A stretch of DNA of 53,814 nucleotides from Thermoflexus hugenholtzii JAD2. GTDB taxonomy: Bacteria > Chloroflexota > Chloroflexia > Chloroflexales > Roseiflexaceae. Positions 1 through 53,814 of this stretch are shown piece by piece (position 1 is the first letter of the stretch; every line of letters begins with the position of its first letter). The translations under genes and the position numbers were made by a program. A model generated the notes under the pieces. That model was not told where the DNA came from. It worked only from the letters and a program-made list of their open reading frames with translations, and ran no database searches. The stretch covers positions 1 through 53,814 of the forward strand of contig CAMCVW010000020.1 in assembly GCA_945881915.1 (NCBI GenBank), read 5' to 3'.

Positions 1-266
1 ATGTAGTCAGCGTGACCTGGGCAGTCTACGTGTGCGTAGTGACGGGCTTCGGTCTGGTATTCGACGTGCCGGATGGCAATCGTGATACCGCGGGCGCGCT
101 CCTCGGGAGCGTTGTCGATCTGGTCGTACGCCGTGTACGTTGCGCCGCCACGCAATGCCAACACCTTGGTGATGGCTGCCGTCAACGTGGTTTTGCCATG
201 GTCGACGTGACCAATGGTGCCGACGTTGATGTGTGGCTTGTTACGCTCAAACTTTTGCTTACCCAT
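1..266 (-). CDS. tuf: Translation elongation factor Tu (partial, N-terminal 88 residues)
   Basis: EF-Tu carries aminoacyl-tRNA to the ribosomal A site as a GTP complex. Only the N-terminus is present; the gene runs off the left edge. The protein opens with [12 protein letters not shown] and contains the G1 P-loop GHVDHGKTT near residue 19, the switch I motif RGITI near 60 and the start of G3 (DCPGHADY) at the edge. The start is set by the invariant N-terminus. It is the last gene of the str operon seen here and lies 43 nt after fusA on the same strand, the classical rpsL-rpsG-fusA-tuf order. Confidence 0.97.
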
Positions 267-309
267 GACCCACATGCCTCCACAATGTTACGTATTTCAA
301 ACTGAATGA

Positions 310-2415
310 TTACCCGCGCCGCTTCGTGATGATTTCCTGTGCCAAATGATCAGGAATCGGCTGATAGTGTGCAAATTCCATCGAAGAAGTTGCTCGACCC
401 TGAGTAGAGGAACGCAATTCCGTCGTATACCCGAACATAGAGCCTAACGGCACAAATGCGCGGACGACTTGTGCGTTACCACGAGCTTCCATGCCTTCGA
501 CGTGGCCACGGCGACTGTTGAGGTCACCCAAGACGGTACCCAAGAAGTCATCTGGGGTCACGACTTCGACCTTCATGACCGGCTCGAGGAGTTGACCACC
601 AGCCTTGCGCACACCATCTTTGAGACCCATGGATGCAGCAATTTTGAAGGCCATTTCGGACGAGTCGACATCGTGGTATGAACCGTCATACAGGGTGACA
701 CGCATGTCAACCACCTGGTAGCCAGCCAACACACCACCAGCCATAGCCTCTTTTACGCCTGCTTCGACTGCGGGGATGTACTCGCGCGGCACGGTACCAC
801 CAACGATACCATTGACGAATTCGAATCCAGCACCACGGGCGAGTGGCGTCAGGGTCAATTTGACGTGACCGTACTGACCTTTACCACCCGATTGTCGAAC
901 AAACTTGCTGTCAATGTCCGCTTCATGCGAAATCGTCTCGCGGTAGGCGACCTGAGGCTTGCCTTGGTTCGCTTCTACCTTGTATTCACGACGCATGCGG
1001 TCGACAATGACTTCCAAGTGCAACTCACCCATGCCGGCGATGATGGTCTGACCGGTTTCCTGGTCGGTAAAGACGCGGAAGGTCGGATCTTCTTCGGCCA
1101 GCTTGCTCAAAGCAATACCCATTTTGTCTTGGTCTACTTTGGTCTTGGGCTCGATGGCGAGCTGAATGACCGGCTCAGGGAAGCGAATGGTTTCCAAAAC
1201 AATGGGATGATCGGGATCACAAATCGTATCCCCGGTAAAACTCTGTTTCGGACCGACCACTGCGGCGATGTCGCCTGCGTATACTTCCTTGATGTCTTCG
1301 CGGTGATTGGCATGCATCTGAATCAGCCGACCCGCACGTTCGCGGTTATTACGGGTTGTGTTCAACACGTAGTTGCCCGCTTCGAGCGTACCGGAGTAGA
1401 CACGGAAGTATGCCAGCTTCCCGACGAAGGGATCTGCCAAAATCTTGAAGACGAGCGCGGTGAAGGGCTCGCTGTCGGATGGCAGCCGGGTGATGTATTC
1501 GACGTCCGGCGAATCGGGGTCCGCGCCAACGGCGGTACCCTTCATCGGTGGGATATCGAGGGGTGATGGCAAGTAGTGGATGACGGCGTCGAGCATGCGT
1601 TGCACGCCCTTGTTGCGTAATGCAGCGCCACACAACACCGGAACCAAGTCGCCTTTGATGGTAGCGGTCCGCAGTGCAGCACGGAGTTGCTCTGGGCTTG
1701 GGGTTTCGCCGTTCAGGTACATTTCGGTCAGATGATCGTCGGTTTCGCAGATGGCCTCGATGGAAGCCAAACGAGCCTTTTCAGAGGAATCAACGAACTC
1801 TGCAGGAATGTCGCCCCATGTTTCGGTGCGACCCATGTCTTCACCGTAGATGCAGGCCTGGAATTCAATCAGGTCGATGATGCCGCGGAAGCGGTCTTCG
1901 GCGCCGATTGGCAATTGAATCAACACCGGCTTGGCACCGAGGCGGTCGATAATCATATCGACGGTACGCTCGAAGTTTGCACCTGTGCGGTCCATTTTAT
2001 TGACGAAACAAATACGTGGAACCTTGTATTTGTCTGCCTGACGCCACACGGTCTCGGATTGTGGTTCCACACCGGCGACGGCGTCGAACACAACGACACC
2101 ACCGTCGAGTACGCGCAATGAGCGCTCTACTTCGGCGGTGAAGTCCACGTGACCTGGGGTGTCGATGATATTGATTCGATAGCTGACGCCGGCGACTTCC
2201 CACTGAGCGGTGGTAGCAGCTGCGGTAATCGTGATTCCACGTTCGCGCTCTTGCTCCATCCAGTCCATGGTAGCCGTGCCTTCGTGCACTTCACCGACCT
2301 TGTAGGTTCGTCCGGTGTAGTACAGAATGCGCTCCGTCGTCGTCGTCTTACCGGCATCGATGTGCGCGATAATCCCGATGTTGCGGTAGCGATTAAGCGG
2401 TGTTTCGCGAGGCAT
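310..2415 (-). CDS. fusA: Translation elongation factor G
   Basis: This is the ribosomal translocase EF-G, a cytosolic GTPase that moves tRNA and mRNA after peptide-bond formation and helps recycle ribosomes. The 701-residue length is normal. G1 ([15 protein letters not shown]) lies near residue 17, RGITI near 60, G3 DTPGHVDF near 86 and G4 NKMD near 140. Domains II to V follow, including GMGELHLEV in domain III and the domain IV/V segment around [21 protein letters not shown]. It sits 49 nt after rpsG and 43 nt before tuf, so it is co-transcribed in the str operon. No frameshift or missing motif was seen. Confidence 0.98.
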
Positions 2416-2464
2416 AGCCTTTACCTACTCCTTGAAGTGTCGCTCGAGCGACAATAGTTGCTAC

Positions 2465-2938
2465 TTAGAAGCGACCGTAATGCGAAAACGCGCGGTTTGC
2501 TTCGGCCATGCGCTGCACGTCTTCACGCTTTTTGATGGTCGTACCGGTGTTGTTGAATGCATCAACCAACTCGAGGGCCAAACGCTCGATCATTGGCTTG
2601 CCACCGCGTGAACGAGCCGATGCCAACAACCAGCGGATTGCCAATGACAAGCGGCGCTCTGCCTTGACTTCGACGGGCACCTGATAGGTGGCCCCACCGA
2701 CGCGGCGCGGCTTCACTTCGATGACTGGCCCTGCATTGCGGAGCGCGCCTTCGACGATTTCCATTGGGGTCTTCTTTACACGATCGGCGGCCATTTCGAG
2801 TGCACCATAGACAATTGTCTCGGCGACGCTCTTCTTCCCGCGCAACATCGTTTTATTGATCATCTGCGTAACAATTGCACTGCCAAAACGGCTGTCCGGC
2901 AAAAATTCACGCTTGTCTGTCTTGCCACGTCGCGGCAT
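2465..2938 (-). CDS. rpsG: 30S ribosomal protein S7
   Basis: S7 is a primary 16S rRNA-binding protein that nucleates assembly of the 30S head and lies near the E site. The 157 residues are the usual length. The start MPRRGKTDKREFLPDSRFGS and the block TYQVPVEVKAERRLSLAIRW are typical of S7. The gene begins 39 nt after rpsL and precedes fusA. In other bacteria S7 represses translation of its own operon by binding the rpsL-rpsG spacer; the spacer here is short and I did not identify a clear S7 target in it. Confidence 0.98.
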   Translation of the reverse strand: MPRRGKTDKREFLPDSRFGSAIVTQMINKTMLRGKKSVAETIVYGALEMAADRVKKTPMEIVEGALRNAGPVIEVKPRRVGGATYQVPVEVKAERRLSLAIRWLLASARSRGGKPMIERLALELVDAFNNTGTTIKKREDVQRMAEANRAFSHYGRF

Positions 2939-2977
2939 AGTCGTCCTCTCAACCTAAACTACCCACTCGGGTGAGTG

Positions 2978-3412
2978 CTACTTCTTCTTGGCTGGTGCGG
3001 CTGCGTTCTTCTTGGTGCCGTACTTCGAACGTCCTTGCTTGCGGTTGGATACACCCTGTGCGTCCAATGTGCCACGCACAATGTGATACCGAACGCCTGG
3101 CAAGTCCTTGACACGACCACCGCGGATCAATACGACCGAGTGCTCCTGCAAGTTGTGCCCCTCACCGGGGATGTAGGCGGTTACTTCCATGCCGTTTGAC
3201 AAACGCACCCGCGCGATTTTGCGCAATGCCGAGTTCGGCTTCTTGGGGGTCATCGTACGTACCTGCGTACATACGCCTCGCTTGAACGGTGAACCGCTCC
3301 CTCGCGTCAACTTCCCCTTCAACACGTTGTAGTTGAAGCGGAGTGCGGGGGCCTTCACCTTGCGCTCTACCGGCTTGCGCGGCTTGCGAACTAGCTGATT
3401 GATCGTCGGCAT
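2978..3412 (-). CDS. rpsL: 30S ribosomal protein S12
   Basis: S12 lies at the decoding centre and influences accuracy. The start at 3412 ([14 protein letters not shown]) is chosen because this is the invariant S12 N-terminus; GAGGAGAAA lies upstream and an upstream in-frame ATG adds 11 non-conserved residues. The streptomycin-site loop [11 protein letters not shown] and the P-loop [21 protein letters not shown] are intact, and both key lysines are present, as in a streptomycin-sensitive protein. The Asp in VKDLPG is the residue methylthiolated by RimO in other bacteria. The tail is Lys/Ala-rich (AAAPAKKK). It is the first gene of the str operon. Confidence 0.98.
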
Positions 3413-3556
3413 GCTCTCTGCTTTCTCCTCAGTCCAACAGCACACAAAAAAATATGTCGCCCTTCGTCTGGTCGCAACACGTGTTGCGCCTTAGAGTAGG
3501 GCACGTTGGCTTCTATTACCACACTTGTTCCGGGCTCTGATGCCCACCAAGGTTGA

Positions 3557-3585
3557 ATAATAGCATAGCAGAAGGGGAGTGTCAA
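3557..3585 (-). promoter_or_regulatory. str operon promoter (TTGACA-17-TATTAT)
   Basis: Read on the minus strand, TTGACA (3585-3580) is followed by exactly 17 nt and TATTAT (3562-3557), preceded by an extended TGC. Transcription would start near 3550, leaving a leader of about 140 nt before rpsL at 3412. It is the best sigma-70-type promoter in the window and fits a highly expressed ribosomal operon. Confidence 0.85.
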
Positions 3586-3850
3586 ATGATCATCTACCCT
3601 TTGCAACGCCATACCTCCACATTATGCATCACCCACCTATGTGCTTACATTACAAAACGATGACAAATAAATTATTATGTTAAATTGACATATAATCTGC
3701 TGATTCTGATGCGATTTTTTCATCCCTTGTATGCGTTAGACAGGACGTGCTACGGCACCCAGCCTGGAATTCTCGAACAGAGAATTACTTTACGATTTGA
3801 TGACAAAACAGCGGCGCGAACAGCACGTTGCGACGGAGTTTCGTTCATCA
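3586..3850. other. AT-rich intergenic region between str operon and dioxygenase gene
   Basis: The gap between rpsL and the dioxygenase gene spans 3413-3908. This part, between the two divergent promoters, holds a distinctly AT-rich stretch at about 3640-3720. TTGACA at 3685-3690 abuts TATAAT at 3691-3696, so these two hexamers cannot form one promoter, and neither has a good partner at the right distance. No gene or RNA was recognised. A 75-codon frame here lacks family features. Confidence 0.5.
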
Positions 3851-3879
3851 TCAACATGCACTGCCTGCTCATGTACAAT
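3851..3879 (+). promoter_or_regulatory. Probable promoter of the PhyH-type dioxygenase gene
   Basis: TCAACA (3851-3856), a 17-nt spacer and TACAAT (3874-3879) precede the gene at 3909. The -35 is a 4/6 match to consensus. The leader would be about 20-25 nt and includes the AGGGAGGA ribosome-binding site. Confidence 0.4.
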
Positions 3880-3908
3880 AGCACTATCCGCAGTCAAGGG
3901 AGGAATAC

Positions 3909-4931
3909 ATGACCAGCAGTGTTGCTCGGCATAGCATGCCATACCACGTCAGTGTTGACGAGTTTGTCCGCTTCCGCGAGGACGGGTATCTCGTCGTCAA
4001 AGGACTTGTCTCGCAGACCGAGATTTCCGAATTGCGCGCGCACACAGATAATTTGCGTGAAGGACGCGAAATAATCGCTGGAGTTCCCATTCCTCCCGCG
4101 TCACTCAGCCCCGAACAACGCCTGCAATACTGGTTGCGCGTCCACATGCTCCATCGTGTCTCTGAACTGCATGAGCGCTTTTTGTTGCATCCGCGCATCC
4201 TCGATGTCCTTGAAGCACTGATTGGACCCGATGTGCTCGCGCTCCAGACCATGCTTTTTTTCAAACAACCTGGCCAACCCGGTCAAGGCTACCATCAAGA
4301 TGCCTACTACATACCATCACAACCAGACACGCTCATTGGTGCGTGGCTGGCGGTCGATCGCGCAGACGAAGAAAACGGCTGCATGTGGATGACGGTGGGA
4401 TCACAGAACGAACCCATCTATCCCGACAGCGACGGTCAATCTCCCAATGGGGACCAAATCCTCGCTGATTTGCAGCCTATATTCGGCGCGAGCAACACCG
4501 ACGAAAAGAAAAATGGCTTGACGAAAATCGCCGCCAAATACCCTGGCCGCGAAGTCAAGGTCGAAGCAGACCCAGGCGACGTGGTATTCTTTGGCGGCCA
4601 CGTCTTGCATCGATCACACACAAACAACTCCAAAGACCGCATGCGTCGTGCATTTGTGGCGCATTACTGCAACGCGCGCTCGGCAGTAGCGTGGAATCAT
4701 GGCCAACCGTGGGACGGAGAATTGGCAAATTACCTGCATATTTTGGCGCGCGGCACGACACATATGCCATACGCACAACCAAAATTCGGCACACCCTGCG
4801 CCGCCAACACTCCCGTTTTGCGCGGTGCGCCGCGGGTCAAGGCGATGTCAATGATGCCGCATGACAACGGATTAATGATTTTGACGGCACATGGCGATGA
4901 GCACGACGAGGACGATGGGTCAGTGCTGTAA
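3909..4931 (+). CDS. PhyH-family Fe(II)/2-oxoglutarate dioxygenase
   Basis: The protein belongs to the phytanoyl-CoA dioxygenase (PhyH) superfamily of non-haem iron oxygenases, which hydroxylate or halogenate small molecules using 2-oxoglutarate and O2. The iron-binding HxD is H129/D131 in GYHQDAYY. The distal ligand is probably H234 in LHRSHTNNSKDRMRR, where the following Arg pair would hold 2-oxoglutarate. The Asp after His argues for hydroxylation, since halogenases have Gly or Ala there. The length (340 residues) is slightly above the family average. The start has AGGGAGGA seven bases upstream. The gene stands alone between its own promoter and a strong terminator, so the substrate cannot be inferred from neighbours. 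Confidence 0.85.
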   Translation: MTSSVARHSMPYHVSVDEFVRFREDGYLVVKGLVSQTEISELRAHTDNLREGREIIAGVPIPPASLSPEQRLQYWLRVHMLHRVSELHERFLLHPRILDVLEALIGPDVLALQTMLFFKQPGQPGQGYHQDAYYIPSQPDTLIGAWLAVDRADEENGCMWMTVGSQNEPIYPDSDGQSPNGDQILADLQPIFGASNTDEKKNGLTKIAAKYPGREVKVEADPGDVVFFGGHVLHRSHTNNSKDRMRRAFVAHYCNARSAVAWNHGQPWDGELANYLHILARGTTHMPYAQPKFGTPCAANTPVLRGAPRVKAMSMMPHDNGLMILTAHGDEHDEDDGSVL

Positions 4932-4946
4932 CGCACCGCACAATAA

Positions 4947-4977
4947 CCGCCGCGACGTTTGTCGCGGCGGTTTTTTT
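4947..4977 (+). terminator. Rho-independent terminator after the dioxygenase gene
   Basis: A perfect 10-bp GC-rich stem (4947-4956 with 4961-4970) with loop GTTT is followed by seven T. It begins 16 nt after the stop codon. Confidence 0.92.
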
Positions 4978-5024
4978 ATGCAAACGGATAGGCACGGGGG
5001 ATAAATAACCGAGGTAACGGGGGA

Positions 5025-5053
5025 TAGACATTGCACGAAATTGTCATTATATT
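5025..5053 (+). promoter_or_regulatory. Promoter of the small HTH gene pair
   Basis: TAGACA (5025-5030), a 17-nt spacer and TATATT (5048-5053) match the sigma-70-type spacing. The first gene starts about 50 nt downstream with a strong AGGAGG site. Confidence 0.55.
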
Positions 5054-5105
5054 GTCATCATTCCCAGACACCCAATACGCCAGGACGAGCAAGAGGAGGT
5101 ACTGC

Positions 5106-5462
5106 ATGACCATCCCAGCATCGGACTACTACGACGAAGGAATGAAGCACATTCGTCAACAGAACGGAATCCAGCATATCCCAGAGGTGATGACCTTGGG
5201 TGATGTCGCAGACTACTATGCCGTGCCTTTTGCGTGGTTGGTGCGGTTGCGCAGCGCTGGTGCATTGCCCGGTGTGTGCTTCGGGAGCACATTGCACTGG
5301 CGCTGTCATCGTCAGACGGTCTACGAATGGATGAAGGAGCATGCAGATGAACGAATTACCAGATTGGCCCGGACTCAACGCAGTGATCCACCATACCCTG
5401 CGTCGACGCGCCATGATTCCTGTGGAGCAGGCCGCCAAGCGACTCCGCATCCGACCGCATGA
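5106..5462 (+). CDS. Small excisionase-like HTH protein
   Basis: This is a predicted DNA-binding protein of the MerR/excisionase winged-helix type. Residues 29-80 run TLGDVADYYAV, a recognition-helix region, a GALPGVCFGS wing and ending VYEWMKEHA, which follows the HTH_17 layout. The start at 5106 has AGGAGG seven bases upstream. After residue 80 the composition changes to Arg, Ser, Pro and Thr with no recognisable fold, exactly where a second ORF starts in the +1 frame (5341). The last 40 residues may therefore be read-through beyond a frameshift or a genuine overlap. The targets are unknown; no integrase is adjacent, so a phage-excision role is not implied. Confidence 0.6.
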   Translation: MTIPASDYYDEGMKHIRQQNGIQHIPEVMTLGDVADYYAVPFAWLVRLRSAGALPGVCFGSTLHWRCHRQTVYEWMKEHADERITRLARTQRSDPPYPASTRHDSCGAGRQATPHPTA

Positions 5463-5607
5463 TGTGTGTCTCTGGGCACAAGCGCAGGGGTTTGTGCTGC
5501 ATGTCAGTCCAGCAGGCTTTGTCATCGAAGAAGCAGCCATCGAAAGTGCATTGACGCATCGGTCCGTTGCATCTCGGCCGCGTCCGCTCCGCACCGGCAG
5601 ACAATGA
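5341..5607 (+). CDS. Second small HTH protein, overlapping the first
   Basis: The 88-residue product contains a second excisionase-like HTH block (IPVEQAAKRLRIRPHDV, then LWAQAQGFVLHVSPAGFVIEEAAIES). The gene overlaps the previous one by 122 nt in the +1 frame. An AAGGAG lies just before the ATG at 5341; another ATG follows at 5347. Two readings are possible: a separate gene with overlapping translation, or the second half of a single protein with two HTH domains split by a frameshift. Residue composition favours this frame as coding after about 5345. The function beyond DNA binding is unknown. Confidence 0.6.
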   Translation: MQMNELPDWPGLNAVIHHTLRRRAMIPVEQAAKRLRIRPHDVCLWAQAQGFVLHVSPAGFVIEEAAIESALTHRSVASRPRPLRTGRQ

Positions 5608-5633
5608 CCACCCGGCACACGGCGGGGTGGTCA
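5605..5633 (+). terminator. Hairpin containing the stop codon of the second HTH gene
   Basis: TGACCACCC (5605-5613) pairs perfectly with GGGTGGTCA (5625-5633) around an 11-nt GC-rich loop. The stop codon TGA is part of the stem. There is no T-run afterwards, so it may be a weak terminator or an mRNA-stabilising structure between convergent genes. Confidence 0.35.
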
Positions 5634-5672
5634 GAGCATAGGCGTTCGATTCGGTGACCGTGGCGGTACAGA

Positions 5673-6392
5673 TCAACCGACAGATTGTGTTTCGCTGGTG
5701 TCGATACTATCGGCAAAGTTATCTGCGGTGACTTCATCCGGATTGAACCCAAGAGCCCGCAAGCGGGCGATGAGCATCTTTTCACGACCGGCGTGGTAAT
5801 CTGCACGGGCACGTTCTTGTTCGGCACGTTCATGCTCTTGTTGGGCACGCTCGTGGTCGCGCTCGGCCAACTCGGCGAGTTCGACGTAGCTGCGGAATCG
5901 CTCGCCGTTGGGCAGACTGAGGAAGAGTTCGCCCTCCTCCATCGCGAAGACTATCTGCAGTCGTGGGCTGACCCAGCCTTCGATGGTGGGGATTTCTTCA
6001 AATGTGACGCCGTTGTGGATCCAACCGATGACCTCGCCTGCGTCGGGATCGTACATGTAATATTCTTCGACGCCGGCTCGCTCATAGAATTTGAGCCGTC
6101 GGGTCGCGCTGACCATGCTGGTACCGGGTGCAATGACATCGAATACTGCTTGCGGGACGACGTTGGATTCCTCCCACTGCCGATACGCAGTGCGTTCGCC
6201 ACGGTTGACCCCGATTGCCACAAACAAATCGGGCGTCGCAGAATCGCGTGATTCGGGCGTCAGATACCACGGGACCCCGCCAGCGACCAAGACATCCTTC
6301 CGGTTGCGGAACAATGCATCGAGGCCACCTTGTAGGGTGACAATCCAACGAAGGCGGCGTGTGCTCTCGCCGGTCAAGAGTCGTTGCGTCAT
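5673..6392 (-). CDS. Uma2-family (DUF820) putative nuclease with coiled-coil tail
   Basis: Uma2 proteins have a restriction-endonuclease-like fold, are abundant in cyanobacteria and Chloroflexota, and have no settled physiological role. The typical blocks are here: PDLFVAIG near residue 53, VFDVIAPGTS near 83, and KFYERAGVEEYYMYDPD near 100, which carry the acidic and Lys residues of the presumed PD-(D/E)XK site. After residue 165 the chain is a heptad-like coiled coil (repeats around HERAQQEHERAEQERARAD), followed by an acidic tail. The gene lies 34 nt after the peroxiredoxin gene on the same strand, so the two are probably co-transcribed. The ribosome-binding site is weak. Confidence 0.85.
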   Translation of the reverse strand: MTQRLLTGESTRRLRWIVTLQGGLDALFRNRKDVLVAGGVPWYLTPESRDSATPDLFVAIGVNRGERTAYRQWEESNVVPQAVFDVIAPGTSMVSATRRLKFYERAGVEEYYMYDPDAGEVIGWIHNGVTFEEIPTIEGWVSPRLQIVFAMEEGELFLSLPNGERFRSYVELAELAERDHERAQQEHERAEQERARADYHAGREKMLIARLRALGFNPDEVTADNFADSIDTSETQSVG

Positions 6393-6426
6393 GGTGTGGA
6401 ATTCTCTCTAGCGCGATTGCGCAGTG

Positions 6427-6897
6427 TCAGCGTGCTGCGGTTGCACTGGCAATAGCGCGGGTGACGCTCTCGTCCGGTGATACTTTGATTTGTACATCGA
6501 CGAGGATGCCGTCGGGACCGATGACGACGTGGCTGCGGGTCACTCCCATGTATTTTTTGCCGTACATGCTTTTTTCGTTCCACACACCATATGCCTCACA
6601 GACCGCGTGATCGGTATCGGCGAGGAGCGGGAACGGCAAGTCGAACTTCTTTTTGAACTTGGCATGGGATGCGACCGAATCGGGGCTAATCCCATAGACA
6701 ATCGCATTGGCAGTAGCGACCTCTGCATACCGATCACGGAACCCACAGGCCTGTGTCGTACATCCCGGGGTGTCGTCTTTGGGATAAAAGTACAACACCA
6801 CGGTGCGGCCCAGCAGCGCCGCGAGTTCGACCGTGTTGCCGGCGTCGTCGAGGAGGCTGAAGGTAGGGGCGAGTGCGCCAATCGTAAGGGTAGTCAT
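6427..6897 (-). CDS. bcp: Thioredoxin-dependent peroxiredoxin, Bcp/PrxQ type
   Basis: This cytosolic enzyme reduces hydrogen peroxide and organic hydroperoxides with electrons from thioredoxin. The active site DDTPGCTTQAC holds the peroxidatic Cys46 and, five residues on, Cys51, the resolving Cys typical of the Bcp/PrxQ subgroup. The thioredoxin-fold core (VVLYFYPKDDTPG) and the downstream Arg in GVTRSHVVIGPDG are in place. The start at 6897 is preferred over an ATG four codons earlier because GGAGG lies six bases before it. The length of 156 residues is normal. The Uma2 gene follows on the same strand. Confidence 0.93.
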   Translation of the reverse strand: MTTLTIGALAPTFSLLDDAGNTVELAALLGRTVVLYFYPKDDTPGCTTQACGFRDRYAEVATANAIVYGISPDSVASHAKFKKKFDLPFPLLADTDHAVCEAYGVWNEKSMYGKKYMGVTRSHVVIGPDGILVDVQIKVSPDESVTRAIASATAAR

Positions 6898-7090
6898 GGG
6901 TTCCTCCATCTCTCAGGTGACTCGTGTACAATGTGGTGATGTACGTATGATAGCACGTATGTGCTACTGCGTATTGTACGTGAAGTTTGCGTCCGAATCA
7001 AGCCTGAATTGCGATTCTGCATTCGGAGCAATGCACACTATTACACGCTAGGATTCTGATCGATCTACGTGCCTCAATTCTCCTTTTCCT

Positions 7091-7146
7091 CTGACACCTA
7101 CGAACTGACACCTACGAACTGACACCTACGAACTACGAACTACAAT
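7091..7146 (+). repeat. Heptanucleotide tandem repeat array before trmD
   Basis: Eight consecutive heptamers fill this stretch: CTGACAC and CTACGAA alternate three times, then CTACGAA and CTACAAT. Viewed at larger scale it is a 14-bp unit in three exact copies. The last heptamer contains TACAAT (7141-7146), a plausible trmD -10 box, and the third CTGACA (7119-7124) lies 16 nt upstream of it, where a -35 would be. The array resembles the short heptanucleotide repeats (STRR) known from cyanobacteria. Confidence 0.85.
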
Positions 7147-7160
7147 GCTGGGGTTTTGCT

Positions 7161-7949
7161 ATGCGAGTCGATGTGTTGACCTTATTTACGGCGATGTTCG
7201 ACGGCCCCCTCAACGAGAGCATCCTCAAACGCGCACAAGCCGCTGGGCGGCTCGATGCACACATCCACGACATTCGGACCTACGCATCTGACAAGCACCA
7301 CACTTGCGACGATGCACCATTTGGTGGTGGTGCGGGCATGTTGATGAAAATAGCACCCTTGGCCGCTGCCATCGAAGACATCAGCAGCGCCGATGCGGCG
7401 CCTGCACACGTCGTCTTCCTCACCCCCGATGGGACTACCTTGACCCAAGCAATCGCCCAAGAGCTGAGTACCAAACCGCGCCTGATACTCATCTGTGGTC
7501 ATTACGAAGGCATCGATGAGCGTATCAGGCAGCACTACGTCCACCAAGAACTCTCGATCGGGGACTATGTGTTGACGGGTGGTGAGTTGGCGGCCATGGT
7601 CGTGATCGATGCCGTCACGCGCCTCCTCGATGGGGTCATTAGTGCTGATTCACTCGCCGAAGAATCCCATAGCGATAGTCTGCTCGAATACCCGCACTAC
7701 ACACGCCCGGCGGTCTGGAATGACGCGGCAGTGCCGGATGTCCTGCGTAGCGGGAACCATGCGGCCATCGCACTCTGGCGCAGACAACAACGCCTCACCC
7801 GGACCTACGAACGCAGACCAGATATGTTGGCGACCGCCCAGCTCGACAAACACGACCGTGCTTTTCTGCGTGGATTAGGATGGCACGATCCGCTCTGGTG
7901 CGAGCAACCACCACGCCGTAGCAAGCCTGTGCGCACCCCCGATGCATAG
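7161..7949 (+). CDS. trmD: tRNA (guanine-N1)-methyltransferase
   Basis: TrmD methylates G37 next to the anticodon using S-adenosylmethionine, preventing +1 frameshifting. Its SPOUT trefoil-knot motifs are clear: [19 protein letters not shown] near residue 42, [13 protein letters not shown] near 113 and [15 protein letters not shown] near 132. The length of 262 residues is slightly above the usual 240-255, with an extra basic tail ([11 protein letters not shown]). The usual neighbours rimM and rplS are absent. The leader is very short (TACAAT ends 14 nt before the ATG) and GGGG is the only weak ribosome-binding site. Confidence 0.96.
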
Positions 7950-8030
7950 TGTTCGCTGCACGCAAGGGATGTGGCTATCAGATTGCTTAAGAAAAGAGTT
8001 ATTTTGTCATCTGTCTGATATCTTTTGTGC

Positions 8031-8059
8031 TTGCCCAGGCATACAGAATGCAATATAAT
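8031..8059 (+). promoter_or_regulatory. Promoter of the bactofilin operon (TTGCCC-17-TATAAT)
   Basis: TTGCCC (8031-8036), a 17-nt spacer and a perfect TATAAT (8054-8059) precede the bactofilin start by about 90 nt. The operon would run through the FtsB-like, glycosyltransferase and membrane-protein genes. Confidence 0.75.
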
Positions 8060-8150
8060 AGCGTTCATCGGTGACTTCACTCATTTTCTATGGCGTTGCT
8101 GTAGTGAATTCTCCTGCCCAATCAACACGCCATACAGACGGAGGAATCCC

Positions 8151-8567
8151 ATGTTCGGAAACAAAAAACCGCAGCCCTCGGTAGCAATGGTGACCAACTC
8201 CAAACCCGAGACGGTCATTGGCAGCAACACCAGCTTTGTCGGGACCATCAAGTCCGATGGCAATATGCGCATTGATGGCACGGTCGAAGGTGACATCGAA
8301 GTACTCGGTAACCTCATCATTGGTGAAACCGGTCGGGTTATCTCGACCATCAAAGCTCAGAATTGCCACGTATCTGGCGCGGTTCGTGGCGTCATCACCG
8401 TGGTAGACCAGCTCGAAATTTCGCCAAGCGGCAAAGTGTGGGGCGACATCATGACCTCCGCGCTGCACATCGAGCCGGGCGGTTTGTTCCGTGGCCAGAG
8501 CACGATGTCGGCCAACGCCGACGAGCCATTGTTGCTCGAAGCGCCCAAGACACGCCCGAACGGCTAA
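8151..8567 (+). CDS. Bactofilin-family cytoskeletal protein
   Basis: Bactofilins polymerise without nucleotides into filaments that scaffold cell-wall or polysaccharide enzymes at the membrane. Residues 20-115 form the right-handed beta-helix core with repeated hydrophobic-Gly steps (GTIKSDGNMRIDGTVEGDIE, then GVITVVDQLEISPSGKVWGDI). Disordered tails flank it (MFGNKKPQPS; a Pro/Arg end). The start at 8151 is supported by GGAGGA seven bases upstream. The FtsB-like gene follows after 18 nt, which suggests a link to division or envelope growth. Confidence 0.88.
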   Translation: MFGNKKPQPSVAMVTNSKPETVIGSNTSFVGTIKSDGNMRIDGTVEGDIEVLGNLIIGETGRVISTIKAQNCHVSGAVRGVITVVDQLEISPSGKVWGDIMTSALHIEPGGLFRGQSTMSANADEPLLLEAPKTRPNG

Positions 8568-8585
8568 ACGAAGGCAGGTGCTCGT

Positions 8586-9041
8586 ATGTCTCATCGTACG
8601 CGCACACGACCAACCGGGGATCGCTCCCGCAAGCGACAGGCGCTCAGGGATTTCGCTTCGTTTGGACGGCGCAGATTGACACCGACCACCATCATTTTGT
8701 TGGTAGTTTCGGTGTTATTTGCATATAACTTCGTGGTCCAAGTCGTCCGTCAGACACAACTCGAACAATACCGCGATAGCATCGAACAGAATGTCACTCG
8801 CCTCGGCGAAGAAAACACCACCCTCGAGCGCAGCGTGACCTACTATGAGTCGCGTGATTACGCCGAGTCCGTCGCACGCGAACAGCTCGGCTATGCCCGC
8901 CCCGGCGACACCGTCTTGATGCCCACATTCCCCGATCAACTCTCGTCCAATGCTCCGCTCATCCCCGCGCAACTAAGCCCCACTCGCGTGAACGAACCGA
9001 ACTGGGTGCGTTGGTGGAACATGCTTCGTGGGGTGCGATGA
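8586..9041 (+). CDS. FtsB/DivIC-like septum formation initiator protein
   Basis: This is a small bitopic membrane protein of the FtsB/DivIC family, which joins FtsL and FtsQ/DivIB in the divisome. The N-terminal 30 residues are basic and cytoplasmic, residues 32-52 form one transmembrane helix (TIILLVVSVLFAYNFVVQVV), residues 55-90 are a coiled coil, and the short block YAESVAREQLGYARPGDTVL near 100 is the family's C-terminal signature. The last 40 residues are Pro/Asn-rich and probably flexible. It is cotranscribed with the bactofilin and overlaps the next gene by ATGA. Confidence 0.85.
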   Translation: MSHRTRTRPTGDRSRKRQALRDFASFGRRRLTPTTIILLVVSVLFAYNFVVQVVRQTQLEQYRDSIEQNVTRLGEENTTLERSVTYYESRDYAESVAREQLGYARPGDTVLMPTFPDQLSSNAPLIPAQLSPTRVNEPNWVRWWNMLRGVR

Positions 9042-10051
9042 CGACGGCGCTGTCGATTGTCATTGTGAACTGGAACGGCGTCGCGCTGCTGGCACGCTGC
9101 CTCAGCGCATTGCTCCCGCAGCTTGCTGCTGCTGACGAAGTCATCGTGGTCGACAACGGCTCACACGACGGCAGCGTTGCCTGGTTAAACACGACCCACC
9201 CAAACCTGACCTGCATCGCGCTACCCACAAATCTGGGGTTTAGTGGCGGCAATAACGCAGCACTCGCCCATTGCAAGAACCCTTGGATTTTTTTGTTGAA
9301 TAATGACGCTTACGTCGAGCCAGATGCCATCCAGTCCTTGCGTGACGCGGCGCGTGGTGCAGACGGGCGGGTAGGGGCCATCAGCGCCACCATGGTGTTT
9401 GCCCACGCGCCTGATTTGATTGCATCCAACGGGATTCTCTTGCGGCGCGACGGTGTTGCACTGGATCATGGGATGACCGAACCGGTCAGCGGGCTGCCGC
9501 AGGAGCTCTTCGCCGTGGCAGGTGCGAGTGGTGGAGCCGTGCTGCTGCGGCGCGCCATGATAGACGACATCGGACTCTTCCCGGATGACTTCTTCAATTA
9601 TCTCGAGGACGTCGATCTGGCGTGGCGCGCGTTGTTGCGGGGCTGGCAGACGCTCAGTTGCCCGCAGGCCATCGTGCTTCATGTCTACTCGGCGACGAGT
9701 GGGCAAGGATCGCCGTTCAAGCAGCGTCTGTTGGGGCGTAACCGCTGGCGCACGTTGATTCGCTGCCTGCCAGCGGCTCTGTGGAGGCGCCATTGGGCGA
9801 GTGTGCTGCGGTATGAGTGCGCAGCGATGATAGGGCTCGCCCTGCATGGCGCCTGGTCCGGCATCGCCGGACGGTTTTCCAACATAGCCGAACTCCCGCT
9901 CCTCCTCCAACAACGACACACCATCCAATCACGTCGGAGTGCCTCGCTCGCCGACATCGACGCGTGGCTGGCCCCCGCACCGTGGCCCTGGACCGAAGTG
10001 CAGACGATTCGCCGCCTGGCTGCCATCATCACAGCCCGGCGCACACAGTGA
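9038..10051 (+). CDS. Family 2 glycosyltransferase (rhamnosyltransferase-like)
   Basis: This is an inverting GT-A glycosyltransferase that probably adds a sugar to a surface polysaccharide or glycolipid at the cytoplasmic face of the membrane. Motifs in order are VDNGS near residue 46, NLGFSGGNNAAL near 68, LLNNDAYVEPDAI (the DxD-like metal/nucleotide site) near 88 and FFNYLEDVDLAWRALLRGW near 187 (catalytic ED). This is the WcaA/RfbF layout found in rhamnosyltransferases. The start at 9038 forms an ATGA overlap with the FtsB-like gene; an upstream in-frame start would overlap further without benefit. The C-terminal 100 residues are less conserved. Confidence 0.88.
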   Translation: MTTALSIVIVNWNGVALLARCLSALLPQLAAADEVIVVDNGSHDGSVAWLNTTHPNLTCIALPTNLGFSGGNNAALAHCKNPWIFLLNNDAYVEPDAIQSLRDAARGADGRVGAISATMVFAHAPDLIASNGILLRRDGVALDHGMTEPVSGLPQELFAVAGASGGAVLLRRAMIDDIGLFPDDFFNYLEDVDLAWRALLRGWQTLSCPQAIVLHVYSATSGQGSPFKQRLLGRNRWRTLIRCLPAALWRRHWASVLRYECAAMIGLALHGAWSGIAGRFSNIAELPLLLQQRHTIQSRRSASLADIDAWLAPAPWPWTEVQTIRRLAAIITARRTQ

Positions 10052-10058
10052 GGTATAC

Positions 10059-10805
10059 ATGATTGCGTTCCGCACGCTTTGGACTGCCTGTACCGACATT
10101 TTCGAAGAATTGTTCATGGTCATCGCCGCCAATGTCCTCTGGTGTATCGTCGCATTGCCGCTGCCATACCTCGCCATCACATTCCTGCAAAAGGAACTCT
10201 ATGCCGGCGGGATTTTGTGTGCAGTCTTGGCGCCGTTACCGTTTGCCATCGCGAATGGTGGCGTGACGTCGTTAGCGCGGCGCTTTGCCGACGGCAAAGC
10301 AACCCGCTGGAACCAACTGTTGAGTGGCGTCACCAACAACTTGGGGCAACGCATCGTGGTGATGTACATCTGGGCGGGAGTGCTGTATACCTGCCTCGTG
10401 AACATGTGGTTTTATACCAACCAGCCCGAGTTCGGCTATGCCTATTTCGTGGCCTTCTTTTTTGTGGACATTGCGTTGCTGTGGATGACGTTTTTGGCGT
10501 TCCTGTTGCCCGTGCACGAGATTTTGGGTAAGGTGCCGTTGAAGCGGATTTTTCGTAATGCATTGGGACTGATGTTTTCGGTGGCGGCGCCGGCGCTGGT
10601 CGTGCTCGTCATCGGATCGGCGTTGTTTATCTTTGGCACGGTGTTCGAAATCGTCATGATTTTCTTTTTTGGGATGTTCATGGCGTTGTGGGGCACACGC
10701 CTGTCAGACAGCGCCATTGCGCGCCTCGAGGATCGTCTCAAAGCCGAATCAACGGACGAAGACCCCAGCGAACGACGCCCTGCCGGCCAAGTGCGCCCCA
10801 AATAA
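10059..10805 (+). CDS. Six-helix membrane protein, DUF624/YesL-like
   Basis: The 248-residue product is an integral membrane protein with about six helices: residues 18-45, 50-72, 105-125, 127-150, 170-195 and 195-220. The opening (FRTLWTACTDIFEELFMVIAAN), the first helix pair and the GGVTSLARRFADGK segment recall DUF624/YesL proteins, whose function is unknown but which often accompany sugar transport genes. The tail is charged and cytoplasmic (DRLKAESTDEDPSERRP). The start is seven bases after the glycosyltransferase stop, with GAGG upstream. The call is by overall resemblance only and could be wrong. Confidence 0.6.
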   Translation: MIAFRTLWTACTDIFEELFMVIAANVLWCIVALPLPYLAITFLQKELYAGGILCAVLAPLPFAIANGGVTSLARRFADGKATRWNQLLSGVTNNLGQRIVVMYIWAGVLYTCLVNMWFYTNQPEFGYAYFVAFFFVDIALLWMTFLAFLLPVHEILGKVPLKRIFRNALGLMFSVAAPALVVLVIGSALFIFGTVFEIVMIFFFGMFMALWGTRLSDSAIARLEDRLKAESTDEDPSERRPAGQVRPK

Positions 10806-10806
10806 C

Positions 10807-11550
10807 TCAGCGCAGCGTCACCCCACCATCCACCGGCAAAATGACGCCCGTCACATACTGAGCACTCGCCAGATACATGACTGCCTGCGCAATGTCGTCT
10901 GCGCTGCCAGGACGGCGCAATGGGATGTGCGCAGTAGCGCGCGCGATACGTTCAGCATCCCAGTCTGCGGGGACGAGGGCCAACCCCGGCGCGACGCCGT
11001 TGACGCGGATCAGCGGCGCCAACTCCAACGCCAGCGTGTGGGTCAACTGCACCAACGCACCTTTGCTCGCCAAATACGGGGCATAGTTGCGCCATGGTCG
11101 GTAGACGCCTGCGTCGCAGATGTTGATGACCGCACCTGCAGTGCGCTGAAGCCATGGTGTGGCGCGTTGGATTGCCTCAAACACCGCTTCGACGTTGATA
11201 CGCTGGAAGCGTTGGAAGTCGGCAGCAGTCACCTCCGCATAGGGAGTGTTCCCCCAGATTCCCGCGTTGTTGACCAACACATCCAATTGCCCATAGTGCG
11301 CGGTGACGGCATCCACAAAGCCCGTCGCAGCGCCCTCGTGGCCGAAATCCGCTTGGTGGAGGAGCACGCTCCCGCCCATTGCCTGCACGTCGGCCGCCAA
11401 CGCTTCGGCGGCGGCCTGCGCCTGATGGTAGTGAATTGCGACCCGAAGCTGCTGCTGTGCTGCGCGGCGCACGATGGCAGCGCCCAAGCGGTGGGCGCCA
11501 CCAGTCACTGCGATCACAGCGCCGTCGATGCGCCCCGGAAGATTATGCAT
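10807..11550 (-). CDS. Short-chain dehydrogenase/reductase, pteridine-reductase-like
   Basis: This is a cytosolic NAD(P)H-dependent oxidoreductase of the SDR superfamily. The cofactor loop is TGGAHRLG (16-23), followed by NNAG (94-97). The catalytic Ser of ordinary SDRs is replaced by Asp146 in INICDAG, with Tyr159 and Lys163 in place (PYLASK). Asp-Tyr-Lys, together with HRLG and the block ALELAPLIRVNGVAPGLAL, is the pattern of pteridine reductases (trypanosomatid PTR1, bacterial FolM). It may therefore reduce dihydrobiopterin or dihydrofolate; this is inference. It is convergent with the membrane-protein gene, with one base between them. Confidence 0.85.
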   Translation of the reverse strand: MHNLPGRIDGAVIAVTGGAHRLGAAIVRRAAQQQLRVAIHYHQAQAAAEALAADVQAMGGSVLLHQADFGHEGAATGFVDAVTAHYGQLDVLVNNAGIWGNTPYAEVTAADFQRFQRINVEAVFEAIQRATPWLQRTAGAVINICDAGVYRPWRNYAPYLASKGALVQLTHTLALELAPLIRVNGVAPGLALVPADWDAERIARATAHIPLRRPGSADDIAQAVMYLASAQYVTGVILPVDGGVTLR

Positions 11551-11596
11551 ACGGGTATTCTTTTCTCATTCTGCGTTCCCTCCCTACCCCACATGG

Positions 11597-11602
11597 TACG
11601 AT
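11597..11602 (+). promoter_or_regulatory. Extended -10 promoter of the HAD hydrolase gene
   Basis: TGGTACGAT lies about 30 nt before the start codon. It fits an extended -10 (TGn plus TACGAT); no recognisable -35 hexamer is at the correct distance. Confidence 0.4.
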
Positions 11603-11630
11603 AGAGCATCATACCAATACGAGGGAATAT

Positions 11631-12311
11631 ATGTCGATTCGTACGTTTATTTTTGATTTCGACGGGACGATTCTCGATACCGAGTCCCAGGATTTTGTGG
11701 TGGTGGACGAGATGTGGAAGGCCCACGACGTCGCGCTCGAACTGACGGAATGGCGCAAAGGCCTGGGCACCATTGGCGGATTCAATCCGTTCGACGCACT
11801 CGAAGCGCGACTTGGTCGTCCCATCGACCGCACGCACTGGAAGGCGCACAATCACGCCCGTTTGCTCGAACACTGTAGCGCCCAGTCGCTGCGCCCGGGG
11901 GTTCTCGACCTACTGGCCTACGCCCAGGACCAAGGCATCACCTTGACCGTCGGCTCGAGCGGTAATCGCGAGTGGGTGCACCGCTGGTTGACCGAGCACG
12001 GCATCATTCAACACTTCGCCACCATTGTGACGTCGAACGACGTCAGCCAGGTCAAACCCTCCCCCGAGATATTCCTCACCGTCGCCGCCAACATCAAGGC
12101 CCGACCCGCCGAGTGCCTGGTCTTCGAAGACTCGGCCCACGGGGTCACCGCCGCCAATCAGGCCGGCATGCGCTGTGTGGCAGTACCCATCCCTGCCCTC
12201 GTCGACGCCTGGATGCCGCCGGTCGCCCTGCGCCTGCGCACCCTCGCCGACGTGACGCCGGCAGAATTGGTGGAGCGCATTGTGGCAGCCCCGCTCCCCA
12301 TCCCCAGCTGA
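11631..12311 (+). CDS. HAD-superfamily phosphatase/phosphoglucomutase-like hydrolase
   Basis: This is a soluble HAD phosphohydrolase of the beta-phosphoglucomutase / phosphoglycolate phosphatase branch. The nucleophile motif is DFDGTILDTE (residues 9-18), with the cap domain at about 20-85. Motif II is VGSSGNREW near 108, motif III is the Lys of QVKPSPEIF near 139 and motif IV is VFEDSAHG near 163. The length of 226 residues is typical. The start at 11631 has GAGGGA upstream. Substrate cannot be assigned from sequence. It stands alone between its own promoter and a terminator that faces the other way. Confidence 0.88.
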   Translation: MSIRTFIFDFDGTILDTESQDFVVVDEMWKAHDVALELTEWRKGLGTIGGFNPFDALEARLGRPIDRTHWKAHNHARLLEHCSAQSLRPGVLDLLAYAQDQGITLTVGSSGNREWVHRWLTEHGIIQHFATIVTSNDVSQVKPSPEIFLTVAANIKARPAECLVFEDSAHGVTAANQAGMRCVAVPIPALVDAWMPPVALRLRTLADVTPAELVERIVAAPLPIPS

Positions 12312-12334
12312 GTAATCGATAGTCTTTTTTTTGC

Positions 12335-12369
12335 AAAAAACCACCCCGGCGCGATTGCACCGGGGTGGT
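12335..12369 (-). terminator. Rho-independent terminator for the TetR operon
   Basis: Read on the minus strand, a perfect 10-bp stem (12369-12360 with 12349-12340) around a 10-nt loop is followed by a run of six T overlapping the stem end. It ends the membrane protein-TetR transcript; the plus-strand side has no T-run. Confidence 0.85.
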
Positions 12370-12492
12370 CTGTGTCTGCGCTGCGGCGCCATTGTTTGCA
12401 ATACAACAGGGACTGCGTACCACTGGAGTGTCGTGGAGGCACAGAAAACTGCACGCCGGAGGTTTGCTGCACATCCAACCGTCAGTGGGTGG

Positions 12493-13059
12493 CTAAGCGC
12501 GGATGCCGCCGAGGAACAATGCCACCAAGGCTTGACTCTGCCCACGCGCATCACGGCTGCGGCTCGACGTCATCGAGAACGGGTAGAGCATCCCCAGAAA
12601 AGCCCACGTCGTCAGCATCACATCGACCTGCCGGACCGTGCCTGCCGCCATCCCTGCGCTGAACAGTGCCCGAATCGGCCCGATGAAGTGTTGTTCGTAG
12701 CGGACTCCGAACGTCGCCCGGTCTGCCTCACGCAGATGCTGCAATTCGACCATTGCGAGACGCATCGCCGCCCGTTGTACACCGTCGAGATCCAACAAGC
12801 CTGCTACCAAGAGATTGAGTTGCTCGTCGATACTCCCCAGGTGTTGGGTGGCCAGACTGACAATCCGCTGGAGTTCGATGAGCGAGTGCTCCATAATCGC
12901 CAACAACAGAGATTCTTTGTCGGTGAAGTGGTAGTAGATCGAGGCCTTCGAGGCGCCGACCCCTTCCGCAATCTCGCGCATGGACACTGCATGGTAGCCC
13001 GATGCGACAAACCGCATCGCGGCTTCGGTCAGAATGCGCTCGCGTAGGTCGATGGTCAT
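12493..13059 (-). CDS. TetR/AcrR-family transcriptional regulator
   Basis: This is a dimeric repressor with an N-terminal HTH and a ligand-binding C-terminus. Residues 5-50 hold the canonical TetR block (RILTEAAMRFVASGYHAVSM, then EIAEGVGASKASIYYHFTDKESLL). The remaining 140 residues are helical and unlike any ligand class I can name. The stop codon of the small membrane-protein gene abuts its ATG (TAAATG), so the two are translationally coupled. A 17-bp inverted repeat (13563-13579) in the operon leader is a likely autoregulatory operator. Confidence 0.92.
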   Translation of the reverse strand: MTIDLRERILTEAAMRFVASGYHAVSMREIAEGVGASKASIYYHFTDKESLLLAIMEHSLIELQRIVSLATQHLGSIDEQLNLLVAGLLDLDGVQRAAMRLAMVELQHLREADRATFGVRYEQHFIGPIRALFSAGMAAGTVRQVDVMLTTWAFLGMLYPFSMTSSRSRDARGQSQALVALFLGGIRA

Positions 13060-13539
13060 TTATGGCAGTGCCAAACGGAAAAGTGGCCGTGGGTCAGCAC
13101 CGGCACCAGGCCAAGGAATAGAAGCAACGATAATCAGGATTGCCAACCCGAAAAAGATCACCGCCACGCGGTGTTTGCCCACATCACTGGCTGCTTTTTT
13201 GACACGCGCAGCGCCGATGTGTGCCAGTCCGACGGCAATAATCATCATCATCATATGTTCTACTGCCCAGAAGCGCAGCACGCCGTCCTTCATGGCAGCG
13301 CCGAAGTTTGCAAACGCCGTCTGCATGACTGGGCTGAACACGCCGTAGAGCAACAACCCCAGTACCAACTGAATGCTGGTCGTGTTCACGAACCAGGAGG
13401 CCCACTTGGTCTTCTTGTCGTCCCAGTGTGCGCCACTCATCCAACCAAGCACGGACGGCAGAATGGTCATCACTGCAGTCAATACGACTGCCCAGCGCAA
13501 CCAGGAATGGAGGAATAATGTGATTCCGTATGCGGTCAT
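13060..13539 (-). CDS. Small four-helix membrane protein with conserved histidines
   Basis: The 159-residue integral membrane protein has four predicted helices: about 5-30, 50-72, 95-117 and 128-148. Histidines lie at the start of helix 1 (LFLHSWLRW) and around helix 3 (AVEHMMMMIIAVGLAHIG), an arrangement that could coordinate haem or metal, but this is inference. I do not recognise a named family; similar small proteins starting LLHSGLRW occur in other phyla without known function. The start at 13539 has AAGGAGT eight bases upstream. It is the first gene of a two-gene operon with the TetR regulator, which suggests a stress- or ligand-inducible role. Confidence 0.75.
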   Translation of the reverse strand: MTAYGITLFLHSWLRWAVVLTAVMTILPSVLGWMSGAHWDDKKTKWASWFVNTTSIQLVLGLLLYGVFSPVMQTAFANFGAAMKDGVLRFWAVEHMMMMIIAVGLAHIGAARVKKAASDVGKHRVAVIFFGLAILIIVASIPWPGAGADPRPLFRLALP

Positions 13540-13562
13540 TGCGGAACTCCTTCTATAAGCGG

Positions 13563-13579
13563 TGCATCGCGATGATGCA
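13563..13579 (-). promoter_or_regulatory. Inverted-repeat operator candidate for the TetR regulator
   Basis: TGCATC (13563-13568), five central bases and GATGCA (13574-13579) form a perfect dyad. It lies between the likely transcription start and the first start codon of the operon that encodes the TetR protein. Confidence 0.5.
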
Positions 13580-13593
13580 GAGTAATATCTCGT

Positions 13594-13599
13594 ATTATA
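13594..13599 (-). promoter_or_regulatory. -10 element of the membrane protein-TetR operon
   Basis: On the minus strand a perfect TATAAT occurs at 13599-13594, about 55 nt before the start codon at 13539. No good -35 hexamer is seen. The element overlaps the end of the upstream membrane-protein pseudogene. Confidence 0.4.
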
Positions 13600-15635
13600 C
13601 GGTTTTCCGTTGGTTCTGCATACTGCGCACGACCGCGAACACGGGGTGCACTGACACACAGAGCAGCGCGGGTACCATCGCCGCCACAAACCGTGCTTGC
13701 TCACCATACTCGCTGAGTGCACTGATTGCGACAATGAGCACGACCAGCAATGCATGCACCCAATCCGCACGCCGCCAATTGGCCACCACACCACCATCGT
13801 ACAGGTAGCCCCGTGCAACGATCAACAGCTGTGCTAGCAATGCACCGCCCATCAAGAAACGATAGACCCATACCAACCCCGAGGCGGGGTGTGTGATGAC
13901 CGTATAGACGCCGCCGTCGTTCAGTCTGCTCATCTCGACCGGAATCGATATCTTTGCCCAGACCAATGCACCTGCCCGCTGCAATGCAGCGACCGGATGC
14001 GCAACAATCCACTGGACCGTCTGCACGGTCAGCGCATTGCTCGCGGCCAGATACCCGCTGCTATTCATGCCAGCCGGCGCTTGGCGCATGGCTATTAATG
14101 CGTCGGCAGGAATCCAGGCGCGGGCGATGTTCATCCCGGCGTGGCTACTCCACGACCACTGTTCCAACACCACGATATGGTAGCCATGCCAGCGCAGATT
14201 ACCCAACAACGGCAGCAGCAACCAACCAAATGATGCGCGCCCGGGCAATCGACGCGTCGTCAGCATGACCCACACCACCACGAGAGGGACAAGGACCATC
14301 ATAAACGGCCGCAAACTATCGAGCCAGGCCAACAGTATTCCAACCACCAGAAAGCGTTTTTTGGTGCCGTCGAGTCGGACGACTGCCTGCGCCAGGAACA
14401 CGAGTGATGTCCCTAGCAGCGCATCGTAGACCATCCACACATTGCGGTCATAGAATCGGAACACAAAGCCAATCCCCGCAACACTCACGCCGAGGATGAG
14501 CGCACCTGCGATAATCGCGCGCGGGGTGGTCCAACACCCTCGCAAGGCACAGACCAGTCCCGCCACCACCGCGGCGCGACACAGCACCGTCAGATAGCCG
14601 ATTGCATATGCTCCGGGCAGACCAGTGTGCACCAACAGGTATTCGATACTCAGCAACGGGATAGGCATGGCCATGCGCATCTGGCCGAGGTAGGTCACAA
14701 ATGCACCGACAGTTGGAATAGCTGCCAAATCGACCCCTTGCATCCAGTAACTCGTTGCATACGCGTGCATCCCGGTCAACCCCAACGCGGTAGCAGTCAC
14801 CAAGACGCGCCACAACTGCCGGTAGCGGCCCACAGACACGTTCGACCACGAGCCAGCTGAGCACTGCAACGAGCAAGGTCACGAATGGTTCGACGGTGAC
14901 AGGTGCAGCGGTCACGTACTGCACTCCCCACGGGGTGAGACACAGCACTGACACGGTCACCTCGACCCACCACGCTAGGCGCAGTGACCATAGCCACACG
15001 CCGAACAGCGGCAGAATCAGCAAGCCGGACAGGACGCGGCGTATGTCTGCAGTCAGGTACGTCTGTAAATCGGTTCCGTACCAGCGGGCAATCCGCGGCC
15101 GCGCATCGTCCGGGCTCGTCAATATGGTGCTGCCGCTGAATCCATACCCGTCATATCGAGTCGTGGTCAATGGTTCGATGTGATCCTGGAGCGTATGGAA
15201 TCCTGCCGGTTGTACGAATGAATACCGTCGCACCAGCGGCCCCACGGCCATCTCGAGCATGCCCGTCTGCCCACGCACCGTCACGGTGGTGGCTGCATCG
15301 TGCTGCAGAATGAACGTGGTGCGCTGCCAAACTGGCACGCCGAGCCACTGTGCGAGCTCCACACAGGCACGCAAAAGACTGATATCGAGGGTGCGATTGA
15401 GCGTTGCTATCGGATCTTTGGGGGTCGCCACGAGCCAGCGGAACGGACGAGTGGCACTGTCTTCGAGGATACTCACTTGCCCCTGCAAGAGCCAGTCTCG
15501 GCGTGTCGCTACCTCATTATTCGGTTGGATGCTGAGCCGTTGCGCCGCATCGGGATGGAGCAGGACGAGCAAACACAAGAGCATCCCAACCCTACAGGCC
15601 CAGGCCAAAAGTGGCGTGCTGCGCAGACGTTCCAC
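13595..15635 (-). pseudogene. Large polytopic membrane protein split by a frameshift
   Basis: Two overlapping frames together encode one protein of about 680 residues. The first starts at a GTG (15635) and is clearly coding up to about residue 263 (ending LLVAVLSWLVVER). The second carries on from about 14845 to 13595 (YRQLWRVLVTATALGLTG onward). Between them a one-base change near 14835-14855 breaks the frame. The N-terminus has one helix and a large extracytoplasmic domain (about 35-195), followed by roughly ten to twelve helices. This layout recalls PMT/GT-C-type lipid-linked glycosyltransferases, but no catalytic motif was found and the family is uncertain. It may be a true pseudogene or an assembly error. 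Confidence 0.65.
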
Positions 15636-15670
15636 GACAATTCATCGTTCACACTCTAGCACGGCACACA

Positions 15671-15697
15671 AAACCCGTGCTACCAGTGGTAGCACGG
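15671..15697 (-). terminator. Terminator after the MFS transporter gene
   Basis: A perfect 10-bp stem (15675-15684 with 15688-15697) with a 3-nt loop follows the transporter stop on the minus strand. The T-rich tail is short (GTTTTG), so strength is moderate. Confidence 0.6.
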
Positions 15698-15714
15698 CCT
15701 CAGCCGAGGATGGA

Positions 15715-17094
15715 TTAGTGGCCTGCAGGGACGGTACCCTTGGCAGGTGCTTTGACGTTTTTGAGTAACAGACCCGCCACAAACAGCACTGCCATGACCA
15801 CAGCCGTCACCAACATCGCATGCGCATACCCGGCAACACCCGCACCGCCAATGGTAGCTACTGCACCCATCATTGCGGCACCGATCATCTGACCAATGCT
15901 AATAGTGATGGTGAGTAATGCCTGTGCTGGTGCACGTTCCGTGTCGGCGGTCTCGCCGAGCATCATGTAACGCAACGCGGCACCCAGCATGACGGCGATT
16001 CCCAATCCGAATAACACCGAAAAGACGTAGAACATTGCCATACTCGTCGCAAACAGGCCTAGTATCACCAAGCCAGCCGCCATCAGTGCCATACCGACCA
16101 AGACTACTGGCTTCGCACCGACGTTGTCGAGCAGCCGGCCCGACAACGGTGAGGCCACCGCCATTGCGAGCACCAGTGGTACGAGCTGGAAGCTGGCTGC
16201 CGACGGCGTCATTCCCTGGGCGCTGACCAACAACGATGGCAGGTACAGCGTGACCGCCTCGGCGATGCCGGACCCAAACGCCAGTGCCAGAACCAGCACA
16301 ATCTGCCGCCGACCAAACAATGCCATCGTCACGACAGGGTCGACCGCTCGACGCTCGACCATCACAAAGACGGGCAGCGCGACGAGTGCTCCGATGATTG
16401 CCCACATGCCGACACTCCCAGTGCCGAATCCCTGCAGTCCGTATGCCAAGGCAATCAAAATGACACTCATCAGAATGCTGCCTCCCACGTCGAAGGGCTT
16501 GCTCGCGCTGCCGCCGGTGTGCGGCAATAACGTCAACCCCAAGCCAATAATCAACAGCACAATGGGCAGATTAATCCAGAACAACCACGGCCAACCGAAC
16601 ATCAACAGCACACCGCCGACAATCGGCCCCAACAAAAATGCAATCCCAAACACCGCACCGATTAAGCCGAGTGCCCGACCGCGCTGCTCGACCGGGAAGA
16701 CATCACCCACCACGGCGCTCGCCACAGGGAAGATACCGCCCGCACCGAAGCCCTGAATGGCCCGTCCCACCAACAACACCGTCACATCGGTCGCACTCGC
16801 CACCACCATCGATCCGACACCAAACAAAATTACACTGGCCAGAAAACTCGCGCGCCGGCCGTAGCGGTCCGATGCCTTTGCCAACAACGGCGTCGACACC
16901 AAATTTGCAACGATATAGATGCCGAATATCCACGACGCCGTCGCCGTCGTCATGCCAAACTGCGAGATCATTGCCGGGAGGGCAGGTCCCGTCACGGCGA
17001 TATCCAACGCAGCCATCAATACCCCGAGGAACAGCACCAATAACAGCCGGTTCCGTGCTTTTTCGTCCATTGTCTTGCTCGCTCTCACACACAT
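15715..17094 (-). CDS. MFS drug exporter, DHA-type
   Basis: This is a proton-driven multidrug efflux pump of the major facilitator superfamily. It has LDIAVTGPALPAM in helix 1, motif A in LLAKASDRYGRRASF near residue 74 and motif C-like GPIVGGVLLMFGWPWLFWIN near 158, as in EmrB/QacA-type exporters. At 459 residues with an apparent 12-14 helices it is of usual length. The start may instead be the ATG at 17070 (MDEKARN), which gives a more typical N-terminus; neither has a strong ribosome-binding site. A TetR-type dyad (17096-17111) touches the upstream start, so expression is probably repressor-controlled. Confidence 0.9.
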   Translation of the reverse strand: MCVRASKTMDEKARNRLLLVLFLGVLMAALDIAVTGPALPAMISQFGMTTATASWIFGIYIVANLVSTPLLAKASDRYGRRASFLASVILFGVGSMVVASATDVTVLLVGRAIQGFGAGGIFPVASAVVGDVFPVEQRGRALGLIGAVFGIAFLLGPIVGGVLLMFGWPWLFWINLPIVLLIIGLGLTLLPHTGGSASKPFDVGGSILMSVILIALAYGLQGFGTGSVGMWAIIGALVALPVFVMVERRAVDPVVTMALFGRRQIVLVLALAFGSGIAEAVTLYLPSLLVSAQGMTPSAASFQLVPLVLAMAVASPLSGRLLDNVGAKPVVLVGMALMAAGLVILGLFATSMAMFYVFSVLFGLGIAVMLGAALRYMMLGETADTERAPAQALLTITISIGQMIGAAMMGAVATIGGAGVAGYAHAMLVTAVVMAVLFVAGLLLKNVKAPAKGTVPAGH

Positions 17095-17095
17095 G

Positions 17096-17111
17096 CTGAC
17101 CTACCGGTCAG
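17096..17111 (-). promoter_or_regulatory. TetR-type operator dyad upstream of the MFS exporter
   Basis: CTGACC (17096-17101), TACC and GGTCAG (17106-17111) form a perfect 6-4-6 dyad. ACCGGTCAG-type palindromes are common TetR-family operators. It differs from the dyad near the TetR gene at 12.5 kb, so another regulator may bind it. Confidence 0.5.
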
Positions 17112-17155
17112 TTTACCACCAACGGACACTCGTGCAGGATACCATTCGCCGTGCT

Positions 17156-17164
17156 TGGTATACT
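17156..17164 (+). promoter_or_regulatory. Extended -10 promoter of the M29 aminopeptidase gene
   Basis: TGGTATACT (TATACT at 17159-17164 preceded by TGG) lies about 30 nt before the start codon at 17197. No good -35 is present. Confidence 0.5.
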
Positions 17165-17196
17165 GACGATATCCATCCACCCCACAGGAGACTCTC

Positions 17197-18324
17197 ATGC
17201 TCGACCCACGCATGCAACGCCTTGCCGAGCTCTTGGTGCGCCACTCCGTGCGCGTCCAACCCGGCGAAAAAGTTCTCATCGAAGCCTATGACATCCCCAC
17301 CGACATGACCGTGGCGCTCATCAAGGCAATTGATGCTGCTGGCGGACAACCGCTCGTCAGCACCTACCAGCAACCCGTCTTGCGTGCCTTGTACCAAGCG
17401 GCCAGCACCGAGCAGATGCAACTCATCGGCGCCGTCGAACGCCAACGCATGGAAGGCGTGCAGTGCTACATCGGCATGCGCGGTTCGAACAACACCGCCG
17501 AAATGAGCGATGTCTCGCGTGAAAAAATGGACCTCTATGAGCGCCACTGGTGGAATCATGTGCACTCCCAGGTGCGTGTCCCCAACACCAAATGGGTCGT
17601 CCTGCGCTGGCCATCACCTGCCATGGCCCAATCAGCCGGCATGAGCACCGAAGCGTTTGAGGACTACTACTTTAACGTCTGCGCCGGCGTCGACTATGAC
17701 GCCATGCAGCGCGCCATGGAGCCACTCGAGGCACTGATGCGCCGCACCGATCAGGTCCACATCACGGGTCCTGGCACCGATTTGCGCTTCAGCATCAAAG
17801 GAATCGGCGTCGTGCCCTGCTTCGGCGAACGCAACATCCCCGACGGCGAGATTTATACCTGCCCCGTCAAAACCTCCGTCGAAGGCCACATCACCTACAA
17901 CTGCGAGACCCTCTATCGCGGCACGTTGTTCACCAACGTCCACTTTGAATTCTCACAAGGCAAAATCATCAAGGCCGAAGCCGGTGCCAATACCGCCAAG
18001 CTGAACGAAATCCTCGACTCCGACGAAGGCGCCCGCTACCTCGGCGAATGGTCGTTCGGCGTGAATCCGTATATCAGCAATCCGATGCGCGATACGTTGT
18101 TCGACGAAAAAATCGCCGGCTCGTTCCACCTCACCCCTGGCCAGTGCTACAAAGAAGCATCCAACGGCAACGACAGCCAGATCCATTGGGACATCGTCTG
18201 CCGCCAAGACCCCGCAGTCGGCGGTGGCGAAATCTGGTTTGATGGCGTCCTCATCCGCAAAGACGGTCGTTTTGTGCTGCCCGAACTCCAAGGCCTCAAT
18301 CCCGAGGCGCTGACGCGCACATAA
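17197..18324 (+). CDS. M29-family leucyl aminopeptidase (thermophilic aminopeptidase T/AmpS type)
   Basis: This is a cytosolic dimetal aminopeptidase that removes N-terminal residues from peptides. M29 marks include the N-terminal domain ending LVSTYQQPVL, the metal-ligand segment CFGERNIPDGEIYT near residue 210 with its two Glu, YRGTLF near 240, and the ligand block GSFHLTPGQCY near 310 with IHWDIV near 330. The length of 375 residues is slightly short of the usual 400-410. The start has ACAGGAGA upstream. The gene appears monocistronic or followed by the oxidoreductase gene after 38 nt. Confidence 0.93.
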   Translation: MLDPRMQRLAELLVRHSVRVQPGEKVLIEAYDIPTDMTVALIKAIDAAGGQPLVSTYQQPVLRALYQAASTEQMQLIGAVERQRMEGVQCYIGMRGSNNTAEMSDVSREKMDLYERHWWNHVHSQVRVPNTKWVVLRWPSPAMAQSAGMSTEAFEDYYFNVCAGVDYDAMQRAMEPLEALMRRTDQVHITGPGTDLRFSIKGIGVVPCFGERNIPDGEIYTCPVKTSVEGHITYNCETLYRGTLFTNVHFEFSQGKIIKAEAGANTAKLNEILDSDEGARYLGEWSFGVNPYISNPMRDTLFDEKIAGSFHLTPGQCYKEASNGNDSQIHWDIVCRQDPAVGGGEIWFDGVLIRKDGRFVLPELQGLNPEALTRT

Positions 18325-18350
18325 TTCCCCACCGGGTTGCCTGGATGCGC

Positions 18351-18356
18351 TAAAAT
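18351..18356 (+). promoter_or_regulatory. Candidate -10 giving a leaderless oxidoreductase transcript
   Basis: TAAAAT (18351-18356) ends six bases before the ATG at 18363, so transcription would begin at or next to the start codon. No Shine-Dalgarno sequence is visible between them. No clear -35 exists. Confidence 0.35.
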
Positions 18357-18362
18357 ACGGCT

Positions 18363-19433
18363 ATGCATACACCCATTCCGCCACCAACATACCTCCCCAC
18401 CCTCCCGCCCATCCACGACTACGGCATTGCAGTCGTCGGGTGCGGCGGGATTGTCAACTACGCCCATCTCCCCGCCTACCGGAATCACGGACTCACCGTG
18501 GTTGGCTGCTTCGACCGTGACGGAGTCACTGCCCAAGAAACCGCCACCCGCCACCACATTCCACGTGTCTATGCCACACTCACAGCACTCCTGGCAGACC
18601 CTGCCGTCCATATTGTCGACATCGCTGTCCCTGCCTGGGAACAACGCGCCATTGCCGAGCAAGCGCTGGCAGCCGGCAAGCACCTCCTCTGCCAAAAACC
18701 TCTCGCCGAAAACCTGGCCGACGCCCGGGCCATCATGACTGCCGGCGAACACGCCCAACGCTGGGTGGCCGTCAATCAACAGATGCGTTGGAGCGCCGGC
18801 ATCGCTGCCAGTGCAGACCTCATCCGGCGCGGTGTCATCGGCCAACCCACCGATGCCCAAATCTGGGTCAGCGCAAACACCCCGTGGCATATGTGGCCTT
18901 GGCTGCGTGATTCAGTCCACCTCGATATCATGTATCACAGCATCCATTACCTCGATAGTCTGCGGCATCTGTTTGGCAACCCAGCCCTGCTGACGAGCCG
19001 GCACGGCCGCTATCCGGGGCAACCCGAACTTGCCGAGACCAAAACCACCACTATTCTCGAGTACGCCGACGGCCTGCAAGCAACCGTCATGGTCAACCAC
19101 CACGACGCATCGACCGCCAACGCTGCCACCTTCCGATTTTTGGGCACCGAGGGCATCATCACCGGCACCATCGGCTCGATGTACGACTACCCGCACGGTC
19201 GTACCGATACACTCGGCGCTGCCCGTCACGGTGCCGCCTTGGTCGACGTTCCGCTGAGTGGCCTGTGGATTCCCGATGCCTTCATCGGTCCCATGGCCAG
19301 CCTGATGCACGCAATGCAGTCAAATACGCCACCGATCACCAGTGCGCGTGACAACATATTCACCCTCCAGCTCGTGCACGGCGCCTATTTGTCTGCGGCA
19401 GAGGCCCGTACGATTGCCCCCGATTCTCTCTAG
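18363..19433 (+). CDS. Gfo/Idh/MocA-family NAD(P)-dependent oxidoreductase
   Basis: The family oxidises or reduces sugars, inositols and related polyols. The Rossmann motif is GIAVVGCGGIVNYAH at residues 21-35, after an unusual Pro-rich lead (TPIPPPTYLPTLPP). The cofactor/catalytic Lys is in CQKPLA near 117, where most members have EKP. The C-terminal alpha/beta domain includes HLDIMYHSIHYLDSLRHLFG near 190, where the first His and Asp are likely catalytic. The length of 356 residues is typical. No ribosome-binding site precedes the ATG, which fits leaderless translation. The ribulose-phosphate epimerase gene follows after 22 nt, hinting at carbohydrate metabolism. Confidence 0.9.
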   Translation: MHTPIPPPTYLPTLPPIHDYGIAVVGCGGIVNYAHLPAYRNHGLTVVGCFDRDGVTAQETATRHHIPRVYATLTALLADPAVHIVDIAVPAWEQRAIAEQALAAGKHLLCQKPLAENLADARAIMTAGEHAQRWVAVNQQMRWSAGIAASADLIRRGVIGQPTDAQIWVSANTPWHMWPWLRDSVHLDIMYHSIHYLDSLRHLFGNPALLTSRHGRYPGQPELAETKTTTILEYADGLQATVMVNHHDASTANAATFRFLGTEGIITGTIGSMYDYPHGRTDTLGAARHGAALVDVPLSGLWIPDAFIGPMASLMHAMQSNTPPITSARDNIFTLQLVHGAYLSAAEARTIAPDSL

Positions 19434-19455
19434 TCAGTGAAAAGCGAGCCTCGCG

Positions 19456-20148
19456 ATGTTGTACCTGCCTGCCGACAAACGCTCCATCCGCCTCAGCCCA
19501 TCGCTCTTGTCAGCCAACGCCGCAACGCTCGGCGCAGACGCTGTGGCCGCTCTTGCAGCCGGCGGCGATCGCTTACACTACGATGTGATGGACGGTCGCT
19601 TTGTGCCAAATATCACCTTCGGCATGCCAGTCCTCGCACAGCTGCGCGCCCACCTCGGCCCGGACGCTTTTCTCGATGCCCATCTGATGATTGTCGAGCC
19701 CGAACGCTATGTCGAAGCCTTCGCCAAAGCCGGTGCCAACCAAATCAGCATTCACGTCGAGGCATCACCGCATCTGCATCGCACCATCCAACTCATCCGG
19801 GCAACCGGAGCCCACGTCGGCGTAGCAATCAACCCCGCTACCCCGTTGAGTGCGCTCTATGAAATCCTTGATTGCATCGATACGGTCTTGATGATGACCG
19901 TCAATCCCGGCTTCGGTGGGCAGCAATACATTCCCCAGTCGACTGCCAAAATCCGCACGCTGCGGGCCTTCATCACGGCCAACGGCCTCACGACACAAAT
20001 CCAAGTCGATGGCGGCATCGGCCTCGACACACTTGCAACGGTGGCTGCTGCAGGCGTCGACGATGTGGTGGTGGGGAGCGCGTTTTTTCGCCCAGACGGC
20101 AATCTGCGCCGCTCTATCGATGCACTGCAAGCCTGCCTCAACGGGTAA
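19456..20148 (+). CDS. rpe: Ribulose-phosphate 3-epimerase
   Basis: Rpe interconverts ribulose 5-phosphate and xylulose 5-phosphate in the pentose-phosphate cycle. The TIM-barrel carries the usual metal ligands: His and Asp in RLHYDVMDGRFVPN near residue 38, His in DAHLMI near 76 and Asp in QVDGGIG near 183. The phosphate grips are NPGFGGQ near 153 and VVVGSAFF near 207. The length of 230 residues is normal. A GAAAAGCGAG stretch upstream is a weak ribosome-binding site. It probably belongs to one transcript with the preceding oxidoreductase gene. Confidence 0.96.
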   Translation: MLYLPADKRSIRLSPSLLSANAATLGADAVAALAAGGDRLHYDVMDGRFVPNITFGMPVLAQLRAHLGPDAFLDAHLMIVEPERYVEAFAKAGANQISIHVEASPHLHRTIQLIRATGAHVGVAINPATPLSALYEILDCIDTVLMMTVNPGFGGQQYIPQSTAKIRTLRAFITANGLTTQIQVDGGIGLDTLATVAAAGVDDVVVGSAFFRPDGNLRRSIDALQACLNG

Positions 20149-20171
20149 TCCCGGTCACCAAAAACACTGCA

Positions 20172-20180
20172 TGGTACAAT
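20172..20180 (+). promoter_or_regulatory. Extended -10 promoter of proS
   Basis: TGGTACAAT (TACAAT at 20175-20180 with TGG before it) lies 34 nt before the proS start codon. The -35 region is poor. Confidence 0.5.
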
Positions 20181-20214
20181 ACGCATCTATACAATCAGAC
20201 GAGGAGACAGCATC

Positions 20215-21657
20215 ATGGCCAAAGACGGTATTACCCCCCGCGCCAAAGACTATTCACAGTGGTATCTCGACATTGTCCGCGAAGCAGACTTGGCCGACTA
20301 TGCCGAAGTCGTCCGCGGCTGTATCGTCTTCAAACCCACTGGCTATGCTATTTGGGAAAGTATTCAAGCCGGCCTCGACAGCCGCATCAAAGAGAGCGGG
20401 CACGTCAACGCCTACTTCCCCCTGCTCATCCCCAAGAGCTTTCTGACCAAAGAAGCCGAGCACGTCGAAGGCTTTGCTCCCGAAGTCATCGAGGTCACCC
20501 GCGCTGGCGGCGAAGAGCTGACCGAGCCCTACGTCATCCGCCCCACTTCAGAGACCATCATTGGCTACTTCTACGCAAAATGGATCCGCTCCTACCGCGA
20601 CTTGCCCGTCCTGATTAACCAATGGGCCAATGTCATGCGTTGGGAAATGCGCACCCGCCCATTCCTGCGCACCGCCGAATTCCTCTGGCAAGAAGGCCAC
20701 ACCGTCCATGCCACCGAAGCCGAGGCCGAAACGGAAACCTTGATGATCCTCGATGACGTCTACGCCGACTTCATCGAAAAAGAAATGGCCCTGCCGGTCC
20801 TGCGCGGCCTCAAAACTGACAGCGAGAAGTTCCCCGGCGCCCTGCGCACCTACTGCGTCGAAGCCATGATGCAAGACGGCCGCGCCCTGCAAGCAGGCAC
20901 GTCGCACAACTTGGGGCAGAACTTCGCCAAAGCGTTCGACATCTCGTTCACCGACCAAGCCAACACCGTCCAGTTCGCCTGGACCACCAGCTGGGGTGTC
21001 AGCACCCGCCTCATCGGCGCACTCATCATGGCCCACAGCGACGACGACGGCCTCATCGTGCCGCCACGTCTCGCCCCCATCCAGGTCATCGTTGTGCCCA
21101 TTTACAAAAACGATGCAGAAAAAGCACTCGTGATGGATGCCGTCAAACGCATCACCACCGGCTGGAAGGGTACGATTCGATTCAAAATCGACGAGCGCGA
21201 GCACCTCACCGCCGGCTTCAAATTCAACGAATGGGAAGTCAAAGGCGTACCCGTGCGCATCGAGGTCGGTCCCAAAGACGTCGAAAAGGGCTCCGTTGCC
21301 CTGGCCCGCCGTGACATCCCCGGCCGCGACGGCAAGAGCTTTGTGCCGCAGGACGGCTTGACCGAACGTGTGGTGGCGCTCTTGGCCGATATCCAAGACG
21401 CACTCTACCAGCGCGCCCTGACGTTCCGTGCCGATCACACCACGACCGTCACCGGTTACGACGGACTCAAAGCAGCCATCGAAACCGGCTTTGCGGTGTG
21501 TTGGTGGGACGGTGACGCCGCCGACGAGAAGCGCATCAAAGAAGAAACCCGCGCCACCATCCGCTGTATCCCCAATGACCAACCCGGTGGCACCGGCACC
21601 TGCGTCTACACCGGTCGCAGCGCCACCAAAACCGTCGTCTTCGCCCGTTCGTACTAG
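20215..21657 (+). CDS. proS: Prolyl-tRNA synthetase, archaeal/eukaryotic-type
   Basis: This class II synthetase charges tRNA-Pro in the cytosol. Motif 1 is around FKPTGYAIWESIQ near residue 40, motif 2 is RWEMRTRPFLRTAEFLWQEGHT near 140 and motif 3 is GALIMAHSDDDGLIVPP near 265. It lacks the YbaK editing insertion of the E. coli type and ends in the extra zinc-binding-like domain with the terminal FARSY. These traits place it in the archaeal/eukaryotic form found also in Thermus and many Chloroflexota. The length of 480 residues is normal. GAGGAGA lies before the ATG and a strong terminator follows. Confidence 0.97.
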   Translation: MAKDGITPRAKDYSQWYLDIVREADLADYAEVVRGCIVFKPTGYAIWESIQAGLDSRIKESGHVNAYFPLLIPKSFLTKEAEHVEGFAPEVIEVTRAGGEELTEPYVIRPTSETIIGYFYAKWIRSYRDLPVLINQWANVMRWEMRTRPFLRTAEFLWQEGHTVHATEAEAETETLMILDDVYADFIEKEMALPVLRGLKTDSEKFPGALRTYCVEAMMQDGRALQAGTSHNLGQNFAKAFDISFTDQANTVQFAWTTSWGVSTRLIGALIMAHSDDDGLIVPPRLAPIQVIVVPIYKNDAEKALVMDAVKRITTGWKGTIRFKIDEREHLTAGFKFNEWEVKGVPVRIEVGPKDVEKGSVALARRDIPGRDGKSFVPQDGLTERVVALLADIQDALYQRALTFRADHTTTVTGYDGLKAAIETGFAVCWWDGDAADEKRIKEETRATIRCIPNDQPGGTGTCVYTGRSATKTVVFARSY

Positions 21658-21669
21658 AACCTTCCCGTA

Positions 21670-21719
21670 CCCATTGTCTGGCGTTGTGGAGTCGATCCAC
21701 CCCAGACAATGGGTTTTTT
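21670..21719 (+). terminator. Rho-independent terminator after proS
   Basis: CCCATTGTCTGG (21670-21681) pairs perfectly with CCAGACAATGGG (21702-21713). Part of the inner sequence (GTGGA/TCCAC) can extend the hairpin. Six T follow. Confidence 0.93.
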
Positions 21720-21731
21720 GGAGCATAAACC

Positions 21732-22511
21732 ATGCCCACTCTGCGCTCGCTCGAAGGGCAATACAAAGCCCAAATATCGCTCCTCTGGCAGCCACTCGAC
21801 GGCACTCCCATCGCCTACCACGCCGATCGGTTGGTCAAAACTGCCAGTATCATCAAATTGCCAATTCTGGTGCATGCGGCACTGCTGGTCGATGCCGGCC
21901 AGCTCGACTGGAATCAACGCATCCCGCTCGAAGCAACCTCCGTTGTGCCAGGCATGGGTGTGTTGCGCTATCTCGATGCGGGCATCAATCCCACACTCCG
22001 TGATTTGTGTGTATTAATGACCATTATTTCTGACAATACAGCAACGAATATGCTGATTGATATGCTTGGTATCGATCAAATAAATGCCCGCATTATTGCC
22101 CTTGGTATGACGCAGACACGCCTCAATCGCAAAGTGTTTGCCGCAAACACGCCGGACTGCTTGCCCTGGGGGCTGGGCGTCACCACCGCCCGCGACACCG
22201 TGCACCTCCTCCGCGAGATTGCCACCGGACGCATCGGAACAACCGCAACGAATCAATTCCTGCGTGATACGTTGGCCCGGCAGCTCGACCGGGTCGGATT
22301 CCCGCGGGGAATCCCAGCCGGATGGTCCTACGCCGGCAAGACTGGGGCGGACGATGATCTGCGCAACGATTGCGGTATTTTGACCGCACCAGACGGCACC
22401 CAGGTAATTGCAGCCTGCTTCGTTCAAGAGTTAGCAGAATCACCGTCTTCGGTCGATCATCCTGGCTTGAAGGCATTGGCAGAGGTCGCAGCCCTGATGG
22501 CGGTGTCCTGA
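21732..22511 (+). CDS. Class A beta-lactamase-like serine hydrolase lacking a signal peptide
   Basis: The fold is that of class A beta-lactamases (the Beta-lactamase2 group). SxxK is S39-I-I-K42, SDN is 100-102 and KTG is K203-T204-G205. The omega-loop Glu (ExxLN) that deacylates penicilloyl enzymes is not found; the corresponding stretch reads TQTRLNRKVFAANT. There is also no signal peptide or lipobox, so the protein should be cytosolic. Antibiotic hydrolysis is thus doubtful; peptidase or esterase activity is as likely. The start has GGAGC upstream. The next gene begins one base after the stop codon. Confidence 0.8.
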   Translation: MPTLRSLEGQYKAQISLLWQPLDGTPIAYHADRLVKTASIIKLPILVHAALLVDAGQLDWNQRIPLEATSVVPGMGVLRYLDAGINPTLRDLCVLMTIISDNTATNMLIDMLGIDQINARIIALGMTQTRLNRKVFAANTPDCLPWGLGVTTARDTVHLLREIATGRIGTTATNQFLRDTLARQLDRVGFPRGIPAGWSYAGKTGADDDLRNDCGILTAPDGTQVIAACFVQELAESPSSVDHPGLKALAEVAALMAVS

Positions 22512-22512
22512 C

Positions 22513-23523
22513 ATGCGCACCATGCCGACCCTCCACGGCGCGCGCGTCCACATCCGACCATTCACCAGCAGTGACATCGACGCTGTCTTGGCGCTATTCG
22601 ACAATGCTGCGCATCCCACTGCGGTCGATCCGACGATTCGAGCGCGCCGGAGCGCCTGGCTCGCTTGGGCCAGCGCCAATCACGACGAACTCGCGCTCCT
22701 CGATCAACCACCGTACGGCGACCGTGCGGTCGTTTTGACCGCAACTGATACCGTCATCGGCGCTGTCGGACTTGTTCCGTGCCTCGATGTCTATGGTCAG
22801 GTCGGGATTGGACCTGATGACGGTCGCAGCCGGGCCGAGATGGGCCTCTTTTGGATGGTCCACCCCGACCATCAATGCAACGGCTATGCCACCGAGGCGG
22901 GTCAGCTGCTGTTGCGCTATGCCCTCGCTGTATTGGGCATCGAACGGGTCATCGCAACGACCGATTATGACAATCACGCTTCGCAGGCAGTGATGCGCAA
23001 ACTGGGGATGGACATCCGTAAGAACACGTATCCGACACCGGAATGGTTGCAGCTCGTGGGCGTCTACGAGCCATGGATGGAGCCCGAGCGATTTTCTGAT
23101 GGCACATACGTCCGTCCCATCGTCGAATCTGACCTCGACGAATTGCTGGCCCTCTGGCGCGGAGCTCCGCTGCGCATCAGCCCAACCGATACACCCACCG
23201 GATTGCGTCGTCACATTGCCCTGTCAGGTCGCTTTGCCCTCGCCCTGTGTAGCGCAGATGGCGTCATCATCGGCACCGTGTTAGGCAGTGACGACGGCAG
23301 ACGTGGCTGGGTCAATCACCTTGCGGTGCGCAACGACCAGCAGCACCAAGGGTACGGGACACGCCTGGTACGTATTTTGGCGGAACGATTGACTGCAGCA
23401 GGATGCGAAAAATTAAACCTCCTCGTGGTCAACAACAATGCCCACGTCGTGCCCTTCTATGAATCACTCGGGTTCTCCATCGATGACAACCTGTTTATGG
23501 CACGTTGGTTGCGCGAACTATGA
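22513..23523 (+). CDS. Tandem GNAT-domain acetyltransferase
   Basis: The protein fuses two GNAT folds that transfer acetyl groups from acetyl-CoA. Residues 8-185 resemble RimJ/RimL-type enzymes (acetyl-CoA loop near VHPDHQCNGYATEAG). Residues 195-335 are a second, shorter GNAT (pyrophosphate loop near NDQQHQGYGTRLV, then FYESLGF). Both domains keep the Gln/Arg-x-x-Gly-x-Gly/Ala type loop, so both may bind CoA. The targets are unknown. The start is one base after the preceding stop; an alternative ATG lies three codons on. The lipoprotein gene overlaps its stop (ATGA). Confidence 0.85.
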   Translation: MRTMPTLHGARVHIRPFTSSDIDAVLALFDNAAHPTAVDPTIRARRSAWLAWASANHDELALLDQPPYGDRAVVLTATDTVIGAVGLVPCLDVYGQVGIGPDDGRSRAEMGLFWMVHPDHQCNGYATEAGQLLLRYALAVLGIERVIATTDYDNHASQAVMRKLGMDIRKNTYPTPEWLQLVGVYEPWMEPERFSDGTYVRPIVESDLDELLALWRGAPLRISPTDTPTGLRRHIALSGRFALALCSADGVIIGTVLGSDDGRRGWVNHLAVRNDQQHQGYGTRLVRILAERLTAAGCEKLNLLVVNNNAHVVPFYESLGFSIDDNLFMARWLREL

Positions 23524-24380
23524 CCCACACTGTATCCATATTGCTTTGTATTGCCTTACTCTGTGGGTGCGCTGCAGCTCCTGCGACACAATCCTATACC
23601 CTCCCCGAGCCCTCGGCGCACGAACAAACCTCCCTCGACGTCCGTACCGCCACAGGCGCAGGAGTGCTTCTCGTCACGACCAATGACGGCGCAACGATAC
23701 GCACCACACTCACCACCAGCGCCGATTATGCACCTTCCTGGCTGTCTGCCAATGGCGGTTCGCTGACCGTCCAGACCATCGACCAACACAGCGACATCAT
23801 CGCAGACGGCTGCCTCCAGAGCGCAACGGAGCTCCCGCAATTACGCGCCGATACGTTTGTCGGTCCACAACCGGGCTTTATTGCTGTCACCGATGGTCAG
23901 ACCAGCAGCACCGCTGGCGGGGACCTCTGGCAGACCTATCGCGCCAGCGCAGAGGTCCATGCAGGACAGGTGGTGGCACTCGACGCCCAGGGTACAGGGC
24001 GGATTTTGTTGCCTGACAATACAACGCGGAGTGACACGTATATATGGAGCTACCGCCGGACGGAATTTCTCGATACGCTCCCACGCATCACCGTGCGTTG
24101 CGCAGCCCAGGAGCTCGAATCGTTTGCGCTGCCTTTTTCGACGACTGGCCGACGGCTGTATGGCGGCGCACTCCTGGCGGAGCATCCAGATGACCCTGCA
24201 ACAGTGAGCGACGCTTTTATCATGCTGTTGCGTGACCAAGACTGGACCGTAAACGTCGTCGATTCGACCGTTGAACGCATCACCCTGCACGTCACCCAAC
24301 AGATAATCGCCTATCGAATTGTGCTCAGTGCTTCTGCAACCGGATCGACCCAAATCACCGTCTATCCATACGAACCATGA
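23520..24380 (+). CDS. Uncharacterised lipoprotein
   Basis: The 286-residue protein starts with a lipoprotein signal, MTHTVSILLCIALLCGCAAA, whose LLCGC lipobox places the modified Cys at 18. The mature protein is Thr/Ser/Asp-rich and apparently all-beta, with no recognisable catalytic motif. It should be anchored on the outer face of the cytoplasmic membrane. The start at 23520 is preferred because it forms an ATGA overlap with the GNAT gene and places the signal peptide at the N-terminus. Only one Cys pair remains in the mature chain. The function is unknown. Confidence 0.7.
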   Translation: MTHTVSILLCIALLCGCAAAPATQSYTLPEPSAHEQTSLDVRTATGAGVLLVTTNDGATIRTTLTTSADYAPSWLSANGGSLTVQTIDQHSDIIADGCLQSATELPQLRADTFVGPQPGFIAVTDGQTSSTAGGDLWQTYRASAEVHAGQVVALDAQGTGRILLPDNTTRSDTYIWSYRRTEFLDTLPRITVRCAAQELESFALPFSTTGRRLYGGALLAEHPDDPATVSDAFIMLLRDQDWTVNVVDSTVERITLHVTQQIIAYRIVLSASATGSTQITVYPYEP

Positions 24381-24450
24381 CCATCTGCCGAGATGCATGG
24401 TAGGATTAATCAGTTAAATCCAGCAATCTGCTCATCAAAAAGGATTCACA

Positions 24451-25383
24451 ATGCGCAAATTTCTTACTATCACATCTTGGATCGTCGGCATTTTGGTCGG
24501 ATTTGTGCTCGTGCTCGTCGCATCGATTGTGGTCGATCGCGCGCTAGCCTTGGGCAAAGTCGACGCCATGACCAATACCGTCATCCCCAACGGCAGTAAC
24601 CCGGCGGTACGCGCCTATGTCGCCAAACCCGAGGGCTCAGGGCCATTCCCCGTGGTCATCATGGTGCACGAATGGTGGGGCCTCAAAGACGAAATGATCG
24701 GCAAAGCGGACGAACTCGCCAAAGACGGGTACGTCGTGATCGCCCCGGATGTGCTCCGCGGCAATACGACCAGCTGGATTCCCACCGCAATTTACCAGGT
24801 CTCGACAACGAAAACGACGCAAATCGACAGTGACCTCGACTCGGTCATGCAGTGGGTGAGTAACCAACCCTACGCAGACCGCAACCGCATTGCCATTATG
24901 GGCTTTTGCTTCGGTGGCGGCACGGCATTACGCTACGGTATACAAACCCCGGCCATCAAAGCCACGGCGATCTTTTATGGGGCAACAATCACCGACCCCG
25001 CAATCCTCAAGTCACTCAATGGGCCTGTTCTTGGCATATTTGGGGCCGACGATACGATGATCCCCGTCAGCGAAGTCACGGCCCTCGAAGCAGGCTTGAA
25101 TGCTGCCGGGATCCCCAACGAAATCACGATCTACGAAGGTGAAGGACATGCCTTCGTCAAGAGTGTCGACGAAATCCAACAAGGCGGGAATCAGGGTAAA
25201 GCGTGGCAACAACTACGCTCATTCTTGGCAGCCAGTTTTTCGGCTCAGGGCTACACCCGCGTCCAGACGGTCGCGCACCGAGGTGCCACACCTGCAGCAG
25301 CAGAACGCTGGTCTACCGATCGGCTCATGCACCTCTATGTTTGCAATCTGGCAACGGCGCGCAGTGATATTCGCCACAAATAA
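24451..25383 (+). CDS. Dienelactone hydrolase-family protein with N-terminal membrane anchor
   Basis: This is an alpha/beta hydrolase of the dienelactone hydrolase family, which opens lactones in aromatic degradation and hydrolyses other esters. The nucleophile is Cys153 in GFCFGGG, the acid is the Asp pair 200-201 in GADDTM and the base is His233 in GEGHAF. The Glu of HEWWG near 74 is also conserved. Unlike the classical cytosolic enzyme, it begins with a transmembrane helix (residues 8-28), so the domain probably lies outside the membrane. After residue 265 there is a 45-residue basic tail without family counterpart. A GGATT ribosome-binding site precedes the ATG. Confidence 0.85.
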   Translation: MRKFLTITSWIVGILVGFVLVLVASIVVDRALALGKVDAMTNTVIPNGSNPAVRAYVAKPEGSGPFPVVIMVHEWWGLKDEMIGKADELAKDGYVVIAPDVLRGNTTSWIPTAIYQVSTTKTTQIDSDLDSVMQWVSNQPYADRNRIAIMGFCFGGGTALRYGIQTPAIKATAIFYGATITDPAILKSLNGPVLGIFGADDTMIPVSEVTALEAGLNAAGIPNEITIYEGEGHAFVKSVDEIQQGGNQGKAWQQLRSFLAASFSAQGYTRVQTVAHRGATPAAAERWSTDRLMHLYVCNLATARSDIRHK

Positions 25384-25472
25384 CCACATATGCGAACACC
25401 AACTATGGTACGCTAGACGTACGTGATTCCGGCGCATAATGTGCCCTAGGATGCAACGTGAAAAGGGGTTGT

Positions 25473-26378
25473 ATGGACAATCTGATTTTTTGTTTTAGTG
25501 TGTTGGTATTTGCAGCAATCGCCCTAGCAATCACCGGCGTCAAAATCGTACCGCAGGGATACGAGTGGACCATCGAACGCTTTGGACGCTTCCGGATGAC
25601 CCTCAAGCCTGGACTGAGCATCATCATCCCCTTCATCGACATGATCGGCCGCAAGGTCAACGTCCAAGAACAAGTCCTCGACATCCCTTCGCAAATTGTC
25701 ATCACCCGTGACAATGCGACGGTGCGCGTCGACGGCGTGTTGTTTTATCAAGTCTACGAAACACAGTTGGCGGCGTATCAGGTGTTCAATCTGCAAGCGT
25801 CGATCATTAACTTGGCATTGACGAATCTGCGTACTGCCATCGGCAGCATGGAACTCGACGAAGTGTTGGCAAAACGTGACGAAATCAACACCCGGCTCCT
25901 GTCGGCGCTCGATCACGCCACCCAGACATGGGGCACCAAAGTCACCCGCGTCGAAATCAAAGACGTCCTGCCCCCCGAAGACATCACCCGCGCCATGTCG
26001 AAGCAGTTGACCGCCGAGCGCGAAAAGCGATCGAAAATTCTCGAAGCCGAAGGCTTCCGCCAGGCCGAGATTCTCAACGCCGAAGGCCTCAAGCAGGCGA
26101 AAATCCTCGAGGCTGAAGGCATGTTGGCCTCGGCGCGTCTGCAAGCCGAAGCCCGCGAACGCCTCGCGAGTGCAGAAGCTGAGTCGACGCGTCTGTTGGT
26201 CGAAGCCGTCGGCAAACCTGAGGCTGCGTTGCAATACTTCATTGCACAACGCTACATCGATGCATTGCAAAAGCTCGGCGATTCGCCAGCCGCGCGCATG
26301 ATTGTCGTGCCAACAGACTTCTCGAACTTCGCCGGGGCACTCGGCGCCATCACCGAAATGATGAACAAAAAGGACTAA
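25473..26378 (+). CDS. SPFH/stomatin-family membrane-microdomain protein
   Basis: SPFH proteins oligomerise at membrane microdomains and often guard membrane proteases. A single helix (residues 3-21) precedes the SPFH domain (22-185; VPQGYEWTIERFGRF, then TRDNATVRVDGVLFYQV). The 190-250 region is a helical repeat rich in EAEG..QA.. units, typical of the QmcA/YbbK subgroup. The start at 25473 is favoured over the GTG at 25458 because AAAAGGGG lies seven bases before the ATG. It pairs with an NfeD gene three bases later, the usual stomatin operon partner. Confidence 0.94.
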   Translation: MDNLIFCFSVLVFAAIALAITGVKIVPQGYEWTIERFGRFRMTLKPGLSIIIPFIDMIGRKVNVQEQVLDIPSQIVITRDNATVRVDGVLFYQVYETQLAAYQVFNLQASIINLALTNLRTAIGSMELDEVLAKRDEINTRLLSALDHATQTWGTKVTRVEIKDVLPPEDITRAMSKQLTAEREKRSKILEAEGFRQAEILNAEGLKQAKILEAEGMLASARLQAEARERLASAEAESTRLLVEAVGKPEAALQYFIAQRYIDALQKLGDSPAARMIVVPTDFSNFAGALGAITEMMNKKD

Positions 26379-26381
26379 CCG

Positions 26382-26804
26382 ATGGATTCAGCATATTACT
26401 GGCTGTTGCTCGGTGTGTGCCTCATCGTCGCAGAAGCATTCATCCCAGGTGTGTTTGTATTGTGGATCGGAATTGCAGCCCTGGCGACAGCCGGGGTTGC
26501 GTTCCTCTTCCCCATGCTCGGCGTGTGGATACTGTTGTTTTTTGCAATAGTTACGATTTTGACAGCTTTTGTTGGTACAAAAGTATACATGATGATTACG
26601 TCATCGAAGCGTACGCTGAACGAGCTTGCCCAGCAACTTGTCGGGAAGCGCGGGGTCTGTATTGCACGGCTCAACGACCCGGATATTCGCATCAGAATCG
26701 ATGGTGTCGAGTGGGCCGCCCTGGCTGATGGCGTCATTGACAACGGTGATAGTATTATTGTCCTCCGATTTCAAGACGCCAAACCAGTGGTGCGCATTGC
26801 GTAA
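26382..26804 (+). CDS. NfeD-family membrane protein
   Basis: NfeD partners the adjacent stomatin-type protein. This short (140-residue) form, as in YbbK operons, lacks the ClpP-like protease domain of long NfeD. Three helices span residues 5-70, followed by a C-terminal OB fold (VGKRGVCIARLNDPDIRIRI near 87). The ribosome-binding site AAGGA overlaps the end of the SPFH gene, so the two are translated together. Confidence 0.92.
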   Translation: MDSAYYWLLLGVCLIVAEAFIPGVFVLWIGIAALATAGVAFLFPMLGVWILLFFAIVTILTAFVGTKVYMMITSSKRTLNELAQQLVGKRGVCIARLNDPDIRIRIDGVEWAALADGVIDNGDSIIVLRFQDAKPVVRIA

Positions 26805-26887
26805 AATGATGGGGATTTTCCTGTCAAACTCGTAGATTTCTTTACACTTTCATCAACAAACTACTAGCTGAACCGCGTTACCACCTC

Positions 26888-26916
26888 TTGACGAGAGGTA
26901 CGCTGAATGCTATTAT
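26888..26916 (+). promoter_or_regulatory. Promoter of the MerR gene (TTGACG-17-TATTAT)
   Basis: TTGACG (26888-26893), a 17-nt spacer ending TGC and TATTAT (26911-26916) precede the start by about 40 nt. A dyad CCTCT-N5-AGAGG (26884-26898) overlaps the -35 and could be an operator. Confidence 0.75.
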
Positions 26917-26955
26917 CCGGGTATAGTTATTACAACTCATCACAAAGTAGACCTT

Positions 26956-27462
26956 ATGAACAACGATCTCATGACCATCCGACAGCTCGCTGACCGCGCA
27001 GGCGTCACACAACGAACCATCCGGTATTATACCGACGAAGGACTGATTGACGCACCGGTCGATAAGGTTCGCACCCCCCGATATACCGAGCGCCATCTGT
27101 TACAACTATTGGCTGCAGCGCGCTTGAAGTCCGGTTACCTGCCACTCCGTGTCATCCGTGCGCGGATGGCCGGGATGAGTGATCGTGACCTCAACGAAGT
27201 CATCAACAGTGCTTCTGTTGCCATCGAAGAATTGGTGACCGCTGATGTACCGAATGAAGTCAGTGCAAGCCATCATGTCGAGCGTGTTGTAGGCAGTGCC
27301 AAATCCGAATATTCTGTGCCCTCCGTCACGGAGGGGGTGAACGAATTGCGTTGGCATCGCTACGCTATCGACGAAGGGATTGAAATCCACTTCCGTGATG
27401 ATCGTATCATCGACAGTGGTGAACTCCGCCGCATCGGTGCTATCCTGCGCCGCAAACCATAA
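26956..27462 (+). CDS. MerR-family transcriptional regulator
   Basis: Residues 6-75 form the MerR winged helix: MTIRQLADRAGVTQRTIRYY, then the EGLI wing and TPRYTERHLLQLL. The C-terminal 90 residues hold no metal-binding Cys cluster and do not match a known effector domain; a conserved-looking block (ELRWHRYAIDEGIEIHFRDD near 125) may bind a ligand or partner. The gene starts downstream of a strong promoter with a dyad on its -35. It lies tail-to-tail with the Asp-rich gene and near the VWA pair, which it may regulate; this is inference from position. Confidence 0.9.
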   Translation: MNNDLMTIRQLADRAGVTQRTIRYYTDEGLIDAPVDKVRTPRYTERHLLQLLAAARLKSGYLPLRVIRARMAGMSDRDLNEVINSASVAIEELVTADVPNEVSASHHVERVVGSAKSEYSVPSVTEGVNELRWHRYAIDEGIEIHFRDDRIIDSGELRRIGAILRRKP

Positions 27463-27476
27463 TTCACCTTCTCGAT

Positions 27477-27511
27477 AACAACACCCCCGAGCAGTGCTCG
27501 GGGGTGTTGTT
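27477..27511. terminator. Bidirectional terminator between MerR and Asp-rich genes
   Basis: A perfect 16-bp stem (27477-27492 with 27496-27511) with a 3-nt loop lies between convergent genes. The ends of the stem itself supply the T-rich arms in both directions. Confidence 0.85.
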
Positions 27512-27518
27512 CTATCTC

Positions 27519-28199
27519 CTATACCGACTCGCCCGGAGTGTTGTAGTCAGGGCCCTCGTCCACTTTCGGAGAGGATGGCCGCTTGTATGGTCCCGGCCGC
27601 CGTCCATGTATCCATGCGCCAAAGATATCGAGATACCCTGTTTCGTGCACCCCTGCGCCTGCGCTCGCCGCGCTGATGTCGAACAACCTACCGATGTCTG
27701 CATCGTCGATCGCATATCCGTCGTCTTTCAACGACGCACCAAGCTGCGGGAGGATGTCCTGGTCGTCCCGGAGCATGTCGAAGTCGGTTGCCGTGGCGTG
27801 TGTGTCGTCTGCCGCGCTGCTCCCCTCGTCACTCAGCCCATCGTCCAAGTCCAAGAAGGCATCATCATCCTCGTCGTCATCGTCCTCATCATCTGCGTCG
27901 TATCCATCGAGCTCGGCATCGAAATCGAAGTACTCGTGTGCATCGGTGCGGAAGGATGGTCCTTGGGGCTCGGTCAACTCGGGGAACATTGTTGTCCACA
28001 ATGTGATGCGCCGCTTGATGCTACGCGTCTGCGCATACAGCTGGGCGAACTGCTCGTGGATTTCGTTCAAGCCCGTGCGGGCAGCGCCCGGCTCGGTAAG
28101 GATGACGACCTCACTCAGATACGAAAGCGCCGACGTGATTTCGTCGTGCGCTTGGTTTAGGTTGTACTGCAAACGCGTTGCGTTGAGTTTGTTGCTCAT
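27519..28199 (-). CDS. Asp-rich protein of unknown function in the VWA locus
   Basis: I do not recognise this 226-residue protein. Residues 1-80 are predicted helical (LQYNLNQAHDEITSALSYLS and following), perhaps a coiled coil. Residues 90-145 are extremely acidic, with up to five Asp/Glu in a row, and the rest is Gly/Pro-rich and disordered-looking. The start at 28199 has AAGGGAG upstream; a longer upstream frame is poor in protein features. It is divergent from the VWA pair through a shared 5' region. It could be a calcium- or cation-binding partner of the VWA proteins, which is speculation. Confidence 0.7.
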   Translation of the reverse strand: MSNKLNATRLQYNLNQAHDEITSALSYLSEVVILTEPGAARTGLNEIHEQFAQLYAQTRSIKRRITLWTTMFPELTEPQGPSFRTDAHEYFDFDAELDGYDADDEDDDDEDDDAFLDLDDGLSDEGSSAADDTHATATDFDMLRDDQDILPQLGASLKDDGYAIDDADIGRLFDISAASAGAGVHETGYLDIFGAWIHGRRPGPYKRPSSPKVDEGPDYNTPGESV

Positions 28200-28329
28200 T
28201 GTTGCTCCCTTTCTGTCTGCTGCGTTCCGTGATCCGTATGCCGATAAGGAACACATGCGCGTTGTTACATCGTCCGCTCCTCTGCTACAACAGCGACCAT
28301 ACCAGGTTGCTGTCTCTCTCAATGTGTTC

Positions 28330-28359
28330 ATAATACCACAATTGCGTAACATTCGTCAA
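28330..28359 (-). promoter_or_regulatory. Promoter of the Asp-rich gene (TTGACG-18-TATTAT)
   Basis: On the minus strand, TTGACG (28359-28354), an 18-nt spacer ending TGG and TATTAT (28335-28330) precede the gene. The -35 is 4 bp from the -35 of the opposite VWA promoter. Confidence 0.7.
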
Positions 28360-28363
28360 GCTA

Positions 28364-28392
28364 TTGACAATTACAGCATTTACTGTTATATT
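28364..28392 (+). promoter_or_regulatory. Promoter of the VWA gene pair (TTGACA-17-TATATT)
   Basis: TTGACA (28364-28369), a 17-nt spacer and TATATT (28387-28392) lie about 67 nt before the first VWA gene. Confidence 0.8.
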
Positions 28393-28459
28393 TACGTAGC
28401 AATGTGATTATGTATCATCACCAGAAAGAAATTCGAGCCCACCGTGAAAGGACGAGCAT

Positions 28460-29818
28460 ATGTCAGAAATACGCGTCATGACGAATCGAACCCACCTCAC
28501 CGATGAACGCGACGGAGCCGGGCGTGCCCAAGAACTCATCGTCCGAGCGACAGTCGTAGCCCCCGAACAGGCGCAGACAGCTAATCCGCGCATCCCATTG
28601 AACATCGCGATTGTCATCGATCGCAGTGGTTCTATGGCTGGACGTAAACTCGCCGATGCGGTGGCAGCCACCCAGCGCATCGTGAACCGACTGAGTAGTG
28701 ACGACCGGTGCACAATCGTCGCCTTCGACACTCACGTGGCGGTATTGGCAGACGGGAATCTGGTGAGCGAAGCGCAGCGCGATTTGATCCGGCATGCGCT
28801 GACTCGATTGAGGAGCGGATCGTCGACCAATCTGGCGGGCGGCTGGGATACGGCCGTGCGCGTTCTTTTGACCCATCACCGACCTGCTGCGTGCGTCAGT
28901 CGCGTCGTCTTGTTGACCGACGGGAACGCCAACATCGGCGTCCGTGATGCACAGACGCTCGGTCAGCAGGCTGCCATCTACGCCAACGTCGGGATTAGTA
29001 CGAGCGCCTACGGCCTCGGTCGTGGATACAACGAAGAAGTATTGCTGCAGATGAGTCGATCCGGCATGGGTAATCATCAGTTCATCGAACAATCAGCCGA
29101 TATCGACGGCTACTTCGGTCAAGAACTCCAAGAATTGTTTGCGGTGTCGCTGACGTCTGCAACGTTCACCGCCGACATCCCGGCAGGGTACACCGGCGAA
29201 GTCGTCGGCGGGATGCCCAATCACCGCACGGAATCGACGCTGCGCATCGACATCGGTACGATGGTCTCGCTCGAGCAGCGACACATCTACCTGCGCTTCA
29301 TGCCGCTGTCACTCACAGCCCGTGGCGAACAATCCCTGTCATTGGCTTTTGGGGGAGTCGACAGTCAACAGCAGAGTCAGTCGGTGACGGCAACTGCCAC
29401 GTGGACGTTGACGCCCAAGCACACGGCAGCCACGTACCCCGTCAATACAGATATCGAACAGGAAGCAATGCTCATCGATTTAGCGCAGACACGGGCCGAA
29501 GCCAATCGCCTCAATCAACAAGGACGATATGGCGAAGCAGGGTCGTACGTGCGTGAACGTCAATTGCGGAGCACCGTGTACGAGAAATTTTCGCTCTATG
29601 AACGCAGCGCAATGGACTTCGAGCGTCCATTTGACGATGGCGTGAGCAAAAAGCGCCTCGCTCGGTCACACATGTCGGCCCGTTTTTCGACCAAAGACTT
29701 AGCAGAATTACAACGGAATCTCGCTGATTTGATCCGCAGTGGCGGATCCACAGCCGAGATTGAAGCCGCCGAGTACATGATTACGGTGATGAAGCGTCTC
29801 TTGGGGATCAGTGCGTAG
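28460..29818 (+). CDS. Cytosolic VWA-domain protein 1
   Basis: The protein is built around a von Willebrand factor A domain with an intact MIDAS metal site: D54-x-S56-x-S58, T123 and D154 (VVLLTDGNAN). Residues 48-235 form the VWA fold, 240-335 a beta-sandwich and 340-452 a helical tail (TRAEANRLNQQGRYGEAGSY, then a region resembling protein 2). It has no signal peptide or helix, so it should be cytosolic, unlike most VWA adhesins. No MoxR ATPase, kinase or phosphatase lies nearby. It starts about 67 nt after a strong promoter and is followed by a paralogue, so both probably act in one complex. Confidence 0.85.
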   Translation: MSEIRVMTNRTHLTDERDGAGRAQELIVRATVVAPEQAQTANPRIPLNIAIVIDRSGSMAGRKLADAVAATQRIVNRLSSDDRCTIVAFDTHVAVLADGNLVSEAQRDLIRHALTRLRSGSSTNLAGGWDTAVRVLLTHHRPAACVSRVVLLTDGNANIGVRDAQTLGQQAAIYANVGISTSAYGLGRGYNEEVLLQMSRSGMGNHQFIEQSADIDGYFGQELQELFAVSLTSATFTADIPAGYTGEVVGGMPNHRTESTLRIDIGTMVSLEQRHIYLRFMPLSLTARGEQSLSLAFGGVDSQQQSQSVTATATWTLTPKHTAATYPVNTDIEQEAMLIDLAQTRAEANRLNQQGRYGEAGSYVRERQLRSTVYEKFSLYERSAMDFERPFDDGVSKKRLARSHMSARFSTKDLAELQRNLADLIRSGGSTAEIEAAEYMITVMKRLLGISA

Positions 29819-29862
29819 TCTGTGCAAATAGAAGCCCGAAGCAACACGAGAAAGAGGTTTGT

Positions 29863-31188
29863 TTGACACAAGCAATCAGCGTCACAATGAGTCGGAGCGC
29901 ACTTCAATCTCCCAACGGTGAACTGGTCATGGAAGTGAGTGTGCAAGCGCCGCACCGACAGGCACAGCACATCACACGCATGCCGTTCAACATTAGCATT
30001 GCTCTCGACGTCAGCTCGTCGATGGAGGGCGACAAAATTCGCCACGCGAAACAAGCAGCCCAGCGTATCATCGCGCGCCTCGAACCCCAAGACTGCTGTG
30101 CGGTGGTGACTTTTTCGCGCACGAGTCATGTCTTGTTCCCTAGTGCTGCGATGACGCCGGCGGCGCGTGCGGCAGCCATCGCCGAAATCGAAAAAACTCA
30201 CACAGACGGCAATACCGCGCTCTACGCGGGCTGGCACGACGCCGTCAGCACCGTCGAACATTCCGAACTCGGCGCGCAGGCAATCCAACGCGTTTTTCTG
30301 CTGACCGATGGGGAAGCCAACGTTGGTCCTACCGATCCCGACGAAATAGCCCGTGCCGTTGCTGCGGTGCAACAACGGGGCATCAGCACGACGACGTTCG
30401 GCTTGGGTGAAGGGTACAACGAACGACTCCTCGGATTGATGGCCAGCGCCGGAGAAGGCAACACATACTTCATCCAAGACGCTGACGACATCGACGCCTA
30501 CTTTGCCCAAGAGCTCGACCAACTATTCACCACGACGCTACGCAACACGCAGGTAATGGTAACCTTGCCCGACAATGTGTCCTACGAAATCGTCGGCGAA
30601 CGCAACCACAGCCGCACCGGTGGCGTGCTGAGCGTGCCACTTGGGGCATTGTTGAGCGGTGAAGCGCGGACGTTCATGCTCTACTTCCGCACCCACGACG
30701 CACCAATCGCATGCGGTGCATACCCAGTGATTGTTACGGTGACGGCCCTCGACGAACATTCTGCTGCCTACCATGCATCATGTACTGCGACGCTCACGGT
30801 AGCGGAACACGCAGTCATCCAATTGGAAGTCATTGAACAGCGGGCGGCAGCGCTCGATCGGGCCGCTATCGTCGCTCAGGCGTTAGCGTTCCACCAACGC
30901 CATGATTATGCGGGTGCGGTGGCATTGATTGCCAAACGCAAAGAGCAATATCCTATTTATGCACGCTTTGGGGTATATGATGCAGAGCTCGAACGGTTCA
31001 ATAATCGCATCAGTGCTTTTTCGATGAAGCGTGAGCGCATGCACGCCAACGACATGGTGAACAGCAGTACCGGAACCCTTACCAAATACCGACGCATGCT
31101 CGAGGTGCTCATCCAAAAAGGCGCAGATCCCGCCGAGATAGCCCGTGTGCGCGAGATGGTCGAAGCAATCGAAGAAAAATACCGCTGA
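29863..31188 (+). CDS. Cytosolic VWA-domain protein 2
   Basis: This is a paralogue of the preceding gene with the same three-part layout. The MIDAS is D49-x-S51-x-S53 (DVSSSM), T118 (DGNTALYAGW) and D149 (LLTDGEANVG). The VWA domain spans about 43-225, a beta-sandwich 230-325 and a helical TPR-like tail 330-441 (ALAFHQRHDYAGAVALI). The start is a TTG with AGAGG eight bases upstream; an ATG nine codons later is possible. It follows protein 1 by 44 nt and ends at a strong terminator. No membrane segment is seen. Cooperation with protein 1 is inferred from similarity and adjacency. Confidence 0.85.
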   Translation: MTQAISVTMSRSALQSPNGELVMEVSVQAPHRQAQHITRMPFNISIALDVSSSMEGDKIRHAKQAAQRIIARLEPQDCCAVVTFSRTSHVLFPSAAMTPAARAAAIAEIEKTHTDGNTALYAGWHDAVSTVEHSELGAQAIQRVFLLTDGEANVGPTDPDEIARAVAAVQQRGISTTTFGLGEGYNERLLGLMASAGEGNTYFIQDADDIDAYFAQELDQLFTTTLRNTQVMVTLPDNVSYEIVGERNHSRTGGVLSVPLGALLSGEARTFMLYFRTHDAPIACGAYPVIVTVTALDEHSAAYHASCTATLTVAEHAVIQLEVIEQRAAALDRAAIVAQALAFHQRHDYAGAVALIAKRKEQYPIYARFGVYDAELERFNNRISAFSMKRERMHANDMVNSSTGTLTKYRRMLEVLIQKGADPAEIARVREMVEAIEEKYR

Positions 31189-31215
31189 CCCAGGGATGCC
31201 TGCGTGACACGATAC

Positions 31216-31253
31216 AAAAACCTCCTGGATTCAGTGAATCCAGGAGATTTTTG
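31216..31253. terminator. Bidirectional terminator between VWA and ROK operons
   Basis: CTCCTGGATT (31222-31231) pairs perfectly with AATCCAGGAG (31237-31246). Runs of A before and T after (ATTTTTG) allow termination from both sides. Confidence 0.9.
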
Positions 31254-31270
31254 GGTGGTATCGCCATTTG

Positions 31271-32188
31271 TCACCGATCGATACACAATGCAGCGCCACC
31301 AATGATTCCTACGACATCGCCGAGTGCAGCGGATTTGAGCTGGACCGCTTTGCCGAGAACTCGGTAGGCCATGATATCGCGCAATGGCGCAAACAAAAAC
31401 TCACCTGCACCGGTCAATCCGCCGCCGAGGACGACGATACCCGGGTTGATGAGATTGCACGCCGACGAAATCCCGATGCCCAACCAACCCACTGCATGCT
31501 CCCAGATGCGTCGGGCATCTGCGTCGCCCGCCTGCGCTGCGGTTACCACGTCTCGTGCCGTAATGGTCGCAGGGTCACGGTCGCGCAACGATGCGGGTAT
31601 CTGAGCACGTGCGTCGCGGGCAATCGACAACCCAGACGACAACGATTCGAGGCATCCGTTGCCGCCACACGCACACGCGGGGCCATCGGGCTTGAGGATC
31701 ATGTGGCCGACCTCACCTGCCCAGGCGTGTTCGCCGCGGTGCAGTGAACCGTTTATGATGACGCCGCCGCCGATACCGGTGCTGACGGTCATATAGAGCA
31801 TGTGCGTACAGCCATGGCCGGCACCGAATCGGTATTCGGCCAGTGCGGCGGCGTCTGCATCGTTGGCGATGCGGGCTGGCACTCCGAAGGTTTGTTCACA
31901 GCGTGCTGCGAGCGGGAATGATTCCCAGCCGGGTATGTGCATCGACAATCGCACGGTGCGTCCATCAGATTCGACCGGACCGCCGAACGACACACCTACC
32001 GCGCTGATAGGCTCGGGGTGCTTGGCACACAACATCTGACCGAGCTCGATCATCCGCTCCATACCGGCCTCTGCGCCACCCGCAGGAGTCGGAGCCCGCA
32101 TGGAAGCCAGAACCGCGCCAGAATCACTGTCGACAATACCGGCAGCGAGTTTTGTCCCACCGAAGTCAAAACCCAGAATTGCGCTCAT
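31271..32188 (-). CDS. ROK-family sugar kinase
   Basis: ROK kinases phosphorylate glucose, N-acetylhexosamines or similar sugars. The ATP motif GFDFGGTKLAAG spans residues 6-17, the catalytic Asp is D110 in ANDADAAAL, and the zinc site is H162 with C172, C174 and C179 (CACGGNGC). The start at 32188 overlaps the stop of the SIS gene (ATGA). With SIS isomerase, DPM1-like glycosyltransferase and SDR genes it makes a minus-strand operon, so the substrate is probably a sugar or sugar phosphate for glycan synthesis. Glucokinase is the simplest call but not proven. Confidence 0.9.
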   Translation of the reverse strand: MSAILGFDFGGTKLAAGIVDSDSGAVLASMRAPTPAGGAEAGMERMIELGQMLCAKHPEPISAVGVSFGGPVESDGRTVRLSMHIPGWESFPLAARCEQTFGVPARIANDADAAALAEYRFGAGHGCTHMLYMTVSTGIGGGVIINGSLHRGEHAWAGEVGHMILKPDGPACACGGNGCLESLSSGLSIARDARAQIPASLRDRDPATITARDVVTAAQAGDADARRIWEHAVGWLGIGISSACNLINPGIVVLGGGLTGAGEFLFAPLRDIMAYRVLGKAVQLKSAALGDVVGIIGGAALCIDR

Positions 32189-32742
32189 ACGCCGCGAATC
32201 CGATTTGCCAGATTGACGGCCAATGCATGGCACAGCGCAATGTGTACGTCTTCGACCTCGGGCATAAACGAACTCGGTACGACGAACGCCACGTCGGCCA
32301 GATGTGCCAGTTTGCCACCGCCGAAACCGCTCATTCCGACAGTGGTTCCGCCGTGTGCTTTGACCCAAGCGCAGGCGTTGAGGACGTTGGGTGAATTCCC
32401 GCTGCCGGATATTGCAACCAGCGTGTCCCCCGGTCGGAAGCACATAGGCAACTGCTCGACGAATACCTGATCATAGGCGGTGTCGTTCCCCCAGGCGGTC
32501 ACCAACGGCATATTGTCGGTCAACGCAATCGCCCGAAAACGTCGTTTGTCGGGCACCACCGTCCATTTGCCCAGATCACAGACCAAGTGTGACGCACTGG
32601 CGGCCGAACCGCCGTTGCCACAGACGATGACCGTGTTGTCACGTTCGTAGGTCTGCCAGAGCAATTCCAGGACGGCGTTACTCTGTGCATCAGAGACATT
32701 CCCAAGGACGGTTGCCAATTGTCGAAAATACTGCTGCATCAT
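32185..32742 (-). CDS. SIS-domain phosphosugar isomerase, GmhA-like
   Basis: The protein resembles sedoheptulose-7-phosphate isomerase GmhA, which starts ADP-heptose synthesis. The SIS signature is VCGNGGSAASASHLVCDLGK near residue 40, the phosphate site ISGSGNSPNVLNA near 110 and the terminal block EDVHIALCHALA near 163 (Glu and His of the active site). At 185 residues it has the usual length. AGGAG lies ten bases before the ATG. Paired with an ROK kinase rather than HldE, it may feed a different sugar. No heptose kinase or epimerase was seen in the window. Confidence 0.88.
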   Translation of the reverse strand: MMQQYFRQLATVLGNVSDAQSNAVLELLWQTYERDNTVIVCGNGGSAASASHLVCDLGKWTVVPDKRRFRAIALTDNMPLVTAWGNDTAYDQVFVEQLPMCFRPGDTLVAISGSGNSPNVLNACAWVKAHGGTTVGMSGFGGGKLAHLADVAFVVPSSFMPEVEDVHIALCHALAVNLANRIRGV

Positions 32743-32755
32743 TGCCGCTGCGCTC

Positions 32756-33439
32756 CTATGCGATGAATCGAAATTTAAACAACGCCCAAATTGCCCAGAA
32801 CCCCTGCGAAGGTTTCATTTTCTTGCCCTCTTCGTAGGTCCGCCCGATGTAACTGACTGGTACCTCGTAGATACGATGCTTGCGGAGCAGAATTTTGGCC
32901 GTCATCTCGGGCTCGATGCGGAAGTCGTTGCTTTCGAGCGGGATGTTTTTGATTATATCCGCGCGGAATGCCTTGTAGCAGGTCTCCATGTCTGAAATCC
33001 AACAATTGAACAAGAAATTCGTCAGAAAAGTGAGGAATTTATTGCCCAACGCATTCCAGAAGTACATCCCTGTGTGATTGCCCATAAAGCGCGACCCAAA
33101 TACCACATCGACTTTGCCGTCAATAATCGGGGTGATGACCTGATAGTAGTCGTTGGGGTCGTATTCGAGGTCCGCGTCTTGGATGATGATGATGTCACCA
33201 GTGGCGTGTGCAAAGCCGGTTCGAACAGCTGCTCCTTTGCCGCTGTTGCGCTGATGGCGCACCACACGCAAAAGCGGGTCGTTCCGCTGCTCGACTTCGA
33301 GCACCTGGGCAGTGTGGTCTGTAGAACAGTCGTCGACAACGATGATCTCTTTGTCGAATGATACGGCTCGCACGCGCGCAAGAATCTCGGGCAGCGAATC
33401 GGCCTCGTTGTAGCAAGGCATCACCACAGACAGACGCAT
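32756..33439 (-). CDS. Family 2 glycosyltransferase, polyprenyl/dolichyl-phosphate sugar synthase-like
   Basis: This GT2 enzyme resembles DPM1-type synthases that load a hexose onto polyprenyl phosphate. It has VVMPCYNEADSLPEIL near residue 5, VDDCSTDHT near 37, GKGAAVRTGF near 68 and the DxD QDADLEYDP near 89. The rest of the signature, GSRF near 120 and ETCYKAFR near 155, is present. No membrane helices are appended (227 residues), as in single-domain DPM1. The start at 33439 has GAGAGGT upstream. The product could be a lipid-linked donor for a membrane glycosyltransferase. Confidence 0.88.
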   Translation of the reverse strand: MRLSVVMPCYNEADSLPEILARVRAVSFDKEIIVVDDCSTDHTAQVLEVEQRNDPLLRVVRHQRNSGKGAAVRTGFAHATGDIIIIQDADLEYDPNDYYQVITPIIDGKVDVVFGSRFMGNHTGMYFWNALGNKFLTFLTNFLFNCWISDMETCYKAFRADIIKNIPLESNDFRIEPEMTAKILLRKHRIYEVPVSYIGRTYEEGKKMKPSQGFWAIWALFKFRFIA

Positions 33440-33506
33440 AAAAACCTCTCGATACAGGCAGTGAACACCTTCAGTGTGCACGCAGAAGTATCTCGCAGCC
33501 GCTGGC

Positions 33507-34277
33507 TTAGCCAATCATATTTTGAATCGCGCGTGAAAGACCCGGGAAGGCTGCGCTGAAGCGCGCCAACAGCACACTTGCACCGGGCACTATGACCTCA
33601 CCCATGGTGCGGCGGTGCATCGCCGTGATGACGGCACCGGCGACCTGATCACTGGTGCACTTGCTCAGTGCAGCTGCTTTGGGATATTTTTCATTGGGTG
33701 CATGCGTCTGGAATCCTGTCTGTGCCACGCCTGGGCAGATGATGGTACATACAACCCCGGTGTTGTTCAGTTCTTGCTGGAGCGTCCTGCCAATGGCCAC
33801 CAAGGCGAATTTACTGGCGCAGTAGTAGGCCATGTTGCGCGCAGCCACCAGACCCGCCATCGAGGCCATCATCATGATTTGCCCATTGCCACGGGCAATC
33901 ATCCCGGGCAAAAACGCCCGCGTACAGCGCACTGCGCCGTAGACATTGACATCCATGATGCGCTGTAAATCGACCAACGGTGCGTCGACGAGGGTATCGA
34001 GCACGCCAAAACCGGCGTTATTGATAACCGTATCGACGACTCCAAATGCCTCAGCTGCCGCGACGAGGGCAGTGATGTCGCTGTCACTGGTCACATCCGC
34101 GGTCACGGCGAGTGCGCGCGTCGGTCCACCGAGCTCAGCCACCAGTGTCTGGAGCTTGTCCGTTGAACGCGCCGCCAAAATGACCTTCGCTCCTTGGGCG
34201 ACGGCTTTGCGAGCAATATCTGCGCCAAATCCGCTCGACGCGCCGGTGATGACCACGACTCGATTCGCAAGCGACAT
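33507..34277 (-). CDS. Short-chain dehydrogenase/reductase, classical type
   Basis: This cytosolic NAD(P)-dependent SDR has TGASSGFG near residue 11, NNAG near 85 and the catalytic Ser-Tyr-Lys in MMASMAGL (near 138) and YYCASK (near 150). It ends with a hydrophobic Ile/Phe-rich segment, so peripheral membrane binding is possible, as in sterol or fatty-acyl reductases of this type. The start at 34277 is preferred; another ATG lies five codons earlier. It is the first gene of the operon with the DPM1-like, SIS and ROK genes, but its substrate is not clear. Confidence 0.85.
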   Translation of the reverse strand: MSLANRVVVITGASSGFGADIARKAVAQGAKVILAARSTDKLQTLVAELGGPTRALAVTADVTSDSDITALVAAAEAFGVVDTVINNAGFGVLDTLVDAPLVDLQRIMDVNVYGAVRCTRAFLPGMIARGNGQIMMMASMAGLVAARNMAYYCASKFALVAIGRTLQQELNNTGVVCTIICPGVAQTGFQTHAPNEKYPKAAALSKCTSDQVAGAVITAMHRRTMGEVIVPGASVLLARFSAAFPGLSRAIQNMIG

Positions 34278-34343
34278 ACACACCCTACTCATTCTCTATG
34301 CGCGTTGGTGCGCTATCCGACGGTATTCTTTGGTCTGCTACAG

Positions 34344-34373
34344 ATTATAATATAGAAAAGCATGACCGGGCAG
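34344..34373 (-). promoter_or_regulatory. Promoter of the SDR-glycosyltransferase-SIS-ROK operon
   Basis: On the minus strand a perfect TATAAT occurs at 34349-34344, with CTGCCC 18 nt upstream (34373-34368) as a weak -35. It lies about 67 nt before the SDR start. Confidence 0.5.
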
Positions 34374-34531
34374 TTTTTGGTGCGTCAGACGATTGTGACG
34401 CGCAGACATCCATCACGCAGCCACAGAAAAGCAGGGCGGAGTTTTTTGCCGATGCTCCTCATCGACCCTGCGCGTCGCCTGCCCAAGATACAGTACTATA
34501 TGCATGTGCATCCAATCAGTGAGGAATTATC

Positions 34532-34909
34532 ATGAACCGTACCGTCATCAAAACCGACAAAGCAGCTCCCGCAATCGGACCCTACTCACAAGCCATTTTG
34601 ACCGACACGATGCTCTATTGCTCCGGTCAAATCCCGCTGAACGCGCAAGGCGTCATGGTCGAGGGCGATGTCACTGCCCAGACCATTCAAGTCTTCGAAA
34701 ACATCACTGCCTTGCTGGCAGCAGCTGGCTCATCCTACGAAAAAGTCGTCAAGGTGACAGTCTTTTTGGCAGATATGAACGACTTTGCTGCCATGAATGC
34801 CGTCTACGGGCAACACTTCGCCGTCAACCCACCAGCACGCTCGACCGTGCAGGTCGCCCGGCTGCCCCGTGATGCAAAAGTCGAAATCGAAATCACTGCG
34901 CTGCGCTGA
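34532..34909 (+). CDS. ridA: RidA-family enamine/imine deaminase
   Basis: RidA hydrolyses reactive enamines such as 2-aminoacrylate released by pyridoxal-phosphate enzymes. The chorismate-mutase-like fold is seen in PAIGPYSQAI near residue 12, YCSGQIPLN near 29 and the active-site ARSTVQVARLPRDAKVEIE near 101, whose Arg binds the carboxylate. The length of 125 residues is usual. GAGGAATT precedes the ATG. It is divergent from the SDR operon. Confidence 0.94.
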   Translation: MNRTVIKTDKAAPAIGPYSQAILTDTMLYCSGQIPLNAQGVMVEGDVTAQTIQVFENITALLAAAGSSYEKVVKVTVFLADMNDFAAMNAVYGQHFAVNPPARSTVQVARLPRDAKVEIEITALR

Positions 34910-34981
34910 CCCGTGCAGCTGGTAATGATTTGGTAACGCCGCTGTGCCATGCTTGCCTTTTCGCACTGTCGAGAGGTATGT

Positions 34982-35749
34982 ATGGCACCACGTATATGGC
35001 AGCTGGGGTTAGTTCTGATCCTCATGGCGTGCATGTTGATTGTGGCATTCCAAGAGCAGCGCGGCGCTGGCGAGATTTTGTTCCCCGCTACGATGGGCGA
35101 CAGTGTGTTTATCCGCAGTGCTGACGGTACGAGATACCTCATCGATGCCGGGAATGACGCGCCGGCGCTGTTGGCACTGCTGGCCCATCACCAGCCGCCG
35201 TTTGCCTCTGGCTTGGCAGATTACCTCATCCTGACGCAGTCAGGCAGTGCATGGCAAGGGGCGCGTGTGGCAGTTTTGCAACGCGGTGTGCAGGAAGTCT
35301 GGTTTTTGCCGGCAGTCGCGAGCGAGATGGCTGAAGCCTGTATTGATCCGACGTATCGGTGCCGCATGTTTGCGCGCGGGACAACGTTTTCGCATGATGG
35401 CCTGACGCTCCGGGTCGTCGCAGACAGCAGCCTGCGCGTGGATTGGGCTGGTGGAGCACTCCTCGTCGCCCACGGTGCAGACACGCTCGAGGAAGTCGTA
35501 ACGTGGCCGCGCACGGGCTTACGCGTCGTCGAGATGCCATGGACGATGCCGCCACCGCGAGCCCTCCTCGCAGCAATCAAACCGACCCACATCGTCTATC
35601 GCAGTGGCCAAAAGCGCGACCATCCTGCCCGATTGAGTTATGCCGAGCGCCGCATCGGGTCGGAGTTTTTGCTCCATCGCGACAATGACGGCACGATTCG
35701 GATGAGCCTCGACAATCCCGCGCAGGTATGGCGCGACGCACAGGAGTGA
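34982..35749 (+). CDS. ComEC-tail-like metallo-beta-lactamase fold protein lacking metal ligands
   Basis: After an N-terminal helix (residues 6-24) the chain follows the beta-lactamase-like domain at the C-terminus of ComEC: the GDSVFIRSADGTRYLIDAGND opening (split by the usual LID turn), then ADYLILTQSGSAWQGA, a GGALLVAHG strand and the final IKPTHIVYRSGQ block. At the position of HxHxDH the sequence reads LTQSGSAWQ, so the zinc ligands are absent. It is thus probably inactive as a nuclease and may bind or scaffold. The start at 34982 has GAGAGGT upstream. The flippase gene follows after two bases. Confidence 0.6.
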   Translation: MAPRIWQLGLVLILMACMLIVAFQEQRGAGEILFPATMGDSVFIRSADGTRYLIDAGNDAPALLALLAHHQPPFASGLADYLILTQSGSAWQGARVAVLQRGVQEVWFLPAVASEMAEACIDPTYRCRMFARGTTFSHDGLTLRVVADSSLRVDWAGGALLVAHGADTLEEVVTWPRTGLRVVEMPWTMPPPRALLAAIKPTHIVYRSGQKRDHPARLSYAERRIGSEFLLHRDNDGTIRMSLDNPAQVWRDAQE

Positions 35750-35751
35750 CT

Positions 35752-37332
35752 GTGAGCAACACGACGCTGTTCTACCTCTCGATGTTCCTCTGCATCCCAC
35801 TGCTCGCGCTGGCAGTCTGGGGCTGGCGGCGCTGGTGGCGCGACGACGATGCAAGTGTCATGGGGCGCTTCCTGAAAAACAGCAGTGTACCGATATTTGC
35901 AAATATATTCGGGAAAGTGCTTGATTTGGGTTTTGCTGCAGTCACACTGCGTGCATTAGGCCCAACTGCTAGTGGTTCATGGAGTTTCGTTGCACTGATT
36001 ACCAGCATGTACCTGGTGACAATCGTCAATTGGGGACTCAATGACTTGGCCGTGCGTGAAGCTGCTGCAAGTCCTGGCACTGCTGCCCGTGTCTTTGGAG
36101 TGGGTTTGACGATGCGCTGGGTGATGGCCTTGCTGGTCGTTCCGCTGACGTTGGCTGGGCTATGGCTCCTCAGTGACCAGATGCCCCCACTCAGCTGGGG
36201 GACGCAAATTGCACTGGCGCTGCTCTTCCTCCATTTGTGGCCCGCAGGCACCGCAGCCGCGGTCAGCGCTTCTTTTCAGGCAGCCCAACGCATGGAAGTG
36301 CCGGCGCTGGTGGTCATGATTACCAGCCTGCTGCGCACCATCACCGGTATCGCTTTGGTGCTCTGGTTACCCGACAGCGACAGTCGTATCATCGCAATGG
36401 GCGCAGTGGCATTGGGGGCGACCGTGTTGAATGCGACGCTCCTGTGGTGGTTCCAACGGCGATTGTTGTTCACCGCTGGCCCCCAGTGGGATTGGCCGGT
36501 GATGCGTCGTATGTGGGTCGATGCGGTGCCACTGCTCTTGAATAGTCTGTTGATGACGGTGTTTTTTCGGTTTGATGCCATTATTTTGCGGTCGGTGGCG
36601 GGTGACACGGTGCTCGGGCTGTATGATGCTGCCTACAAAGTCGTGTCTTTGACCCAGATCATCCCTCCCTACGTGGTCGGGGCTTTGTTCCCATTGTTGG
36701 CACATCGTGCGGTGCATGATCGAGCAACACTCAACCCATTGTTGACACGGGCCATCGGAGTGCTCCAGCTGGTTGCCTGGATTGGGGTGGTGATTGTCAC
36801 AATCATGGCCGATGACATGATTTGGATGCTGGGTGGGACTGCGTACCTACCCGGAGCTGCGACTGCGCTGCGTGTGCTGATTTGGTATCTGCCGTTGTCG
36901 TACACAACGGGAGTGGTGCAATATGCGTTGATTGCCATTGCGCGCCAAAAGGCAATTACCTGGGCATTTTTGGTGGGAACCGTGGTCAATGTGGGCGGGA
37001 ACCTGCTGCTCATCCCGCAGTATGGCGCGTTGGCCGCCGCTGTGATGACCATTACCACCGAGGTCGCACTCTTGGCTGCGCTCTGGCCAACACTGCGCCG
37101 TGAGGGCATTGCGGTACCACTGCCGCGCATCGCAGTGACAGGGCTCATCGCATTGACTGCGGTGGGGGTTGCGATGGCCGGGCAGGCTGCCGCGCTGCCG
37201 CGCTTGGCTACTCTGGTCGTTGCACTCATCGGGATGGTGGCAGTGGTGTGGCGTCTGGGCTATGTAGATGCGGCAATCACCGAGAGAGTGACACAACTCG
37301 GTAGGCGTGTTTTCTTACGCATACGCAAATGA
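35752..37332 (+). CDS. Polysaccharide flippase, Wzx/MVF-superfamily
   Basis: This is a membrane protein of about 14 helices in the polysaccharide export (MATE/MVF) superfamily, which flips lipid-linked saccharides across the membrane. The region from GRFLKNSSVPIFANIFGKVL (near residue 39) onward, with its paired helices and the central FRFDAIILRSVAGDTVLGLYDAA (near 276, broken here at its Ile-Leu turn), fits the family. The start is a GTG at 35752, because AGGAG lies just before it and the previous stop precedes it by two bases. The length of 526 residues is normal. The adjacent ComEC-tail-like gene may belong to the same transcript. Confidence 0.85.
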   Translation: MSNTTLFYLSMFLCIPLLALAVWGWRRWWRDDDASVMGRFLKNSSVPIFANIFGKVLDLGFAAVTLRALGPTASGSWSFVALITSMYLVTIVNWGLNDLAVREAAASPGTAARVFGVGLTMRWVMALLVVPLTLAGLWLLSDQMPPLSWGTQIALALLFLHLWPAGTAAAVSASFQAAQRMEVPALVVMITSLLRTITGIALVLWLPDSDSRIIAMGAVALGATVLNATLLWWFQRRLLFTAGPQWDWPVMRRMWVDAVPLLLNSLLMTVFFRFDAIILRSVAGDTVLGLYDAAYKVVSLTQIIPPYVVGALFPLLAHRAVHDRATLNPLLTRAIGVLQLVAWIGVVIVTIMADDMIWMLGGTAYLPGAATALRVLIWYLPLSYTTGVVQYALIAIARQKAITWAFLVGTVVNVGGNLLLIPQYGALAAAVMTITTEVALLAALWPTLRREGIAVPLPRIAVTGLIALTAVGVAMAGQAAALPRLATLVVALIGMVAVVWRLGYVDAAITERVTQLGRRVFLRIRK

Positions 37333-37336
37333 ACAG

Positions 37337-37345
37337 TGCTATACT
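37337..37345 (+). promoter_or_regulatory. Extended -10 promoter of the glutamate dehydrogenase gene
   Basis: TGCTATACT (TATACT at 37340-37345) lies 44 nt before the start codon. No good -35 is visible. A leader hairpin follows at 37350-37371. Confidence 0.5.
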
Positions 37346-37349
37346 GAGG

Positions 37350-37371
37350 GCGGTTTTGTCTTACAAACCGC
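37350..37371 (+). promoter_or_regulatory. Leader hairpin before the glutamate dehydrogenase start
   Basis: GCGGTTT (37350-37356) can pair with AAACCGC (37365-37371) in the leader. The AAGGAGG ribosome-binding site begins three bases later, so folding could influence translation. Confidence 0.35.
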
Positions 37372-37388
37372 TCAAGGAGGAGTAGGGA

Positions 37389-38642
37389 ATGACGATCCAC
37401 ACCGAGAATGCGTATCACAACGCGCAGAAGCAATTCGACATTGCAGCCGACATCCTGAATTTGGACGGCGGCTACCGCAGGCTGTTGCGCGTGCCGCATC
37501 GCGAATTCGCGTGCAATTTCCCCGTTAAAATGGACGACGGGCAAATTCGAATTTTCACCGGGTATCGAGTACAGCACAATACGACGCGAGGACCCGCCAA
37601 AGGCGGGATTCGTTACCACCCCGACACCGACATCGATGAAGTGCGTGCACTGGCGATGCTCATGTCGTGGAAGTGTGCCGTCGTCAATATTCCGTACGGT
37701 GGCGCAAAAGGTGCTGTCGTCGTCGATCCCGCGCTCTTGTCGCTGGGCGAAATCGAGCGGTTGACCCGCCGTTATGCGACCGAGATCAGCTTCCTCATCG
37801 GACCAGATATCGACATCCCCGCACCCGACATCGGCACCAATCCGCAGATCATGGCATGGATTATGGATACATACTCGATGCATCGCGGGCACACCGTGCC
37901 TGCGGTCGTCACCGGCAAACCCATCAACATCGGTGGCTCACATGGACGGAACGAAGCCACGGCGCGTGGCTTGGTGTACATCCTGCGAGAGGCCTGTGAA
38001 GGTGCAAACGTCAGCATTGCGGGTGCCCGTGTGGTCATCCAAGGCTTCGGTAATGTGGGTGGCACGTCGGCACGATTGCTCGAAGAGATGGGCGCCAAAA
38101 TAGTCGGCGTCGCGGATCGTGGCGGCGGTATTGCCAACACCAAGGGCATCGACCTGCGCCAACTCCAGGCACATTACGAAAAAACCGGCACTGTGGCTGG
38201 TGCACCGGGTGGTGATGCCGTCACCAATGAAGAGTTACTCGAATTGCCCTGTGATATCTTGATTCCCGCCGCTATCGAAAATCAAATCACCGCCCGTAAT
38301 GCAGACCGCATCAAGGCCAAGATAGTCGTCGAGGCAGCCAACGGACCAACCACTCCCGATGCAGACGCCATTTTGCACGATCGCGGTGTGCTCGTCATCC
38401 CCGACATCTTGGCAAATGCTGGCGGTGTCACCGTCAGTTACTTCGAATGGGTCCAAGGCCTCCAGGAGTTCTTTTGGACGGAACGCGAAGTCAACGCCCA
38501 ACTCGAGCGTATCATGGTGAACGCATTCGAGCAGGTCAACGAAGTCGCCCAAGCACGGCGCATGCCATTGCGTACCGCGGCCTACTTACTGGCTGTGGAT
38601 CGCACCGCCCAAGCCTACATCACCCGCGGAATCTACCCATAA
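37389..38642 (+). CDS. gdhA: Glutamate dehydrogenase
   Basis: Glu dehydrogenase interconverts glutamate and 2-oxoglutarate plus ammonia. The Glu/Leu/Phe/Val dehydrogenase signature is KGGIRYHPDTDIDEVRALAM near residue 72, the catalytic Lys lies in NIPYGGAKGAV near 104, and the Rossmann motif is QGFGNVGG near 219. The 417-residue length and the motif set fit the hexameric type used in bacteria and archaea. Cofactor choice (NAD or NADP) is not read with confidence, though the Asp/Glu-like residue after the Rossmann loop (ADRGGG) leans to NAD. AAGGAGG precedes the ATG. Confidence 0.95.
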   Translation: MTIHTENAYHNAQKQFDIAADILNLDGGYRRLLRVPHREFACNFPVKMDDGQIRIFTGYRVQHNTTRGPAKGGIRYHPDTDIDEVRALAMLMSWKCAVVNIPYGGAKGAVVVDPALLSLGEIERLTRRYATEISFLIGPDIDIPAPDIGTNPQIMAWIMDTYSMHRGHTVPAVVTGKPINIGGSHGRNEATARGLVYILREACEGANVSIAGARVVIQGFGNVGGTSARLLEEMGAKIVGVADRGGGIANTKGIDLRQLQAHYEKTGTVAGAPGGDAVTNEELLELPCDILIPAAIENQITARNADRIKAKIVVEAANGPTTPDADAILHDRGVLVIPDILANAGGVTVSYFEWVQGLQEFFWTEREVNAQLERIMVNAFEQVNEVAQARRMPLRTAAYLLAVDRTAQAYITRGIYP

Positions 38643-38992
38643 TGACCACGCGCCGGCACACCGGCGATGCCGGCGAAGATCGAGCCGCGACGTTCTTGGA
38701 ACGTCGCGGCTTTGTCATCGTGGCGCGCAATTGGAGTTGTCGTTACGGTGAACTCGATTTGATTACGCGCCACGGTTCGACCATCGTGTTTGTGGAAGTG
38801 CGCGTCAGACGTTCGAGCAATGCGAGCGCTCGTGGATCGATTGGCGTCCGCAAAATTGCACGTCTGACCGCGACTGCCCAACACTACTTGCAGATACACC
38901 AGCTGGGAGAACCGGACTGGAGAATCGATGTGGTCACCATTTCTGGTGACCACATCGAACATATCCCCTATGCAATCGAAGGAGCGCTCTAG
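38642..38992 (+). CDS. yraN: YraN/UPF0102-family endonuclease-like protein
   Basis: YraN proteins have a restriction-nuclease fold and are found in most bacteria, often near ribosome-related or rnhB genes; their role is unsettled. The signature RNWSCRYGELDLITRHGSTIVFVEVR spans residues 29-54, split here across its ELD and VEV acidic residues; the usual VEVK Lys is Arg. The length of 116 residues is normal. The ATG overlaps the gdh stop (TAATG), so the genes are translationally coupled. It ends overlapping the tail of the opposite cupin gene by four bases. Confidence 0.9.
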   Translation: MTTRRHTGDAGEDRAATFLERRGFVIVARNWSCRYGELDLITRHGSTIVFVEVRVRRSSNASARGSIGVRKIARLTATAQHYLQIHQLGEPDWRIDVVTISGDHIEHIPYAIEGAL

Positions 38993-39537
38993 CCGTTCAG
39001 TGGCTCCCAGGCTTCTTTGAGGACACAGTCCCACTCAAACTTGAATTCATCGGCTGGATCATACACGTGTGACTGTAGGTTGACCACAATCACCTCGGGC
39101 ATGTGCAGTGCCTTCCACCCATGCATCACCATCGGCGGAATCTTGATGAGTTTGGGGCGGGCGGTACCCAAAATGACTGAGTTGACATGCCCAAACGTCG
39201 GGGACCAGGGCCGGATGTCTACCAGCACCACCTGGAGCTTGCCGCGCGTGACCGTGAACTGGTCGGTGTGTACGTTATGCAGATGCCAGCACTTCGTGAC
39301 TCCGTAGTCGGTGGCGCTTTGGTAGACGTGCTCGGGGATGACCAGACCTTCTTTTTCGACCCAGGATTTACTCCACAATTCGATGACATCGCCACGACCA
39401 TCGAGATGTGTCTTGAGGTCCTTGACGTACAGGCCATCGATGGTCGACGGCTTCGATGCGGGCACGAGCGTATACGAAAGTGACTGGAGCCACTCTGGTG
39501 TGACGTCACCGGCTTGCAGCTTTTTTGTATCTGCCAT
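38989..39537 (-). CDS. RmlC-like cupin (sugar-nucleotide epimerase family)
   Basis: The 182-residue protein resembles dTDP-4-dehydrorhamnose 3,5-epimerase (RmlC) and related sugar-nucleotide cupins. The beta-barrel has the CWHLHNVHTDQFTVTRGKLQ block near residue 80, VDIRPWSPTFG near 103 and the segment IKIPPMVMHGWKAL near 127. The catalytic His-Asp pair of RmlC is only partly recognisable, so another sugar substrate is possible. The start at 39537 has GAGGAG upstream. It stands alone and is divergent from the CBS gene; no rmlA, rmlB or rmlD is seen here. Confidence 0.75.
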   Translation of the reverse strand: MADTKKLQAGDVTPEWLQSLSYTLVPASKPSTIDGLYVKDLKTHLDGRGDVIELWSKSWVEKEGLVIPEHVYQSATDYGVTKCWHLHNVHTDQFTVTRGKLQVVLVDIRPWSPTFGHVNSVILGTARPKLIKIPPMVMHGWKALHMPEVIVVNLQSHVYDPADEFKFEWDCVLKEAWEPLNG

Positions 39538-39594
39538 TATGGCTACTCCTCGCATTTATTGATTACATCGTTTATCATTGCGTGTACGTAGATA

Positions 39595-39604
39595 ATTATA
39601 TGAT
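39595..39604. promoter_or_regulatory. Overlapping -10 elements of the RmlC-like and CBS genes
   Basis: The minus strand carries TATAAT at 39600-39595 and the plus strand TATGAT at 39599-39604, within a divergent intergenic region of 112 nt. Neither has a strong -35. Only one transcript could start here at a time if both are used. Confidence 0.35.
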
Positions 39605-39649
39605 AGTTGCACAGGTTGTGCGGACCAGAGAACGAAGAGGATTGCTCCG

Positions 39650-40063
39650 ATGACAAAACAACGAGTCAGTGACGCAATGCATGTCGGCGTCATTTCGTGC
39701 CAGACCGAAACTACCGTTGCCGAAGCACTCGCCATGATAAAACGGTACCGCATCCACGCCGTCGTCGTGACCGATGGGCCAGGTTACTTGGCTGGCATTC
39801 TCTCGCAGACCGATTTGCTCAGTGCCTGGAAGGAAGGCGCGAGCTACGAAAAAGTGATGAACGGGCCAGTCAGCTCCATCATGACCCAGAGTGTCATTAC
39901 CTGTATGACCGACATGGACCTCGACCGGGCGATTCGTTCACTCAATCGCAATCACGTTCATCGCCTCGTCGTCGTCGAAGAACGCAACGATGGACGGGTG
40001 TGGCCGACGGGTATTTTGTCGATGAGTGACATCGTGCGTCACATCGACGAACAGGCCAAATAA
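39650..40063 (+). CDS. CBS-domain pair protein
   Basis: The 137 residues consist of two CBS domains (about 1-65 and 72-135), a module that binds adenine nucleotides and senses energy status. Each has the typical ending (GILSQTDLLSAW near 50 and GILSMSDIVRHI near 120) and the MT-like start (VSDAMHVGVISC; SSIMTQSVITC). There is no other domain, so it acts as a free regulatory unit. A partner is not evident from the neighbours. Confidence 0.9.
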   Translation: MTKQRVSDAMHVGVISCQTETTVAEALAMIKRYRIHAVVVTDGPGYLAGILSQTDLLSAWKEGASYEKVMNGPVSSIMTQSVITCMTDMDLDRAIRSLNRNHVHRLVVVEERNDGRVWPTGILSMSDIVRHIDEQAK

Positions 40064-40080
40064 CCGACGATACCCAAATA

Positions 40081-40115
40081 AAACACCCCCGTCGCTCAGC
40101 GCGACGGGGGTGTTT
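40081..40115. terminator. Bidirectional terminator between CBS and PDH genes
   Basis: A perfect 15-bp stem (40081-40095 with 40101-40115) with a 5-nt loop lies between convergent genes. On the minus strand it continues in TTTTATTT, so it is a strong end for the pyruvate dehydrogenase transcript. Confidence 0.9.
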
Positions 40116-40126
40116 GCGTGGAGTGA

Positions 40127-41398
40127 CTACATCAACATGGTCAATGGGTTCTCGATGAGGCGCTTGATTTCGGCGACGAAGCGGGCTGCTTCGGCACCGT
40201 CGGTGATGCGATGATCTGCCGACAAGGTGATTGAGCAGATGTTGGCAGCGATGACTTCGTTGCTGTCACCCTTGAACACCGGCACACGACGAGCGGCACC
40301 AACTGCCAAAATCGCGCACTGTGGTGGGGTAATGATGGCATCGAAGGTTGTCACACCGTACATACCTAAATTACTGACGGTGAATGTGCCGCCCGAGAGA
40401 TTCTCGGCGCCCAGTTTGCCGTCGCGAGCAAGTGCAATCAAGCGCTTGGCTTCACGAGCGACGCCACCGAGGGTGCGCGAGTCCGTATTGGTGATGACCG
40501 GCGCGACCAATCCCGAGTCGATGGCGACCGCAATCGAGACATTGACATTGGGATTGAGCTGAATGCCTTCTTCGACGTACGAAGCGTTGAGGTACGGGAA
40601 CTGCGCCAATGCAACGCCACAGGCTTTGACGATGATGTCGTTGATCGACACCTGCTGGTCTTTTGCCAACGGGGCGTTGATCTGCTTGCGCAGCTCGAGT
40701 GTGGCGCCCATATCGATGTCCATCGACACATAGAAGTGTGGCGCTGACTGCCAGCTTTGGGTCAATCGGCGCGTTATGGTGCGGCGCATGCTGGTCAACG
40801 GCACCACTGTGGCTCCTGCGGCAGCAGCCGGCAGCGCAGCACTGACGGGTGCAGCAGCAGCGGGACGCGCGACAGGCGTTGGGTTGCCGGCGATTGCCGC
40901 AGCCACATCGTCACGGACAATACGACCGCTCGGACCCGTTCCCTGGATATCACCCAGGTTCAAACCATGTTCGCTGGCCATCCGCTTCGCGATGGGGGAT
41001 GCCTTGAGGCCAGTGCTACTTGTTGTCGTCACCGCTGCACGAGGGGCTGCTGCGGCTGCGACAGGAGCTGGGGTTGCAGCGACAGCGGCAGGTGTTGCAG
41101 CGACAGCGGTAGGTGTTGCAGCAACTGCGGGTGCTGCTGCAGGCTTGGAAGCGACCGCTGCACCTGCTTCGCCGGTACGAGCAATCACGCCACCCACTGC
41201 GGCACGGGTCCCTGCCGGGGAGAGGATTTCGCTAATCGTGCCGCTGACGAACGTTTCGATTTCGATAGTCACCTTATCGGTTTCGATTTCGGCAATGGCT
41301 TCGCCTTTGTTGACGTGATCGCCGACTTTTTTGAGCCAGCGTACAATCAACCCTTCGGTCATGTCGAAGCCCATCTTCGGCATGGTAATATCTGCCAT
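40127..41398 (-). CDS. pdhC: Dihydrolipoamide acetyltransferase, pyruvate dehydrogenase E2
   Basis: E2 forms the core of the pyruvate dehydrogenase complex and passes the acetyl group from E1 to CoA. A single lipoyl domain (1-77) has the lipoylated Lys42 in ETDKVTIE. A long Ala/Thr/Pro linker (80-128) contains near-identical repeats. The E1/E3-binding domain is at 131-168 (KASPIAKRMASEHGLNL; GTGPSGRI), and the catalytic domain ends with SADHRITDGAEAARF, the His active site. The start at 41398 has GGAGG eight bases before it. It follows E1beta by 24 nt; no E3 gene is in the window. Confidence 0.95.
   Translation of the reverse strand: MADITMPKMGFDMTEGLIVRWLKKVGDHVNKGEAIAEIETDKVTIEIETFVSGTISEILSPAGTRAAVGGVIARTGEAGAAVASKPAAAPAVAATPTAVAATPAAVAATPAPVAAAAAPRAAVTTTSSTGLKASPIAKRMASEHGLNLGDIQGTGPSGRIVRDDVAAAIAGNPTPVARPAAAAPVSAALPAAAAGATVVPLTSMRRTITRRLTQSWQSAPHFYVSMDIDMGATLELRKQINAPLAKDQQVSINDIIVKACGVALAQFPYLNASYVEEGIQLNPNVNVSIAVAIDSGLVAPVITNTDSRTLGGVAREAKRLIALARDGKLGAENLSGGTFTVSNLGMYGVTTFDAIITPPQCAILAVGAARRVPVFKGDSNEVIAANICSITLSADHRITDGAEAARFVAEIKRLIENPLTMLM
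41073..41135 (-). repeat. 21-bp tandem repeat encoding the E2 Ala/Thr/Pro linker
   Basis: Two near-identical 21-bp units (41073-41093 and 41094-41114, one mismatch) are followed by a diverged third (41115-41135). They encode the VAATPxA seven-residue repeats of the flexible E2 linker. Unit number may vary between strains by replication slippage. Confidence 0.8.
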
Positions 41399-41422
41399 GG
41401 TCCTACCTCCGGTCAACGCAGA

Positions 41423-42397
41423 TTAGCTGCGATTCAAGACTTTTTTGATGGCGGCCACAATACGTTCGGTCGTCACAACAACCTGTAGTTCGAGGTTTTT
41501 GGCGTACGGCATCGGTACTTCGCGGAAGTTGACGCGCTGGATGGGTGCATCCAGATAGTCGAACCCAGCCTCGTAGAGGCGCGTTGTTATCTCGGCCGAT
41601 GTGCCATACGACTGCCAATCCTCGGTGACGACCACCGCGCGATTGGTTTTTTTGAAGCTTTCGAGAGCGACGCTCATGTCCAATGGACGGAGGGTGCGCA
41701 AATCGACGACCTCGACCTCGATGCCTTCTTGGGCCAGGATGTCTGCGGCTTGCAGCGACAGATGAACCATCCGTGAATACGTTACCACAGTTATGTGACG
41801 ACCTTCACGAGCCAAAACGGATTTGCCGATGGGAACTACATAATCACCGTCTGGAACTTCACCCTTGATACCATACATGAGGGTGTGCTCGATGAAGATA
41901 ACCGGATCCGGATCGGCCATCGCAGCGCGGAACATGCCCTTCATGTCGGCAGGTGTCGCAGGGGCGACGACCTTCAGACCGGGGATGTAGGCAAACATGG
42001 CGTCGAATGACTGGGAGTGGGTAGCAGACAGCTGCGTCCAGCCATTGGTGGTACGCATGACCAACGGAACCGAGAATTTGCCACCGAACATGCTGTAGAT
42101 TTTGGCGGCGTGATTGATGATGATGTCGAATGCCAGCAACGAAAAGTTGACCGACATGATTTCGGCAATGGGACGCATACCGGCCATGGCGGCACCGGTG
42201 GCCAGACCAAGGATGCCGGCTTCGGCGATGGGAGCATCGCGGATACGCTCAGGGCCGTACTTCTCGAGGAAGCCGGCGGTGACACCGTAGGTGCTGCCGT
42301 AGTGCCCGATGTCTTCACCGATGATAAACACACGCTCGTCTTGCATGGCCTCGTGTAGGGCTTGCTGGAGCGCTTCACGTACAGTTAGGATCGCCAT
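41423..42397 (-). CDS. pdhB: Pyruvate dehydrogenase E1 component, beta subunit
   Basis: E1beta contributes the pyrimidine-binding half of the thiamine diphosphate site. Its Glu lies in GEDIGHYGSTYGVTAG near residue 27. Other family blocks are RIRDAPIAEAGILGLATGAA near 51 and VVTEDWQSYGTSAEI near 257. The 324-residue length is standard. GAAGGAGAT precedes the start. It sits between E1alpha and E2 on one transcript, with 44 nt to E1alpha and 24 nt to E2. Confidence 0.96.
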   Translation of the reverse strand: MAILTVREALQQALHEAMQDERVFIIGEDIGHYGSTYGVTAGFLEKYGPERIRDAPIAEAGILGLATGAAMAGMRPIAEIMSVNFSLLAFDIIINHAAKIYSMFGGKFSVPLVMRTTNGWTQLSATHSQSFDAMFAYIPGLKVVAPATPADMKGMFRAAMADPDPVIFIEHTLMYGIKGEVPDGDYVVPIGKSVLAREGRHITVVTYSRMVHLSLQAADILAQEGIEVEVVDLRTLRPLDMSVALESFKKTNRAVVVTEDWQSYGTSAEITTRLYEAGFDYLDAPIQRVNFREVPMPYAKNLELQVVVTTERIVAAIKKVLNRS

Positions 42398-42441
42398 TCA
42401 CTATCTCCTTCACGGGTTGCCGAGCAACCACGTTCACTTCA

Positions 42442-43536
42442 CTAGACGAGCGTCGGGTCGACGGTGAGCGTTTCGAGCGGGGCAGCATAGATGCCGGCGT
42501 CGGTCAACCATTCATTCCCGGGGACGGGGCTATTGTCGGCAAACTCAACCGAAGCATCGACTTCCATATCGATTTGGGCATCGAGGGCATCGAGGCGTGC
42601 GGCCGGGCAGATTTCTTCTTCGATGAGCAGTTTGCGATATGCTTCGAGCGGATCGGCACTGCGATGCATTTCGACGTCTTCTTTAGTGCGGTACTTTTGG
42701 GTGTCTTGGGCAGAGTGACCGCGGAAGCGGTAGGTCATTGCTTCGACCAAGACAGGGCCTTTGCCGCTACGGGCGTGTTCGACCGCCTCACCGACCTGCT
42801 CGCGCACGCCCAACAAATCATTGCCGTCGATGCGCATCGACTTCATGTCGAATGCATTTGCTTTGCGATAGATTTCGGTGACGGAAGAGTGGACTTCAAG
42901 CGGTGTGCCCATGGCGAAGAGGTTGTTTTCGCAGACAAACACGACGGGCAACTTCCACAGCTGCGCAAAGTTGAGGGATTCATAGAACTCGCCACCGTTG
43001 GTCGCGCCATCGCCGAAGAAGACCATGACGACGCCGTTGGTTTTTTGCATCTTGCATTGCAATGCAACACCATCTGCCAACAACAAGTGACTGCCGACGA
43101 TGGCGTACCCACCCCAGAAGTTCTTGGTGACGTCAGCGAAGTGCATCGAACCGCCCATTCCGCGGGAACAACCGGTGTCTTTGCCAAACAACTCTGCCAT
43201 CAGGGGATTGATATCGAGGCCACGGGCAATGGCGTGCCCATGATCGCGGTAGTGTGTAAAAACGTGGTCTTGGGGTTGCAAGTTTGAAATAGCACCCACA
43301 CCGGTTGCTTCTTCACCCACATAGAGGTGCAAAAAACCACCGATTTTGGAACGGGTGTACATCTCTTGGCATTTTTCTTCGAAACGACGAATCAACATCA
43401 TTTGACGATAGTACTCGACCAATTGGTCTGCACCGAGGTGCTCGAGAGCCCGGGTAAATGGCGTACTGGTCATACTGCTCCTCACCGACTGTGTGGCAGA
43501 GGTAACTGCCTTTGTTGAACCACGTTGTTTTTGCAT
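42442..43536 (-). CDS. pdhA: Pyruvate dehydrogenase E1 component, alpha subunit
   Basis: E1alpha decarboxylates pyruvate with thiamine diphosphate. The ThDP/Mg motif GDGATNGGEFYESLNFAQLW (near residue 173) and VVFVCENN are complete, as are the phosphorylation-loop-like YRFRGHSAQDTQKYR near 268 and GGSMHFAD near 133. The 364 residues are normal for the alpha/beta heterotetramer. The start at 43536 is chosen because GAGGAG lies five bases before it, though the first 21 residues are not conserved. It is the first gene of the three-gene complex operon and follows the DHH-like gene by 85 nt. Confidence 0.96.
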   Translation of the reverse strand: MQKQRGSTKAVTSATQSVRSSMTSTPFTRALEHLGADQLVEYYRQMMLIRRFEEKCQEMYTRSKIGGFLHLYVGEEATGVGAISNLQPQDHVFTHYRDHGHAIARGLDINPLMAELFGKDTGCSRGMGGSMHFADVTKNFWGGYAIVGSHLLLADGVALQCKMQKTNGVVMVFFGDGATNGGEFYESLNFAQLWKLPVVFVCENNLFAMGTPLEVHSSVTEIYRKANAFDMKSMRIDGNDLLGVREQVGEAVEHARSGKGPVLVEAMTYRFRGHSAQDTQKYRTKEDVEMHRSADPLEAYRKLLIEEEICPAARLDALDAQIDMEVDASVEFADNSPVPGNEWLTDAGIYAAPLETLTVDPTLV

Positions 43537-43621
43537 TGTGGCTCCTCTTCAATGAAAGAATGAACGCAATAGAAACGACGAGACTATGGTTTGAGCAAAA
43601 CGTCGACATCGTTGACGTCGT

Positions 43622-44440
43622 TCAGCGTACCGCAATGTGGAGGCCTTCGATGATGGTAATTAAACCCTTCATGTCGAGAGCCGAGAGCCGTTTGGCCGGC
43701 GCCTTGTCGGTCCCACACAACAACAACCGTTTGCTTGGATGCAAATACCAGTCTGCATGCGGATCACTGACGGCGAGAGCCTGCGCCAAGGGAGTAAGGT
43801 CGACGGATGAACGTGACTGCGCAGCCACTCCCATCCAATTGTGCCGTTCTTCGCGGTAGACCGCGAGCACAGCGCCAGCACGATAGGCCATCACGGACGA
43901 ACCACCGTATGGGCCTTGCATGGCAATTCCGCGGCCCCATGGCGTATGGAATTCAATCCGACTTGCAAAGGCATCACCCAACTGGACCTGTCGAACCTCA
44001 TGCGCATACCAGGCATCCAGATTCGGGAGCATCAGCTCGACGACTTTAGCCGGGTCGTGCTCATACAGAATGTTGAACGAATCCGCAAGCATTCCCAAAT
44101 CGCAACTCGTCTGTTCGTTGGTGAGTGCGTTGTCGATGAGCGTCACCTGACGAATCATGCGTTCGAGGGCGGCATCTTGCCCGACCAGCGAACGTCGTAC
44201 CAGTTCTGCCGCACTGAGGGTGCGCACATGACGTTGGTGATGATCAAAGCGCCCAAGCCCAGTGTCGACATGAATGACGTGCGGGTCACTATCGGCGGGG
44301 AGGTTTTCGAGCGTCGTACCAGCGGGGACAAAGCGCACCTGATAGTCGTGTGCTCCACCAAACCGTTTAAACATCCAGATTGCAGCGATGCAATCCAAAT
44401 CCGGTGCGAGATGCGCCACGATTGTCGTTGGCACTTCCAC
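43622..44440 (-). CDS. DHH-superfamily phosphoesterase-like protein, MYG1-related
   Basis: DHH proteins are Mn-dependent phosphoesterases, including nanoRNases, RecJ and MYG1 exonuclease. Motif I-like residues are in IVAHLAPDLDCIAA (H10, D14, D16 from the chosen start), motif II in HVDTG (D59) and motif III in RFDHHQRH (D66-H67-H68-Q69). FDHHQR is more MYG1-like than classical DHHA. A later Asp (LIDNALTN) may complete the site. The 272-residue length is short for MYG1. The start is a GTG at 44440 with GAGGAG ten bases upstream; an ATG at 44479 is possible. It has its own promoter and precedes the pyruvate dehydrogenase genes. Confidence 0.65.
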   Translation of the reverse strand: MEVPTTIVAHLAPDLDCIAAIWMFKRFGGAHDYQVRFVPAGTTLENLPADSDPHVIHVDTGLGRFDHHQRHVRTLSAAELVRRSLVGQDAALERMIRQVTLIDNALTNEQTSCDLGMLADSFNILYEHDPAKVVELMLPNLDAWYAHEVRQVQLGDAFASRIEFHTPWGRGIAMQGPYGGSSVMAYRAGAVLAVYREERHNWMGVAAQSRSSVDLTPLAQALAVSDPHADWYLHPSKRLLLCGTDKAPAKRLSALDMKGLITIIEGLHIAVR

Positions 44441-44518
44441 GTTCCGCTGACTCCTCTCTGTCCGGTCATTCCACACCATCACTCTTGATGGCAGACCAAA
44501 GGTCAAATGACGCGCGCT

Positions 44519-44547
44519 AGTATAGCAGAAGAGCGAAATTCGTGCAA
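44519..44547 (-). promoter_or_regulatory. Promoter of the DHH-like gene (TTGCAC-17-TATACT)
   Basis: On the minus strand TTGCAC (44547-44542), a 17-nt spacer ending TGC and TATACT (44524-44519) form a good promoter. Transcription may continue into the pyruvate dehydrogenase genes, since no terminator lies between. Confidence 0.75.
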
Positions 44548-45017
44548 CGTCGCACTGCAATGCCAAAAATCCGAGCAACTATGGCCATTTCGGTCCCACG
44601 AGCGCACCCGAAGCCCCGCTCACAGACAGATTGCGCATTCCCAAAAACCGTCTGATGCCAGATTCATGCTGCACACACAGCAAGACCAGCTACATCCCGA
44701 AACCGCATCCGCGCATACTTTCCGCTCTATGGACGGTCACTAACTGCCGATCCCGTGCGCCGAAGGGATTCGCTTCTTCGCGGCTGAGCGCGGCATATGT
44801 GCTGCGGTGAGGCTCGGTGCAGGTCATTTGGCAGCGCGGTTTTCTCGTCACAACAGGGCAACGTGTACGGGCATAGAAGCGGTATGCACCCTTGACTATG
44901 CGGAGCGTTTACCATTTACGGGTCGGAGCAGCGTTGTGCAACCAAATGGGGCACCCTCCAGAACGGTATGCGGGCGATTCTCATCACTCTTTCACCAAGC
45001 GTACGTGCGGTTTTTCC
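44548..45017. other. Gene-free intergenic stretch
   Basis: About 470 bp between two divergent promoters hold no convincing gene, tRNA, terminator or repeat. The best frames are Arg/Ser/His-rich and lack ribosome-binding sites. A few short stems can form around 44750-44790, without a clear family resemblance to SRP, 6S or RNase P RNA. Confidence 0.4.
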
Positions 45018-45046
45018 TTGCCAATCCGCCATTTACTCCGTATAAT
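45018..45046 (+). promoter_or_regulatory. Promoter of the S1-domain protein gene (TTGCCA-17-TATAAT)
   Basis: TTGCCA (45018-45023), a 17-nt spacer and TATAAT (45041-45046) precede the start at 45105, giving a leader of about 50 nt. Confidence 0.8.
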
Positions 45047-45104
45047 TCCAACAGTAATCATTACATTCGCGCGGTGCACTTCACCTCAATCCAAGAGGAG
45101 CATC

Positions 45105-46259
45105 ATGGACGAGTCACACGCAGTCACCACCAGCAGCAACGCGGGTGAGTCGACTCCAGACATTCGAAGCAAAGAATTTTTCGCCCAACTCCTCAACGAA
45201 CAAAGCGAGAAGTTACGTTCCCTGAAACACGGCGACACGATGGACGGCGTGATTTTGGCCATATACGAGCACGAACTCGTGGTGGACATCGGCGCCAAAT
45301 CCGAGGGTGTCGTCCTGGCCCGAGACATGCACACCGTGGTCGACGAAGAGCGTGAAGCAATCATCGTCGGAGCAACGGTGCTCGTCTACGTCATGCAACC
45401 CGAGGATGACCAAGGTCGTGTCAGTTTGTCACTCGACCGAGCACGACAAGAGCGCAGCTGGCGCAAGTTGCAGCAGTATGCGGACGACGGCACGGTCCTC
45501 GAGACAAAAGTCATCAACTTTAACAAAGGCGGTCTGTTGGTCAATCTGGACGGCGTCCGTGGCTTCATCCCGACCTCACAGGTCAGTGGGATTGGTCGCG
45601 GCAGCGAAGTGCAGAAGCAAGCCGACATGACCCGCATGATTGGCTCAACGGTACGCCTCAAAATTGTCGAAATGAGCCGAGCGCGCAATCGCTTGATTCT
45701 GTCGGAACGACAGGCAAATGCCGAATCGCGTGATTCACGCAAGGGTGCATTGCTCAGCGAGATTGCCGTCAACGACGTACGCGAAGGGACTGTCACTTCG
45801 GTCTGCGACTTCGGTATTTTTGTCGATATCGGCGGTGCCGACGGGCTGGTCCATTTGTCCGAGTTATCGTGGAGCCGCGTGCGCCATCCGAGTGACGCAT
45901 ACAAAGTCGGCGACGTCACCAAAGTGATGATTCTCAACATCGATACCGAACATCGTCGGATCGCATTGTCCATCAAGCGCACGCAGACCGAACCCTGGGC
46001 AGCGGTCGCCGAAGCATTCAGCGTCAACCAAGTCGTTGCGGGCACCGTGACCCAGATTGCGCCGTTCGGAGCATTCGTGCGCATGACCGAAGGTGTCGAA
46101 GGGCTCATCCATTCGTCCGAATTGACCGGTGATGCGGTCGCTGCGGTCCGCGAAGGCGCGTCAGTGACGGTGCGGATTATCCGCGTCGACATTCCGCGCA
46201 GACGCATCGCGTTGAGTCTGCAAATCACCCCCGATGCTCCGACTGCGGACGCGTCATAG
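45105..46259 (+). CDS. Ribosomal protein S1-like RNA-binding protein with four S1 domains
   Basis: S1 helps the ribosome bind structured or weak-SD mRNAs. Four OB-fold S1 domains occupy about residues 42-112, 128-202, 225-292 and 310-373. The last two have the complete signature, for example GTVTSVCDFGIFVDIGGADG and GTVTQIAPFGAFVRMTEGVEG (each read from the GTV start). The protein has 384 residues, four domains against six in E. coli, as in many Chloroflexota and Firmicutes. The start at 45105 has AAGAGGAG upstream. clpC follows after 37 nt, so the two may share a transcript. Confidence 0.88.
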   Translation: MDESHAVTTSSNAGESTPDIRSKEFFAQLLNEQSEKLRSLKHGDTMDGVILAIYEHELVVDIGAKSEGVVLARDMHTVVDEEREAIIVGATVLVYVMQPEDDQGRVSLSLDRARQERSWRKLQQYADDGTVLETKVINFNKGGLLVNLDGVRGFIPTSQVSGIGRGSEVQKQADMTRMIGSTVRLKIVEMSRARNRLILSERQANAESRDSRKGALLSEIAVNDVREGTVTSVCDFGIFVDIGGADGLVHLSELSWSRVRHPSDAYKVGDVTKVMILNIDTEHRRIALSIKRTQTEPWAAVAEAFSVNQVVAGTVTQIAPFGAFVRMTEGVEGLIHSSELTGDAVAAVREGASVTVRIIRVDIPRRRIALSLQITPDAPTADAS

Positions 46260-46264
46260 CGCTG

Positions 46265-46280
46265 GCTCATTCCAATGAGC
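46265..46280 (+). promoter_or_regulatory. Perfect 16-bp dyad just before clpC
   Basis: GCTCATT (46265-46271), two bases and AATGAGC (46274-46280) form an exact palindrome directly upstream of the clpC ribosome-binding site. It is not a CIRCE or CtsR consensus. It could be an operator or a small mRNA hairpin. Confidence 0.35.
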
Positions 46281-46296
46281 AGTGATGGGAGCATGT

Positions 46297-48864
46297 ATGT
46301 CTGGTGCTTACGATAAATTTACCAAGCGTGCCAAACAAGTGTTGCAATATGCCACCGAAGAAGCACGCACACTCAATCATTCATACATCGGCACCGAACA
46401 TATTCTGCTCGGCTTGATTCGTGAAGGGGAAGGCGTGGCTGCTCGAGTCCTCGAAGACCTGGGCGTCCAACTCGCACAGACTCGTCACTCCGTCGAATTC
46501 ATTGTCGGCATTGGTGAAGGCGAGACACGACCGGACAAAGAACTCTCGGCACGTGCCAAAAACGTCATTTCGCTGGCCATTGACGAAGCCAAACGACTCG
46601 GTCACAACTACATCGGTACCGAGCACATCCTGCTTGGTCTGATTCGCAATGGCGAAGGCGTGGCGACGGGCGTCCTCGACATGCTCGGCGTCTCGCTCGA
46701 GCAAATCAAAACCAATGTCATGCGGGTCATTCGCCAAGGCGGCACCGGCACCAGTAGTACGAGCGGTTCCGGCAGCACGACGACCACACCAGCAGCAGAA
46801 CGCACCACCAGCCAGAGTAGCAGTTCGAGCAGCTCCAAAAGCGATGCCCCCGAAAAAGGCAAAGGCGGCAAAACGCCATACCTCGATGCACTAGGAACCG
46901 ACTTGACCGAAATGGCTGAAAGCGGTCGCCTCGACCCCGTGATTGGTCGCTCGCGTGAAATAGATCGCGTGATTCAGATTTTGTCACGCCGCACCAAAAA
47001 CAATCCTGCCCTTATCGGCGAACCGGGCGTCGGCAAAACCGCCATCGTCGAAGGATTGGCCCAACGCATCGTCGCCGGCGAAGTGCCCGACAGCTTGCGT
47101 GGCAAGCGCGTAGTGTCGCTCGATATGGGCGCCCTCGTTGCCGGCACCAAATACCGCGGCCAGTTCGAAGAACGCCTCAAGAAGGTCGTCGACGAAATAA
47201 AAGAAACACGCTGTATCTTGTTCATCGACGAATTCCATACCATCATCGGTGCTGGCGGCGCAGAAGGCACACTCGACGCTGCCAACATCCTCAAGCCGGC
47301 ATTATCGCGCGGTGAGCTGCAGACCATCGGAGCTACCACCCTCGACGAGTACCGCAAGTACATTGAGCGTGACGCTGCCCTCGAGCGCCGCTTCCAGCCT
47401 GTCATGGTGGAACAACCCAACGAAGAAGACACCATTGCTATTCTGCGTGGCATTAAATCTCGCTACGAAGACTTCCATCAGCTGCAAATCAGCGACGAAG
47501 CACTCGTGGCGGCTGCGTATTTGTCATCACGCTACGTACCAGACCGGTTTTTGCCGGACAAAGCGATCGACCTTATTGACGAAGCAGCCGCGCGCGTGCG
47601 CATGACACGGAGTTCCACCCCATCGGCACTGCGTGATTCGTTGCGCGGGCTCGAAGCCATCACCAAAGAAATCGAAGCAGCCCAGGCGCAAGGCCAGACC
47701 GAACTCGTCGAGACTTTGCAGGAACGCGCAGACATCCTCAAGGCACGTGTCGCACAACTCGAACAAGAGCACGGAATCGATGCGAGTACGACTACCGCCC
47801 CATATGTGACCGAAGAAGACATAGCCGGCGTCGTGGCCATGTGGACCGGCATCCCGGTCACACGCTTGACCGGCGATGAATCGATTCGTTTGTTGCAGAT
47901 GGAATCGGCCCTGCACGCCCGCGTCATCGGTCAATCCGAGGCAATCGTCACCGTGTCAAAAGCGGTACGGCGAGCCCGCGCTGGCCTGAAGGACCCACGG
48001 CGTCCCATCGGCAGCTTCATATTCCTTGGACCCACAGGCGTCGGCAAAACAGAGCTTGCCAAAGCATTGGCTGAGTTCATGTTTGGCTCCGAAGAACAAC
48101 TCATCAAAATTGACATGTCGGAGTTCCAAGAACGACACACGTCGTCACGACTGGTTGGTTCGCCCCCAGGATATGTGGGGTATGGCGATGGTGGCCAGCT
48201 CACCGATGCCGTACGCCGCAAGCCCTACTCTGTGATCCTCTTCGACGAAATCGAAAAAGCGCACCCCGATACATACAACCTGCTCTTGCAAGTCCTCGAA
48301 GACGGCCAACTGACAGACGGCAAGGGGCGTAGGGTCGACTTCCGCAATACCATTATCATCATGACCTCGAACGTCGGTACCGAACAAATCCGCGGTGCGT
48401 CGCGCATCGGGTTCATGGGCAAAGACGGCGAATCACAAAACCTCGACCTGCAAAATCGGGTCAACGAAGCACTGCGCATGGTGTTCCGACCCGAATTCCT
48501 GAATCGCTTGGATGCAACCATCATCTTCCATGCGTTGACGACGTCCGAGATTCGCGAGATTTCGCGCTACTTGTTGGCTCGTGTACAGAAGCAGCTCAAC
48601 GAGCACAAGTTGACTTTGGAAGTGACCGACGAGGCTTGCGATTTGCTGGCCAAACGCGGCTACGATCCCGCCTTCGGTGCTCGTCCGCTGCGCCGTATCA
48701 TCACCAACCTCATCGAAGATCCACTCTCGGAAGGGGTACTCGACGGTCGGTTTGTGTCGGGTGACACCATCCTGGTCGATGTGGCTACGCTCGAAAACGG
48801 CGAATCGTATTTGCGCTTGCAGCCACAGCGCGTCGAAGACGCCGTGGTGGATTCGTTGGCCTAA
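46297..48864 (+). CDS. clpC: ATP-dependent unfoldase ClpC, partner of ClpP
   Basis: ClpC unfolds damaged or tagged proteins and feeds them to ClpP. Two Clp_N repeats (about 5-75 and 80-145, both with [14 protein letters not shown]-like blocks) precede an unusually long Ser/Thr-rich linker (149-192). The D1 Walker A GEPGVGKT is near 242, a middle coiled domain lies near 410-500 and D2 Walker A GPTGVGKT is near 578; Walker B and sensor sites are intact. Only a short UVR-like middle region is seen. The start at 46297 has GGGAGC upstream. The ClpP loop near 680 (IGF) is present: [14 protein letters not shown]. Confidence 0.94.
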
Positions 48865-48866
48865 CC

Positions 48867-50273
48867 ATGGCCAAAGCGCGCACGATTTTTGTCTGTCAAC
48901 AATGCGGCGCGCATCAAGCACGATCAATGGGACGTTGCCCGCAATGCAACGCCTGGGATAGTTTGGTAGAACAAGTCGAACGACGTGAGGCGGCAACGCC
49001 GACACGTCGTTCGTCTGTTGTGAGCGGCGGTGCCGGTCCCATCCTGCTGCAAGACGTACCGAGCGGCGGCGTGTCACGCTTGCCCGTACGCTTCCAAGAA
49101 TTTTCACGCGTGCTGGGTGGCGGACTCGTGCCAGGCTCACTCGTATTGATTGGCGGCGAACCAGGCATCGGCAAATCCAGCCTCCTCCTCCAAGCTGCCG
49201 CTCACTTTGCTGAGCACGTCGGCGATGCACTCTATATATCTGCCGAAGAATCTACCCAGCAAATCAAACTGCGCGCTGACCGGATGGGCTTGCATCCTGA
49301 ACGACTGTGGCTCTCTTCCGAGACGAACCTCGAAGCGGCCATTGAGCAGATTATCGAGCAACGGCCGGGAATGGTCATCGTCGACTCGATCCAAACGGTC
49401 TATCTCGAAGAGCTCAACTCGGCCGCAGGTTCGGTCGGTCAAGTACGCGAAGGCGCGTTACGGTTGTTACGCGTCGCCAAAGACCTCAATATCGCTATTA
49501 TCATCGTGGGCCATGTCACCAAAGAAGGCGCGATCGCCGGGCCACGAATGCTTGAACACATCGTCGACGTGGTGCTCTACCTCGAGGGCGAGCGTTTTCA
49601 CCAATACCGGGTGTTGCGTGGGGTCAAGAACCGCTTTGGTTCGACCGATGAGGTAGGCATCTTCGAGATGGCTGCAGACGGCCTGCGTGAGGTTACCAAT
49701 CCTTCTTTGGTTTTTTTGGCAGAACGCTCTGCAAATACCCCCGGCTCTGCCGTTGCCGTCACACTCGAAGGAACGCGTCCAATCCTCGTCGAAGTGCAAG
49801 GACTGACCTCAAATACCGCCAATCCACAACCGCGCCGCACCGTCAATGGTTTTGATTTGAATCGTCTCCAGATGCTGTTGGCAGTGCTGGGCAAACGCGT
49901 CGGCCTGCCACTTTTTAACCAAGACGTCTACGTCAACATCGTCGGTGGCCTGCGCATCGGCGAGCCCGCTGCTGACTTGGCGGTGGCGACGGCAATCGCC
50001 TCTTCGTTCCGCAACCAGCAGGTCAAAATCGACACCGTGCTGGTGGGCGAAATAGGCTTGTCGGGGGAATTGCGCGGCGTCTCGCAGCTCGAACGTCGCC
50101 TGGGCGAAGCCGCCAAATTGGGCTTCAGACGCGCAGTATGCCCGCCGTTGCAAGCTCCGATACACATCGACGGAATGCAGATTATTCCCGCGCGCTCCGT
50201 CTTTGATGCCATCGACGCTGCACTCGGACCTGCTCCCAGCCGTAAGAAATCCACCGACACAGACGACGAATAG
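48867..50273 (+). CDS. radA: DNA repair protein RadA/Sms
   Basis: RadA is a RecA-like, DnaB-type branch-migration ATPase that processes recombination intermediates. The N-terminal zinc finger has C10, C13, C24 and C27. The Walker A GGEPGIGKSS lies near 96-103, the Walker B near IVDSIQTVYLEE at 170, and the RadA-specific KNRFG at 254-258. Residues 290-450 are the Lon-protease-like C-terminal domain (LVEVQGLTSNTANPQPRR, then DVYVNIVGGLRIGEPAADLA). It has 468 residues, the normal length. The start is two bases after the clpC stop, so translation is coupled; clpC-radA is a common pair. Confidence 0.96.
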   Translation: MAKARTIFVCQQCGAHQARSMGRCPQCNAWDSLVEQVERREAATPTRRSSVVSGGAGPILLQDVPSGGVSRLPVRFQEFSRVLGGGLVPGSLVLIGGEPGIGKSSLLLQAAAHFAEHVGDALYISAEESTQQIKLRADRMGLHPERLWLSSETNLEAAIEQIIEQRPGMVIVDSIQTVYLEELNSAAGSVGQVREGALRLLRVAKDLNIAIIIVGHVTKEGAIAGPRMLEHIVDVVLYLEGERFHQYRVLRGVKNRFGSTDEVGIFEMAADGLREVTNPSLVFLAERSANTPGSAVAVTLEGTRPILVEVQGLTSNTANPQPRRTVNGFDLNRLQMLLAVLGKRVGLPLFNQDVYVNIVGGLRIGEPAADLAVATAIASSFRNQQVKIDTVLVGEIGLSGELRGVSQLERRLGEAAKLGFRRAVCPPLQAPIHIDGMQIIPARSVFDAIDAALGPAPSRKKSTDTDDE

Positions 50274-50291
50274 CCACACTGAGGCAATGCC

Positions 50292-50780
50292 ATGCGTGCG
50301 ATTTTGCAGCGAGTCAGCCAGGCTACCGTCGCAGTAGATGGGGTCAACGTCGGGGCGATTGCCCACGGCCTGTTGGTTTTGCTTGGTATCGGGCAAGGGG
50401 ACGGGCCAGCACAGATAGCAATCATCGCCAAGAAAATCCTCGAGTTGCGCATTTTCGACGACGAACAGGGCAAACCCAACATCTCGCTCCTCGACAGCGG
50501 TGGATCGGTGCTCGCCGTCTCGCAATTCACCCTGTACGCAGATACAAGCCGCGGGCGTCGCCCTGGCTACGCGCTTGCTGCAGCGCCAGCACTCGCCGAA
50601 CCGCTCTACGAAGCCATGGTTGCGGCACTACGGACAGCCGGGGTAACAGTGGCGACCGGAGTTTTTGGGGCGGACATGCAGGTGTCCCTGACCAACAACG
50701 GGCCCTACACCATCATCCTCGACAGCGACACGCTGACGATGCCGGCCGGCATCGTACCCAAACCAGATATCCTGCGGTGA
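50292..50780 (+). CDS. dtd: D-aminoacyl-tRNA deacylase
   Basis: Dtd removes D-amino acids and glycine wrongly attached to tRNA. The family start MRAILQRVSQATVAVDG, the SQFTLYAD motif near residue 76 and the GPYTI variant (TNNGPYTIILD near 132) of the usual NxGPxT motif are visible. The replaced residue in the second motif (Tyr where most have Val) deserves a note. The length of 162 residues is slightly above the usual 145-150 because of a tail (MPAGIVPKPDILR). It is 18 nt after radA, probably in the same transcript. Confidence 0.93.
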   Translation: MRAILQRVSQATVAVDGVNVGAIAHGLLVLLGIGQGDGPAQIAIIAKKILELRIFDDEQGKPNISLLDSGGSVLAVSQFTLYADTSRGRRPGYALAAAPALAEPLYEAMVAALRTAGVTVATGVFGADMQVSLTNNGPYTIILDSDTLTMPAGIVPKPDILR

Positions 50781-50787
50781 ACACCCC

Positions 50788-51234
50788 ATGATGCATACCA
50801 TACGACGAGCCACACCTGTCGATTATGCGGCGATATCGCGTCTTCTCCGAGATGCGCTGATGGTCCCTGCCATCTATGACGCACCGAGTTTGTGGTGGGT
50901 AGCCGTCGACACACAGGGATGTGTCATCGGCTCGATAGGGGTCGAACCCGATGCGCACAATTGGTTGTTGCGCAGCACGGTCGTCGATCCGGCACTGCGC
51001 CAATCCGGCATCGGCAAACAACTGGTCGCTACGGTCGAATCAGCTGCTCGCAGTACCGGCATCGGGACGTTGTTTTGCTTCGGCACCGACGTCGGCGACT
51101 ATTGGGCGCGACGTGGTTTTGCTGAGGTGCCGGTCGACGTGCTGTGTCAGCATGTGCCCCACGCGGCACAAATCGGCCAGTTCATCGCCAATGGCTGGTT
51201 GGCAGACGAGGTCGCCTGGAGGAAGTTCCTCTGA
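50788..51234 (+). CDS. GNAT-family acetyltransferase, ArsN2-like
   Basis: This 148-residue GNAT protein carries the acetyl-CoA loop LRQSGIGKQLVATVE near residue 70 and the terminal YWARRGFAEV block near 110. The architecture resembles ArsN2-type acetyltransferases found in arsenic-resistance loci, but no ars genes are nearby, so the substrate is open. A second ATG is one codon on; neither has a strong ribosome-binding site. The stretch just downstream holds a broken copy of the same gene. Confidence 0.8.
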   Translation: MMHTIRRATPVDYAAISRLLRDALMVPAIYDAPSLWWVAVDTQGCVIGSIGVEPDAHNWLLRSTVVDPALRQSGIGKQLVATVESAARSTGIGTLFCFGTDVGDYWARRGFAEVPVDVLCQHVPHAAQIGQFIANGWLADEVAWRKFL

Positions 51235-51300
51235 CGTAGCATGTCCATCTGGCGACTCCCGCTGAGCACCCAATCATTCATTTTCTGCTGATGCACCGGC

Positions 51301-51650
51301 ATGCTTGAGCCGCGCTTCGATACGCCGCGCTTTTCGTATGGGGCATCCACGACGCCAAAATCCACGACGTCATTCGCACACCATTCGGGGTGCGTGATTG
51401 GCTGTTGCGCAGTGCTTTGGTGTGCGTACCGTTCCGTGGCCACGGCCTTGGGCGTGCGCTGACCGATGCAATCCTGTGCGCAGCCCTGGAGCACAACGTT
51501 GATGCCGTCGCCTGCTGCAGCACCGAAGCACGGGAATACTGGACGCACATTGGTTTTGTGGAAGTACCCGCAAACGAACTGGTGCGCGTATGCCCAACGT
51601 TCCACAAGTCTTACAGTTTGCTGATATGGGCTGGTGAGCGACCGAGACCG
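51301..51650 (+). pseudogene. Decayed second copy of the GNAT acetyltransferase gene
   Basis: The sequence reads like a diverged paralogue of the upstream GNAT gene. LEPRFDTPRF appears in one frame from the ATG at 51301; after about 51335 the frame shifts and continues VWGIHDAKIHDVIRTPFG, then VRDWLLRSALVCVPFRGHGLGRAL and EYWTHIGFVEVP. These blocks align with NWLLRSTVV, GIGKQL and YWARRGFAEVP of the intact copy. No intact start or frame covers the whole fold. It appears to be a tandem duplicate that has been lost, or a locus with a one-base error. Confidence 0.55.
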
Positions 51651-51718
51651 TTTGGCGTTACGGTATACAATCATAGAGACGTTCGCAGCAGAGTCGCGCG
51701 CACACGAAGGAGGCCATC

Positions 51719-52696
51719 ATGGCGATGTTTGACATGCCCCTGAATCAACTCGAGCAGTACCGGCCGGATGTCGCTGAACCGGCAGACTTCGATGCGTTTT
51801 GGGCAGCCAGCCTGGCGCAAACACGTAGCCATGCCCTCAATGCGCAATTCGTTGCGGTCAATGACGGCTATCAGACCGTCGATGTCTATGATGTGACATT
51901 CAACGGCTGGGGTGGCCAACCCATCAAAGGGTGGTTCTTGTTGCCCAAACAACGCAGTGGCACGATTCCGTGTGTGGTCGAATATCTCGGATACGGCGGC
52001 GGACGCAGCTTCCCCAACGACTTCTTGTTGTGGTCGAGCCGTGGCTATGCACATTTTGTGATGGATACGCGTGGCCAAGGCAGTGCATGGAGCAAAGGCG
52101 ACACCGCAGATCCCGAGCTCGAAGGTGCCAATCCACATCATCCTGGCTTTATGACCCGTGGGATTGCCACCAAAGAATCATATTACTACCGGCGCGTCTT
52201 CTGTGATGCGGTACGCGCCATCGAAGCAGCCCGCAGCCATCCCGCAGTCGACGGGAGTCGCATCGCGGTGACCGGCGGCAGCCAGGGAGGCGGAATTTCG
52301 ATCGCCGCTGCCGGATTGATGCCGGACGTGGCTGTGGCAATGCCCGATGTGCCTTTTCTGTGCCACTACCGCCGCGCCACCGAAATCACCAATTCCGATC
52401 CCTACAGCGAAATAAGCCGCTACCTCAAGACGCATCGGCACAACGTCGAACAGGTTTTCACTACCCTGAGTTACTTCGATGGTATCCACTTTGCGAAGCG
52501 TTCCAAAGCACCGACGTTGTTTTCGGTTGGGTTGATGGACGACATCTGTCCGCCATCGACCGTCTACGCCGCCTACAACGCCTGGAATGGCCCCAAACAA
52601 ATCAGCGTCTGGCATTACAACAATCACGAGGGCGGCGGAACGTTCCAAGCACAAGACAAAATGCGCTTCATGCAGGCCCACCTCCCTCGCTCGTGA
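51719..52696 (+). CDS. Acetyl-xylan esterase/cephalosporin-C deacetylase-family hydrolase
   Basis: The AXE1 family removes acetyl groups from xylo-oligosaccharides and cephalosporin C; it is an alpha/beta hydrolase of typical 320-325 residues. The nucleophile is Ser188 in TGGSQGGG, the acid lies in GLMDDICPPST near 273 and the base is the His in YNNHEGGG near 305. The block FLLPKQRSGTIPCVVEYLGYGGG near 73 (read from its FLLP start) and DTRGQG near 117 are also typical. There is no signal peptide, so it is cytosolic. AAGGAGG precedes the ATG. The weak TATACAAT at about 51664 may be its promoter. Confidence 0.92.
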   Translation: MAMFDMPLNQLEQYRPDVAEPADFDAFWAASLAQTRSHALNAQFVAVNDGYQTVDVYDVTFNGWGGQPIKGWFLLPKQRSGTIPCVVEYLGYGGGRSFPNDFLLWSSRGYAHFVMDTRGQGSAWSKGDTADPELEGANPHHPGFMTRGIATKESYYYRRVFCDAVRAIEAARSHPAVDGSRIAVTGGSQGGGISIAAAGLMPDVAVAMPDVPFLCHYRRATEITNSDPYSEISRYLKTHRHNVEQVFTTLSYFDGIHFAKRSKAPTLFSVGLMDDICPPSTVYAAYNAWNGPKQISVWHYNNHEGGGTFQAQDKMRFMQAHLPRS

Positions 52697-52734
52697 CGAT
52701 GTGTCCGTAGCGCCTACAACCATAAGGTACCGAA

Positions 52735-53622
52735 ATGTCTGATCCGTCACCCAATAGCACAACAAGCAACACCCCCGTGAGCGCTGTAAACCTTCACGAT
52801 ACGGTCAGCGCACGCAATTTTTTTCGCGCGCAGATTGCCCAGAACCCCAAAAATCTGACGGCGTACCTCTCGCTTGCTAAACTGTTGCCGGTGTTGATGG
52901 AACGTGAGCGCATCCTCGCGCGCGCCCAGCGGCTTGCTCCCGATGATGCAATGGTCGCCAATGCGCTCGCAGACGCGCGCGAACTCATGCTCCAGGGGAT
53001 GACAATTGTCCCGGTACTGCACATCTCCGAGACGATTAACCTCGAGCTCGATGCCGCGAGCGACGTTTTTGCGCATACGAGCATATCTACCGAACTCACG
53101 ATTATCCCCGAACTTGTCCCCGAACCGGTCGCTGTCTACTGCCCCGACCACCCTGAAGCATTGGCACTGCTGCGTTGCACGAGTTGTGAACGACCCATGT
53201 GTGCCCACTGTGCTACGATGACCGCCGTCGGCCAAATCTGTAACACCTGCACGGTTGCCCGCATCCCCGACCGCTACAAAAGTCGCCTTGGACATCAAGT
53301 GCTGACGTTCTTGTTTGCCGTGTCACTGACCGGTATCGCCATTGTGCTGGCTTCACTCATTCTGCCGTTCCCGTTTATTGGGCCGTTTTTGTTTCTCGCC
53401 GGCGGGATTCTGACCGGTAATCTCGTGGTAGCCACTGTCACACGCCTGGTCAAAAAGCGTGGCCGTGCGCTGGTCATTACCGCCGGCGTTGGCGTTGGAG
53501 TCGCAAGTGGTCTCGTCTACGGATTTCGGTTGTTGACCGGTCGTTTTGATCTGTTCTATTTGCTTCTCATCGTGATGTTTGCCATATTGGCAATCCGCAA
53601 CATTCGTGAACAATTGCGGTAG
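52735..53622 (+). CDS. B-box zinc-finger membrane protein
   Basis: The 295-residue protein joins three parts. Residues 20-85 are helical and TPR-like (AQNPKNLTAYLSLAKLLPVL). Residues 132-168 form a B-box-like zinc site: CPDHPE, CTSCERPMCAHC and then CNTC, with Cys and His in the usual spacing. The last 110 residues contain about four transmembrane helices (near 185-205, 210-232, 245-265 and 272-290). B-box proteins with membrane tails occur in several bacteria without a known role. The start follows an AAGG. The stop codon overlaps the first heptamer of a repeat array. Confidence 0.8.
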   Translation: MSDPSPNSTTSNTPVSAVNLHDTVSARNFFRAQIAQNPKNLTAYLSLAKLLPVLMERERILARAQRLAPDDAMVANALADARELMLQGMTIVPVLHISETINLELDAASDVFAHTSISTELTIIPELVPEPVAVYCPDHPEALALLRCTSCERPMCAHCATMTAVGQICNTCTVARIPDRYKSRLGHQVLTFLFAVSLTGIAIVLASLILPFPFIGPFLFLAGGILTGNLVVATVTRLVKKRGRALVITAGVGVGVASGLVYGFRLLTGRFDLFYLLLIVMFAILAIRNIREQLR

Positions 53623-53655
53623 GAATTATGAATTAGGAATTATGAATTATGAATT
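53621..53655 (+). repeat. Heptanucleotide tandem repeat array at the right end
   Basis: Five heptamers run in order AGGAATT, ATGAATT, AGGAATT, ATGAATT, ATGAATT. At larger scale it is a 14-bp unit twice plus half a unit, the same architecture as the array at 7091-7146 with different bases. Confidence 0.8.
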
Positions 53656-53728
53656 CGCAGATTGTCAGGTTGCGTCTTGTCAAGTGGTGTAAATTCGTGG
53701 GTTCGTTGAAGCGGCGATTGTACCGGCG

Positions 53729-53814
53729 TTAACTGGATTCGCGGGCTTCATCCATGGACTTTTTGGTGAAGTAACCGCGCTTCAGACTCCAATCTCTGTC
53801 AAGTTCTACGATTT
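53729..53814 (-). CDS. C-terminal end of a gene cut by the window edge
   Basis: On the minus strand the last 28 codons before a TAA (53731-53729) read as a sensible C-terminus, ending SLKRGYFTKKSMDEARESS. No family was recognised. Codon composition resembles the neighbouring genes. Another reading is chance, since 28 codons is short. Confidence 0.35.
   Translation of the reverse strand, partial: IVELDRDWSLKRGYFTKKSMDEARESS

Follow-up and report, generated by a model that had tools for sequence, protein, structure and literature searches.

A gene for a tailed MerR regulator is linked to that of a cytosolic VWA protein in at least four bacterial phyla

The window (the whole stretch of 53,814 nucleotides that was analysed) contains a locus of four genes, encoding a MerR-family regulator, an aspartate-rich (Asp-rich) protein, and two VWA proteins. 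The MerR gene (26956..27462, + strand; 168 aa) matched PF13411 (E 3e-14; 53 bits vs. a cut-off of 21.6) and PF00376 (E 5e-10), and thus encodes an N-terminal MerR helix-turn-helix. The initial annotation had placed this gene within 27519-31188; it lies wholly before that interval. The Asp-rich gene (27519..28199, - strand; 226 aa) converges on it, and their 3′ ends flank a strong hairpin, the perfect inverted repeat AACAACACCCCCGAG-CAGTG-CTCGGGGGTGTTGTT (27477..27511; fold -32.2 kcal/mol), which is probably a two-way terminator. VWA1 (28460..29818, + strand; 452 aa) and VWA2 (29863..31188, + strand; 441 aa) are separated by 44 bp, and a terminator-like hairpin (31222..31246, + strand; 11-bp stem, then a T run) lies 3′ of VWA2. 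The layout first described, with the Asp-rich gene divergent from the VWA genes and tail-to-tail with MerR, was borne out. NfeD and SPFH genes (Pfam) were found on the 5′ side of the locus, and a ROK gene (recognised by eye) and SIS, glycosyltransferase, and SDR genes on the 3′ side; this flanking frame is kept across the genus of the window. The arrangement is beyond chance: it recurred in every member of the genus that was examined, with the MerR-VWA portion also recurring across phyla. A longer Asp-rich reading frame, to 28352, was not supported, since the sequence 5′ of the ATG is frame-shifted in relatives.

Both VWA proteins matched the Pfam VWA model (VWA1, E 9e-15; VWA2, E 5e-20). As had been proposed, they are paralogues (~30% identity) with the VWA fold and an intact MIDAS, and the DxSxS, T, and D residues are kept in both (D54/S56/S58, T123, and D154 in VWA1; D49-S53, T118, and D149 in VWA2). 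No export signal was apparent, in agreement with the same annotation, and the N-terminus of the VWA1 model is a β-strand. The AlphaFold model of VWA1 (mean pLDDT 77) had as its best full-length fold match ArnB in the ArnAB complex (Z 26.1; 365 residues; model residues 2-410). Catenulispora acidiphila 4FX5 (Z 24.1; 367 residues aligned), which has the same tripartite fold and also gave a full-length profile match, and vWA2/ArnE 5a8j (Z 23.8) were matched as well; the fold comparison was also performed with Foldseek. VWA1 is predicted to have an ArnB-like tripartite fold, in which the VWA domain is inserted in a β-sandwich and a helical domain follows. Cytosolic VWA proteins are usually accompanied by MoxR ATPases. 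The absence of such ATPases, initially reported for the locus, extended to the whole window genome (98.6% complete), which gave no match to Pfam AAA_3 (PF07726); this domain was present in 13 of 14 control genomes. MoxR-less VWA proteins occur commonly in bacteria, and for most of them no role has been assigned.

The window MerR contains no cysteine, and is therefore no classical metal sensor; it scored far below the cut-offs of the MerR, CadR, CueR, ZntR, and SoxR models. It has in common with members of the MerR family (CadR, CueR, MtaN, and others) the winged helix-turn-helix at the N-terminus, and differs from CadR, CueR, and MtaN in having no cysteine, no known effector domain, and a short tail of its own. 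Structure comparison gave matches to solved MerR structures over the N-terminal part only. Beyond the DNA-binding part, MerRs of this type share little until their short end, W-x-R followed by (P)G-x-E-L/I (W133-x-R135 ... G141-x-E143 in the window; 27352..27459, + strand). In alignments, W133, R135, and E143 were invariant in 15 of 15 Chloroflexota MerRs, and R135, G141, and E143 in 11 of 11 MerRs from three phyla. The MerR of Deinococcus ficus pDFI1 (L129) has Asp in place of the tail Glu, and the alphaproteobacterial Haematobacter MerR (L132) keeps the motif as W-x-R...DLEL. The MerR of D. psychrotolerans (L133) departs from the motif, which is weak there, with the acid shifted or absent. 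Across these sequences, the acidic tail residue is nearly invariant. Tailed MerRs without an adjoining VWA gene were found in the window's own genome (C2:13888-14460), in G148 and G149 (beside ClpP), and in G100, where both VWA genes were lost. The tail therefore cannot serve only a neighbouring VWA protein.

The proposal that MerR and VWA form one functional unit was strongly supported, the pairing being far wider than the window genus. A MerR gene was located directly upstream of a VWA relative, on the same strand, in 30 of the 37 testable Chloroflexota loci, a count that omits two loci with VWA at a contig end and G365 and in which gene neighbours are harder to call because of G-C rich metagenome assemblies. 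At class level outside the genus, this held for 22 of 23 testable loci of VWA1's closest relatives; in the rest of the phylum it held for 8 of 14. Other Chloroflexota VWA paralogues had a MerR gene within 1.5 kb in 0 of 14 loci (Fisher p 9e-8, uncorrected for relatedness). The MerR link clustered on the VWA tree, with 7 changes vs. a shuffled mean of 19. The initial annotation would not have stood if homologues of the MerR and Asp-rich genes were never beside VWA pairs; the opposite was seen, with MerR nearly always adjoining a VWA of this clade.

Plasmids also carried the pair. In Deinococcota, an annotated MerR gene was directly upstream of the plasmid VWA in six cases (Deinococcus deserti, D. 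taeanensis, D. sp. KNUC1210, D. ficus pDFI1, D. psychrotolerans, and Meiothermus). Two lineages of Cyanobacteriota had it (Picosynechococcus, Cyanobacterium, and Synechocystis), and in one alphaproteobacterial case, Haematobacter, a MerR-type helix-turn-helix gene (PF13411) was upstream of the plasmid VWA. In the same plasmid search, the VWA matches of D. ficus pDFI2, Thermus, and Haloferax had no MerR directly upstream. A single-sequence MerR search of plasmids returned nothing, though the VWA search found tailed MerRs there. These findings showed that MerR-VWA is an ancient core, linked in at least four phyla. Literature searches, whose reach excluded most subscription journals, revealed no paper describing the pair, which is apparently without earlier description.

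A genome scan with VWA1 found only three near relatives, all in freshwater Roseiflexaceae metagenome genomes; relatives with a name carry the label Roseiflexaceae or Chloroflexi and likewise come from freshwater metagenomes. Wherever the locus was readable in the genus, the same position was occupied by MerR, by an Asp-rich gene pointing away from VWA, and by two, one, or no VWA genes. Both VWA genes were present in the window, G145 (on two contigs), G147, L079, and G102, and only these contain the complete four-gene set that had been put forward as a system. Other genus members lack one or both VWA genes, and other genera lack the Asp-rich gene. G115 has VWA2 alone; in G108, G146, and G110, VWA1 is the only VWA gene and a GrpB-like gene comes after it; G090 has at least VWA1, where its contig ends; and G100 has no VWA gene but keeps the other two genes, MerR and Asp-rich. 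On the tree, the two VWA genes formed sister groups inside the genus, indicating a duplication near the genus base, then losses. Judged from these sequence comparisons, the VWA pair is genus-specific, and several species no longer have it. VWA2 evolves fast in the genus.

The Asp-rich protein contains 35 Asp and 15 Glu in its 226 aa, with 27 Asp in residues 86-160. It consists of a predicted helical N-terminus, this acidic stretch, and a C-terminal motif, LF(D/G)...xIFG...DYN(V/T)PG, which is common to members otherwise only 27-30% identical. It had no match in Pfam, NCBIfam, or PADLOC, a profile search of 250 other Chloroflexota genomes gave no relative, and no viral relative was found. With a pLDDT of 39, its structure model was a low-confidence one that could not support a fold search. 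Pairwise dN/dS was about 0.25-0.35, consistent with a genuine protein under loose constraint. An orthologue lay in the MerR-VWA gap in every genus member examined; a single-sequence search had placed the gene in half of the genus only, and this result was rejected because gene position revealed diverged orthologues in the rest. The Asp-rich gene is a later addition, confined to the window's freshwater genus; a role as ligand, decoy, or accessory is possible.

A tract of ~0.8 kb (27576..28399), containing most of the Asp-rich gene and the divergent promoter, was ~98% identical between the window and G145, with dense differences outside. Synonymous difference (pS) between these two was 0.11 in the tract vs. 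0.58-0.70 in flanking genes; between G145 and its close relative G147 it was 0.23 in the tract vs. 0.14 in MerR. The order of relatedness is inverted in the tract, indicating horizontal replacement of the Asp-rich gene and promoter region, but not of the VWA genes, by exchange with a G145 relative. Less probably, the tract could stem from a chimeric assembly of this metagenome-derived contig. An overlapping antisense gene or RNA was also considered for the conservation of the Asp-rich DNA and was rejected; by pairwise rates, the gene evolves normally between close species, so that exchange explains the conservation.

MerR-family operators usually lie inside the promoter spacer. Between the Asp-rich gene and VWA1 there is a near-consensus promoter, TTGACA-N17-TATATT with an extended -10 TG (28364..28392, + strand; 11/12 consensus matches), whose 17-bp spacer holds an imperfect dyad, TTACAGCA-TT-TACTGTTA (28371..28388). 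The promoter block is conserved in genus alignments, and the -35 box is degraded in G100, which has lost the VWA genes. The ACTGT core of the dyad is kept in the genus, and the dyad is near-perfect in G115 (TAACAGTA-TT-TACTGTTA). The extended pattern occurred once in the genome at ≤3 mismatches. We guess that this candidate dyad is the MerR operator, because MerR proteins usually bind at such promoter positions.

ArnB acts with ArnA as its partner to repress the archaellum genes of Sulfolobus (PMC6509490). In the ArnAB crystal, the ArnA zinc finger lies on the β-sandwich and helical C-terminal parts of ArnB, not on the MIDAS, and nothing pointed to direct binding of DNA (PMC12852372). The Sulfolobus acidocaldarius pair resembles that of the window in that a cytosolic VWA protein with a β-sandwich, a helical C-terminus, and a retained MIDAS (PMC6509490, PMC12852372) is paired with a regulator from the same gene-control unit. 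It differs in that the partner is an FHA/zinc-finger protein for which no DNA binding was observed, accompanied by kinases, whereas that in the window is a DNA-binding MerR; sequence identity between the window VWA and ArnB is ~16%. Among the genes adjacent to the window VWA (MerR, Asp-rich, NfeD, SPFH, and ROK), no FHA/zinc-finger partner was found. The MoxR-VWA ternary conflict systems (VMAP and others) likewise use a VWA domain with MIDAS aspartates as the peptide-binding unit (PMC7159879), and differ in that the window genome has no MoxR ATPase by the AAA_3 model.

We consider it close to an even chance that the pair is a two-gene regulatory module, in which the tailed MerR is made together with an ArnB-type cytosolic VWA protein that serves as its metal-dependent peptide-binding partner. 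MerR, as repressor or activator, would bind the dyad in the VWA1 promoter, and VWA would grip the short conserved tail and so tune MerR, the invariant tail Glu of which would be the natural MIDAS ligand. Alternatively, VWA would capture client proteins and MerR would report their stress state. In the window genus, the divergent Asp-rich gene has split the operon and lies with VWA1 on one divergent promoter region, and the VWA gene has been duplicated; the Asp-rich protein would then be an accessory, possibly an acidic competitor or ligand. We infer the physical MerR-VWA partnership, the MIDAS-tail contact, the operator, and any role of the Asp-rich protein. Several observations count against the module: the ArnA contacts in the ArnAB crystal avoid the MIDAS, L133 has its tail acid shifted or missing, tailed MerRs exist without an adjoining VWA gene, and the dyad is imperfect.

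A more specific form of this module, which we regard as unlikely, is that the MIDAS metal site grips the acidic tail residue, the VWA scaffold gates MerR, and lineage-specific third parts set input or output; candidates for such parts are ClpP, Macro and PARG domains, and, as an acidic decoy, a protein like the Asp-rich one. If true, this gating would be a widespread, undescribed bacterial signalling principle. It is somewhat unlikely that MerR only controls transcription and VWA is an independent peptide-binding adaptor or chaperone, e.g., one feeding clients to an adjoining ClpP. ClpP adjoins MerR-VWA in G139 (ClpP-MerR-VWA) and in G009 and G021 (MerR-VWA-ClpP), and MerR alone in G148 and G149, so that it recurs at five loci in varied gene orders; most genomes have ClpP, usually elsewhere than at the MerR-VWA locus. 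However, ClpP is absent near most MerR-VWA loci, those of the window genus included, and the adaptor reading leaves the conserved MerR tail in need of another reason.

That a VWA assembly has the Asp-rich protein as its ligand or partner, with MerR in control, as the initial annotation held, seems improbable, although part of the case stood. Within the genus the gene is always between MerR and VWA, it has a common divergent promoter region with VWA1, and its C-terminal motif is conserved; acidic side chains are typical MIDAS ligands (PMC6509490). However, the gene is restricted to one genus, is missing from MerR-VWA pairs elsewhere, and is kept in G100 without VWA; its dN/dS is near 0.3, and the exchanged tract excludes the VWA genes. 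Equally improbable, in our estimate, is a conflict or stress module with MerR-VWA as the sensor or threshold unit and a variable third gene as effector. VWA domains are the peptide-binding parts of MoxR-based conflict systems (PMC7159879), and on Synechocystis pSYSA the VWA is fused to a Macro domain beside CRISPR genes. Third genes elsewhere include PARG in D. ficus, a phosphatase in D. deserti, and HEPN/MNT-like genes in Picosynechococcus, and the window genus shows fast VWA2 evolution, gene loss, and local exchange. The window locus, however, has no effector, its sole PADLOC match being the MerR helix-turn-helix, and neighbours at plasmid loci may be there by chance. The varied third genes, ClpP included and each an anecdotal case, suggest that the MerR-VWA core works with changing inputs or outputs.

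The strong, ancient link to one MerR type provides a first concrete candidate partner for MoxR-less VWA proteins, and the MerR-VWA module would be a bacterial counterpart to archaeal ArnAB regulation. The near-invariant acidic tail residue makes the mechanism sharply and cheaply testable, and the pair is present in culturable organisms (Deinococcus, Synechocystis, and Picosynechococcus).

The Asp-rich gene and the divergent promoter (window 27576-28399) showed ~98% identity to genome G145, a member of the same genus, and the synonymous sites in the flanks of this tract were saturated relative to G145. Judged from sequence comparison, the segment is most likely a horizontal replacement tract.

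Dienelactone-hydrolase-like, SPFH (HflK-like) and NfeD genes lie ahead of MerR in the window (24451-26804) and in every member of the genus whose contig extends far enough. In the sister clade, the VWA2 position is held by a gene assigned by eye as GrpB-like (UPF0157) at three loci (L044 9522-10067, L045 6673-7308 and L046 2572-3186). Five Chloroflexota loci, with varying gene orders, have a ClpP gene adjoining MerR or MerR-VWA (L050 8302-8967, L068 2-499, L069 2527-3102, L060 3650-4267 and L061 5782-6423).

Synechocystis pSYSA encodes a Macro domain fused to a VWA of the window type (L128 3932-5698), immediately preceded by a tailed MerR, and CRISPR genes are nearby; on Deinococcus ficus pDFI1, the MerR-VWA pair is directly followed by a microbial-type PARG gene (L129 4255-5094). 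The window's own genome contains a second MerR with the same type of tail (locus L067 4829-5488; contig C2 13888-14460), which has no VWA neighbour and adjoins a GTP-binding sulfate adenylyltransferase-like gene.
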